Assembly: GCA_947630005.1 (NCBI GenBank)
Contig: CANRGB010000012.1
Coordinates: 1 to 41,825, forward strand
Length of the DNA: 41,825 bases
Direction of reading: 5' to 3'
Source of the DNA: an uncultured Lachnospiraceae bacterium
GTDB lineage: Bacteria > Bacillota > Clostridia > Lachnospirales > Lachnospiraceae
Position 1 is the stretch's first letter. Each line of letters starts with the position of its first letter. This document shows, piece after piece, positions 1 to 41,825 of the stretch. A program made the position numbers and the translations under genes. The notes beneath the pieces were generated by a model, which ran no database searches, was not told the DNA's origin, and saw nothing but the letters and a program-made list of their open reading frames with translations.

Positions 1-122
1 GCATCGGCATCCACTGCCAGGATCGGGTGTTTTCCCATCTCGCACATGCTCTGGATCAGCATGCCGCCGAGTGTCGTCTTGCCCACTCCACCCTTTCCCG
101 CAATTGCAATAATATGTGCCAT
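1..122 (-). CDS. cooC: CooC-like nickel-insertion ATPase (N-terminal part only)
   Basis: Only the first 40 codons are in the window; the gene runs off the left edge. The translation opens MAHIIAIAGKGGVGKTT, a deviant Walker A (P-loop) of the MinD/NifH/CooC class, followed by a segment ending VDAD, as in the CooC/ParA nucleotide-binding core. An excellent Shine-Dalgarno (AGGAGGG) lies just upstream of the ATG. CooC-type dimeric ATPases drive nickel insertion into carbon monoxide dehydrogenase (CODH) or acetyl-CoA synthase. The assignment to CooC rather than another MinD-like ATPase rests mainly on the CooT gene immediately upstream and the His-rich gene before that. The AcsF/CooC distinction cannot be made from this fragment. 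Confidence 0.75.
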   Translation of the reverse strand, partial: MAHIIAIAGKGGVGKTTLGGMLIQSMCEMGKHPILAVDAD

Positions 123-370
123 AAAACGGCCCTCCTGACTGTCTGCCGGGCAGTCTGAAGCCCCTGCCCGGCGTAATTGTACTGGTTGCGAAAATCTATG
201 ACAGCGGATATTCCCGGCCGCCGCGCGCAGCTCCCCTGCGCCCTGGCCGCATCCTGCCGCTGCCGTCCTATAACAGGGAAATGATCAGGCAGTCCCCCGC
301 TATATTCAAAAAATTATCGAAAACCATCCGGCGTATTACTGATCTGTCCCATCAATCCTGCCCTGCATGT
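123..370. other. Intergenic spacer between cooT and cooC
   Basis: This 248-base gap contains no convincing gene; the plus-strand ORF across it has no ribosome binding site. A GC-rich hairpin with the inner stem GCGCAG/CTGCGC (about 210-250) is visible but lacks a U tract, so it is not a clear terminator. cooC may be co-transcribed with cooT. Confidence 0.4.
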
Positions 371-553
371 TCAGCAGTTGATTCTGACTACCCCGCCGGT
401 AAGGTCCGCCATTGCAAGCGTACCTTCAATTGTCTTCTGATCCCCGAGCACATCCGTCAGAATAATCTTTCCGTCCCGGACCTCGATTTTGCTGACATAC
501 TCAAGAATCACGCTGTCGGGCTCTGAAGTCCTGTAAGCTGTTGCCAGACACAT
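371..553 (-). CDS. cooT: CooT family small nickel-binding protein
   Basis: This 60-residue protein begins MCLATAY and continues as a small beta-rich domain (VILEYVSKIEVRDGKIILTD). The CooT family is about 60-66 residues long and starts with Met-Cys; in Rhodospirillum rubrum, CooT is a dimeric nickel-binding maturation factor for CODH and Cys2 binds the metal. Cys2 is present here. The Shine-Dalgarno GGGAGGT precedes the ATG. The gene lies between a His-rich protein gene and a CooC-like gene on the same strand, which matches the R. rubrum cooC-cooT-cooJ gene set in content but in the order J-T-C. The family call is good; the nickel role is by homology. Confidence 0.8.
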   Translation of the reverse strand: MCLATAYRTSEPDSVILEYVSKIEVRDGKIILTDVLGDQKTIEGTLAMADLTGGVVRINC

Positions 554-588
554 AAACCCTGCACCTCCCTGGCAGAACCGTTCTGCTG

Positions 589-620
589 CCGTTTTCTTTT
601 CAAAAGCCGCCGGAAAACGG
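589..620 (-). other. Stem-loop ahead of cooT, next to a CAGAAC/GTTCTG palindrome
   Basis: CCGTTTTC (589-596) pairs with GAAAACGG (613-620). It directly adjoins a short palindrome, CAGAACCGTTCTG (573-585), just upstream of the cooT ribosome binding site. The palindrome could be an operator or the start of an RNA stem; no U tract follows, so this is not called a terminator. Confidence 0.35.
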
Positions 621-740
621 TTCCTGTATTAAACTTTTACTGATTTTGCCTGTTTGCCTGATTTTTTATTTTCTTATCTTCTATCTTCTTTGTTTCTTTA
701 TTTTTACCGGAATTTTATTATTGATTTTTCCGGTTTCTGC

Positions 741-780
741 TGATTTTCACTGATTCTTATTGATTTTTACTGTTTTTTTA
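741..780 (-). repeat. A/T-rich decamer tandem repeat
   Basis: Four consecutive 10-base units of the form TGATTYTYAY (last unit diverged) lie across the stop codon of the His-rich gene; a related T-rich stretch continues to about 660. On the coding strand the region is almost pure purine/A. The 10-base period phases the A-tracts with the DNA helix, so intrinsic curvature is possible. Confidence 0.6.
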
Positions 781-1213
781 CCATGGACAGAGCAAGGCTG
801 AGATAAAGATTCCCTTTCTGAAATTCATCCACCGCCTTCTTGATCTGCTCCGCCGCCTCGGCCTTCCCAGCCTCTCTCAGTTTATCCGCAACCTGATCAA
901 GCTCAGCCGCGTGGTGCTCATTGTGTTTCCACATATAGTCAAGCAGAGCCGTCATCTTGTCCTGGCCTGACGCCTCCGCGCCGGAACCCTGCGCCGCATG
1001 GCTGTGGCCGTGCTCGTGAGCCGCGCATCCGGAGCAGCCGCTCTCGCAGGAATCCTGGCTGCAGCCGTTCTGCTCATGGGTATGCTCATGCTCATCTTCA
1101 TGGCCATGCTCATGACTGTGGGGGTGAGAATGTTCATACGTATGCTGATGTGTATGAGTATGCTCGTGAGAATGCGGACATGGATTGCCGTTTTCATCGT
1201 GAACCAAATGCAT
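767..1213 (-). CDS. His-rich metal-binding protein, CooJ-like nickel chaperone candidate
   Basis: This is a 148-residue protein. Residues about 1-75 are extremely His-rich (EHTHTHQHTYEHSHPHSHEH) and include a Cys cluster, CSQDSCESGCSGC, followed by HEHGHSH. Residues about 85-148 form a predicted all-helical domain (MTALLDYMWKHNEHHAAELD...) without His runs. The modular design of one helical domain plus one His-rich arm resembles CooJ of R. rubrum, where the arm is C-terminal; here it is N-terminal. Position supports the role: it is the first gene of a co-oriented trio with cooT and cooC. The ATG is preceded by AAGGACG. There is no signal peptide, so it is probably cytosolic. It could alternatively be a general metal store; the family was not identified by search. 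Confidence 0.75.
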   Translation of the reverse strand: MHLVHDENGNPCPHSHEHTHTHQHTYEHSHPHSHEHGHEDEHEHTHEQNGCSQDSCESGCSGCAAHEHGHSHAAQGSGAEASGQDKMTALLDYMWKHNEHHAAELDQVADKLREAGKAEAAEQIKKAVDEFQKGNLYLSLALSMVKKQ

Positions 1214-1240
1214 AATCGTCGTCCTTTCGTGAATAAAAGT

Positions 1241-1258
1241 TTGTTAAGAATTTCACAC
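1241..1258. promoter_or_regulatory. Rex-like operator, copy 1 (leader of the His-rich gene)
   Basis: TTGTTAA-GAAT-TTCACAC resembles the Rex redox-repressor consensus TTGTKAA-N4-TTMACAA known from Firmicutes, with the last base deviating. It lies about 20-40 bases downstream of the predicted transcription start, where a bound repressor could block elongation. A near-identical copy lies at 1427-1444. Confidence 0.5.
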
Positions 1259-1286
1259 TGTAAAATCTTCTTTCACATTTGGTGCC

Positions 1287-1315
1287 ATTATAGCACAACT
1301 TGTTTATTCCCACAA
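1287..1315 (-). promoter_or_regulatory. Sigma-A promoter of the His-rich gene/cooT/cooC unit
   Basis: Read on the minus strand, TTGTGG is followed by a 17-base spacer and a perfect TATAAT. The expected start is near 1280, giving a leader of about 65 bases that contains the copy-1 Rex-like site. Confidence 0.7.
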
Positions 1316-1358
1316 CCACCAATATGTACTTTTTTTAGAACTTTTTTTAAAAACAGAA

Positions 1359-1400
1359 AAAATCCATGGCAAACTATTATGAAAATTTACCATGGATTTT
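1359..1400 (-). terminator. Terminator after gpsA
   Basis: An 11-bp perfect stem AAAATCCATGG/CCATGGATTTT encloses a 20-base loop. On the minus strand it is followed by TTCTGTTTTT. It closes the der-plsY-gpsA unit. Confidence 0.65.
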
Positions 1401-1426
1401 CTTAACGTTTTTTTAGCGCGAAAAGT

Positions 1427-1444
1427 TTGTTAAGAATTGCACAA
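1427..1444. promoter_or_regulatory. Rex-like operator, copy 2
   Basis: TTGTTAA-GAAT-TGCACAA matches the Rex consensus half sites at 12 or more of 14 positions. Together with flanking bases it forms a 23-base direct repeat with copy 1 (AAAAGTTTGTTAAGAATT then T or G then CACA). It lies between the gpsA stop and the gpsA terminator; two copies about 190 bases apart could allow looping. Confidence 0.45.
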
Positions 1445-1533
1445 TTTAACCTGGCCATTCTGCCGCAGAATATCCCCGCAAACGCAGGCTTATTCCGCCG
1501 GTTTATGTCAAAAATCTCTCCATCCGGGATGCG

Positions 1534-2553
1534 TCATCCGGCAAAATCCCACGGAAGCAGGGAATTTTCAATCTTGGAATCCCGAAGCATCAGTTCCGAT
1601 ACAGCCGCATGCGGGTCCTTTCCCTCAAACAGCACCTGATTCACCTGTTCAATGATCGGCATCTCAATGCCGCATGTCCGTGCGAGCTTTACCGCCGCTC
1701 TTGCCGAATAGACACCCTCGACGACCATGTTGACTTCTTTCATGGCCTCTTCCATTGTGTAACCTTTCCCGAGAAGGATGCCTGCCCGCCGGTTCCTGCT
1801 GTGCATGCTCGCGCAGGTAACGATCAGATCCCCCATACCGGTCAGCCCCGAGAAAGTCTCCTGATGTCCGCCAAGCTTCGTTCCCAGACGCGAGATTTCA
1901 ACCATTCCCCTTGTGATCAGGGCGGCTTTCGCGTTGTCGCCGTATCCCATCCCATCCGCGATTCCGGCGGCCAGCGCGATCACGTTCTTCAGCGCGCCGC
2001 CAAGTTCTATCCCCGTCAGATCCGGGCTGATATATACGCGGAAGCAGGCGCTCATGAACAGCTTCTGCAGATATCTCGCATCCTCCTCCCTGTGCGCCCC
2101 GATCACACAGGTAGTCGGAAGCCCTTTCGCGACCTCCTCCGCATGACTCGGTCCCGAGAGCACCGCGCATACCGTCTCCGGCAGAACCTCCTCCAGAATC
2201 CCGCTCATTGTATGGAGCGTGGACTCTTCAATCCCTTTTGAGGCGCTGACCAGGATCATTCCCGGACGGACATACGGCTTCATCCGCTCTGCCGTCTCTC
2301 TCACGCAGGCGGACGGAACGACGACGACACAGAGGTCCTTTCCTTTCACCGCTTTCTCCAGAGAAGAAGTGACCTCCATCTCCTCCGGAATCGAAATCCC
2401 TTCCAGTTTTGAGTCATGGCGCCGCGTCGCGCGGATCTGCTCTGCCTCGTCCTCTCTGTGTGACCACAAGGTTATCTGATGTCCGTTTTCAAACAGTAAA
2501 AGCGCAAGCGCCGTTCCCCAGCTTCCCGCGCCGATGACACCGATTTCTGCCAT
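1534..2553 (-). CDS. gpsA: NAD(P)-dependent glycerol-3-phosphate dehydrogenase
   Basis: GpsA reduces dihydroxyacetone phosphate to sn-glycerol 3-phosphate, the backbone of phospholipids, in the cytosol. The 339-residue length is normal. The N-terminal Rossmann motif IGVIGAGSWGTALA (residues 4-17) binds NAD(P)H. SGPSHAEEVAKG and ELGGALKNVIALAAGI are signatures of the family, the latter holding the catalytic Lys, and GLTGMGDLIVTC belongs to the C-terminal helical domain. AGGAGGCG precedes the ATG by about ten bases. It follows plsY by 23 bases, so synthesis of G3P and its acylation are co-transcribed. A terminator follows at 1359-1400. Confidence 0.97.
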   Translation of the reverse strand: MAEIGVIGAGSWGTALALLLFENGHQITLWSHREDEAEQIRATRRHDSKLEGISIPEEMEVTSSLEKAVKGKDLCVVVVPSACVRETAERMKPYVRPGMILVSASKGIEESTLHTMSGILEEVLPETVCAVLSGPSHAEEVAKGLPTTCVIGAHREEDARYLQKLFMSACFRVYISPDLTGIELGGALKNVIALAAGIADGMGYGDNAKAALITRGMVEISRLGTKLGGHQETFSGLTGMGDLIVTCASMHSRNRRAGILLGKGYTMEEAMKEVNMVVEGVYSARAAVKLARTCGIEMPIIEQVNQVLFEGKDPHAAVSELMLRDSKIENSLLPWDFAG

Positions 2554-2576
2554 AGGGCAACGCCTCCTGTAAATAT

Positions 2577-3227
2577 TCAGTCTTTCTTGTTCTCTTTAAA
2601 TAAGTAAGTTTTCCGCTCGCACCCATGAAGCAGGCGGTCAATATTTTCGCGGTGTCTCCAGAACGCGAGAATGGTCAGCGCCGCCGCCACCGCATACATC
2701 TCGTACAGCCGCGGCTGCGTCATCCCCCAGACCCCCATCTGTCCGAAGAGCAGGACCTCGATGAGAAACCCCGTGCAGACAAGCAGAGAGCCGAGCGAAA
2801 CGTAGTGTGTCAGAAGAAACGCGGTGGTGAACGTGACAATCCCAAGCAGCGTCATGACCCAGTTCAGCGCCAGCAGGAGTCCTCCGGTCGCGGCAATGCC
2901 TTTGCCGCCGCGGAATCCCAGATAAAACGGGTAATTGTGTCCGAGTATGGTTCCCGCTCCCGCATAGAGAGACAGAAGCGGCAGGATATCCCCGTACGTC
3001 TTCCGAAACAGAAACTGCACGGTCCAGACGGCAAAAGCACATTTCAGTCCGTCTCCGAAGAAGGTCAGAATCCCCGCTTTTGTTCCCAGCGTCCTGAGCA
3101 TGTTTGTCGTCCCCGCATTGCCGCTTCCATGACTGCGGATATCGATTCCGTGGAGACGTCCGTACAGATAACCGGTCTGAAACAATCCGAACACGTAGCC
3201 AACAGCCAGACATAGCAAACGTACCAT
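2577..3227 (-). CDS. plsY: Acyl-phosphate:glycerol-3-phosphate acyltransferase
   Basis: PlsY is the membrane enzyme that transfers an acyl group from acyl-phosphate to glycerol 3-phosphate to make lysophosphatidic acid. The 216-residue length is typical. Visible family motifs are GSGNAGTTNMLRTLG (residues about 36-50), FRGGKGIAATGG (about 105-116) and an early hydrophobic helix LLCLAVGYVFGLFQTGYL. Several hydrophobic segments fit a multi-pass protein. Its ATG follows the der stop by one base and its Shine-Dalgarno (AAGGAG) lies inside the der 3' end, so translation is probably coupled. GpsA, which supplies its substrate, is the next gene. Confidence 0.96.
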   Translation of the reverse strand: MVRLLCLAVGYVFGLFQTGYLYGRLHGIDIRSHGSGNAGTTNMLRTLGTKAGILTFFGDGLKCAFAVWTVQFLFRKTYGDILPLLSLYAGAGTILGHNYPFYLGFRGGKGIAATGGLLLALNWVMTLLGIVTFTTAFLLTHYVSLGSLLVCTGFLIEVLLFGQMGVWGMTQPRLYEMYAVAAALTILAFWRHRENIDRLLHGCERKTYLFKENKKD

Positions 3228-3228
3228 A

Positions 3229-4557
3229 TCAATTCTCCTTATCTCTGCGCTCGCGAATAATAAACTTCAGCGACGTCCCTTTAAATCCGAACGTATCGCG
3301 GATCTTGTTCTCCAGGTATCTCATATAGGAAAAATGCATCAGTCCCTTGTCATTCACAAATATGACGAAAGTCGGCGGCTTTACCGCGGCCTGGGTGATA
3401 TAATACAGCTTCAGCCGTTTTCCCTTATCGGAGGGAGGCTGCTGCATGGCCGCGGCCTCCGCCATGATCTCATTGAGGACGCCGGTAGCGATCCGCATGG
3501 ACTGGTTTGTGATGACCATATCGATCGTCTCAAACAGTCTCGGAAGCCGCTGCCCCGTTTCCGCCGAGATAAAAATAATCTCCGCGTACGGCATATAGGA
3601 AAGCACCGAGCGGATACGTTCCGTATACCGGTAAACTGTCTTGTCGTCTTTTGTAATGGCATCCCATTTGTTGACCGCGATCACGATCCCCTTTCCGCGG
3701 TCATGCGCGATTCCCGCGATCTTCGCGTCCTGCTCCGTCACGCCTTCGACCGCGTCGATCATGATGACGACGACGTCGGCGCGCTCCACGGCCGTCACGG
3801 TCCGGATGATGCTGTACCGCTCCAGTTCTTCTTTTACCTTGCTTTTTCTGCGGAGGCCCGCGGTGTCAATGAACACATACTCCTGCCCGTTCCATTTGAC
3901 GACGGTATCAACCGCGTCCCTTGTCGTTCCCGCGATGCTGGAAACGATCAGGCGGTTTTCCCCGGCCAGCCTGTTGATCAGCGACGATTTGCCGACATTC
4001 GGCTTGCCGACGATCGCGACCCGCGGACGGTCGTCCTCATAATCGTCAATCTCATCCGAATTAAAATGCACCGTCACCGCGTCAAGCATGTCCCCGATCC
4101 CGATTTTGTTGCTCGCGGAGATCGGATGGGGATCGCCGATTCCGAGATTATAAAATTCGTAGACATCCGCCATCATTTTCTGATAGCTGTCCACTTTGTT
4201 CACAACCAGAACGACCGGCTTGTGCGAACGGCGCAGCATATCCGCCACTTTTGAATCCGAATCGGTCAGACCCTGGCGGCAGTCTACAAGAAACAGGATC
4301 ACGTCCGCCGTATCGATCGCGATCTGAGCCTGCTCCCTCATCTGAGACAGAATGACATCGTTCGTATCCGGCTCGATCCCTCCCGTATCAATCAGGGTGA
4401 AATTGATATTCAGCCATTCCACGTCGGCGTAGATCCTGTCTCTTGTCACGCCCGGCGTGTCTTTTACGATCGAGATATTCTGACCCGCCAGCGCGTTGAA
4501 CAGGGTTGATTTCCCCACATTTGGCCTGCCAACGATCGCCACGATTGGTTTGCTCAT
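3229..4557 (-). CDS. der: Ribosome-associated double GTPase Der (EngA)
   Basis: Der is an essential GTPase with two tandem G domains that acts in 50S subunit assembly. The 442-residue protein shows G1 motifs GRPNVGKST (about 10-18) and GKPNVGKSS (about 183-191), DTGG and DTAG G3 motifs, NKVD and NKWD G4 motifs, and a C-terminal KH-like domain ending in a basic stretch ([11 protein letters not shown]). The start has AAGGAGGAAAAAG directly before the ATG. It heads a der-plsY-gpsA unit and is divergent from prs. In many clostridia the DUF512 gene sits immediately upstream of der; here prs is inserted between them. Confidence 0.97.
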
Positions 4558-4602
4558 CTTTTTCCTCCTTCTTTTTGCTTTTTTATCCGATTTTCCCGTT
4601 TG

Positions 4603-4631
4603 ATTTTACATGAATCCGAGTGCTTTGTAAA
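4603..4631 (-). promoter_or_regulatory. Sigma-A promoter of der-plsY-gpsA
   Basis: On the minus strand TTTACA, 17-base spacer, TAAAAT with a TG immediately before the -10. It is back-to-back with the prs promoter; only four bases separate the two -35 boxes. Confidence 0.6.
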
Positions 4632-4635
4632 GGGC

Positions 4636-4664
4636 TTGACTCTTTTTCCATGAAATGTTATAAA
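4636..4664 (+). promoter_or_regulatory. Sigma-A promoter of prs
   Basis: TTGACT, 17-base spacer, TATAAA. The expected start is near 4671, giving a leader of about 68 bases before the prs ATG. Confidence 0.7.
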
Positions 4665-4738
4665 TGTAGTATATATATGCGCACTACAATATTTTCACCG
4701 TAATTACCCATCTTTTTACCTTGCACAGGGAGGATCAT

Positions 4739-5917
4739 ATGTCAGATATACTCACTTTGGAGCAGACTCTTCCGGTCGGCCCCTTAAAAATCGCCGTTCT
4801 GGAAGGATGTCGCAAACTGGGCGCAACCGTGGACAGCCACATCGCCGCCATGCGGAGAGATACCGCCCGCCATCTGAAAAATCCGCCGATGGTTTCCGGT
4901 TATCTGGAGGACAGCTATCTTTTAGGCTGCAGCTGCCCGCGGTTCGGTTCAGGCGAGGGCAAAGGGCACATCGACGGCTCCGTGCGCGGGACCGATCTGT
5001 ATATTCTGGTCGATGTCTGTAATTACAGCCTGACCTACACGGTATGCGGATACAGGAACCATATGTCGCCTGACAATCACTATCAGGACCTGAAGCGCAT
5101 CATCTCGGCGGCTACCGGCAAAGCAAAGCGCATCAATGTCGTCATGCCTTTTCTCTATGAAGGCCGCCAGCATAAGAAAAACAAGCGTGAGTCGCTGGAC
5201 TGTTCCATCGCTCTGCAGGAGCTCTCCGATATGGGAGTCTCAAACATCATCACATTCGACGCGCATGACCCGCGCGTTCAGAACGCGATTCCGCTGAAAG
5301 GCTTCGATTCTTTCATGCCTACCTACCAGTTCCTGAAAGCGCTCGTGGACACCGTTCCCGATTTCCGGATCGACCCGAACCATCTGGCCGTCATCAGTCC
5401 GGACGAAGGCGCGATGGAGCGGGCCGTTTACTTCGCGAACATTCTCGGGCTGAGCATGGGCATGTTCTACAAGCGGCGCGACTATACGACGATCGTCAAC
5501 GGAAAGAATCCGATCGTCGCCCACGAATTTCTCGGAGACTCCGTCGAGGACAAGGACGTCATTATTATCGACGACATGATCTCTTCGGGCGGCAGTATGC
5601 TCGATACCGCGCGCCAGTTAAAAGAACGCAGGGCGAAACGCGTGTTTATCTGCACGACGTTCGGACTGTTTACGGACGGCTTCGAGGCATTTGACGATTA
5701 CTATGAGAAAGGATACATCTCGAAAGTCGTCACGACCAACCTGAACTACCGCGCTCCGGAGCTTCTCGCGAAACCCTACTACGCGGAGGCCGATATGTCC
5801 AGATTCCTTGCGATGATCATCGAATGTATGAACCACGACGTGTCCATGAGCAGGATCGAATCCCCCACCGAGAAGATCAACGATCTTCTTGCCTCCTATC
5901 ACGCGATCCGTTCCTGA
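4739..5917 (+). CDS. prs: Ribose-phosphate pyrophosphokinase (PRPP synthetase), long form
   Basis: The enzyme makes phosphoribosyl pyrophosphate from ribose 5-phosphate and ATP for purine, pyrimidine, NAD, His and Trp synthesis. The PRPP-binding loop VIIIDDMISSGGSMLDTA is clear near residue 280, and FDAHDPRVQNA matches the ATP/ribose-phosphate site region. At 392 residues it is about 75 longer than the canonical enzyme, with an extended N-terminus and insertions, a form seen in Lachnospiraceae-type clostridia. The ORF track starts at a TTG (4721), but the GGGAGG Shine-Dalgarno lies inside that extension and places the start at the ATG at 4739. A strong terminator follows. A class-level activity difference from canonical Prs cannot be judged here. 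Confidence 0.92.
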   Translation: MSDILTLEQTLPVGPLKIAVLEGCRKLGATVDSHIAAMRRDTARHLKNPPMVSGYLEDSYLLGCSCPRFGSGEGKGHIDGSVRGTDLYILVDVCNYSLTYTVCGYRNHMSPDNHYQDLKRIISAATGKAKRINVVMPFLYEGRQHKKNKRESLDCSIALQELSDMGVSNIITFDAHDPRVQNAIPLKGFDSFMPTYQFLKALVDTVPDFRIDPNHLAVISPDEGAMERAVYFANILGLSMGMFYKRRDYTTIVNGKNPIVAHEFLGDSVEDKDVIIIDDMISSGGSMLDTARQLKERRAKRVFICTTFGLFTDGFEAFDDYYEKGYISKVVTTNLNYRAPELLAKPYYAEADMSRFLAMIIECMNHDVSMSRIESPTEKINDLLASYHAIRS

Positions 5918-5937
5918 ACCGTTTCCCGGAAAAAAGA

Positions 5938-6035
5938 ATTCCTTATGCGGACCTGCGCATAAAGGGAGCCGCGCGAAGAGCAGACCGAAAAGGTTTTGTT
6001 CTCCGCGCGGCTGTTTTTGTGTGCGGGCCCGCATA
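5938..6035. repeat. Dispersed hairpin repeat, partial copy E
   Basis: TTCCTTATGCGGACCTGCGCATAAA, read in two overlapping pieces, matches the right half of the repeat at 18055-18076 (one base differs in GCGGGCC). A separated GCGGGCCCGC palindrome lies at 6023-6032. The prs terminator sits inside the element. Confidence 0.55.
5967..6018 (+). terminator. Terminator of prs
   Basis: AGCCGCGCG (5967-5975) pairs with CGCGCGGCT (6004-6012), with partial G-U-rich pairing of the inner arms around a GAAA loop. TGTTTTTGTG follows immediately. The DUF512 gene converges from the other side. Confidence 0.8.
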
Positions 6036-6043
6036 CCGCCGTC

Positions 6044-7438
6044 TTATTTTCCGTACGCTTTCACATAGACAAACCCTGTGTCATCCCTGTGCATATGGTA
6101 ATCTTCCTCGAGCAGAGCGCGAAGAAGATCATCGCCGCGCGAATCCACCGGCACGATTTTCATACCGAGCGCCTCCTGCGCTTCCTGCAGGGTCACGTCG
6201 TCCAGAAATACATCCTCTCCCATCCGCAGCATGTTCGACGGGATCAGAAGCACGTCTCCGCGCTCCCCGCGCGGAATTTCCCCTGCCTGCCTGATCAGAT
6301 CCTGTCCGGTGATCAGTCCGGACACCGTGATCGTCTCGCCAAAAAAATCATTCCGGATCCTGATCACCCGCACCGAACATCCGGGCCATGCCTCCATAAA
6401 CCGCGCGGCAAGACTGCGGATCATCTCACCGGCGAGGCGGCCCGTGGCGATCGTCACAGTCCTCCGGAGATTCTTCTCATATTCATACTGAGGACTTTTA
6501 ACCCGCTCTTCCAGCGCCCGAACGAACTCCTCCCGCAAAAGCCGCATCATACCCACGCCGTTTTCAAGCTGAATATAACCGTCATAGCGTTCCTCCTCCG
6601 GATACGGCCGCTCTGCCAGGGCGTAAAATTCATCGCTCGCGTGAACGAAGTGCAGGCCGTACCGGTCAAAAAATTCCTTCTGCCGTTTCTCGACCGAATC
6701 TATCACTCGCGCCGCCTCTTCTTTTGTAAACAGTTCCAGCGGATACAGCTTCTCCCGGTATCTCGTGATCCCCGCAGGAACGACCGACACGCTCCGGAGA
6801 AACGGAAGAAATGCCGACAGGTCTTCGATCGTGCGCTCAAGTTCCGCTTCGTCATTGATTCCTCTGCAGAGCACGATCTGTCCGTTCATCTCAATCTGAT
6901 GATCATAAAGCCGCTTCATATAGGAAAGCGAGGAGCCCGCGAAACGATTGCGCAGAATCCGGCACCGAAGTTCCGGATTCGTCGTATGAATCGAAATGTT
7001 GATGGGCGCAAGGTGAAACCGTATGATCCGGTCAATGTCCTTCTCGCTCATATTCGTCAGCGTGACATAATTTCCCTGGAGAAACGACAGTCTGGAATCG
7101 TCATCCTTGAAGTACAGCGTTTCCCGCATGCCGGGCGGCATCTGATCGATAAAGCAGAAGATGCAGCGGTTCCGGCAGGAATGATATTCGCTCATCAGAT
7201 CGTTTTCAAAAACGATACCGAGGTCCTCGTCATACTCCTTTTCGATCTCCAGTTCCCACTGTTCGCCGTCCGGCTTCTCAATAAGCACAGTCAGACACTC
7301 TTCTTTTATCAGGAACCGGTAATCGAACACATCTTCGATCTCCTCATCATTGACCGCAAGCAGGCAGTCTCCCGCCTCCACCTCAAGTTCTTCGGCAATC
7401 GATCCGGGCAGGATCTCTTTAATCAAATGTCCGTTCAT
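6044..7438 (-). CDS. DUF512 protein: PDZ-like plus radical-SAM-like iron-sulfur protein
   Basis: This 464-residue protein belongs to a clostridial family usually found next to der. Residues about 1-65 form a PDZ-like domain (IKEILPGSIAEELEVEAGD, then LLAVNDEEI). A Cys cluster C-X3-C-X2-C (CRNRCIFCF, residues 88-96) follows and looks like a radical-SAM [4Fe-4S] site; the middle holds the SAM-barrel-like region (INISIHTTNPELR), and the C-terminal third is the DUF512 domain. The function is unknown; involvement in ribosome or RNA biology is only suggested by gene context. It starts 64 bases after the pgeF stop and probably ends the long minus-strand unit. Its 3' end converges on prs. Confidence 0.88.
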   Translation of the reverse strand: MNGHLIKEILPGSIAEELEVEAGDCLLAVNDEEIEDVFDYRFLIKEECLTVLIEKPDGEQWELEIEKEYDEDLGIVFENDLMSEYHSCRNRCIFCFIDQMPPGMRETLYFKDDDSRLSFLQGNYVTLTNMSEKDIDRIIRFHLAPINISIHTTNPELRCRILRNRFAGSSLSYMKRLYDHQIEMNGQIVLCRGINDEAELERTIEDLSAFLPFLRSVSVVPAGITRYREKLYPLELFTKEEAARVIDSVEKRQKEFFDRYGLHFVHASDEFYALAERPYPEEERYDGYIQLENGVGMMRLLREEFVRALEERVKSPQYEYEKNLRRTVTIATGRLAGEMIRSLAARFMEAWPGCSVRVIRIRNDFFGETITVSGLITGQDLIRQAGEIPRGERGDVLLIPSNMLRMGEDVFLDDVTLQEAQEALGMKIVPVDSRGDDLLRALLEEDYHMHRDDTGFVYVKAYGK

Positions 7439-7502
7439 TTATCAGTCCTCCTGTCTAAGTGTTCGCACACACGCCGCGGATACGGCCGGATGCCGGGAAC
7501 GC

Positions 7503-8402
7503 TCAGCTCTTTTTTTCATAGGACAGGAAAGCGGCAAGATTCCCCCGCTTTCCCTGCGAGGCGCGGTGCGAGTAGAGAATATCCGGATTGCAGCAGGTAC
7601 AGACGTCCGTCACAAAAATGCGCTCCGGGCGTATCCCGGCCCGCAGCATATTCTGCCGGCACGCTTCCCACAGATCAAGCTGATATTTCCCGTCCGCCTT
7701 CGCGTCATAAAGCAGCGGCCATATCCGGCGCGGATACTGCTCCCGCACCAGAAGGATCACGTCTTCGCTCACCTCATAGCAGGAACGGCAGATGGAAGGT
7801 CCGACCGCGGCGGTCATCTCTCCGGGATCGCTGCCGTATCTTTCCTGCATTGTTCTGACCGTCACACCCGCGATATCCGACACCGTCCCCCTCCATCCCG
7901 AGTGGGACAGTCCGACGGCGTGATGCACCGGATCCACGAAGAACAGCGGCACGCAGTCCGCGTAAAAAGTCACAAGCACAAGTCCCGGCACATCCGTCAC
8001 AAGTCCGTCCACATCCTGATAATCCCTGTCTGTCACATAACCCTTTCCCCGGTCCTTTTCCGTCACAACGCGGACATGGTTTGTATGGGTCTGATAGGAA
8101 AATACCATATCTTCCGTCGAAAAACCGACGGTCTCCGCGATCCGGCGGTAATTTTCCCTGACGTGTTCCGGATCATCCCCGCGCGAAAAACTCAGATTCA
8201 TGGACGCAAGCGCTCCTGTGCTTACGCCCCCGAGTCTCGTGCTGAATCCGTGAAGAATCCCGGGAATCTTTTCAAGCGCCGGGAACGCCAGAAACGGCAC
8301 TCCTTTTTTTTCAAACAGTTCGACCGTGCGGTCATTTCCCGCGCGGCGCAGCTCTATATCGCGGCAAGTCATGCGATCATCCTGAGTCATAACAGCATCC
8401 AT
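7503..8402 (-). CDS. pgeF: PgeF/YfiH-type purine nucleoside phosphorylase or peptidoglycan-editing factor
   Basis: This is a multicopper-oxidase-fold family (PF02578, formerly laccase domain); family members act as adenosine/purine phosphorylases or remove wrongly incorporated residues from peptidoglycan precursors. Visible metal/catalytic-site motifs are LSHSGWRGTVSDIAG, ADCVPLFFVD and GPSICRSCYEV, which carry the conserved His, Cys and His. The start is uncertain: three in-frame ATGs lie within the first eleven codons (residues 1, 5 and 11). The first has its purine-rich AGAAGGG too close; the third has AGGA at a better distance. I list the longest form. It sits between the DUF2726 gene and the DUF512 gene in the long minus-strand series. 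Confidence 0.87.
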   Translation of the reverse strand: MDAVMTQDDRMTCRDIELRRAGNDRTVELFEKKGVPFLAFPALEKIPGILHGFSTRLGGVSTGALASMNLSFSRGDDPEHVRENYRRIAETVGFSTEDMVFSYQTHTNHVRVVTEKDRGKGYVTDRDYQDVDGLVTDVPGLVLVTFYADCVPLFFVDPVHHAVGLSHSGWRGTVSDIAGVTVRTMQERYGSDPGEMTAAVGPSICRSCYEVSEDVILLVREQYPRRIWPLLYDAKADGKYQLDLWEACRQNMLRAGIRPERIFVTDVCTCCNPDILYSHRASQGKRGNLAAFLSYEKKS

Positions 8403-8440
8403 CCCTTCTGCAGCCGTTTTTCTGTCCGCCGGCGGCGGAT

Positions 8441-8929
8441 TCAGATCTCACGAAACAATTCCTGGACAATTCCCGGATTATAATTCCGGACGCGCTTCAG
8501 CGGGATTTTCGCGGCGCGGAACGCCCTGTCCTTAAACTGATCGCGTTTTTCCGCTTCCTTCGTATCGTGGGAGCGGTCGTCGAGCTCCAGCGCAAACAGC
8601 ACTTCCAGATTTCTGTTACAGATAACAAAGTCCACATGCTTCTGGGAAATCCCCGCGAAATATTTCATGTAGTTTTTTCTGGAAGCGACCTCCATCAGAT
8701 CTTTCAGTCCGACCTTCGGGCAGATCAGAAGATTCCTTTTCTCGGCCTCCCTGCGCAAAAGCAGATAAAACCCGTACTCTCTCTTTGTAAGGATCGGACG
8801 GGCCCGGTAAGGATAACGGCGGATCCCCCGCGCAAACATGCGCACAGTGATCAGCGCAAAAATAAACACCACAACGGCCGCCGCAGCGAGAATAAGCAGT
8901 TTCTCCTGCGAAATGTATTTTACAACCAT
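8441..8929 (-). CDS. Membrane-anchored DUF2726 (nuclease-fold) protein
   Basis: This 162-residue protein has one N-terminal transmembrane helix (LLILAAAAVVVFIFALITV) and then a cytosolic domain resembling DUF2726, which is related to the very-short-patch/restriction endonuclease-like fold. The segments HVDFVICNRNLEVLFALELD and DDRSHDTKEAEKRD contain the acidic residues expected for such a fold. Substrate and role are unknown. The ORF track begins five codons earlier, but GGGGAGG lies just upstream of the ATG at 8929, with a 7-8-base spacing, so that start is chosen. It follows yraN, another nuclease-fold gene, on the same strand. Confidence 0.8.
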   Translation of the reverse strand: MVVKYISQEKLLILAAAAVVVFIFALITVRMFARGIRRYPYRARPILTKREYGFYLLLRREAEKRNLLICPKVGLKDLMEVASRKNYMKYFAGISQKHVDFVICNRNLEVLFALELDDRSHDTKEAEKRDQFKDRAFRAAKIPLKRVRNYNPGIVQELFREI

Positions 8930-8977
8930 AATTTTCCTCCCCATACAGACCGGCGGATCAGATGCGCTTCCCGAATC

Positions 8978-9328
8978 TTATCCGGTCTGGAAAGCGTCCC
9001 GGTACAGTACCGTCCGGCCGCCGCACATGGAAACAACGTCGAACCTGCATGGCGCGGACGCATATTCCGCATGCTTCATCAGATAATACTGCGCGCAGCG
9101 GATAATCCGCCGGCGCTTCGCAAAATCCACCGCCTCGGCTCCGCTCCCCATCCGCCCGTCTTTTCTGTATTTCACCTCCAGAAATACAAGATATTCCTGA
9201 TCGAACGCGATAATGTCAATCTCGCCCTGCCTGCATCGGAAATTTCTTTCCAGGATGCGGTACCCCTCTTTTTCAAGAAACGAAGATGCAAGCTGCTCGT
9301 ACTGTTCTCCGGTCTTTCTTCTGTTCAA
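8978..9328 (-). CDS. yraN: YraN/UPF0102 nuclease-fold protein
   Basis: This small 116-residue protein has a restriction-endonuclease-like fold. The family hallmarks are visible: the N-terminal RKTGEQYEQLASSFLEKEGY, the GEIDIIAFD and FLEVKYRK catalytic-core motifs (Asp and Glu-X-Lys), and RRIIRCAQYYL. Its function remains poorly defined; a DNA-processing role has been proposed for homologues. The start is a TTG at 9328, supported by alignment of MNRRKTG with the usual family N-terminus. There is no ordinary Shine-Dalgarno; instead a run of eight G lies 8-15 bases upstream. rnhB ends 25 bases upstream, and rnhB-yraN adjacency is common in Firmicutes. Confidence 0.9.
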   Translation of the reverse strand: MNRRKTGEQYEQLASSFLEKEGYRILERNFRCRQGEIDIIAFDQEYLVFLEVKYRKDGRMGSGAEAVDFAKRRRIIRCAQYYLMKHAEYASAPCRFDVVSMCGGRTVLYRDAFQTG

Positions 9329-9353
9329 CCAGACGCCCCCCCCGCAGGATCGT

Positions 9354-10121
9354 TCACGGAACCTGACCCACTATGTTTTTCAGAAAACTTCTTCTGTGTA
9401 TCGGTGAGGGACCGTATTTCCGGATAGCCTCGATATGAGCGGCCGAGCCGTAGCCCTTATGCGCCGCGAAGCCATACTGCGGCATTTCCCGGTCATATTC
9501 ACACATGATCCTGTCCCTCGTCACTTTCGCTACCACGCTGGCGGCCGCGATCGAAAGACTCTTCGCGTCCCCCTTGATGATCGGTACCTGCGGAATCGCT
9601 ATATCCGGGATCGTCACCGCGTCATTCAGCAGAATCTGCGGCACGACGCCCAGAGACGCGACCGCTTTTCGCATCGCCTCATACGTCGCCTGCAGAATAT
9701 TGATCTCGTCAATGCGCTCGTGGCCGACAATTCCGACGCCCACCGCGGCCGCCTTCTGATATATCTCGTCATACAGGCTCTCTCTTTTCTGAGCGGAAAG
9801 CTGCTTTGAATCATTCAGATACAGGATCTCGCAGCCGGGCGGCAGGATGACGGCTCCGGCCACGACCGGCCCCGCCAGCGGTCCTCTGCCGGCTTCATCC
9901 ACTCCGCAGATCAGCCCCGCATACCCATATTTTTCTTCATAAACGCGCATGCGCGCAAGCCTTTCCCGCTCTTTTTTCAGTTTTTCCTGTTTTTTCCGAT
10001 ACCGTCCGACCAGTCTGGCAACGCCGCTTCTTTCGTCCTTCTCATACAGTTCAAGCAGCCCGGCCAGTTCGGCCTCCTCTGCCAGTTCCAGCTCCCGGCT
10101 GATATCCGCAATACTTTTCAT
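9354..10121 (-). CDS. rnhB: Ribonuclease HII
   Basis: RNase HII removes ribonucleotides and RNA from RNA-DNA hybrids during replication and repair. The catalytic motif LICGVDEAGRGPLAGPVVAG (residues about 70-90) contains the DEAG acidic pair; further family motifs are LNDSKQLS, KGDAKSLSIAAASVVAKVTR and HKGYGS. The 255-residue length includes an N-terminal extension of about 65 residues rich in Glu, Arg and Lys and probably coiled (AELAGLLELYEKDERS), as is usual in clostridial and bacilli homologues. It is in the conserved order rbgA-lepB-rnhB-yraN. Confidence 0.96.
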   Translation of the reverse strand: MKSIADISRELELAEEAELAGLLELYEKDERSGVARLVGRYRKKQEKLKKERERLARMRVYEEKYGYAGLICGVDEAGRGPLAGPVVAGAVILPPGCEILYLNDSKQLSAQKRESLYDEIYQKAAAVGVGIVGHERIDEINILQATYEAMRKAVASLGVVPQILLNDAVTIPDIAIPQVPIIKGDAKSLSIAAASVVAKVTRDRIMCEYDREMPQYGFAAHKGYGSAAHIEAIRKYGPSPIHRRSFLKNIVGQVP

Positions 10122-10223
10122 GAATCCTCCTCACCTGACTTTCGCGCAGACAAACGCACCGCGTGAGAAGTCCGCTGCAAACTTTTCAGGCGGTGCGAAT
10201 CCTTTCATTTACGCTCATCTGTG

Positions 10224-10790
10224 TCACAAAAATCCGAAACCGGACAGAGGCCGGATCCTCAGCCAGACTTTTCCGATTATATCGCTGCGTGATATATTCC
10301 CCACGCTCGGCTCCCGGCTGTCGCTGCTGCTGTTCCGGTTGTCTCCGAGGACAAAATACTCGTCCCGTCCCAGCGTGACCGGCTCCAGGGCCAGGCCCGG
10401 ATTGCTGATCTTTCCGTAGCCATAGTCCTCATCCAGCTCCCTGCTGTTGATATAGATCATGCCGTCCTGAATCTGTACGGTTTCCCCGGGAAGTCCGATG
10501 ATACGTCTGATATATAAAGTATCCTCCCGGTATCGGAACGGAAAAACGACAAGATCAAACCGGCCGGGATTCGTAAACCGATACGACAGCTTGTCAATGA
10601 TCAGATCATCTCCGTCATTCAGCGTCGGATACATCGACTCACCGGCAGCCTGTATGTGTTCCCCCGCATATCCGGCCGCAAGCCAGATGCAGACAAACAC
10701 AGCCACAAAATAAAAAATTCCGCCGAACACTTCTCTGACAACAGATTTTTTCCTGACGGCAGCTTTTTTTGCAGTTCTTTTTCTTTTCAC
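10224..10790 (-). CDS. lepB: Signal peptidase I paralogue with Lys-to-Arg at the catalytic dyad
   Basis: This 188-residue protein resembles type I signal peptidases that cleave signal peptides outside the membrane. It has a basic N-terminus (MKRKRTAKKAAVRKK), one transmembrane helix (GIFYFVAVFVCIWLAAGYAG), the Ser box ESMYPTLNDGDD, and C-terminal VLGDNRNSSSDSRE. In the box that normally reads Y-hydrophobic-KRxxGLPGD, this copy reads LYIRRIIGLPGE: the general-base Lys is Arg (codon AGA at 10506-10508). The two sister copies keep IKR. It may be inactive, altered or regulatory, or Arg may serve. The start is a GTG with a weak GGTGG upstream. It is the third of three paralogues on this strand. 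Confidence 0.9.
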   Translation of the reverse strand: MKRKRTAKKAAVRKKSVVREVFGGIFYFVAVFVCIWLAAGYAGEHIQAAGESMYPTLNDGDDLIIDKLSYRFTNPGRFDLVVFPFRYREDTLYIRRIIGLPGETVQIQDGMIYINSRELDEDYGYGKISNPGLALEPVTLGRDEYFVLGDNRNSSSDSREPSVGNISRSDIIGKVWLRIRPLSGFGFL

Positions 10791-10817
10791 TGCTGTCCAC
10801 CACTTTCCGCCGTCCTC

Positions 10818-11390
10818 TTACTGATGCTTCAGAAATCCGATATCAGACAAAGGCCAGATGCGCACCCACGCGCGGCCTACAATCTTATCCCTTTTGATGT
10901 TCCCGACAAGCTCGCTGCGGCTGTCCTTGCTGTTGTTGCGGTTGTCCCCCATGACGAAGTATTCATCGTCACCCAGCTTCACAGGCTCAATCGCGCGGCC
11001 GGGATCCTCAATCGTCTCAAGGCCGTAATCTTCCTCCAGAATTTCTCCGTCTATGTAAATATTGCCTTCCAGGTCAATCTGTATTGTCTCGCCCGGCATG
11101 CCAATGATACGTTTGATGAAAAACTTGGAATCGTCATACGGGAACACGATGATATCGAATCGGTCCGGTTCCCCGAAACGATAGGACAGCTTTTCGACGA
11201 TCAGATTGTCCCCGTCATTCAGCGTCGGATTCATGGAGCGTCCGTCCACCAGAGTCCTCTGTCCGACAAAATTCAGGATAAACCAGGTCAGCCCCAGCAC
11301 AACGCCGATATAAACGATCCAGCTTAAGATTTCCTTTGCCATACTGGTCTGTTTCGCTTCCTTTTCCTCTTTCCTCTTGTCATCCTTCAA
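10818..11390 (-). CDS. lepB: Signal peptidase I (apparently intact)
   Basis: This membrane serine peptidase removes signal peptides from exported preproteins. All expected boxes are present: a single N-terminal transmembrane helix (ILSWIVYIGVVLGLTWFIL), the Ser box GRSMNPTLNDGD, the Lys box FIKRIIGMPGE and the C-terminal box VMGDNRNNSKDSRS. It has a highly charged cytosolic head. The ORF track starts at a GTG (11402), but the AAAGGTGG there abuts that codon; the TTG at 11390 has correct spacing and is chosen, while an internal ATG (MAKEIL) is possible. It follows rbgA. Of the three paralogues this one is closest to consensus. Confidence 0.93.
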   Translation of the reverse strand: MKDDKRKEEKEAKQTSMAKEILSWIVYIGVVLGLTWFILNFVGQRTLVDGRSMNPTLNDGDNLIVEKLSYRFGEPDRFDIIVFPYDDSKFFIKRIIGMPGETIQIDLEGNIYIDGEILEEDYGLETIEDPGRAIEPVKLGDDEYFVMGDNRNNSKDSRSELVGNIKRDKIVGRAWVRIWPLSDIGFLKHQ

Positions 11391-11421
11391 ATCAGCCACC
11401 ACCTTTGTAAAACTTTTTAAA

Positions 11422-12318
11422 TCAAACCTGTTTTTCCGAAACAGGCGCCTCCAGCGTGATCCTTCCGAGGCGGCCGCTCCGAAAATCCTCGATCAGCAGC
11501 TGAGCCGCTTTCTGATAATCCGGCTCCCCGCCCTTTCTGAGACATCCGCGCGCTTTCGCGATATCGGCCAGCACAGCGGCGGAGCCCGGCGTTTCCCCCG
11601 CCTCATTCCCGTCCTGTTCCGGCACGGTTTTCTCGTCAATCTGATAGCGCCCCGCAAGTATCCCCGGGTATTCGGCCGACAGATAGCCGATCAGCCACAG
11701 CGCGAGCTCTTCCGGCTGGAGTATCTCATCACGGATCGCGCCCGTCACGGCCAGTCTCAGACCGACCATCTGATCCTCAAATTTGGGCCAGAGTATGCCC
11801 GGCGTGTCCAGCATCTCCACCTCCCGGTTGAGGCGTATCCACTGCTTTCCTTTCGTCACGCCGGGACGGTTCCCTGTCCTGGCGCATGCTTTCCCCGCGA
11901 ACGTATTGATAAACGTGGACTTTCCCACGTTCGGAATCCCCGTGATCATCGCGCGTACCGGGCGGTTTACGATCCCGCGCCTGCGGTCCCGCTCTTTCTT
12001 TTCCCTGCACGCGGCGTCTATGGCACTGCTGACCGTTTTCATTCCCACTCTGCTCCTCGCGTCCAGAACGGCCGTAAAGCAGCCGCGGTCCCTGAAATAC
12101 TTTTCCCATTCGTCTGTCCTGTCCGCATCCGCGAGATCCGCCTTGTTCAGAAGTACCAGTCTCGCCTTTCCTCTTCCAAGCTCATCGATATCCGGATTGC
12201 GGCTCGACAGGGGAACCCTCGCGTCCACCAGCTCCACTACAAGATCGATCAGTCTGATGTCTTCCTGCATCATGCGCCTGGCCTTTGTCATATGGCCAGG
12301 ATACCATTGATAATTCAT
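11422..12318 (-). CDS. rbgA: Ribosome biogenesis GTPase RbgA (YlqF)
   Basis: RbgA is a GTPase needed for late 50S assembly, including uL16 incorporation. The circularly permuted G-motif order of the family is visible: LLNKADLAD (G4, about residue 58-66), SSAIDAA (G5 region), then GIPNVGKSTFIN (G1, about 127-138) and DTPGI (G3). The N-terminus MNYQWYPGHMTKARRMM is the classical family signature. The 298-residue length is normal. The gene lies between two lepB copies, and rplS, whose product bL19 is a 50S protein, is upstream; this cluster is widespread in Firmicutes. Confidence 0.97.
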   Translation of the reverse strand: MNYQWYPGHMTKARRMMQEDIRLIDLVVELVDARVPLSSRNPDIDELGRGKARLVLLNKADLADADRTDEWEKYFRDRGCFTAVLDARSRVGMKTVSSAIDAACREKKERDRRRGIVNRPVRAMITGIPNVGKSTFINTFAGKACARTGNRPGVTKGKQWIRLNREVEMLDTPGILWPKFEDQMVGLRLAVTGAIRDEILQPEELALWLIGYLSAEYPGILAGRYQIDEKTVPEQDGNEAGETPGSAAVLADIAKARGCLRKGGEPDYQKAAQLLIEDFRSGRLGRITLEAPVSEKQV

Positions 12319-12339
12319 CCGTCACCTCTTTGTCATGCG

Positions 12340-12927
12340 TCAGCCGCGCAGCAGTCTTCTGTTTCTGGCCGGCGACAGAACCATCCATACTTTTCCCTCA
12401 ATATGTTCGATATCCACTGTGCCGACATCGGCAAAGCGGCTGTCTATGCTGTTGTTGCGGTTATCGCCAAGCACGAAATATTCTTTTCTTCCGAGCCGGA
12501 TCTCCTCCGCCGCCATTCCCGGATTCGTAATAGCCGGATAATTCCGATCCTCCATCAGCACCTGGCCGTCAATATACAGGATTCCTTCCTTGATCTGAAC
12601 CGTCTCCCCCGGCAGGCCGACCACGCGCTTGATATTGGAATGTGCCGTTTCGCTGCCGTTCGGCCGGAATGAAATGATATCCCCGCGTTCGGGACGGCCG
12701 ATCTGATAGGAAAAAGTATTGATAAGGACCGTATCTCCTCCCTGCAGGGTCATCTCCATCGACTGTCCGACGTTCGTTCTGGACTGGCCGAAAAAGATCA
12801 CGGCAATGTAGGCAAAGAGAATCGTCACCAGAATCTGAAACGCCCACACCAGAATATTCTTCAGGATTGCGGTCCGGCTTGTGCGGCCCGTATTCCGCTC
12901 GGGCATCCGGGGTCTTTGTCTTTTCAT
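12340..12927 (-). CDS. lepB: Signal peptidase I paralogue
   Basis: This is a 195-residue type I signal peptidase. It has a basic head, a transmembrane helix (ILVWAFQILVTILFAYIAVI), a Ser box NVGQSMEMTLQGGD, a Lys box NIKRVVGLPGETVQI and VLGDNRNNSIDSR. The Ser-Lys dyad is retained, but the usual Pro in SMxPTL is Met (SMEMTL), which may alter the active-site loop. GGAGAGGAAT precedes the ATG. It is the first of three paralogues, and the only one placed between rplS and rbgA. Copies probably differ in substrate preference; this is inference. Confidence 0.92.
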   Translation of the reverse strand: MKRQRPRMPERNTGRTSRTAILKNILVWAFQILVTILFAYIAVIFFGQSRTNVGQSMEMTLQGGDTVLINTFSYQIGRPERGDIISFRPNGSETAHSNIKRVVGLPGETVQIKEGILYIDGQVLMEDRNYPAITNPGMAAEEIRLGRKEYFVLGDNRNNSIDSRFADVGTVDIEHIEGKVWMVLSPARNRRLLRG

Positions 12928-13034
12928 TATTCCTCTCCATTCTGCCGTCTTTCAGGAAAGCGCAGGCCGCACAGGCCGTCCTCTCTTTTCTGTCTTTCCC
13001 GTTTTTTACCTTTTTTTACCTTCCCGTACGCAAA

Positions 13035-13066
13035 CAGGGACAATATACATGATGTAATTGTCCCTG
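13035..13066 (-). terminator. Hairpin terminator after rplS
   Basis: CAGGGACAAT (13035-13044) pairs with ATTGTCCCTG (13057-13066), with an inner TACAT/ATGTA extension. On the minus strand only TTTG follows, so termination may be partial and allow readthrough into lepB. Confidence 0.5.
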
Positions 13067-13082
13067 GATACACTCACGCTCA

Positions 13083-13430
13083 CTATTTCACAAGCTCTTT
13101 CACTTTGGCTCTCTTGCCGACGCGTCCCCTCAGATAGGTCAGCTTCGCACGTCTTACTTTACCGCGTCTTACGACCTCAACACGCTCTACGGACGGGGAA
13201 TGGAGCGGCCACGTCTTCTCGACTCCGATTCCGTTTGAATTCTTGCGGACAGTAAATGTAGCCCTTACGCTTCCGCCCTGCTTCTTGAGGACGATTCCCT
13301 CAAATACCTGGATTCTCTCGCGGCTTCCCTCTCTGATCTTCGCGTATACCTTTACCGTATCGCCTACCCGAAACTCGGGAGCCTCAGCTTTCAGCTGCTC
13401 TTCCTCGATTTTTCTGATAATCTCGTTCAT
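13083..13430 (-). CDS. rplS: 50S ribosomal protein L19 (bL19)
   Basis: bL19 sits at the 30S-50S interface. The sequence [16 protein letters not shown]...[16 protein letters not shown] and the C-terminal [20 protein letters not shown] are diagnostic. The ORF track extends upstream by 68 codons without support; the ATG at 13430 has GAGGAACACA in front and matches the usual L19 start, giving 115 residues. It is the last of the rpsP-khpA-rimM-trmD-rplS series, 85 bases after trmD. Confidence 0.97.
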
Positions 13431-13515
13431 TGTGTTCCTCCTTATATTTTTGGATGTTCTTAATACAGCTTCCGTAACAGAGGACCATCCCTTTTCCACA
13501 ACGCAAAATATTCTA

Positions 13516-14319
13516 TCATGATTTTTCCATGATTGCAAGAAGTTTTGACAAAAAAACAGCCTGATCCGGCGTGATCTCATCCTCCGCCTGGCCGGATGCC
13601 AGGGCGCGCATATATTTTCTGTCCTTTTTGTCAAAAACGGCCGTCTCCAGCAGTTCCGGCCTGTTCCTTAACGTCCGCAGGATCGACTGCTCCCTTCTCC
13701 AGCGGTCAACATTCGCGTGATGTCCCGACAAAAGCACCGGCGGAACCTTTTTCCCGCGCCAGTCCTCCGGCCGGCTGTACTGCGGATACTCCAGCAGTCC
13801 TCCCTGGAAGCTTTCCGACTGCCCGGATTCCTGGTTGCTCAGAACGCCGGGCACCATGCGGGCGACCGCGTCCATCATGACCAGGACCGGCAGTTCCCCG
13901 CCTGTCAGCACATAATCCCCGATCGAAACGTGATCCGTCACGATTTCCCCGAGAACTCTCTCGTCGATCCCCTCGTAATGACCGCAGAGAAAGACAAGAT
14001 CCTCCTCCAGCGCAAGCTCTTTTGCCATCCGCTGGTCAAACACCCGCCCCTGCGGATTCAGATAGATAACGCGCACCCGCCCGGGCAGTTCTTCTCTGAG
14101 CGATTCCCATGCGCGCATCACCGGCTCCGCCTGCATAACCATGCCCGCGCCGCCTCCGTACGGATAATCGTCGATCCTTCCGTCTCCCCGGAGAGAGAAA
14201 TCGCGGATATTGACTGTGTGAAGCCCAAGAATCCCTTTCTCCATGGCACGGCCGGTTATACTGGTGCCAAACGCGGCCGCAACCATCTCGGGAAACAGCG
14301 TCAGAACATGAAAATTCAT
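13516..14319 (-). CDS. trmD: tRNA (guanine-N1)-methyltransferase
   Basis: TrmD methylates G37 of tRNAs next to the anticodon using S-adenosylmethionine, preventing frameshifts. The SPOUT trefoil-knot motifs are clear: [31 protein letters not shown] and [13 protein letters not shown]. The start is the ATG at 14319 with AAAGGAGG eight bases upstream; the ORF-track extension (MCGMWISRR...) belongs to rimM in another frame. The 267 residues are slightly longer than average, with an extended C-terminus. rimM ends 13 bases upstream. Confidence 0.97.
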
Positions 14320-14332
14320 GGAGAAACCTCCT

Positions 14333-14842
14333 TTATTTATCCATACCTTCCAGCAGATGCACCTGCACGGTCCCCGACGCGATATCCACATTCCGCACAC
14401 ACTGGCGGATCGCCGGAATCAGGATCTCTTTCTTTTGAGGTGTATGAACCACATAGACATCGTTCGCTCCGGTCTGAAGGACATCGTCCAGAGTACCAAG
14501 CGGCGTCCCGTCTTCCAGAACAACGGACAGGCCGATCAGATCGGCAATATAGTACTCGTCCTTATTCAGCTTTACGGCGTCTTTGCGCGGGACATAGAGG
14601 TCCTTTCCCCTGTAAGGCTCGACATCCTCAATCCTGTCGTGGCCGCAAAATCTCAGGATCACCATATTTTTAAAGAATTTCACTCCCGCGATCTCCAGTT
14701 CCGTCAGGGCGGAACCATTCTCCAGATAGACCTTTTTCAGTTTTTTAAATTTCGCGGGATCGTCAGTCGTCGGAAAGACTTTGACTTCCCCCTGCAGACC
14801 ATGTGTGCTGGTAATTGTCCCTACTCTGAAATTTTCTGTCAT
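14333..14842 (-). CDS. rimM: 16S rRNA maturation factor RimM
   Basis: RimM assists maturation of the 30S head. The N-terminal barrel begins ENFRVGTITSTHGLQGEVKV, a family signature, and the C-terminal PRC-barrel-like half contains DEYYIADLIGLSVV and KEILIPAIRQCVRNVD. The chosen ATG at 14842 has AAGGAGCGGAA upstream, giving 169 residues; the ORF track includes 16 extra codons that lack support. A perfect 13-bp hairpin lies between khpA and rimM. Confidence 0.95.
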   Translation of the reverse strand: MTENFRVGTITSTHGLQGEVKVFPTTDDPAKFKKLKKVYLENGSALTELEIAGVKFFKNMVILRFCGHDRIEDVEPYRGKDLYVPRKDAVKLNKDEYYIADLIGLSVVLEDGTPLGTLDDVLQTGANDVYVVHTPQKKEILIPAIRQCVRNVDIASGTVQVHLLEGMDK

Positions 14843-14921
14843 TTCCGCTCCTTCGCGCATACCCCGCCGCTTTGCTGGCAGACGGAGCATTTGGTTCTTG
14901 TCTTTTTGGCCTGTACAGACG

Positions 14922-14950
14922 ATAAGAAGTACGCGCAGCGTACTTCTTAT
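14922..14950 (-). other. Perfect 13-bp stem-loop in the khpA-rimM spacer
   Basis: ATAAGAAGTACGC (14922-14934) pairs perfectly with GCGTACTTCTTAT (14938-14950) around a three-base loop. No U tract follows on either strand, so it is not a classical terminator; an RNA-processing or expression-tuning hairpin, or a protein-binding palindrome, is possible. Confidence 0.6.
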
Positions 14951-15015
14951 TCTCTCGTTATAATTTTCTCAGAATTCCGTCATAATCAGAGGCGCCGTCA
15001 TGATCCGCCTTTCCG

Positions 15016-15249
15016 CTACAGAATATCCACGATTACTTTTAATTCATCCTTGGACGCTGCGGCTTTTACAACAGACCGAATCGCCTTGGCTATCCTGCCC
15101 TGCTTGCCGATTACTTTTCCCATATCGGAAGGAGCTACTTTAAGTTCCAGAACCAGAGCCTTCCCGCTCTGCTTCTCCGTCACTTCCACTTCATCCGGAT
15201 TATCGACCAGAGACTTTGCAATTATTTCAACTAACTCTTTCATATGCAC
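15016..15249 (-). CDS. khpA: KH-domain RNA-binding protein KhpA (YlqC)
   Basis: This 77-residue protein consists of a single KH domain. The GXXG RNA-binding loop is seen in MGKVIGKQGRIAKAIRSVVK. KhpA dimerises with KhpB and is implicated in RNA binding and cell-division or cell-length control in Gram-positives. AGAGGTG precedes the ATG. It starts nine bases after the rpsP stop, the standard rpsP-khpA arrangement. Confidence 0.95.
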   Translation of the reverse strand: MHMKELVEIIAKSLVDNPDEVEVTEKQSGKALVLELKVAPSDMGKVIGKQGRIAKAIRSVVKAAASKDELKVIVDIL

Positions 15250-15258
15250 ACCTCTGCT

Positions 15259-15504
15259 CTATTTTTCAATTCCGGCCACCTTGAAAAGCTTTCCGACTGT
15301 CTCAGTCGGCTGTGCGCCGTTAGCAAGCCACTTCTTAGCCAGTTCCTCGTTAATCTTGAACTCACTCGGATCCGTGTTCGGATTGTATGTTCCGATCTCC
15401 TCGATAAACTTTCCGTCTCTCGGGGCTCTGGAATCCGCTACAACGATTCTATAGAAAGGATTTTTCTTCTTTCCCATTCTTCTCAATCTGATCTTTACTG
15501 CCAC
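15259..15504 (-). CDS. rpsP: 30S ribosomal protein S16 (bS16)
   Basis: bS16 is an early 30S assembly protein. The sequence [20 protein letters not shown] and the following [19 protein letters not shown] are diagnostic. The ORF track begins at an earlier GTG that overlaps the Shine-Dalgarno; the GTG at 15504 (protein start MAVKIRL) has AGGAGGTG six to seven bases upstream and matches the family, so an 81-residue protein is listed. The gene follows ffh by 65 bases. Confidence 0.96.
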
Positions 15505-15569
15505 TTTTTTCACCTCCTCAGATAGATTATGATATCGGCGGACCGCAGACTGCCGCGGGAATCCCGCCG

Positions 15570-16919
15570 TTAAAAGGGAAGTTTAAACTTACCTCTTTTA
15601 CCTGTTTTTCCTCCGAACATACCGGAGTACTGCTTCATCATTTTTCTGCTCTGTTCAAACTGCTTCACCAGACGGTTCACTTCCGACAGATCAACGCCGG
15701 CTCCCGCCGCGATCCTTTTCTTTCGCGAAGGATTCAGCAGATCCGGATTGGCGCGCTCCTCCGGCGTCATGGAAAGAATCATCGCCTCGATCTGACCCAT
15801 CTTCTTCTCGTCGATGGAATCCTCAATCTGCTTCATCTGTGAGCCGCCGAAACCGGGGATCATGCTCAGAATACTTGAGATGCCTCCCATATTCTTCATC
15901 TGGTTCATACTCTCAAGATAATCGTCAAACCCGAACTGAGCCTTGCGGAACTTCTGTTCCATGTCGCGGGCCTTTTCCTCATCGATCGCTTCCTGCGCCT
16001 TCTCAATGAGGGACATCACATCTCCCATGCCGAGAATCCGCGACGCCATGCGGTCCGGATAAAACGGTTCCAGATCCGAAAGCTTCTCGCCCATGCCCGC
16101 GTACAGGATCGGCCTGCCGCAGGTCGCCCGGATCGAAAGGGCCGCTCCGCCCCTCGTATCGCCGTCAAGCTTTGTGAGAATGACGCCGTCGATCCCGATC
16201 TTGTCCTGAAACATGGAAGCGACGTTCACCGCGTCCTGACCGGTCATCGCGTCCACGACGAGAACCGTCTGGTCCACTTTGACCTCGCGTTTGATATTCT
16301 GCAGCTCCTGCATCATATCCTCGTCCACATGAAGACGTCCGGCCGTATCAAGCAGAACCACATTCAGATTGTTCCTGCGCGCGTATTCCACCGCTTCGCG
16401 GGCGATCTTTACAGGATCCTCCCTGTCTCCCAGCGAAAAAACCTCGACTCCCTGCTTCTGCCCGTTGATCTCAAGCTGTCTGATGGCGGCGGGACGATAA
16501 ACGTCGCAGGCGGCCAGCAGAGGCTTTCTCCCTTTTGACTTCAGCCTGCCGGCAAGCTTCGCCGCTGTCGTCGTCTTACCGGCTCCCTGCAGACCCGCCA
16601 TCATGATTACCGTGACTTCTCTGCCGGGCTTCAAAGCAATCTCCGTCATCTCGGAACCCATCAGGCTGACCAGCTCGTCATGGACGATCTTGATGACCAT
16701 CTGGCCGGGATTCAGGCCGTTCATGACATCCTGTCCGACCGCCTTTTCCTGCACCGCTTTGATAAACTGTTTTACAACCTTAAAACTGACGTCGGCTTCA
16801 AGCAGCGCCAGCTTAACTTCCTTCAGGGCGGTCTTTACATCCGCCTCCGTCAGCCGTCCCTTGCTCCTCAGATTTTTAAAAACATTCTGAAGCTTCTCGG
16901 ATAAGCTCTCAAACGCCAT
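15570..16919 (-). CDS. ffh: Signal recognition particle protein Ffh (SRP54)
   Basis: Ffh binds 4.5S/SRP RNA and signal sequences and delivers ribosomes to FtsY at the membrane. The N domain (residues 1-90), the G domain with [18 protein letters not shown] (about 106-123), [18 protein letters not shown], and the Met-rich M domain ([29 protein letters not shown]) are in order. The 449-residue length is normal. AGAGGAG precedes the ATG, and the ylxM stop lies one base upstream, so the two are translationally close. Confidence 0.98.
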
Positions 16920-16920
16920 T

Positions 16921-17265
16921 TTATAACTCCTCTAAAATACTGTCTGCTATTTGGCACACGCTTTCCGCAAACACCGCGGGATCCGTCTCCTCTTCCCTGC
17001 GGGCCATGGCGCGGATCCGCTCGACTTTTCTCCTGATCCGCAGAAAACGCTCAACCAGATGCAGCTTGGACTCGTAGTCTTCAAGGATCTTATTGCACCG
17101 CTTGATCAGCTCATGGACACCCTGCCGGCTGATCCCAAGATCCTCCGCCGCCTCCGAATATGAAAGATCGTTCAGAACGACTTCCTCATACACGCTCCGC
17201 TGATGTTCCGTCAGCAGTTCCCCGTAAAAATCATACAGAAGCGTCCTCTGAAAAACCTGTTCCAT
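16921..17265 (-). CDS. ylxM: YlxM/SatD-family helix-turn-helix protein, SRP-associated
   Basis: This small 114-residue DNA-binding-like protein is encoded upstream of ffh in most Firmicutes and in streptococci influences SRP activity. The sequence LLYDFYGELLTEHQRSVYEE is the family signature and SYSEAAEDLGISRQGVHELI a sigma-70 region 4-like helix-turn-helix. The ATG at 17265 is chosen because GAGGTG lies six bases upstream and the family starts MEQ/MEK; the ORF track's earlier codons lie upstream of the promoter's expected start. The mRNA leader would be only about ten bases. Confidence 0.94.
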   Translation of the reverse strand: MEQVFQRTLLYDFYGELLTEHQRSVYEEVVLNDLSYSEAAEDLGISRQGVHELIKRCNKILEDYESKLHLVERFLRIRRKVERIRAMARREEETDPAVFAESVCQIADSILEEL

Positions 17266-17281
17266 GTGCATCACCTCGGGT

Positions 17282-17310
17282 ATCATAAACGAAAAAAAAC
17301 ATCTTGTCAA
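17282..17310 (-). promoter_or_regulatory. Strong sigma-A promoter of the ylxM-ffh-rpsP unit
   Basis: On the minus strand TTGACA, 17-base spacer, TATGAT, nearly consensus. The expected start (about 17275) falls within the ylxM Shine-Dalgarno, so the leader is extremely short. Confidence 0.8.
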
Positions 17311-17322
17311 GCATTTTTTATT

Positions 17323-17352
17323 GACAGAATTTCATTTTCCTGAAATTCTGTC
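17323..17352 (-). other. 12-bp perfect stem-loop between the HPr-like gene and the ylxM promoter
   Basis: GACAGAATTTCA (17323-17334) pairs perfectly with TGAAATTCTGTC (17341-17352) around a six-base loop. On the minus strand it is followed by an A-rich, not U-rich, stretch, so it is at best an atypical terminator of the HPr-like gene; it also lies only 12 bases upstream of the ylxM -35. Confidence 0.5.
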
Positions 17353-17359
17353 TCATTCC

Positions 17360-17635
17360 TCATACGGCAGGAATCTCATCTGTCAGATTCCTGATCACGC
17401 AGATCATCTTCGTCAGATCCTCTTCCTCGCGCTCGCCTTCACAGCACAGTTCGATCTCCTCTCCGCACCGGATTCCCGCGGAAAGGATATTAAGAAGGCT
17501 CTTCGCATTGATAATATAGCTGCCATAGAGGATCGTCACATGAGAAGAACAGCTTTCTGCCGCATTTGCCACATTCCGTGCCGGATATACATGCAGTCCG
17601 GCCGCATTGGTAATCATCAGTTTCCGGCTGGTCAT
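17360..17635 (-). CDS. HPr-like phosphocarrier protein with altered active site
   Basis: This 91-residue protein has the HPr fold pattern. The phosphorylatable His is in NAAGLHVYPARNVANAA, and the regulatory Ser region is AKSLLNILSAGIRCGEEI. Canonical HPr reads GLHARPA; here the active-site Arg17 is Tyr (HVYPA), so phosphotransfer from enzyme I could be impaired. A Ser46-like residue remains, so a regulatory, Crh-like role is possible. The ATG is preceded by GAGGTGGAGGTGA. The gene is alone, about 18.6 kb from the PTS EIIC gene, with its own promoter and an attenuator-like hairpin in the long leader. It could alternatively be a family member of unrelated function. Confidence 0.8.
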   Translation of the reverse strand: MTSRKLMITNAAGLHVYPARNVANAAESCSSHVTILYGSYIINAKSLLNILSAGIRCGEEIELCCEGEREEEDLTKMICVIRNLTDEIPAV

Positions 17636-17726
17636 TCACCTCCACCTCATTTCCGGGGTATGCATCCTTCTCTCCCCCGCATAATAACTGTCTCCGCGAC
17701 ACATGGCAAACACCGTTTCTCTTTGT

Positions 17727-17739
17727 GTATACAGTATAC
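17727..17739. promoter_or_regulatory. GTATAC palindrome upstream of the HPr-like gene
   Basis: GTATAC-A-GTATAC is a perfect 13-base palindrome, the type of site bound by dimeric repressors such as GntR-family proteins. It lies between the attenuator-like hairpin and the HPr-like start. The regulator is unknown. Confidence 0.4.
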
Positions 17740-17749
17740 GTAAAACGCC

Positions 17750-17777
17750 CCATAAAAACCCCACTTCTCAGTGGGTT
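17750..17777 (-). terminator. Attenuator-like hairpin in the leader of the HPr-like gene
   Basis: On the minus strand AACCCACT pairs with AGTGGGGTT (one bulged G) and is followed by TTTTTA. It lies about 55-80 bases after the predicted start of the upstream promoter and more than 110 bases before the HPr-like ATG, so it would either end a short RNA or attenuate the gene. Confidence 0.6.
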
Positions 17778-17836
17778 CTTCTTGTATTGACCGATACCAT
17801 TTTCCGAAATTGTGCTCATTTGTTTCGCTTGAAGAC

Positions 17837-17865
17837 AGTATACTATAAGAACCCCTATAATTCAA
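17837..17865 (-). promoter_or_regulatory. Sigma-A promoter upstream of the HPr-like gene
   Basis: On the minus strand TTGAAT, 17-base spacer, TATACT. The start is expected near 17830, giving a leader of almost 200 bases that holds the hairpin at 17750-17777 and the palindrome at 17727-17739. Confidence 0.65.
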
Positions 17866-17930
17866 CAATTTTACAGAAAATTCATAATTTTCCGTTTTGG
17901 GCCCTGAGGCAGAATGAGAAAACCTTTCCC

Positions 17931-18076
17931 GCGCGGCCCGCATGCTGCGCCAGCAGCTGATTTTCCTATGCGGACCTGCGCGCAAAAATCGAGCAGGAGG
18001 CGGCTTTTCCTTCTGCTCGCCTGCGCGGCCCGCATGCTGCGCCAGCAGCTGATTTCCTTATGCGGGCCTGCGCATA
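17931..18076. repeat. Dispersed two-hairpin repeat, copies A and B in tandem
   Basis: Copy A (17931-17983) and copy B (18023-18076) share GCGCGGCCCGCATGCTGCGC and CAGCAGCTGATTT, then TATGCGGRCCTGCGC. In each, GGCCCGCAT pairs with ATGCGGGCC (A has one mismatch), with an inner GCTG/CAGC hairpin. Between them a second hairpin, CGAGCAGGAGG with CCTTCTGCTCG, encloses CGGCTTTT. Related copies lie at 5938-6035, 29629-29694 and 41531-41640. The rest of the 494-base gap (17636-18129) holds the HPr leader and the CsoR terminator. Confidence 0.85.
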
Positions 18077-18082
18077 AACGAA

Positions 18083-18124
18083 GGGACCGCCGGAAAGCTC
18101 TCCCGATGCCTTTCCGACAGTCCC
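18083..18124 (-). terminator. Terminator after the CsoR-family gene
   Basis: On the minus strand GGGAC...CGGAAAG pairs with CTTTCCG...GTCCC (two-part stem) and TTCGTTT follows. It ends five bases before the CsoR-family stop codon and adjoins repeat copy B. Confidence 0.7.
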
Positions 18125-18129
18125 CTGAT

Positions 18130-18513
18130 CTACTTGATAAAACGGTCTATCGCCTTGTTCAGCTCCTCGATTGTTTTTCTGTCGCCGGATTCAACCGCGT
18201 CGACCAGACAGTGTTCGATATGATCCTGCAGGATCACCTTGCCGGTATTGTTGATCGCCGCCTTAACCGCCGAGAGCTGCACCAGAACCTCGCTGCAGTC
18301 GCGGCCTTCCTCCACCATCCGCTTGATGGACTGCAGATGGCCGATCACCCGCGACAGGCGGTTCAGTACCGCTTTCGTATGTTCATGCGAATGAGGATGC
18401 GTATGTGTGTGCCCCTGCTCGTTCGTGTGGGAATGCTGTATCACCGTACCGTCCGCAAGCACATGCGTGTGCGCGCTCCCGGCCGCCTCTGTCTCATAAT
18501 TCTCATTTTTCAC
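18130..18513 (-). CDS. csoR: CsoR/RcnR-family metal-sensing repressor with His-rich head
   Basis: This 127-residue protein belongs to the all-helical DUF156 family of metal-responsive repressors. The core (KAVLNRLSRVIGHLQSIKRM onward) carries the C-H-C ligand set of CsoR: Cys in GRDCSEVL and His and Cys in DHIEHC. Residues about 12-45 are His-rich (HSHTNEQGHTHTHPHSHEH), far beyond the core and similar in style to the His-rich protein at 767-1213. The CsoR ligand set points to Cu(I), while the His-rich head suits Ni(II), Zn(II) or Co(II); the metal is not settled. The start is GTG at 18513 with GGAGGA seven bases upstream. glgB ends 39 bases upstream, so it may be the last gene of a glgB-csoR unit. 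Confidence 0.88.
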   Translation of the reverse strand: MKNENYETEAAGSAHTHVLADGTVIQHSHTNEQGHTHTHPHSHEHTKAVLNRLSRVIGHLQSIKRMVEEGRDCSEVLVQLSAVKAAINNTGKVILQDHIEHCLVDAVESGDRKTIEELNKAIDRFIK

Positions 18514-18552
18514 TGTTCCATCCTCCGGTATTCCGTAAACTCAGGGCCGGTA

Positions 18553-21036
18553 TCATTCCTCCTCATTTTCGGGCTCTCCGCCGTGCTCCTTTGCTGTCTT
18601 TTTCGGTTCCCCCGCTCTTTTCCTGCCTCTTTGGACCACTCTTTCCAGCGTCTCCGCCACTTTCCTCCTGCCGCGCTTCCGGGGTTCTTCCGCCGCGGAA
18701 GAATTCTGCTCCTTTGGCTCTTCTTCCTGCTCCGTCTCCTTTTGCACTTCTTTTATCTCCGGCTTCTTTGGCGCTGCCTGCGAAGCAGCGTCCGCCGCGG
18801 TTTTCTTTTCGGATCCGTCCCCGGTTTTCTCCTCGGTTCTCGCGCAGGAAAAAACGGAAATTCCCATCGGCGGTATTTTGACTGTGATGGAATTTTCCCG
18901 GTCGTCGCACACCGCTTTCTTTGACGATTTGACCCGCGTATTCACATTGCCGCCGCCTCCGAACTCCACACTGTCGCTGTTGAATATTTCTTTATATTTC
19001 CCGCTGTACGGGACGCCGATCGGATGTTTTTCGTAGACAAGCGGCGAAAAGTTGCAGATAACAAGAAGATCCTCCTCCGCCTTCGTTCCTCTGCGCATAA
19101 AGACCAGAAGATTCTCATTCGCCGCCATGCTGTTGATCCATTCAAAACCGATCGGCTCGTAATCTCTGCTGTACAGAGCCGGATGGGAACGGTAAAGCTC
19201 CGCTAAAGCCTTCACATAGCGGTTCAGCTGTCTGTGCTCCTCGTACTGAAGCACATCCCACTCGAGCTGCGCCGCCTCGTTCCACTCGGAAAACTGGGCA
19301 AAGTCCTGACCCATAAACAAAAGCTTCTTGCCCGGATGCGTGATCATATAGCCGTAAGCTGCCCGCAGGTTCGCGAACTTCAGCCTGCGCTTGCCCGGCA
19401 TTTTCCCGATCATCGAGCTCTTTCCGTGCACAACCTCATCATGCGACAGCGTGAGGATAAAATTCTCGCTGTACGCGTAGATCATGCTGAACGTCAGCTC
19501 TCCGTGATGATACGAGCGGAAAATCGGATCCAGCTGCATATAGCCGAGGAAATCATTCATCCAGCCCATATTCCACTTAAAATCAAATCCAAGTCCGTCG
19601 TCTTCCACAGGAGCCGTGATCTTCGGCCACGCAGTCGATTCCTCGGCGATCAGAACCGCCCCGTCCTTATCCTTTTTAAAAATGGAATTCAGATGTTTCA
19701 AAAACTCTGCCGCCTCAAGATTCTCATGTCCGCCATACATGTTGGCGACCCACTCGCCGGCATTCTTCCCGTAATCAAGATAGAGCATGGAAGCGACCGC
19801 GTCCATCCGGATCCCGTCCGCGTGAAAAACATTTTTCCAATAGAGCGCATTGGCAATCAGGAAATTCCGGACCTCAGGACGCCCGTAATTGTAGATCAGC
19901 GTTCCCCAGTGCGGGTGCGACCCCTGGCGCGGATCAAGATGTTCGTACAGGCAGGTCCCGTCAAAAGCCGCAAGCCCGTGCGTATCGCGCGGAAAATGCG
20001 CCGGCGCCCAGTCCAGGATCACGCCGATCCCCTGTTCGTGCATGTAATTCATAAAATACATGAAGTCCTGCGGAGAACCGTAGCGTGAAGTCGGTGCGTA
20101 GTAGCCGGTGATCTGATATCCCCAGGAAGCATCAAGCGGATGCTCCATCACGGGCATCAGTTCAATATGCGTATACCCCATTTCCTTTACGTACTCCGCG
20201 ATCATCGGAGCCAGTTCACGGTAATTGTAGAAGGGACGGCCGTCGTCCGGCTTTTTCCAGGAGCCAAGATGCATCTCGTAGATCAGCATCGGGGATTCTT
20301 TGAAATTGATCGTCTTTCTCTTCTCCATCCAGTCCTGGTCCGTCCAGGAAAAGGAGCTCAGATCCGCAACCACCGACGCCGTATTCGGCCTAAGTTCGGC
20401 GCAGTTCGCGTAAGGGTCCGCCTTCAGGTAGGTCAGCCCTCCCTTTGCCTTGATCTCGAATTTATACAGGGCTCCGGCTTTGATTCCCGGAATGAACAGT
20501 TCATAGATCCCGGAATCCCAGAGCCTGCGCATCGGATACCGTCTTCCGTCCCACTGGTTAAAATCCCCGACTACGCTGACGCGCACCGCAAACGGAGCCC
20601 ATACGGCAAAGTGTACTCCCGGCACACCGGAGACTTCCATCGGGTGGGCTCCGAGCTTCCGGTAAATGTCATAGCAGATGCCGGCATTGAATTTTTTCGT
20701 ATCCTTTTGGGAGATCTGCGTCTCAAAACAGTACGGGTCATATTCCTCGCGCGTCACGCCGTTCTTATTTGTAATCTGCAGCGTGTAGACCGGGATCTCC
20801 TGCCCCGGAACAAGCGCCGCAAAATATCCGGCTTCATCCTCTTTCTCCATTGGATACTGCTCTTTACTCTCCAGGAGCCGGACCGAGACTTCTTCCGCGT
20901 CCGGAATAAATGCCTGGATTACTACGCCGTCATCCGTAAGATGCGCGCCCAGAAGCTTCTCCGGATGATCCTCCTCGGAATAAACAATCGCTTCAATACC
21001 TGCCCAGTCCATTAAATTATACAGCTTCTCATCCAT
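18553..21036 (-). CDS. glgB: 1,4-alpha-glucan branching enzyme with charged C-terminal tail
   Basis: GlgB makes alpha-1,6 branches in glycogen. Domains in order: an N-terminal module (residues 1-120), a CBM48 (HFAVWAPFAVRVSVVGDFNQW), the GH13 barrel with DGIRMDAVASMLY (nucleophile Asp), LIAEESTAWP (acid/base Glu) and LTLSHDEVVHGKSSM, then an all-beta C domain ending near GISVFSCART. After that comes an unusual tail of about 93 residues made mostly of Glu, Lys, Ala and Arg (KKTAADAASQAAPKKPEIKE). The 827-residue length exceeds the usual 630-750. No other glg genes are nearby. A probable promoter lies at 21183-21211. Confidence 0.95.
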   Translation of the reverse strand: MDEKLYNLMDWAGIEAIVYSEEDHPEKLLGAHLTDDGVVIQAFIPDAEEVSVRLLESKEQYPMEKEDEAGYFAALVPGQEIPVYTLQITNKNGVTREEYDPYCFETQISQKDTKKFNAGICYDIYRKLGAHPMEVSGVPGVHFAVWAPFAVRVSVVGDFNQWDGRRYPMRRLWDSGIYELFIPGIKAGALYKFEIKAKGGLTYLKADPYANCAELRPNTASVVADLSSFSWTDQDWMEKRKTINFKESPMLIYEMHLGSWKKPDDGRPFYNYRELAPMIAEYVKEMGYTHIELMPVMEHPLDASWGYQITGYYAPTSRYGSPQDFMYFMNYMHEQGIGVILDWAPAHFPRDTHGLAAFDGTCLYEHLDPRQGSHPHWGTLIYNYGRPEVRNFLIANALYWKNVFHADGIRMDAVASMLYLDYGKNAGEWVANMYGGHENLEAAEFLKHLNSIFKKDKDGAVLIAEESTAWPKITAPVEDDGLGFDFKWNMGWMNDFLGYMQLDPIFRSYHHGELTFSMIYAYSENFILTLSHDEVVHGKSSMIGKMPGKRRLKFANLRAAYGYMITHPGKKLLFMGQDFAQFSEWNEAAQLEWDVLQYEEHRQLNRYVKALAELYRSHPALYSRDYEPIGFEWINSMAANENLLVFMRRGTKAEEDLLVICNFSPLVYEKHPIGVPYSGKYKEIFNSDSVEFGGGGNVNTRVKSSKKAVCDDRENSITVKIPPMGISVFSCARTEEKTGDGSEKKTAADAASQAAPKKPEIKEVQKETEQEEEPKEQNSSAAEEPRKRGRRKVAETLERVVQRGRKRAGEPKKTAKEHGGEPENEEE

Positions 21037-21182
21037 ATGGCATCCCTCCCAGATTTCAGGTACCGCAGGCTGCGGCCGTTCCTGTCGTCCCCGCGCCTCT
21101 TTTGTACCGTCTCATGATCGCATGGCAGCATGATCTCTCCCGCCGCCCGCGGAGGCGGAAGACATCTCCTATCTGATATACC

Positions 21183-21211
21183 AGTTTACCATTTCAGCCA
21201 TCGAAAAACAA
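21183..21211 (-). promoter_or_regulatory. Probable promoter of glgB
   Basis: On the minus strand TTGTTT, 17-base spacer, TAAACT. The T-run of its -35 also follows a weak GGACT/AGTCC hairpin overlapping the DUF1015 stop, which may terminate the serC unit. The glgB leader would be about 140 bases, GC-rich, with no recognised motif. Confidence 0.5.
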
Positions 21212-21228
21212 GGACTTTGTAAATCAGA

Positions 21229-22467
21229 TCAGTCCGCAATACTGTGGATGAACAGTCCGCTGCGCAGCTTCGGCTCAAACCAGGTGGATTTGGGAGGCAT
21301 CAGAAGTCCCGCGTCGGACACCCGGAAAAGTTCTCCGATCGAGACAGGACAGACGGAAAATGCCGCGGCCCATCCCTCGTCCACTCTGCGCTCCAGCTCT
21401 ATCATCCCGCGTATCCCTCCGACAAAGTCAATCCGTTCATCGGTTTTGGGATCCCGGATTCCAAGCACCGGAGCAAGCAGTTCCCGCTGAAGCGCCGCCA
21501 CGTCAAGCCCCTCAACCGGGTCATCCATACGGTACGCTTCCTTCAGGACCAGCCGGTACCAGCATCCGCCGAGATACATGCCGAAGCTGCCCTTTGCCGC
21601 CGGTCTGACCGCGTTTTTTTCCTTCGATATCTCAAACTTTTCTCCTGCCAGCCTCAGAAATTCCTCCGCGGTGTGCCCGTTCAGGTCTTTTACGACACGG
21701 TTGTAATCCAGAATCATCAGCTCCTCGTCCGGGAACAGAACCGACAGGAAGCGGTTGAATTCTTCCTCCCCGGTATAATCCGGATGCTCTTTTCTCAGCA
21801 TCACGGCGACACGGACCGCGGAGGCCGCGCGGTGATGGCCGTCCGCTATATAGACATCCTGAATCTCAGCAAACACTTCCCGGATCCTGCCGATCCGGTC
21901 TGAATCCGCTATGATCCATCCTCTGTGGCGTATCCCGTCGGACGCCTCAAAATCAAACAGCGGCGCCGACTGCTTCACCTGCGCCGTCAGCTCCCGGATC
22001 ACCGGGTGAGCGCGGTAGGTGAGGAAAATCGGCCCCGTCTGTGCGCTGCATGCATTTACATGACGCACGCGGTCCTCCTCTTTTTCCGCGCGCGTATTCT
22101 CATGCTTTTTGATCCTGTTTTCCAGATAGTCGTCCACAGACGCGCAGGCTGCCAGCCCGGTCTGCGAACGTCCGTCCATCGTCAGCTCATAAAGATAATA
22201 GCAGGCGGTTTCCTCCTGCATGTAAACGCCATCCCTGAGCTGTCCCCAGAGCAGTTCTCCTGCCTTCCGGTAAACTTCCGGGGCATACATGTCATGCCCC
22301 GGCTCAAACTGCGTTTCCGGGCGGTCAATATTCAAAAAAGACAGTCGGTCTTTCGCCGCCTCCGCGGCCGCCTCCTCCCGATGATAAACGTCATAGGGGA
22401 GAGCGGCCACTCTCTGTACATATTCCGGCGTCGGGCGGATCGCCCGAAACGGTCTGATATCTGCCAT
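21229..22467 (-). CDS. DUF1015 family protein
   Basis: This 412-residue protein is of uncharacterised function. It begins DIRPFRAIRPTPEYVQRVAA, the family hallmark, and contains YIADGHHRAASAVRVAVML, a conserved His-rich turn typical of DUF1015. The family is frequently encoded with serA and serC in clostridia and has been linked to serine metabolism (some homologues have been proposed as serine kinases); that link is by context only here. It is the third gene of serC-serA-DUF1015, 18 bases after serA. There is no signal peptide and no membrane segment. Confidence 0.9.
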   Translation of the reverse strand: MADIRPFRAIRPTPEYVQRVAALPYDVYHREEAAAEAAKDRLSFLNIDRPETQFEPGHDMYAPEVYRKAGELLWGQLRDGVYMQEETACYYLYELTMDGRSQTGLAACASVDDYLENRIKKHENTRAEKEEDRVRHVNACSAQTGPIFLTYRAHPVIRELTAQVKQSAPLFDFEASDGIRHRGWIIADSDRIGRIREVFAEIQDVYIADGHHRAASAVRVAVMLRKEHPDYTGEEEFNRFLSVLFPDEELMILDYNRVVKDLNGHTAEEFLRLAGEKFEISKEKNAVRPAAKGSFGMYLGGCWYRLVLKEAYRMDDPVEGLDVAALQRELLAPVLGIRDPKTDERIDFVGGIRGMIELERRVDEGWAAAFSVCPVSIGELFRVSDAGLLMPPKSTWFEPKLRSGLFIHSIAD

Positions 22468-22485
22468 ATCTTCCTCGCTTTGTCT

Positions 22486-23643
22486 CTATTTTATAACACG
22501 GACTTTGATCACGCCCGGCACCGCGCGAAGTTTTTTTACAACCTCCGGCGGCACGGTGTCATCAAGATCAAACAGCGTATAAGCGTATTCGCCTTTGCTC
22601 GTGTTGCTCATGTTCACGATATTCGTATCCTCGAGAAGAGCCGTGAAACGGCTGATCATCTTGCGGATATTCAGATGATAAACCGCAAGGCGCGCCGTGG
22701 TCTGGCATTTTCCGAGATCACAGTTCGGATAATTCACGGAATTGACGATATTTCCGTTTTCAAGGAAATTCTTCAGTTCATTGACTGCCATCACCGCGCA
22801 GTTGTCTTCTGCCTCGGAAGTGGACGCTCCGAGATGCGGCGTGACAATAATCCCTTTCTTTCCAACTGTCAGCGGATTGGGGAAATCACTGACATAGCGG
22901 TGTACTTTTCCCGCCTCTACCGCCGCAAGCACAGCCTCCTCATCCACCAGCAGATCCCTGGCGAAATTCAGGATCACCACGCCGTTTTTCATTTTCGCGA
23001 GGGCATCCGCGTTGATCATCTTCCGCGTCGCGTCCATCAGCGGCACATGGATCGTGATATAATCACAGGTGCGGTAGATCTCATCCACATCGTTGATATG
23101 GTGGATCGCGCGCGACAGACTCCAGGCGGCGTCAACCGAAATGTACGGATCGTACCCGTAGACGTCCATTCCAAAACCGATCGCTGTATTTGCCACCTGC
23201 ACGCCGATTGCTCCGAGACCTATAATGCCGAGTTTCTTCCCCATCAGCTCATGTCCCGCGTATTTCTTTTTCTCCGCCTCTGCTTCCTTGGCAATATTTT
23301 CGTTTCCGGCCTGGCTCATTGTCCAGTTGGCTCCCCCTATGATATCGCGGGCCGCAAACAGCATTCCCGCGAATACCAGCTCCTTAACGCCGTTCGCGTT
23401 GGCTCCCGGCGTGTTAAACACGACGATCCCCTGCTCCGCGCAGCGCTCAAGCGGAATATTATTGACGCCTGCTCCGGCACGGGCGATCGCGTGCAGCGTC
23501 TCCGGAAATTCCATCTCATGCATGACGGCGCTGCGCACCAGAACCACATCCGCCTCATCCATGGATTCAACCTTGCTGTAATCTTCTGAAAATCCACGGA
23601 GACCAACCTCCGAGATCTGATTCAGACACATATATCGATACAT
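22486..23643 (-). CDS. serA: D-3-phosphoglycerate dehydrogenase
   Basis: SerA oxidises 3-phosphoglycerate to 3-phosphohydroxypyruvate, the first step of serine synthesis. The NAD-binding motif LGIIGLGAIGVQVAN (about 142-156) and the catalytic region VTPHLGASTSEAEDN with the active-site His are clear; the C-terminal 70-80 residues form an ACT domain (YTLFDLDDTVPPEV), the usual serine-feedback site. The 385-residue length fits the short form with one ACT domain. It starts two bases after the serC stop, so the two are coupled. Confidence 0.96.
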   Translation of the reverse strand: MYRYMCLNQISEVGLRGFSEDYSKVESMDEADVVLVRSAVMHEMEFPETLHAIARAGAGVNNIPLERCAEQGIVVFNTPGANANGVKELVFAGMLFAARDIIGGANWTMSQAGNENIAKEAEAEKKKYAGHELMGKKLGIIGLGAIGVQVANTAIGFGMDVYGYDPYISVDAAWSLSRAIHHINDVDEIYRTCDYITIHVPLMDATRKMINADALAKMKNGVVILNFARDLLVDEEAVLAAVEAGKVHRYVSDFPNPLTVGKKGIIVTPHLGASTSEAEDNCAVMAVNELKNFLENGNIVNSVNYPNCDLGKCQTTARLAVYHLNIRKMISRFTALLEDTNIVNMSNTSKGEYAYTLFDLDDTVPPEVVKKLRAVPGVIKVRVIK

Positions 23644-23645
23644 TT

Positions 23646-24728
23646 TTACAGATTCTCCTCTTCAAATTTTTTCATAAACTCCACAAGCTTCTGCACGCCC
23701 TCAACCGGCATCGCATTGTAAATGCTCGCGCGCATTCCCCCGACTGTTCTGTGTCCTTTCAGATTCAGGAAACCGGCTTTTTCCGCTGCCTTCACAAATT
23801 TCGCATCGAGCTCTTTATCTCCTGTCACAAACGGAACATTCATCAGCGAGCGGTCTTCCTTCACGACCGTCCCATGGAACATTCTGCTCTGATCCAGATA
23901 ATCGTAGAGAATCGCGGCTTTCTTCTCATTGTGCGCCTTCATGCCCGCAAGACCGCCCATCGACTCAATCCACTTGAACACCTTGCCGCAGATATAGATA
24001 CACCAGCAGTTCGGCGTATTGTACATGGAACCATTGTCCGCGTGCGTCTTGTATTTCATCATCGTCGGGGTAAACGGAAGCACATCGTCCGTGATCAGGT
24101 CATCCCGCACAATCGCGATCACCATGCCGGCCGGGCCGACATTTTTCTGAACGCCGCCGTAGATGATTCCATAATCGCTGACATTAACCGGCTCCGAAAG
24201 GAAGCAGGACGATACGTCCGAGACAAGCAGCTTTCCCTTCGTATCCGGCAGCTTCTTGTACTTTGTCCCGTAGATCGTGTTGTTCTCACAGATATAGACG
24301 TAATCCGCATCCGGGCTGACCGGCAGATCACTGCAGTCCGGAATATAGGAAAATGTTTTGTCCTCGCTGGAGGCGATCTTGTTCGCCTTTCCGTACTTCT
24401 GTGCTTCCTGCCATGCCTTCTTTGCCCACTGTCCCGTCACAATATAGTCCGCGACGCGGTTCTTCATCAGGTTCATCGGGATCATCGCGAACTGAAGGCT
24501 TGCCCCTCCCTGAAGAAACAGCACGCGGTAATTATCCGGGATATTCATCAGCTTCCTGAGATCTGCCTCTGTCTCATGAATAATGTCGTCAAACATCGAC
24601 GAGCGGTGGCTCATCTCCATCACAGACATCCCGCATCCGCGGTAGTCCATCATCTCCGCCTGTGCTTCCTGCAGCACTGCTTCCGGCAAAACGGCCGGTC
24701 CGGCGGAAAAATTATAAACCCTTCCCAT
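23646..24728 (-). CDS. serC: Phosphoserine aminotransferase
   Basis: SerC converts 3-phosphohydroxypyruvate to O-phosphoserine with PLP, the second step of serine synthesis. The sequence opens RVYNFSAGPAVLPEAVL, the family signature; the PLP Lys is in YGGVQKNVGPAGMVI; RMSH-type C-terminal region is represented by GHRTVGGMRASIYNAMP. The 360-residue length is standard. The Shine-Dalgarno AAGGAGGG lies next to a small GGGTTACCC hairpin directly before the ATG, which could modulate translation. Its own promoter lies in the ilvB-serC gap, and the leader is structured. A phosphoserine phosphatase is not in the window. Confidence 0.96.
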   Translation of the reverse strand: MGRVYNFSAGPAVLPEAVLQEAQAEMMDYRGCGMSVMEMSHRSSMFDDIIHETEADLRKLMNIPDNYRVLFLQGGASLQFAMIPMNLMKNRVADYIVTGQWAKKAWQEAQKYGKANKIASSEDKTFSYIPDCSDLPVSPDADYVYICENNTIYGTKYKKLPDTKGKLLVSDVSSCFLSEPVNVSDYGIIYGGVQKNVGPAGMVIAIVRDDLITDDVLPFTPTMMKYKTHADNGSMYNTPNCWCIYICGKVFKWIESMGGLAGMKAHNEKKAAILYDYLDQSRMFHGTVVKEDRSLMNVPFVTGDKELDAKFVKAAEKAGFLNLKGHRTVGGMRASIYNAMPVEGVQKLVEFMKKFEEENL

Positions 24729-24778
24729 GGGTAACCCTCCTTATTATGTACAGCGCCCCAAAATCAGCCTGCAATTTG

Positions 24779-24837
24779 TCCCGATTACTCTCAAGGAAAT
24801 GCAGAAGAAATCTGCACTTCCTAAAGATAAACCGGGA
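24779..24837 (-). promoter_or_regulatory. Structured 5' leader of serC (candidate cis-acting RNA)
   Basis: On the transcript TCCCGGTT pairs with AATCGGGA (one G-U) as an outer stem. Inside it lies an 11-bp hairpin GGAAGTGCAGA/TCTGCATTTCC. Between the two are asymmetric internal loops (TATCTTTA and TTGAGAGT). A second hairpin, GCAG..CCC/GGG..CTGC, precedes it. This aptamer-like architecture is not a T-box (no AGGGTGG element) and I do not recognise a known class. Confidence 0.45.
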
Positions 24838-24878
24838 CGCCTGCCGCAGCCCTTCTTCGGGATCTGCAAATTTTTGAT

Positions 24879-24907
24879 ATTGTAACGTTTTGTTAAAAAA
24901 ATGTCAA
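24879..24907 (-). promoter_or_regulatory. Sigma-A promoter of serC-serA-DUF1015
   Basis: On the minus strand TTGACA, 17-base T/A-rich spacer, TACAAT. The -35 begins four bases beyond the ilvB stop. The leader is about 143 bases. Confidence 0.8.
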
Positions 24908-24910
24908 GGG

Positions 24911-26587
24911 TTATTCTTCAATATCGTCCTGATCAAAAACCTCCGCGATCGGCTTTCCTGCCGGCACCATCGGAAATACCTTGTCGTCCTGATCGATCAC
25001 GCAGTCGATCACAACCGGTCTGCCAAGTGAAAGCGCCTTTTCAACCGCCGGGGCAAGCTCTTCTTTCTTCGTAACACGGATCCCCGCGGCGCCGAGACCT
25101 TCCGCTACCTTTACAAAGTCCACGCTGTCCTGCAGAATCGTCTGCGCATAGCGCTTTCCGTAAAACAATGTCTGCCACTGACGCACCATACCGAGCACAT
25201 GGTTATTGATGACGATCTCAATGATCGGAATGTTGTAGCGCGCCGCGGTCGCAAGCTCGTTCATGTTCATGCGGAAACAGCCGTCGCCCGCGATGTTGAT
25301 GACCGTCTTGTCCGGGTTCGCCACCTTTGCGCCGATCGCGGCTCCAAGGCCGTATCCCATCGTTCCGAGGCCGCCGGAGCTCAGGAATGTACGCGGAGCC
25401 GAGTACTTATAGTACTGCGCCGCCCACATCTGATGCTGTCCGACATCCGTCACGATGATCGCGTCTCCTTTTGTCTGCCGGTAAACTTCCTCGACGATAT
25501 ACGGTCCCGTCAGCTCTTCCTCATTGTATTTCAGCGGATACTTCTCTTTGAGGGCTTTTACATTCTCGTCCCATTCGTCATGTCTGTGCTCCTCGATCCT
25601 TGCGTTCAGCCGTTTCAGGACTTCCTTCACATCGCCGATGATGCTTGCGTCCACAACAACGTTTTTGTTGATCTCGGCCGGATCGACGTCGATCTGGATG
25701 ATCTTCGCGTTCTTCGCAAAACTTTTTGCCTGTCCGACCACACGGTCGCTGAAACGGGAACCGACTGTGATCAGAAGGTCGCACTGCGTCACGCCGAGGT
25801 TCGCCGCCTTTGTCCCGTGCATGCCAAGCATGCCGCAGTACAGGTCGCTGTTGCCGTTGTAGGCGCCTTTTCCCATCAGGGAATCCGCGACCGGAGCATG
25901 AACCTTGTCAGCAAATTCCTTCAGTTCCTCAGAGGCCCCGGAAATCACCGCGCCGCCGCCGACAAAGATAAACGGCTTTTTACATTTGTTGATCAGTCTG
26001 ACCGCTTTGTCAAGATCCTCCTCGCGGATATATTCCGTGCTGCGCACGATCGGTTCCGGCTTCTGCGGAACATACTCGGCAAACCCCGCGGTCACATCCT
26101 TCGTGATATCGATGAGAACCGGACCCGGCCTGCCTTCCTGCGCGATCTGGAACGCCCAGCGCACAGTATCCGCCAGCTTTTCAACCTCTTTTACAATAAA
26201 GTTATGCTTCGTGATCGGCATTGTGATCCCGGTGATATCGACTTCCTGAAAGCTGTCTTTTCCAAGAAGCGCAACGCCGACGTTTGCGGTGATCGCTATG
26301 ATCGGAACGGAATCCATGTAGGCCGTCGCGATGCCAGTCACAAGGTTGGTGGCACCGGGACCGGAGGTCGCCATACAGACGCCTACTTTGCCTGTGGAGC
26401 GCGCATATCCGTCGGCCGCGTGGGACGCGCCCTGCTCATGCGAGGTCAGGATATGCCTGATTTCGGAAGAATGTTTGTACAGTTCGTCATATATATTGAG
26501 AATCGCTCCTCCCGGATATCCAAAAACAGTATCGACACCCTGCTCCTTCAGACACTCGATAAGGATTTCTGAACCGTTTAATTTCAT
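24911..26587 (-). CDS. ilvB: Acetolactate synthase, large (catalytic) subunit
   Basis: The enzyme condenses pyruvate (or pyruvate and 2-oxobutyrate) in branched-chain amino acid synthesis using thiamine diphosphate, Mg and FAD. The active-site Glu is in LTSHEQGASHAADGYAR (about residue 50). The ThDP motif GDG...NN is seen as NIAGDGCFRMNMNELATAA followed by VINNH. FAD-region and ThDP domains are in order; the 558-residue length is normal. It is the last gene of leuB-ilvD-ilvB; no ilvN regulatory subunit is adjacent. The catabolic AlsS form is less likely because of the operon. Confidence 0.95.
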   Translation of the reverse strand: MKLNGSEILIECLKEQGVDTVFGYPGGAILNIYDELYKHSSEIRHILTSHEQGASHAADGYARSTGKVGVCMATSGPGATNLVTGIATAYMDSVPIIAITANVGVALLGKDSFQEVDITGITMPITKHNFIVKEVEKLADTVRWAFQIAQEGRPGPVLIDITKDVTAGFAEYVPQKPEPIVRSTEYIREEDLDKAVRLINKCKKPFIFVGGGAVISGASEELKEFADKVHAPVADSLMGKGAYNGNSDLYCGMLGMHGTKAANLGVTQCDLLITVGSRFSDRVVGQAKSFAKNAKIIQIDVDPAEINKNVVVDASIIGDVKEVLKRLNARIEEHRHDEWDENVKALKEKYPLKYNEEELTGPYIVEEVYRQTKGDAIIVTDVGQHQMWAAQYYKYSAPRTFLSSGGLGTMGYGLGAAIGAKVANPDKTVINIAGDGCFRMNMNELATAARYNIPIIEIVINNHVLGMVRQWQTLFYGKRYAQTILQDSVDFVKVAEGLGAAGIRVTKKEELAPAVEKALSLGRPVVIDCVIDQDDKVFPMVPAGKPIAEVFDQDDIEE

Positions 26588-26611
26588 ATACTTTTCTCCT
26601 CTCCGCGTAAT

Positions 26612-28285
26612 TTATTTATCGCCCGGCAGCTCAAGGACGGCTCCGCGGTTTCCGGAAGTCACAAGGGCCGCGTATCTCCTGAGATAGCCGCTGGTGATCT
26701 TCGGCTCGCGCGGCTGCCATTTTGCACGGCGCTCGGCAAGTACTTCATCGCTCACCGCAAGATTCAGACTGCAGTTCGGGATATCGATCTGTATCAGATC
26801 TCCTTCTTCCACAAGCGCGATCGGGCCGCCGACCGCCGCTTCCGGCGATACATGTCCGATGGAAGCGCCTCTTGAAGCGCCGCTGAAGCGTCCGTCCGTG
26901 ATCAGAGCCACGCTGTCGCCAAGTCCCATGCCCGCGATCGCGGAGGTCGGATTCAGCATCTCGCGCATACCCGGACCGCCCTTCGGTCCTTCGTAGCGGA
27001 TGACGACGACATCGCCAGGATTAATCTTTCCGCCGAGGATCGCCGCGATCGCGTCCTCCTCACACTCAAAGACACGCGCCGGGCCTTCGTGTACCATCAT
27101 CTCCGGAAGCACCGCCGAGCGCTTCACAACGCCGGAATCCGGCGCGAGATTTCCCTTGAGGATCGCCAGTCCGCCGGTCTCGCTGTACGGATTTTCAACC
27201 GGACGGATCACCTCAGGATTGAGGTTTGCACAGCCGGCAATATTTTCGCCGACCGTCTTTCCGGTCACGGTCATACAGTCAAGGTTCAGCAGATTTTTCT
27301 TTGTCAGCTCATTCATGACCGCGTAGACGCCGCCCGCCTCATTGAGATCTTCCATATAGGTCGGGCCGGCCGGAGCCAGATGGCAGAGGTTCGGCGTGCG
27401 CGCGCTGATCTCATTCGCGATGTCGACATTCAGCTCAACGCCCGCCTCATGCGCGATCGCCGGAAGATGCAGCATGCTGTTTGTCGAGCATCCCAGCGCC
27501 ATATCCACGGTCAGCGCGTTCATAAACGCTTTCTCCGTCATGATATCTCTCGGACGGATATCCTTTTTCAGAAGTTCCATAACCTGCATGCCGGCCATCT
27601 TCGCGAGACGGATTCTCTCAGAGTAGACCGCGGGAATCGTCCCGTTGCCGCGAAGACCCATGCCAAGCACCTCGGTCAGACAGTTCATGCTGTTCGCCGT
27701 GTACATGCCGGAACAGGAACCGCAGGTCGGGCAGACTTTGTTCTCATACTCCATGACTTCCTCGTCGCTCATCTTGCCCGCGACATTCTCCCCAACCGCT
27801 TCAAACATGCTGGAAAGGCTGCGTTTTCTTCCTTTGAGATGACCTGCCAGCATCGGGCCGCCGCTCACAAAGATCGTCGGGATATTCAGTCTCGCCGCCG
27901 CCATCAGAAGTCCCGGAACATTCTTGTCGCAGTTCGGGATCATGACAAGCGCGTCAAACTGATGCGCGATCGCCATACATTCCGTCGAATCCGCGATCAG
28001 ATCGCGCGTCACAAGCGAATATTTCATGCCGACATGCCCCATCGCGATTCCGTCGCAGACCGCGATCGCCGGAAACTCTCTCGGCACGCCGCCGGCCATC
28101 GCCACGCCCAGCTTTACCGCTTCCGTAATCTTATCCAGGTTCATATGACCCGGAACCACTTCATTATAAGAATTCACAATACCGACCAGGGGACGCCTCA
28201 TCTCCTCCTCCGTCAGGCCGAGCGCGTTAAACAGCGAACGGTGCGGAGCCTGCTGGATCCCCTTCTTTACTGCATCACTTTTCAT
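26612..28285 (-). CDS. ilvD: Dihydroxy-acid dehydratase
   Basis: IlvD dehydrates 2,3-dihydroxy-isovalerate and -methylvalerate to the keto acids of valine and isoleucine. The iron-sulfur Cys motifs are visible: [33 protein letters not shown], and the C-terminal [17 protein letters not shown] region. The 557-residue length is typical. It begins 132 bases after leuB, with a purine-rich AAGGAGG upstream, and ends 24 bases before ilvB. No clear promoter was found between leuB and ilvD. Confidence 0.97.
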
Positions 28286-28417
28286 ACTGTATCTGCCTCC
28301 TTTGTATCTTTAACATGGGAAATTTTCTTTTCAAAACAACATTTAACAAAATTTTAATCCGGACGATTCAAAATGCGCAGCTTCCGTCCTGCTGTTATCA
28401 GGCACAGCGGATATCTT

Positions 28418-29500
28418 TCAGACTCTCTCGGCGATCAGCGTACCCATCTGCACCGTGCCGACCTTCACGCATCCGTCCGACATGATGTCTCCCGTGCGGT
28501 AACCCTCTTTTAACACCTGCTTCACCGCCGCCTCAACCGCGTCGGCCGCCTCATCGAGATCAAGAGAATACCGGAGCATCATCGCCGCCGAAAGAACCGT
28601 GGCGATCGGATTCGCCATGTTTTTTCCCGCGATATCCGGCGCGGAACCGTGGCTCGGCTCGTAAAGGCCGAACTTCGTCTCATTCAGAGAAGCGGACGAC
28701 AGCATGCCGATCGAACCTGTCACCATGCTTGCCTCATCGGAAAGAATATCGCCGAACATATTTTCCGTCAGGATGACGTCAAACTGGGCAGGATCACGGA
28801 CGATCTGCATCGCACAGTTATCCACCAGCATATGGGACAGTTCTACATCCGGATAATCTTTCGCCACTTCCTCCACAACGGTCCTCCACAGCCTTGAGGA
28901 ATCCAGAACATTCGCCTTGTCCACGCTGCAGACCTTATGCCTGCGCTTTCGCGCAATCTCAAAGCCTTTGACCGCAATCCTGCGGATCTCTTCCTCATTG
29001 TATACAAGCGTATCGACCGCTCTGCGCACGCCGTCCTTTTCCTCGGTATACCGCTCTCCGAAATAGAGGCCGCCTGTCAGTTCACGCATGATCATCATGT
29101 CAAATCCGTCCCCGATGATCTCGTCGCGAAGCGGACATGCCGCTCTTAACTCGTCATAGAGATAAGCCGGCCGCAGATTGGCGAACAGATTCAAAGATTT
29201 CCTGATTTTCAGAAGTCCTGCCTCCGGGCGGAGTTCCGGCGCGAGCCTGTACCACGGAGAAGTTTTCGCGTCTCCTCCGATTGATCCCATCAGCACCGCG
29301 TCGCTTGCCTTCGCGGCCGCGATCGTCTCGTCTGTGAGCGGAACTCCATGCACATCGATCGAAGCTCCTCCCATCAGCAGCTCCGTATAATCAAGCTCAA
29401 ATCCATACTTCTTTCCGGCAGCGTCAAGTACTTTGCGCGCCTCCCTGACAATCTCCGGTCCGATCCCGTCTCCCGGAATAACAGCTATCCTGTATCCCAT
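28418..29500 (-). CDS. leuB: 3-isopropylmalate dehydrogenase
   Basis: LeuB oxidises and decarboxylates 3-isopropylmalate in leucine synthesis with NAD. Signatures: [13 protein letters not shown] at the N-terminus, [16 protein letters not shown] (substrate and Mg site) and [19 protein letters not shown]; the NAD site [16 protein letters not shown] is present. The ORF track starts at an ATG three codons earlier (29509); I prefer the ATG at 29500 because GAAAGG is then at proper distance and the protein begins [10 protein letters not shown] as in the family. No leuCD genes are present. A strong promoter with a palindrome lies upstream. Confidence 0.95.
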
Positions 29501-29544
29501 CACATTCATCCTTTCTTTTCCTTGCTTTAGCGTAAAAAAGCTTT

Positions 29545-29563
29545 ATCCACTATAATAGTGGAT
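29545..29563. promoter_or_regulatory. 19-base palindrome over the leuB -10 box
   Basis: ATCCACTA-TAA-TAGTGGAT has perfect 8-base arms and spans the -10 box (29552-29557). A dimeric repressor bound here would block RNA polymerase. The regulator is unknown. Confidence 0.6.
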
Positions 29564-29580
29564 TCCTCTGTTTTTTTCAA
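29552..29580 (-). promoter_or_regulatory. Sigma-A promoter of leuB-ilvD-ilvB
   Basis: On the minus strand TTGAAA, 17-base spacer, TATTAT. The start is expected near 29545, giving a leader of about 45 bases before the leuB ATG, too short for a T-box. Confidence 0.75.
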
Positions 29581-29628
29581 CTGTTAATTTGCAGGAAATT
29601 AAATAAAAGCCTGCGGATATCCGGCAAT

Positions 29629-29694
29629 CGGGCAGGAGGCGGCTTTTCCCTCCTGCCCGCCGCGCGGCCCGCATGCTGCGTGCGGGCCTGCGTA
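29629..29694. repeat. Dispersed two-hairpin repeat, copy C
   Basis: First hairpin GGGCAGGAGG/CCTCCTGCCC around CGGCTTTTC; second hairpin GGCCCGCA/TGCGGGCC with a shortened seven-base loop, lacking the CAGCAGCTGATTTCC segment of copy B. It fills the gap between the leuB promoter and the yajC terminator. Confidence 0.8.
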
Positions 29695-29697
29695 TAC

Positions 29698-29722
29698 GAA
29701 AACTGGCGGCCATTGGCCGCCA
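29698..29722 (-). terminator. Terminator after yajC
   Basis: TGGCGGCCA and TGGCCGCCA form a near-continuous GC-rich palindrome; on the minus strand GTTTTCG follows. It lies 31 bases past the yajC stop. Confidence 0.6.
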
Positions 29723-29752
29723 CTTCGTACTGACACAGATTTTTTTCTTTCA

Positions 29753-30067
29753 TTAAGCCTCTCCGGCTTTCTCCACTTCCGCGATGGCCGTCTTTTTCAT
29801 CGGAATACGGCAGTTTTTGTTGCTTCCGAACTCAACGATGCAGTCCTCATCCGTGATATCGATCACCACACCGTAAAATCCGCTGGTCGTCACGATCGTG
29901 TCACCTACCTCAACGGACGCAATGAGGGCAGCCATTCTCTTCTGCTCTTTTTTCTGCGGACGAATTGCAATAAAATACATCAGGGCGCCAAGAAATACGA
30001 TGTAGATCACCATTGTAATGAGGGGCATCCCGCCTCCCGCACCTTCTGTCATTACATTCATCATCAT
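29753..30067 (-). CDS. yajC: Preprotein translocase subunit YajC
   Basis: YajC is a small single-pass membrane protein associated with SecDF-YidC. The 104-residue protein shows a short acceptor segment, one transmembrane helix (PLITMVIYIVFLGALMYFIAI), then RPQKKEQKRMAALIASVEVG and GDTIVTTSGFYGVVIDI, the typical family pattern. AAGGAGGAAACGCAG precedes a run of three ATG codons; the first is listed. It follows tgt by 131 bases, the usual tgt-yajC order. Confidence 0.95.
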   Translation of the reverse strand: MMMNVMTEGAGGGMPLITMVIYIVFLGALMYFIAIRPQKKEQKRMAALIASVEVGDTIVTTSGFYGVVIDITDEDCIVEFGSNKNCRIPMKKTAIAEVEKAGEA

Positions 30068-30198
30068 CTGCGTTTCCTCCTTCTATTGTGCACAGTCATC
30101 ACGCGCTGTCTCCTCCGCTTCTGCGTCTCGGAACAAGGCCGGAATCAGACCGCGCGTCAGCTGCATAAGTACAATAATACACAATCTGCCTCTTTTCA

Positions 30199-31341
30199 TC
30201 AAGCATTTTTTTCCTGATTTCCAAGATAACGGGCAATTTTTTCGTTTTTAAAGGATTTGTAGCGCCCTTCCTCGATCGCGTCCCGTATTTCCTCCATCAG
30301 ATGATTATAGAAATACAGATTATGCAGGACGCAGAGCCGCATGCCGAGCATTTCCTTCGCCTTCAGCAGATGGCGGATATAAGCGCGGCTGTAATTCCGG
30401 CAGGCCGGACAGCCGCATCCTTCTTCGATCGGCCTGTCGTCCAGCTCATATTTCGCGTTGTACATATTCAGTTTCCCGTCCGATGTATAGACATGGCCGT
30501 GCCGTCCGTTCCGGCTCGGGTACACACAGTCAAAGAAATCCACGCCGCGGTCCACCGCTTCAAGGATATTGACCGGCGTCCCCACTCCCATCAGATACGT
30601 CGGCTTCCCGGACGGAAGGTACGGAACGACCGCGTCCAGAATGCGGTACATCTCTTCGTGCGTTTCTCCGACCGCGAGACCTCCGATCGCATAGCCGTCC
30701 AGATCCAGATCCGCGATGCGCTTTGCATGCTCGATCCGGATATCGTCATAGACCGCTCCCTGATTGATCCCAAACAAAAGCTGGTGCGGATTGATCGTAT
30801 CTTCCAGCCCGTTCAGCCTGCGCATCTCTTCTTTGCAGCGGACGAGCCAGCGGGCTGTGCGGTCCACGGAATTCTGCACGTACTCCCGCTCCGCCACGCT
30901 CGAAGGACATTCGTCGAAAGCCATCGCCACCGTTGAGGCAAGATTCGACTGGATCTGCATGCTCTGCTCCGGCCCCATGAAAATCTTCCGCCCGTCCACA
31001 TGCGACTGGAAATACACGCCTTCCTCCCTGATCTTCCGCAGATTCGCGAGCGAGAATACCTGGAAGCCGCCGGAATCCGTCAGGATCGGCCTGTCCCAGT
31101 TCATGAACCGGTGCAGCCCTCCCAGCTTTTTTACAATCTGATCCCCGGGCCTCACATGCAGATGATACGTGTTGGAGAGCTCAATCTGCGTTCCGATCTC
31201 ATGCAGGTCCGTCGTCGCTACCGCGCCCTTGATCGCGGCCGCCGTGCCGACATTCATAAATACCGGCGTCTGCACCGTGCCGTGAACCGTCTCAAATACG
31301 GCACGTTTCGCCATGCCGTCGCGTTTTATGATTTTATACAT
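30199..31341 (-). CDS. tgt: tRNA-guanine(34) transglycosylase
   Basis: Tgt exchanges G34 of Asp, Asn, His and Tyr tRNAs for preQ1, the first committed step of queuosine on tRNA. Motifs: RPILTDSGGFQVFSL (Asp active site), DYA-type region GYAIGGLAVGE, FFDCVYPSRNGRHG (nucleophile Asp), and the zinc ligands GCGCPACRNYSRAYIRHL onward to H in VLHNLYFYN. The ORF track adds 49 N-terminal codons; the ATG at 31341 with GGGAGAATTTT upstream gives 380 residues, the family length, and starts MYKIIKRDG. The 5' leader is structured. queA is not in the window. Confidence 0.97.
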   Translation of the reverse strand: MYKIIKRDGMAKRAVFETVHGTVQTPVFMNVGTAAAIKGAVATTDLHEIGTQIELSNTYHLHVRPGDQIVKKLGGLHRFMNWDRPILTDSGGFQVFSLANLRKIREEGVYFQSHVDGRKIFMGPEQSMQIQSNLASTVAMAFDECPSSVAEREYVQNSVDRTARWLVRCKEEMRRLNGLEDTINPHQLLFGINQGAVYDDIRIEHAKRIADLDLDGYAIGGLAVGETHEEMYRILDAVVPYLPSGKPTYLMGVGTPVNILEAVDRGVDFFDCVYPSRNGRHGHVYTSDGKLNMYNAKYELDDRPIEEGCGCPACRNYSRAYIRHLLKAKEMLGMRLCVLHNLYFYNHLMEEIRDAIEEGRYKSFKNEKIARYLGNQEKNA

Positions 31342-31366
31342 AAAATTCTCCCTGTCTTCGTATTTT

Positions 31367-31450
31367 AGGGAACGACAAAACGATTTTCGTTTCGCTCGTT
31401 CCCTGCGCCGAATTTGCGCCGCTTGGGCGGCATTTTTCCGCTTCAAATTC
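31367..31450 (-). promoter_or_regulatory. Two strong stem-loops in the tgt leader
   Basis: On the transcript the first structure pairs GAATTTG with CAAATTC and holds an inner GCCGC-CCAA-GCGGC hairpin (31410-31450). The second pairs AGGGAACGA with TCGTTCCCT plus an inner GAAACGA/TCGTTTT (31367-31404). No U tract follows, so these are not terminators. No preQ1 riboswitch pattern was recognised. Confidence 0.5.
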
Positions 31451-31478
31451 GTGCGCATCTCCACTTTGTACTTCTGGC

Positions 31479-31507
31479 ATGTTATCATAAACGTGGAAGA
31501 TTTTCAA
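31479..31507 (-). promoter_or_regulatory. Sigma-A promoter of tgt-yajC
   Basis: On the minus strand TTGAAA, 17-base spacer, TAACAT. The leader is about 130 bases. The next 250 bases up to the divergent activase promoter contain only an AT-rich stretch and a short CTGTCCG/CGGACAG hairpin (31701-31731). Confidence 0.65.
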
Positions 31508-31760
31508 GCGGCGCCTGATTCTGCCGGACGGATGCGGGCAAAACCGTGTGCATCATTTTTGAGCGATTCCTTAACATCTGCGGTTTTTCTGCTTTTTTCG
31601 CCAGAGTCTCCCCGTTTTTGTGAAAATTTACTCTGACTTCTCTTTCTTTTCTTATTTTTTCAGTAAAATAAGCTACATATATTTTTATTAAATCCCGTAC
31701 CTGTCCGGATGCAGTGTCCGTCCGCGGACAGGCAGACAAAATCTGCCGTACGCAATCCAT

Positions 31761-31789
31761 TTGAAAAATTTCGACAAATGTTTTATACT
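31761..31789 (+). promoter_or_regulatory. Sigma-A promoter of the giant activase
   Basis: TTGAAA, 17-base spacer, TATACT. The expected start near 31796 gives a leader of about 40-60 bases that includes the AAAGGAGG ribosome binding site. Confidence 0.75.
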
Positions 31790-31854
31790 AGGGGCTGAGA
31801 TTCACATATTTCTGATTTAAAAAGGAGGCGCAGACTATTTCTGCACAAACATAT

Positions 31855-34800
31855 ATGGAGACAACATCAACACACACGCTTGGAATCGACATCGGTTCCA
31901 CCACAGTTAAGATTGCTGTCCTTGGCCCGAAGCAGGAGCTTCTGTTCTCCGATTATAAAAGACATTACGCGAATATCCAGGAAACGCTCGGCACTCTGAT
32001 CGGCAGGGCACTGGATCTTCTCGGAGATCTCAGCATATCTCCCGTGATCACGGGGTCCGGCGGTCTGACGCTTGCCAACCACCTTGAAGTTCCGTTCGTC
32101 CAGGAAGTCATCGCGGTGGCGTCCTCTCTGCAGCATTTCGCGCCGCAGACGGACGTCGCGATCGAACTTGGCGGCGAAGACGCCAAGATCATTTATTTTG
32201 AAGGCGGAAGCGTAGAACAGCGCATGAACGGAATCTGTGCCGGCGGTACCGGCTCATTTATCGACCAGATGGCTTCTCTGCTGCAGACGGACGCGTCAGG
32301 ACTGAACGACTATGCCCGGCATTATACTTCGCTCTACTCGATCGCCGCGCGCTGCGGCGTGTTCGCGAAGTCGGACATCCAGCCTCTGATCAACGAGGGC
32401 GCGACGAAGGAAGATCTCTCCGCATCCATTTTTCAGGCTGTCGTCAACCAGACGATCAGCGGACTCGCCTGCGGCAAGCCGATCCGCGGCCATGTCGCGT
32501 TTCTCGGAGGCCCGCTGCACTTTCTGCTGGAACTGAGAGAGGCATTTATCCGCACGCTGAAGCTGGACGAGGAACACGCGATCGTCCCGGAAAATTCCCA
32601 TCTGTTCGCGGCGATCGGCTCCGCCCTTAACGCGAAGCCCGGATCATCCACCACGCTCGGCAGGATGATGGAAAAACTCTCGTCGGCCATCCACATGGAA
32701 TTTGAGGTTGCGCGCATGGAGCCGCTTTTTGCCTCGCAGCAGGATTATGACCTGTTTCTCGCGCGCCAGCACTGCAACGTCGTGCGGACCTCCGACCTCT
32801 CTTCCTACCGCGGAAACTGCTATCTCGGCATCGACGCCGGCTCCACGACGACAAAAGCCGCCCTTATTTCTGAGGATGGCTCGCTGCTGTACTCTTTTTA
32901 CAGCAACAACAACGGCAGTCCGCTGCGCACGACGATCCGCGCGATGCAGGAGATCTACAGTGTTCTCCCGAAAGAAGCCCGGATTGTCTGGTCCTGCTCG
33001 ACCGGTTACGGGGAGGCGCTGATCAAAGCCGCCCTTCTGCTCGATGAGGGAGAGGTGGAGACCGTCTCGCACTATTACGCCGCGTCCTTTTTTGACCCGG
33101 AGGTGGACTGCATCCTCGACATCGGCGGCCAGGACATGAAATGCATCAAAATCAAGAACCATACGGTCGACAGCGTCCAGCTCAATGAGGCGTGCTCTTC
33201 CGGCTGCGGTTCCTTCATCGAAACGTTCGCCAAATCCCTGAACTACTCGGTGGAAGATTTCGCGAAGGCTGCTCTGTTCGCGCAGCATCCGATCGACCTT
33301 GGCACCCGCTGCACCGTATTTATGAATTCAAAAGTCAAGCAGGCGCAGAAGGAAGGAGCCGAGGTCTCCGATATCTCCGCGGGCCTCGCCTATTCCGTCA
33401 TCAAAAACGCGCTGTACAAAGTAATCAAGGTGTCCGACGCTTCCGAGCTGGGACGCCATATCGTCGTTCAGGGCGGAACCTTCTACAATGACGCCGTTCT
33501 GCGGAGTTTTGAAAAGATTGCAGGCTGTGAGGCAATCCGCCCCGATATCGCCGGGATCATGGGCGCTTTCGGCGCGGCTCTGATCGCGCGCGAACGCTAC
33601 CACTATCAGGAAGACGCGCAGACTACAATGCTCTCGATCGACCGCATCAATGCCCTGGAGTTTACAACGACAATGGCAAAGTGCAAAGGCTGCACAAACC
33701 AGTGCCGCCTCACGATCAACCGCTTCTCCGGCGGCCGGCAGTATGTCAGCGGCAACCGCTGTGAGCGCGGCATCGGCAAGGAGCGCAACAAAGAGAAGAT
33801 TCCGAATCTGTTCGAGTTCAAGAACAAACTGCTGTTTTCCTACGAGCCGCTTCCTGAGGACGAAGCGGTCCGCGGTATTGTCGGCATCCCGCGCGTGCTG
33901 AACATGTATGAGAATTACCCGTTCTGGTTCCGGTTTTTTACCGAACTGAAATACCGGGTCATCCTTTCCCCGGCCTCCACGCGGAAAATCTATGAACTCG
34001 GAATCGAATCCATCCCGAGCGAATCGGAATGTTATCCGGCCAAGCTCGCGCACGGCCATGTCGAATGGCTGATCCGAAAAGGCATCAAATATATTTTCTA
34101 TCCGTGCATTCCCTACGAGCGCACGGAATTTAGCGACGCGCCGAACCACTACAACTGCCCGATCGTCACCTCCTACGCGGAAAACATCAAGAACAATGTG
34201 GAATCTCTGCGCACGGAGCACATACGCTTTGAAAATCCGTTTGTCGCGTTCACGAATCTTGAGACCGTGACAAAACGTCTGAAAGAATGTTTCAGCGAAA
34301 TTCCGGCGGAAGAGGTCGAGCAGGCCGCAAAGGCCGGCTGGGATGAGCTGGCCGGGGCACGGCAGGCGATGTATGAGAAAGGGCAGGAAACACTGCGGTA
34401 CCTCGAGGAAACCGGAAGACACGGAATTGTACTTGCCGGAAGGCCGTACCACATCGATTCCGAGATCAATCACGGCATCCCGGAACTGATCAATTCCTAT
34501 GGGCTTGCCGTGCTGACGGAGGATTCAATCTCCCAACTCAATCCGGTCGAACGGCCGCTGATCGTCATGGATCAGTGGATGTACCACAGCAGGCTGTACG
34601 GCGCCGCCAACTACGTCAAGACGCGGAACGATCTCGATCTGATTCAGCTCAATTCCTTCGGCTGCGGTCTGGACGCGGTGACGACCGACGCGGTCAGCGA
34701 CATTCTGAATCAGTCCGGTAAGATCTACACCTGCCTGAAGATCGACGAGGTGAACAATCTCGGAGCGGCGCGTATCCGTATCCGCTCTCTGATCGCCGCG

Positions 34801-36123
34801 ATCCGCGTGCGGGAAAAGAATGAAGGAACCGAGCGTACAATCCGTCCGGCCAATATCGAGCGCGTGGTCTTTACCAAAGAAATGCGCAGAAATTACACGA
34901 TTCTCTGCCCGCAGATGTCGCCGATCCATTTTAAGGTGCTCCAGGCGGCCATGAACGCCTCCGGCTATCATATCGAGGTTCTGCCGAACGATAACCGCCA
35001 GGCCGTCGATGTCGGGCTGAAATACGTAAACAACGACGCCTGCTACCCGTCCCTGATCGTCATCGGACAGGTCATGGACGCTCTGCTCTCCGGCCGCTAT
35101 GATCTCAATCATACCGCCGTGATCATGACGCAGACCGGCGGAGGCTGCCGTGCCTCCAACTATATCGGGTTTATCCGGCGTGCGCTCCGCAAAGCGGGGA
35201 TGGAACAGATTCCGGTAATTTCTCTGAATCTGAGCGGCCTCGAAAAAAATCCGGGCTTCACGCTCAGCTTCCAGATGGCGAAGCGCGCCATGTTCGCTCT
35301 CGTCTTCGGAGACATCTTCATGCGCTGCCTGTACCGGATGCGTCCTTACGAAAAAGTACCCGGTTCCGCGGACAGACTGTTTCATACGTGGGAGGAACAC
35401 TGCTGTAAATTTGTTGCCGGAAAGCCTTCCTACGGAGAATTCAAGAAGATGTGCCGGGAGATCATTCATGATTTTGACACCCTTCCGATCACAGATGAGA
35501 AAAAACCGCGCGTCGGCATCGTCGGAGAAATTCTCGTGAAATTCCTGCCCGCCGCGAACAATCATCTCGTAGAACTTCTTGAGTCGGAAGGCGCGGAGGC
35601 TGTCGTGCCTGACCTGATGGACTTCCTGCTCTACTGCTTCTACAATCAGAATTTCAAGTCCAGCTATCTCGGGACAAAAAAGAGTTCCGCCACAGTCGCC
35701 AATTTCGGCATTTACGTGCTGGAAAAACTGCGTCAGACCGCCGCGGAGGAATTTGAAAAAAGCGTTCATTTTGATCCGCCGTCCCACATTGATCAGCTTG
35801 GCACCATGGCAAAGGACATCGTCTCCCTGGGCAACCAGACCGGCGAGGGATGGTTCCTGACCGGAGAAATGCTCGAACTGATCCATTCCGGGGTCAGCAA
35901 CATCGTATGCACGCAGCCGTTTGCCTGTCTGCCCAATCACGTTGTAGGAAAAGGCGTTATCAAGGAGCTTCGGCGCCAGTACCCGCTCTCGAACATCGTC
36001 GCGATCGATTACGATCCCGGCGCAAGCGAGGTCAATCAGCTCAACCGCATCAAGCTGATGCTCTCGACCGCGATGAAAAATCTGGAAAAAACAGACAGCA
36101 GAGAAGCCGTAAATCAGCAATAA
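31855..36123 (+). CDS. Giant 2-hydroxyacyl-CoA dehydratase activase-type fusion protein
   Basis: This 1422-residue cytosolic protein fuses two BadF/BcrA-type ATPase (ASKHA) modules and dehydratase-like modules. Module 1 (about 8-285): [31 protein letters not shown] and [11 protein letters not shown], with Cys for a dimer-bridging [4Fe-4S]. Module 2 (from about 322): [41 protein letters not shown] Cys cluster KCKGCTNQC (about 608) precedes a DUF2229 region (from about 675: [15 protein letters not shown]). Two HgdB-like segments (from about 1017 and 1218) end the protein. Single-module relatives (HgdC) inject low-potential electrons into dehydratases; the substrate of the large fusion is unknown. 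SD AAAGGAGG lies 26 bases before this ATG, but eight bases before an in-frame ATT at 31837. Confidence 0.88.
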
Positions 36124-36152
36124 GTCAAAAGAATCCTGACAAAAATTTCATA

Positions 36153-36188
36153 AAAAATCTCCTGTCATCCATCTGACAGGAGATTTTT
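36153..36188. terminator. Bidirectional terminator between the activase and PTS EIIC
   Basis: AAAAATCTCCTGTCA (36153-36167) pairs perfectly with TGACAGGAGATTTTT (36174-36188) around six bases. A/T runs on both sides allow termination of both convergent genes. Confidence 0.9.
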
Positions 36189-36205
36189 ATCTTACAGATT
36201 CGGTT

Positions 36206-37270
36206 TTACAGGTCCAGCTTCAGATCATTTTCCTTAATCCATCCGATTTTACGCAGCGGAACCGCGATCAGCTGTGTCAGCACAGCCGGAAGCACAAAGC
36301 AGATCAGCAGCAGTCCGACCCAGTCCCAGGCGGTGATCGCCGCTTTCGCTCCGCTTGCTACATCGCTGACCCATCCGGTATAGACGCCGATCTGACCGAC
36401 AAGTCCGCAGGTTCCCATACCCGAGGATACCGCCGCCCCGTTCATCTGCATCCGGAACACGCAGGTTGCGATCGGCCCCGTAATCGCGGACGCGGCTGTC
36501 GGCGGAATCCATATCTTGGGATTGCGGATGATGTTCGCCATCTGAAGCATCGAGGTTCCGATTCCCTGCGCGAAAAAGCCGCCCCATTTGTTTTCTTTAA
36601 AGCTCATGACCGCGAAGCCGATCATCTGCGCACAGCAGCCCGCGACAGCGGCTCCGCCGGCCAGTCCGGTCAGCCCGAGAGCCGCGCAGATCGCCGCGCT
36701 GCTGATCGGAAGCGTCAGCGCGACGCCGACGATCACGGAGACCAGAATTCCCATGAAAAACGGCTGAAGATCCGTCGCCCACATGATCGCGTTTCCGACG
36801 GAACTTGCGGCAGCCCCGATTGCCGGAGCAAATGCCATCGAGAACAGCACGCCGACGGCGATCGTCACGCTCGGCGTCACAATAATGTCAACCTTTGTCT
36901 CCTTCGAAACGATCTTTCCGCATTCACAGGCGATGATCGCCACCACGTAAACCGCGAGCGGTCCGCCCGCTCCGCCAAGCTTATTGGCCGCGCTTCCCAC
37001 CGCGATCAGAGAAAACAGCACCAGCTGAGGCGCCTGGAGCGCGTAGCCGATCGCGACGGCCATCGCCGGCCCGGTCACGTCCTTGGCATACGTTCCGATC
37101 TGTACAAGAACATCAATCCCGGTCTGCTCCCCCAGCGTACTCAGGATCGTCCCGATCAGCAGGGAAGCAAACAATCCCTGCGCCATCGCTCCCAGCGCGT
37201 CGATTCCGTAACGGCTGGCCGACAATACCACGTTTTTTCGTTTCAGGAAATTTTTTATCTGTCCGCTCAT
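36206..37270 (-). CDS. PTS-type sugar transporter EIIC (EIIC_2 family)
   Basis: This 354-residue very hydrophobic membrane protein resembles the PF13303 EIIC_2 family, which lacks EIIA and EIIB domains. Motifs are glycine/alanine-rich transmembrane segments such as ALGAMAQGLFASLLIGTIL, GPAMAVAIGYALQAPQLVLF and GGAGGPLAVYVVAIIACE, plus WIPPTAASAITGPIATCVFR, which is typical for this group. No EIIA or EIIB gene is adjacent and the only HPr-like protein in the window has an altered active site, so PTS-coupled transport is unproven and a secondary transporter or sensor role is possible. The protein shares a terminator with the convergent activase. Confidence 0.85.
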   Translation of the reverse strand: MSGQIKNFLKRKNVVLSASRYGIDALGAMAQGLFASLLIGTILSTLGEQTGIDVLVQIGTYAKDVTGPAMAVAIGYALQAPQLVLFSLIAVGSAANKLGGAGGPLAVYVVAIIACECGKIVSKETKVDIIVTPSVTIAVGVLFSMAFAPAIGAAASSVGNAIMWATDLQPFFMGILVSVIVGVALTLPISSAAICAALGLTGLAGGAAVAGCCAQMIGFAVMSFKENKWGGFFAQGIGTSMLQMANIIRNPKIWIPPTAASAITGPIATCVFRMQMNGAAVSSGMGTCGLVGQIGVYTGWVSDVASGAKAAITAWDWVGLLLICFVLPAVLTQLIAVPLRKIGWIKENDLKLDL

Positions 37271-37338
37271 CTGTCTCTATCTCCATTCTTTGTCATAATT
37301 TCGCAAACCGTTTTCCAGGCCAATCCGCTTTCCCATAG

Positions 37339-37369
37339 AAAACCGCAAAACACAGGACCTGGCGGTTTT
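37339..37369 (-). terminator. Probable terminator after ung
   Basis: AAAACCGC (37339-37346) pairs with GCGGTTTT (37362-37369). On the minus strand the stem ends in TTTT and CTATGG follows, so the U tract is short. Confidence 0.45.
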
Positions 37370-37386
37370 TGTTTCCCGGACAATCG

Positions 37387-38061
37387 TCACACATCCTCAA
37401 TCTGCCAGTCAATCGGTTCCAGCCCGTTCTGCACGAGAAATTTATTCGTCCGCGAGAACGGCCGGCTTCCGAAAAATCCCCGGTATGCCGACAGAGGACT
37501 TGGATGCGGCGCCTCAAGGATCAGATGTTTCGGGTTGTTAAGCATCGCTTTTTTGGCCTGCGCCGGCTTTCCCCACAGAATAAACGCGATCGGGCGGTCC
37601 TGCTCGTTAAGAATGCGGATCGCGGCGTCCGTAAATTCCTCCCATCCGATCCCCCGGTGCGAATTTGCCTGATGCGCGCGCACGGTCAGCACCGTGTTCA
37701 GAAGCAGAACGCCCTGGCTGGCCCATTTTGTCAGGCAGCCGTTGTTCGGAATTTTACAGCCGCAGTCTTCGTGCAGCTCCCGGTATATATTTACAAGCGA
37801 CGGCGGAATCTCCACATCCGGCTTCACCGAAAAGCAAAGCCCGTGCGCCTGCCCCGGCTCATGATAGGGATCCTGCCCCAGGATCACAACCTTCACATTT
37901 GCCAGCGGCGTAAACGCAAACGCGTTAAAAATATCGTCCGCCGGCGGATAAATCACTTTCGACCGGTATTCTTCATTTACCGTTTTGTACAGTTTCGCGT
38001 AATAAGGCTTTCCGAACTCCGGTTTGAGCGGGGCAAGCCAGTCATTTGAAATAGGCGGCAT
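37387..38061 (-). CDS. ung: Uracil-DNA glycosylase
   Basis: Family 1 Ung removes uracil from DNA in base-excision repair. VVILGQDPYHEPGQAHGLCF carries the catalytic GQDPYH loop, and EAPHPSPLSAYRGFFGSRP is the Leu-intercalation loop region with the conserved His. The ORF track adds 31 upstream codons; AAGGAGGGAGAATCT lies just before the ATG at 38061, giving 224 residues, the family size, beginning MPPISNDW. It follows hisF by 89 bases, an association seen in clostridia. Confidence 0.97.
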   Translation of the reverse strand: MPPISNDWLAPLKPEFGKPYYAKLYKTVNEEYRSKVIYPPADDIFNAFAFTPLANVKVVILGQDPYHEPGQAHGLCFSVKPDVEIPPSLVNIYRELHEDCGCKIPNNGCLTKWASQGVLLLNTVLTVRAHQANSHRGIGWEEFTDAAIRILNEQDRPIAFILWGKPAQAKKAMLNNPKHLILEAPHPSPLSAYRGFFGSRPFSRTNKFLVQNGLEPIDWQIEDV

Positions 38062-38150
38062 AGATTCTCCCTCCTTCGATTCTCCTTTGTTTCCCGTAAT
38101 TCTTCTGTAATTCTTCCCGTTGTACCGTTCCTCTCTGACGCCTCCTGCCT

Positions 38151-38912
38151 TCACAGCCGCACTGACACGCCGCGTTTTTGCAGATACTCTTTGACCTGCC
38201 GGATTTCCAGCTCCTTGTAATGAAACAGCGAAGCCGCGAGCGCCGCGTCGGCTTTGCCTTCTGTCAGCGCATCATAAAAATGCTCCATCGCTCCCGCGCC
38301 CCCGGAGGCGATCACCGGAATCGGCACCCGCTCCGCGATCGTTCTCGTCAGCTCAAGATCATACCCGTCTTTTGTCCCGTCGCAGTCCATACTTGTCAGA
38401 AGAATTTCGCCTGCGCCGAGGGAAGCGGCCTTTACCGCCCACTCGACAGCATCGATCCCCATATCGACGCGTCCGCCGTTTTTATAGATGTTCCATCCGC
38501 TGCCGTCCCTGCGGCGTTTCGCATCGATCGCGACGACGACGCACTGGCTTCCGAACTTTTCCGCGGCCTGCGAGATCAGCGGAGGATTCATGATTGCGGC
38601 GGAGTTGACGGAAATCTTGTCCGCCCCTTCGCGCAGAAGCATCCTGAAATCATCCACCGTACGGATTCCGCCTCCTACCGTGAACGGAATAAATACGGTT
38701 TCCGCAACGCGCCTGACCATGTCCACAACCGTCTTTCGGGCATCCGAGGAGGCCGTGATATCAAGAAAGACCAGTTCGTCCGCTCCGGCCTTGTCATATG
38801 CGGCCGCAATCTCGACAGGATCGCCCGCGTCACGCAGATTTACAAAATTAACGCCTTTCACGACACGACCCGCATGGACATCCAGGCATGGAATAATTCT
38901 CTTCGTGAACAT
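38151..38912 (-). CDS. hisF: Imidazole glycerol phosphate synthase, cyclase subunit
   Basis: HisF uses ammonia from HisH to convert PRFAR to imidazole glycerol phosphate and AICAR in histidine synthesis. The sequence begins [20 protein letters not shown] with the catalytic Asp, and [15 protein letters not shown] carries the second catalytic Asp; [16 protein letters not shown] and FTVGGGIRT are phosphate-binding parts of the barrel. The 253-residue length is normal. It starts one base after the hisH stop, so subunits are made in step. Confidence 0.97.
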
Positions 38913-38913
38913 A

Positions 38914-39534
38914 TCAGCGGCCCTCCTTTACAATCCTGATAAAATTCTTCAATATGGAAAGTCCGACCGCACCGCTCTTCTCCGGATGGAACTGGCACGC
39001 GAAAATATTCCCCTGCTCTATGGAGGCGTGTATTTTTACTCCGTAATCCGCTGACGCTTTCACGATTGTCTCGTCCGCCGCCTTCAAATAATAGGAATGT
39101 ACAAAATAGACGTACGCGCCCTCCGGAATTCCCTCAAAAAGTCTTCCTAGGTGATCATACCGCAGCGAATTCCATCCCATGTGCGGAATCTTCCGTTCTC
39201 CGCCGCCCGGAATCCTTAAGATTTCCCCTTTACATATGCCAAGCCCGTCCGCTCCGGGCGATTCATCACTTCGCTCGAACAAAAGCTGCAGACCGAGACA
39301 GATCCCGAGGAACGGAATTTCCCGCGCGGCAGCTTTCCGGATTACACTCACCAGACCATACTGACGCAGCTTTTCCATCGCGTCTCCAAAAGCCCCGACA
39401 CCGGGAAGAATCAGCCCGTCCGCATGCAGAATCGTCTCCGCGTCCCTTGTGACAACTGCCTCCTCTCCCAGAAAAGCCAGCGCTTTTTCCACGCTCCGCA
39501 GATTTCCCGCGTCGTAATCGATTACTCCTATCAT
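38914..39534 (-). CDS. hisH: Imidazole glycerol phosphate synthase, glutamine amidotransferase subunit
   Basis: HisH supplies ammonia from glutamine to HisF. The triad is visible: nucleophile Cys in [18 protein letters not shown], and His and Glu in [13 protein letters not shown]. The sequence starts [19 protein letters not shown], as usual. No other his genes flank the pair, so the rest of the pathway is encoded elsewhere. A TTGTAT/TAAATT promoter lies upstream at 39599-39627. Confidence 0.97.
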
Positions 39535-39598
39535 ACCAATATGCTCCTCATCATTGTATCGTTTAAAATTTTCTCCCGTGAAGAACTACACGCTAACT

Positions 39599-39627
39599 AA
39601 TTTACCACAATATAGGCCTTCATACAA
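39599..39627 (-). promoter_or_regulatory. Probable promoter of hisH-hisF
   Basis: On the minus strand TTGTAT, 17-base spacer, TAAATT. The remaining part of the 304-base gap between hisH and the PRTase gene holds the PRTase terminator and a 40-codon open frame after the PRTase stop. Confidence 0.55.
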
Positions 39628-39664
39628 GAAAATTTCTGAAAGACAGGAATTTTTTTGTTTTCTG

Positions 39665-39704
39665 ATAAAAACAGACTGCCCGGATAAAATCCGCCGCAGT
39701 CTGT
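39665..39704 (-). terminator. Terminator after the PRTase-like gene
   Basis: ACAGACTGC/GCAGTCTGT with an inner CGGAT/ATCCG stem, followed on the minus strand by TTTTTATC. Confidence 0.85.
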
Positions 39705-39838
39705 CTCCCGCATAATTATTCTGTTATTTCGTACTTGTTCCGTTCTTCTCTATATCCGATATCCGCATTCTGCGCTGGTTCCATAAATTCAGGCGCTTCG
39801 TCCGCCGCCTTATAGACAGTCCGGACAGCCCGCGGCTG

Positions 39839-40480
39839 TTACAGTCTTGAATAACCGTAGCTGTTTACGATCGCGTCAATCTTCTGCTTTCTCGCGCACA
39901 GCGGGCACTGATTGAACTCATAAGTCTGATAATCACGAAGATCCTCGCTGCTGAAAATGGAATTGATATCCATGCCGCCGACGTTCTGGATCGCGCTGAA
40001 AATTGCGGAAATGCCCTCTACAATGCCGCCGTAATACTTCACGCAGGACACCGCCCTCTCAATTGTACGTCCTGTCGTCGCGGAAGCAAGAAGCAGCAGA
40101 CAGTGCTTCCCATAGATCATCGTCTGCATATTGTCACGGAAAATGAGCTGTCCGCCCGGATCGATCTCAGGCGTGACAACATACATCGTATGATGCTGGT
40201 TCATAGACATAACGCCGGACTCGGTAAGCGCGTCAGCCAGATAAGCACCGATCACCTGGCACCCGTCCAGACAGATAATCGTATCGATATATGTGCTCAG
40301 AGAGTAATTTCTCGCAAGCGTCTGTGCAGCGGCTTCCGCCTCACTCTTCCTTGATTTCATAATGGTCAGGTCAACATAATAGTTGATATGAGAGTGATTC
40401 GTCGCAAAATGTCCCGGGATAACACGCAAAGCAACATTCTTGTTGGCATGTGACTGAATCTTTTTCATTCTGTTTTCCAT
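39839..40480 (-). CDS. Phosphoribosyltransferase-like protein (orotate PRTase-like)
   Basis: This 213-residue protein has the outline of a type I phosphoribosyltransferase. VDLTIMKSRKSEAEAAAQTL resembles the OPRTase N-terminal region; the segment LLLLASATTGRTIERAV sits where the PRPP loop lies, but the usual acidic pair before T-T-G is SA. A C-terminal CPLCARKQK pair of Cys may bind metal. Substrate and activity are not known; a regulatory or orphan PRTase is possible. The protein starts with MENRMKKIQSHANKNVALRV; a second in-frame ATG (MKKIQ) lies four codons inside. It has its own promoter, leader palindrome and terminator, so it is monocistronic. Confidence 0.7.
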   Translation of the reverse strand: MENRMKKIQSHANKNVALRVIPGHFATNHSHINYYVDLTIMKSRKSEAEAAAQTLARNYSLSTYIDTIICLDGCQVIGAYLADALTESGVMSMNQHHTMYVVTPEIDPGGQLIFRDNMQTMIYGKHCLLLLASATTGRTIERAVSCVKYYGGIVEGISAIFSAIQNVGGMDINSIFSSEDLRDYQTYEFNQCPLCARKQKIDAIVNSYGYSRL

Positions 40481-40516
40481 AAGAATACCTCCAACATATT
40501 TTAACGGAATTTTAAC

Positions 40517-40532
40517 GATAACAAACGTTATC
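40517..40532. promoter_or_regulatory. GATAAC/GTTATC palindrome in the PRTase leader
   Basis: GATAAC-AAAC-GTTATC lies about 10-25 bases downstream of the predicted start of the PRTase promoter. It could be an operator or an RNA hairpin. Confidence 0.4.
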
Positions 40533-40546
40533 TATGACTTATGTCT

Positions 40547-40575
40547 ATCATACACAACAACCTGTTTTTTTTCAA
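40547..40575 (-). promoter_or_regulatory. Sigma-A promoter of the PRTase-like gene
   Basis: On the minus strand TTGAAA, 17-base spacer, TATGAT. The leader is about 60 bases. Confidence 0.7.
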
Positions 40576-40671
40576 GACTTTTTTAGTCTTTTCGCACAGC
40601 TTTTTCCCCGTATTGACCGTTTGTATGAGAAAATATACATAAATTCCCGCCATCTGCACGATTTCTCTTAT

Positions 40672-40738
40672 AAAAATCCGTTTCCGGCGCTTTGGGGGAG
40701 CCGAAAATTGGCCGCACATACGGCTCGTCTTTGCCGGA
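40672..40738 (-). terminator. Probable two-tier terminator after the sirtuin-like gene
   Basis: On the transcript TCCGGC pairs with GCCGGA around an inner GAGCCG/CGGCTC hairpin; AACGGATTTTTA follows. Confidence 0.45.
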
Positions 40739-40753
40739 TATTCCGATTGACAT

Positions 40754-41506
40754 TCAGACTGACAGGCAGAATTCAATCGGAGAACATTCAATTGAAATTC
40801 CGCGTTTTCCCAGCTCCGAAGCCGTCTGGGGAAGACGGCTGTGAACACGGATCAGCTCCGCTTTCTGATTAAAATAAGCAGCCTTTTCAAACGGCCAGCG
40901 GATCACCTGCGGGTATTCAAAACCAACTCCCAGTTCCAGGATGCAGAGCCTTCGGTTCAGCGTGCAGGACAGCCATCGGTTGTAGCTCTGCCATTGATCA
41001 AGATAACCTTTCTCAAGATATCCCTCCTCCGATTTAACATGAAACTGCAGCGGACTGCCGCAGATCGGACACACCGCGTGCGCTTTCAGAATCTGTTCTA
41101 TACTTTCAGGATCTTCTCTCTGTGTCCCGGGAAGCTTTCGTATTTCCTCCAGAACTTTTTCGCGCACCGGGGCCGCCTCTACGATATGCTCCCGGCACTG
41201 CATCTTTTCCATACTGCCGCAGGGCGCAACGACAAGATCCCGCTCAAATCCGCCCCGGTACACCAGATCATCCGTATTCAGCGTGACTACAAAATACGGC
41301 TTTGCCCCTGCCAGCTCTCGCAGCCTTTTATAAGCGCCGATCACCTTGTCCGTATCCGCAAGAGAGTGATAATACGCGCTCACCGCATAGGGAAGCGCCC
41401 TGCCATCAAGCTTCATCTCCGGTATTTTCGGTCTGAATTCCTCTCCGATTCCGATCAGTATCATTTCCGCTTTTTTAACCTTTTCCGCAATCTCAGAATA
41501 TCTCAT
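40754..41506 (-). CDS. Degenerate Sir2/sirtuin-like protein
   Basis: This 250-residue protein follows the sirtuin layout but lacks key residues. The NAD-binding GAGxS region is IGIGEEF; the Q-N-x-D motif is TLNTDDLVY; the catalytic His motif ELHG is VAPCGSMEKMQC, so His is replaced by Cys; a CPICG pair remains of the zinc site; LELGVGFEYPQVIRWPF resembles the GTS/NxG region near the end. It may bind NAD or ADP-ribose without being a deacetylase; this is inference. The ATG at 41506 is chosen because GGAGGACAAA lies directly in front of it; the ORF track starts six codons earlier. No promoter is visible: repeat copy D fills the upstream region. Confidence 0.7.
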   Translation of the reverse strand: MRYSEIAEKVKKAEMILIGIGEEFRPKIPEMKLDGRALPYAVSAYYHSLADTDKVIGAYKRLRELAGAKPYFVVTLNTDDLVYRGGFERDLVVAPCGSMEKMQCREHIVEAAPVREKVLEEIRKLPGTQREDPESIEQILKAHAVCPICGSPLQFHVKSEEGYLEKGYLDQWQSYNRWLSCTLNRRLCILELGVGFEYPQVIRWPFEKAAYFNQKAELIRVHSRLPQTASELGKRGISIECSPIEFCLSV

Positions 41507-41530
41507 TTTGTCCTCCATATACATTCCTCC

Positions 41531-41640
41531 GCATGCGGGCCTGACTGACTGATCGAGCAGGAGCTGCCTTTCCTCCTGCTCGCACGCGCGGCCCGCATGC
41601 TGCGCCAGCAGCTATTTTCCATATGCGGGCCTGTGCATAA
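41531..41640. repeat. Dispersed two-hairpin repeat, copy D
   Basis: First hairpin CGAGCAGGAG/CTCCTGCTCG (41554-41582); second GGCCCGCAT/ATGCGGGCC (41590-41631) with the inner CTGCGCCAGCAG. A lone half, GCATGCGGGCCTG, precedes it (41531-41543). It lies between the 23S terminator and the sirtuin-like gene and ends 20 bases or so before that gene's Shine-Dalgarno. Confidence 0.85.
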
Positions 41641-41676
41641 AAAAAACTGTCAACCGCTTCTACACAGTGACAGTTT
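41638..41676 (-). terminator. rRNA operon terminator
   Basis: On the minus strand AAACTGTCA pairs with TGACAGTTT around a 15-base loop and a long U run follows. It is about 95 bases downstream of the 23S 3' end. Confidence 0.85.
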
Positions 41677-41770
41677 ATCATTTCTACAGCCGCATATACA
41701 ATTACATACCTTCAAAACCACATACAGATCAACACCCGTTCTTTTTTTCCTTACAAACCCGCCCGTATCG

Positions 41771-41825
41771 GACAAGCCTGCGACCTATTAGTAGCAGTCA
41801 GCTCCATGCATTGCTGCACTTCCAC
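41771..41825 (-). rRNA. rrl: 23S rRNA, 3' end only
   Basis: The last 55 bases, read on the minus strand, contain GCATGGAGCTGACTGCTACT and AATAGGTCG, the conserved 3' terminus of Firmicutes 23S rRNA. The gene enters from the right edge. The 3' boundary is placed at the CTTGTCC that would pair with the 23S 5' end, with a few bases of uncertainty. No 5S gene follows. Confidence 0.9.

Follow-up and report, generated by a model that had tools for sequence, protein, structure and literature searches.

A CooJ-like histidine-rich protein paired with CooT at the predicted head of a Lachnospiraceae CODH/ACS operon

Three genes lie together at the very end of a contig from an uncultured gut bacterium of the Lachnospiraceae, and the first of them encodes a small histidine-rich protein, named HisP here, that is followed by a CooT gene and the beginning of a P-loop ATPase. 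The question raised by this locus is what kind of protein HisP is and which metal enzyme the group of genes might serve. The window, that is the whole stretch of DNA analysed, is 41,825 nucleotides long, and contig C12 of a 3.2-Mb MAG ends at its position 1. The features considered are as follows.

767-1213, minus strand: CooJ-like His-rich protein (HisP), 148 aa; open reading frame call, with homologues in family genomes and GTDB species genomes
974-1213, minus strand: N-terminal His/Cys arm of HisP, residues 1-80, with 21 His and 5 Cys
770-973, minus strand: C-terminal two-helix domain of HisP, residues 81-148, with YMWKHNEHH; conservation, AlphaFold2 and profile match
371-553, minus strand: CooT nickel-binding protein, 60 aa, Met-Cys start; PF10133, E 5.4e-17
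3-122, minus strand: CooC-type ATPase, N-terminal 40 residues, cut by the contig end; open reading frame
1241-1258, minus strand: Rex-like operator GTGTGAAATTCTTAACAA, 45 bp before the HisP start; sequence match
1357-1402, minus strand: terminator-like hairpin between gpsA and the HisP operon
1427-1444, minus strand: second Rex-like site TTGTGCAATTCTTAACAA; sequence match
1534-2553: gpsA, upstream of the HisP operon

The predicted operon beyond the contig end

A preliminary description of this DNA had claimed a two-part His-rich protein, a CooT with a Met-Cys start and a P-loop ATPase, and all three are present on the minus strand. The CooT sequence (MCLATAY...) has Cys2 and a PF10133 domain above the gathering cut-off, and in its 60-residue length and Met-Cys start it is like known CooT proteins, with no difference seen. 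The truncated ATPase starts MAHIIAIAGKGGVGKTTLGG and contains the deviant Walker A sequence GKGGVGKTT, the position of the CxC site being past the contig end. Since only 40 of its residues precede that end, the earlier label 'CooC-like' could not be decided from the window alone.

Among GTDB species the closest to the window is L072, a rabbit-gut Lachnospiraceae MAG of a sister species, which is colinear with it at about 76-91% DNA identity over neighbouring genes. There the ATPase gene is complete and encodes a CxC site reading GCYCYVN, with CooS and a second CooC after it. Over window positions 1-149, exactly at the contig end, identity to this sister species reaches 99.3%, far above that of the adjacent DNA; it may be that sequence common to co-resident species broke the assembly here.

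Homologues of HisP were found in 210 stretches of GTDB species genomes; the 80 named loci are labelled Lachnospiraceae or related Clostridia. CooT directly follows HisP in 79 of these 80, and the remaining locus ends at its contig end. CooS is present in all 72 named loci whose contig is long enough, most of them with CooC2 and AcsB after it, and the order in relatives is HisP-CooT-(MTHFR)-CooC1-CooS-CooC2-AcsB, with MTHFR inserted sometimes. Because the same genes continue into CooS, and mostly into CooC2 and AcsB, in relatives, the window is predicted from gene order to hold the 5' end of an operon for CODH/ACS, the nickel enzymes that turn CO2 into acetyl-CoA (Wood-Ljungdahl pathway), in this Lachnospiraceae species. 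The association of CooJ with CooC, CooT and CooS genes is thereby found in the relatives, the position of CooS in the window being past the contig end. In L077 (14100-14789) and 22 more of the 80 loci, a stand-alone CooS/prismane fragment of 230 aa, covering PF03063 positions 346-484, lies between CooC2 and AcsB.

The preliminary description had named the absence of CODH/ACS from the genome as evidence against its reading. Formally this is what was found, as a profile search of the source MAG gave no match to PF03063, TIGR01702, PF03598 or PF03599; yet, with the MAG 82.8% complete and its contig broken off within cooC, we attribute the missing genes to an assembly gap. The sole FTHFS of this MAG is likewise cut by a contig end.

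Rex-like sites upstream of the operon are conserved in related loci. Sites with at most two mismatches to TTGTTAANNNNTTAACAA were found in 29 of the 80 upstream regions, compared with about 0.3 expected from mononucleotide shuffles, an enrichment that is overstated by the relatedness of the loci. The source genome encodes a Rex-type DNA-binding domain. An Rfam search of window positions 1-6000 gave nothing credible and no known nickel riboswitch.

Co-occurrence with CooT, ACS and CODH

The distribution of the pair was examined in one draw of 299 Lachnospiraceae genomes, which are related, so that the counts below are not independent evidence for each genome; they are uncorrected for phylogeny. 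HisP was matched in 47 genomes, and CooT occurs in exactly 46 of these; the other match (G007), which is weak, contains a stop and has no CooT, was judged spurious and rejected. That a HisP homologue is found in 47 of 299 family genomes, nearly always with CooT directly after it, indicates that the gene arrangement is not due to chance. Full-length AcsB is present in 37 genomes, every one of which has the HisP-CooT pair, and full-length CooS in 60. Among the genomes with CODH, the pair is found in 36 of 36 with ACS and in 1 of 24 with no ACS detected (Fisher P 1e-15 on these uncorrected counts). The single exception (G201) has CooS inside the HisP operon, and its contig ends soon after.

Two further loci bear on the matter. 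In G219 (locus L068) the order, with gene names assigned by motif recognition, is CbiMQO-HisP-CooT-CooC-AcsD-AcsC-AcsE-AcsB, then a RACo-like gene, and no CODH match was found anywhere in this 90% complete genome. In L206 (8697-11618, minus strand) a His arm, a CooJ-like domain and a full AcsB form one reading frame of 973 aa, an arrangement seen in one genome only. A second candidate fusion of HisP and AcsB, in G682, was rejected, as the DNA has HisP as a separate frame of 169 aa with its own stop; L206 is thus the only real one. Together, the co-occurrence, G219 and the L206 fusion point to ACS or the CODH/ACS complex, over a free-standing CODH, as the partner of the pair.

A rival reading is that the pair serves the C-cluster of CODH, as is believed of CooJ and CooT in R. 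rubrum, and that its link with ACS arises only from the needs of the CODH clade in these operons. This reading is a serious one, although we would not call it probable. When CooC, CooT or CooJ is mutated in R. rubrum, growth on CO depends on additional nickel (PMC6006190), which for CooJ and CooT is a requirement tied to CODH, and CooS is encoded directly after CooC1. Against this, the pair is absent in 23 of the 24 Lachnospiraceae genomes that have CODH with no ACS detected, the ACS operon of L068 has the pair without CODH, and HisP is fused to AcsB in L206. Even these points may be compatible with a pair that serves the two metal sites alike.

Seven genomes carry the pair and have neither enzyme, so that it is not confined to CODH/ACS. 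These loci are L218, L061, L071, L070, L219, L220 and L221 (genomes G252, G295, G009, G238, G234, G081 and G199), and in all seven a CdhC-like protein of about 240 aa is encoded nearby or on the same contig, recognised by PF03598 in five and by sequence resemblance in L220 and L221. Most of these loci also have HGD-D proteins, a BadF-type ATPase and a CooC-like ATPase, and they possibly represent an undescribed metal system. A wider proposal is that in Clostridia the CooJ-like/CooT pair primarily supplies nickel to the A-cluster of ACS and not to CODH, and also serves a second, undescribed metal system without CODH/ACS, composed of the short CdhC-like protein, two HGD-D proteins, a BadF-type ATPase and a CooC-like ATPase; this we put forward tentatively, as a possibility that may well fail.

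The relationship of HisP to CooJ

The folded part of HisP comprises 68 residues and is modelled by AlphaFold2 as a hairpin of two helices (3-34 and 38-67; mean pLDDT 95), with H, N, H, E, N and A fully conserved in 41 family members. The arms of the homologues contain 19 His at the median and vary widely in length and composition, and at least two Cys lie within the last 35 arm residues in 79 of 81 homologues. The preliminary description had the His arm N-terminal, opposite to that of R. rubrum CooJ, and this holds for the window protein as for every armed homologue listed. It had further considered that the helical domain might belong to an unrelated characterised family; profile scans against Pfam and NCBIfam assigned it to no family.

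Arm-less forms of the domain also exist. In L186 (8580-8792), L190 (7780-7992) and L196 (7943-8299) a CooJ-like domain without an arm stands beside CooT, with CODH/ACS genes not nearby, and glycyl-radical-type or 2-oxoacid oxidoreductase-like genes are found near those of L186 and L190. The arm-less versions of L186, L190 and L218 are still paired with CooT. In L211, L213 and L214 a second, arm-less paralogue of 72-75 aa occurs in the same cluster as the armed copy.

CooJ is said to have been defined, by Alfano in 2019, through a conserved H(W/F)X2HX3H motif in its helical domain. At this motif the crystal chain of R. rubrum CooJ (6hk5_B, PDB 6HK5) reads HFLDHVEGH. The window protein departs from it with YMWKHNEHH, having lost the first His and the aromatic residue, and YM..HN..H is found in 79 of the 81 Lachnospiraceae homologues. 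The same domain was recovered around CooT genes of other Clostridia, where HWxxHNxxH replaces YMxxHNxxH; these clostridial members of HisP's profile family have the complete CooJ motif, and graded intermediates can be followed from HWxxHN through HLxxHN or HTxxHN to YMxxHN.

Profile comparisons, whose statistics are all modest as the domain is short, connect the two ends of this series. The Lachnospiraceae and clostridial subfamilies match each other with E 5.9e-13, and the alignment of the clostridial profile with 6hk5_B covers residues 10-63 of its 68, the motif's HxxxH staying in register (hhalign E 5.9e-5). When the subfamilies are combined (profile A3), E becomes 2e-5 and the score of real CooJ is reached by none of 4888 scored shuffles of the CooJ fragment. 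On its own, the Lachnospiraceae subfamily gives a weak match to CooJ (E 0.0087, with 70 of 4875 shuffles as good), and for this reason the homology rests on the bridging clostridial sequences. In a search of the whole PDB with the clostridial profile the CooJ chain ranks fifth, with E 0.44; CooJ was not matched in a single-sequence PDB search, and Foldseek with two models returned generic hairpins, CooJ not being among the 50 matches listed.

We conclude from these profiles that the helical domain of HisP is probably a remote homologue of CooJ, joined to it by the bridging clostridial sequences. HisP is not a strict member of the CooJ family, since its arm is at the other end and its motif is without the first His and the aromatic residue. 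Both HisP and CooJ are small and two-part, with a His-rich arm and a helical domain, and are encoded with CooC and CooT near CooS. CooJ is a homodimer whose Ni(II) site lies at the interface; the model of the HisP domain is that of a monomer. In CooJ, however, the His-rich tract is C-terminal, a feature that the window protein does not have, and the motif is HFLDHVEGH in place of YMxxHNxxH; HisP further differs in the Cys-rich stretch between arm and domain, in its association with an ACS-type operon and in its first position, ahead of CooT.

It is conceivable that the domain is an unrelated hairpin and that the HxxxH likeness to CooJ arose by convergence, given that the direct statistics to CooJ are weak and that small helical hairpins match easily. 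We think this unlikely, as the alignment extends in register over the whole domain, including HWxxHxxxH/HFxxHxxxH, the operon partners are common to both proteins and the motif intermediates are graded. Least likely of the readings considered is that HisP serves the general storage or detoxification of nickel (or zinc/cobalt), in the manner of Hpn and similar His-rich proteins, and is in the operon by chance: the variability of the arms, the seven genomes with the pair and no CODH or ACS, and the rich-medium deletion phenotype of the clostridial counterpart (see below) would agree with it, but HisP co-occurs almost one-to-one with CooT, is present in every ACS genome, has, beyond a mere arm, a conserved domain that folds and in which H, N, H and E do not vary, and remains paired with CooT in its arm-less versions (L186, L190, L218).

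Proposed nickel handling in acetogen gene clusters

It is likely, in our judgement, that the head of the CODH/ACS operon encodes a nickel-handling pair, consisting of a divergent CooJ relative with an N-terminal His/Cys arm and of CooT. Gene content, conserved order, the domain family, the CooJ sequence link and ACS co-occurrence are directly observed, whereas nickel as the metal, dimerisation, the order of transfer and ACS as recipient are inferred. In the mechanism that seems most likely, the arm of HisP would load Ni(II) and act as its cytoplasmic buffer; dimers of the two-helix domain would present a second site on the conserved HxxxH face (H97 and H101, with E104); nickel would then move to CooT (Cys2) and the CooC-type ATPases, and these would insert it into the CODH/ACS complex, the ACS A-cluster being the recipient that best fits the co-occurrence. 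The preliminary description had taken the first protein for an analogue that does the work of CooJ for CODH/ACS in an acetogen-like clostridium. Gene context supports this, with nickel binding and delivery as its presumed elements, and the evidence goes further than 'analogue', to a probable remote homologue on sequence grounds.

A similar locus has been studied in C. autoethanogenum, in which a gene for a His-rich protein, hp (CAETHG_1604 / LABRINI_07945), and the CooT gene nbp adjoin the Wood-Ljungdahl cluster (PMC10230548). Speaking for a role of this kind, deletion of hp or nbp gave slower growth in rich medium and lower AcsB and CooS1; speaking against it, growth in minimal medium was unaffected, and added nickel failed to set the CooT mutant apart from the base strain. 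The study leaves the function of hp open and CooJ is not mentioned in it (PMC10230548). Like HisP, the hp product is His-rich and encoded beside a CooT gene at the Wood-Ljungdahl cluster, and the arrangement in L191 (AcsB ... CooT, HisP) matches the published one; hp lies at the 3' end of its cluster, however, whereas HisP is at the head. Judging by arrangement and description, hp would belong to the HisP family.

A 2026 survey of CODH genomic contexts finds CooJ and CooT confined to clades E and F and lists 68 'potential CooJ' genes, collected by hand and with PSI-BLAST from CooT-containing operons, which adjoin CooS and CooT in operons of these two clades; those of clade E are nearly all tied to one-carbon metabolism (PMC13056359). 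These genes probably include the HisP kind. Arm orientation, motif, structure and ACS dependence, described here for HisP, do not appear in the survey text as considered (PMC13056359).

The idea is therefore not new in outline; what is new is the CooJ family link, the permutation of the arm and the dependence on ACS. ACS is a central enzyme of acetogens, and how it obtains its nickel is only partly known. With the relationship suggested here, an unnamed His-rich protein of acetogen clusters would gain a family, that of CooJ, and it would appear that a nickel chaperone can bear its His arm at either end while its motif drifts. Within one bacterial family, the presence of the CooJ/CooT pair tracks ACS and not CODH. 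The existing hp knockout of C. autoethanogenum can be reread as a candidate CooJ mutant, which makes the nickel question testable in existing strains.
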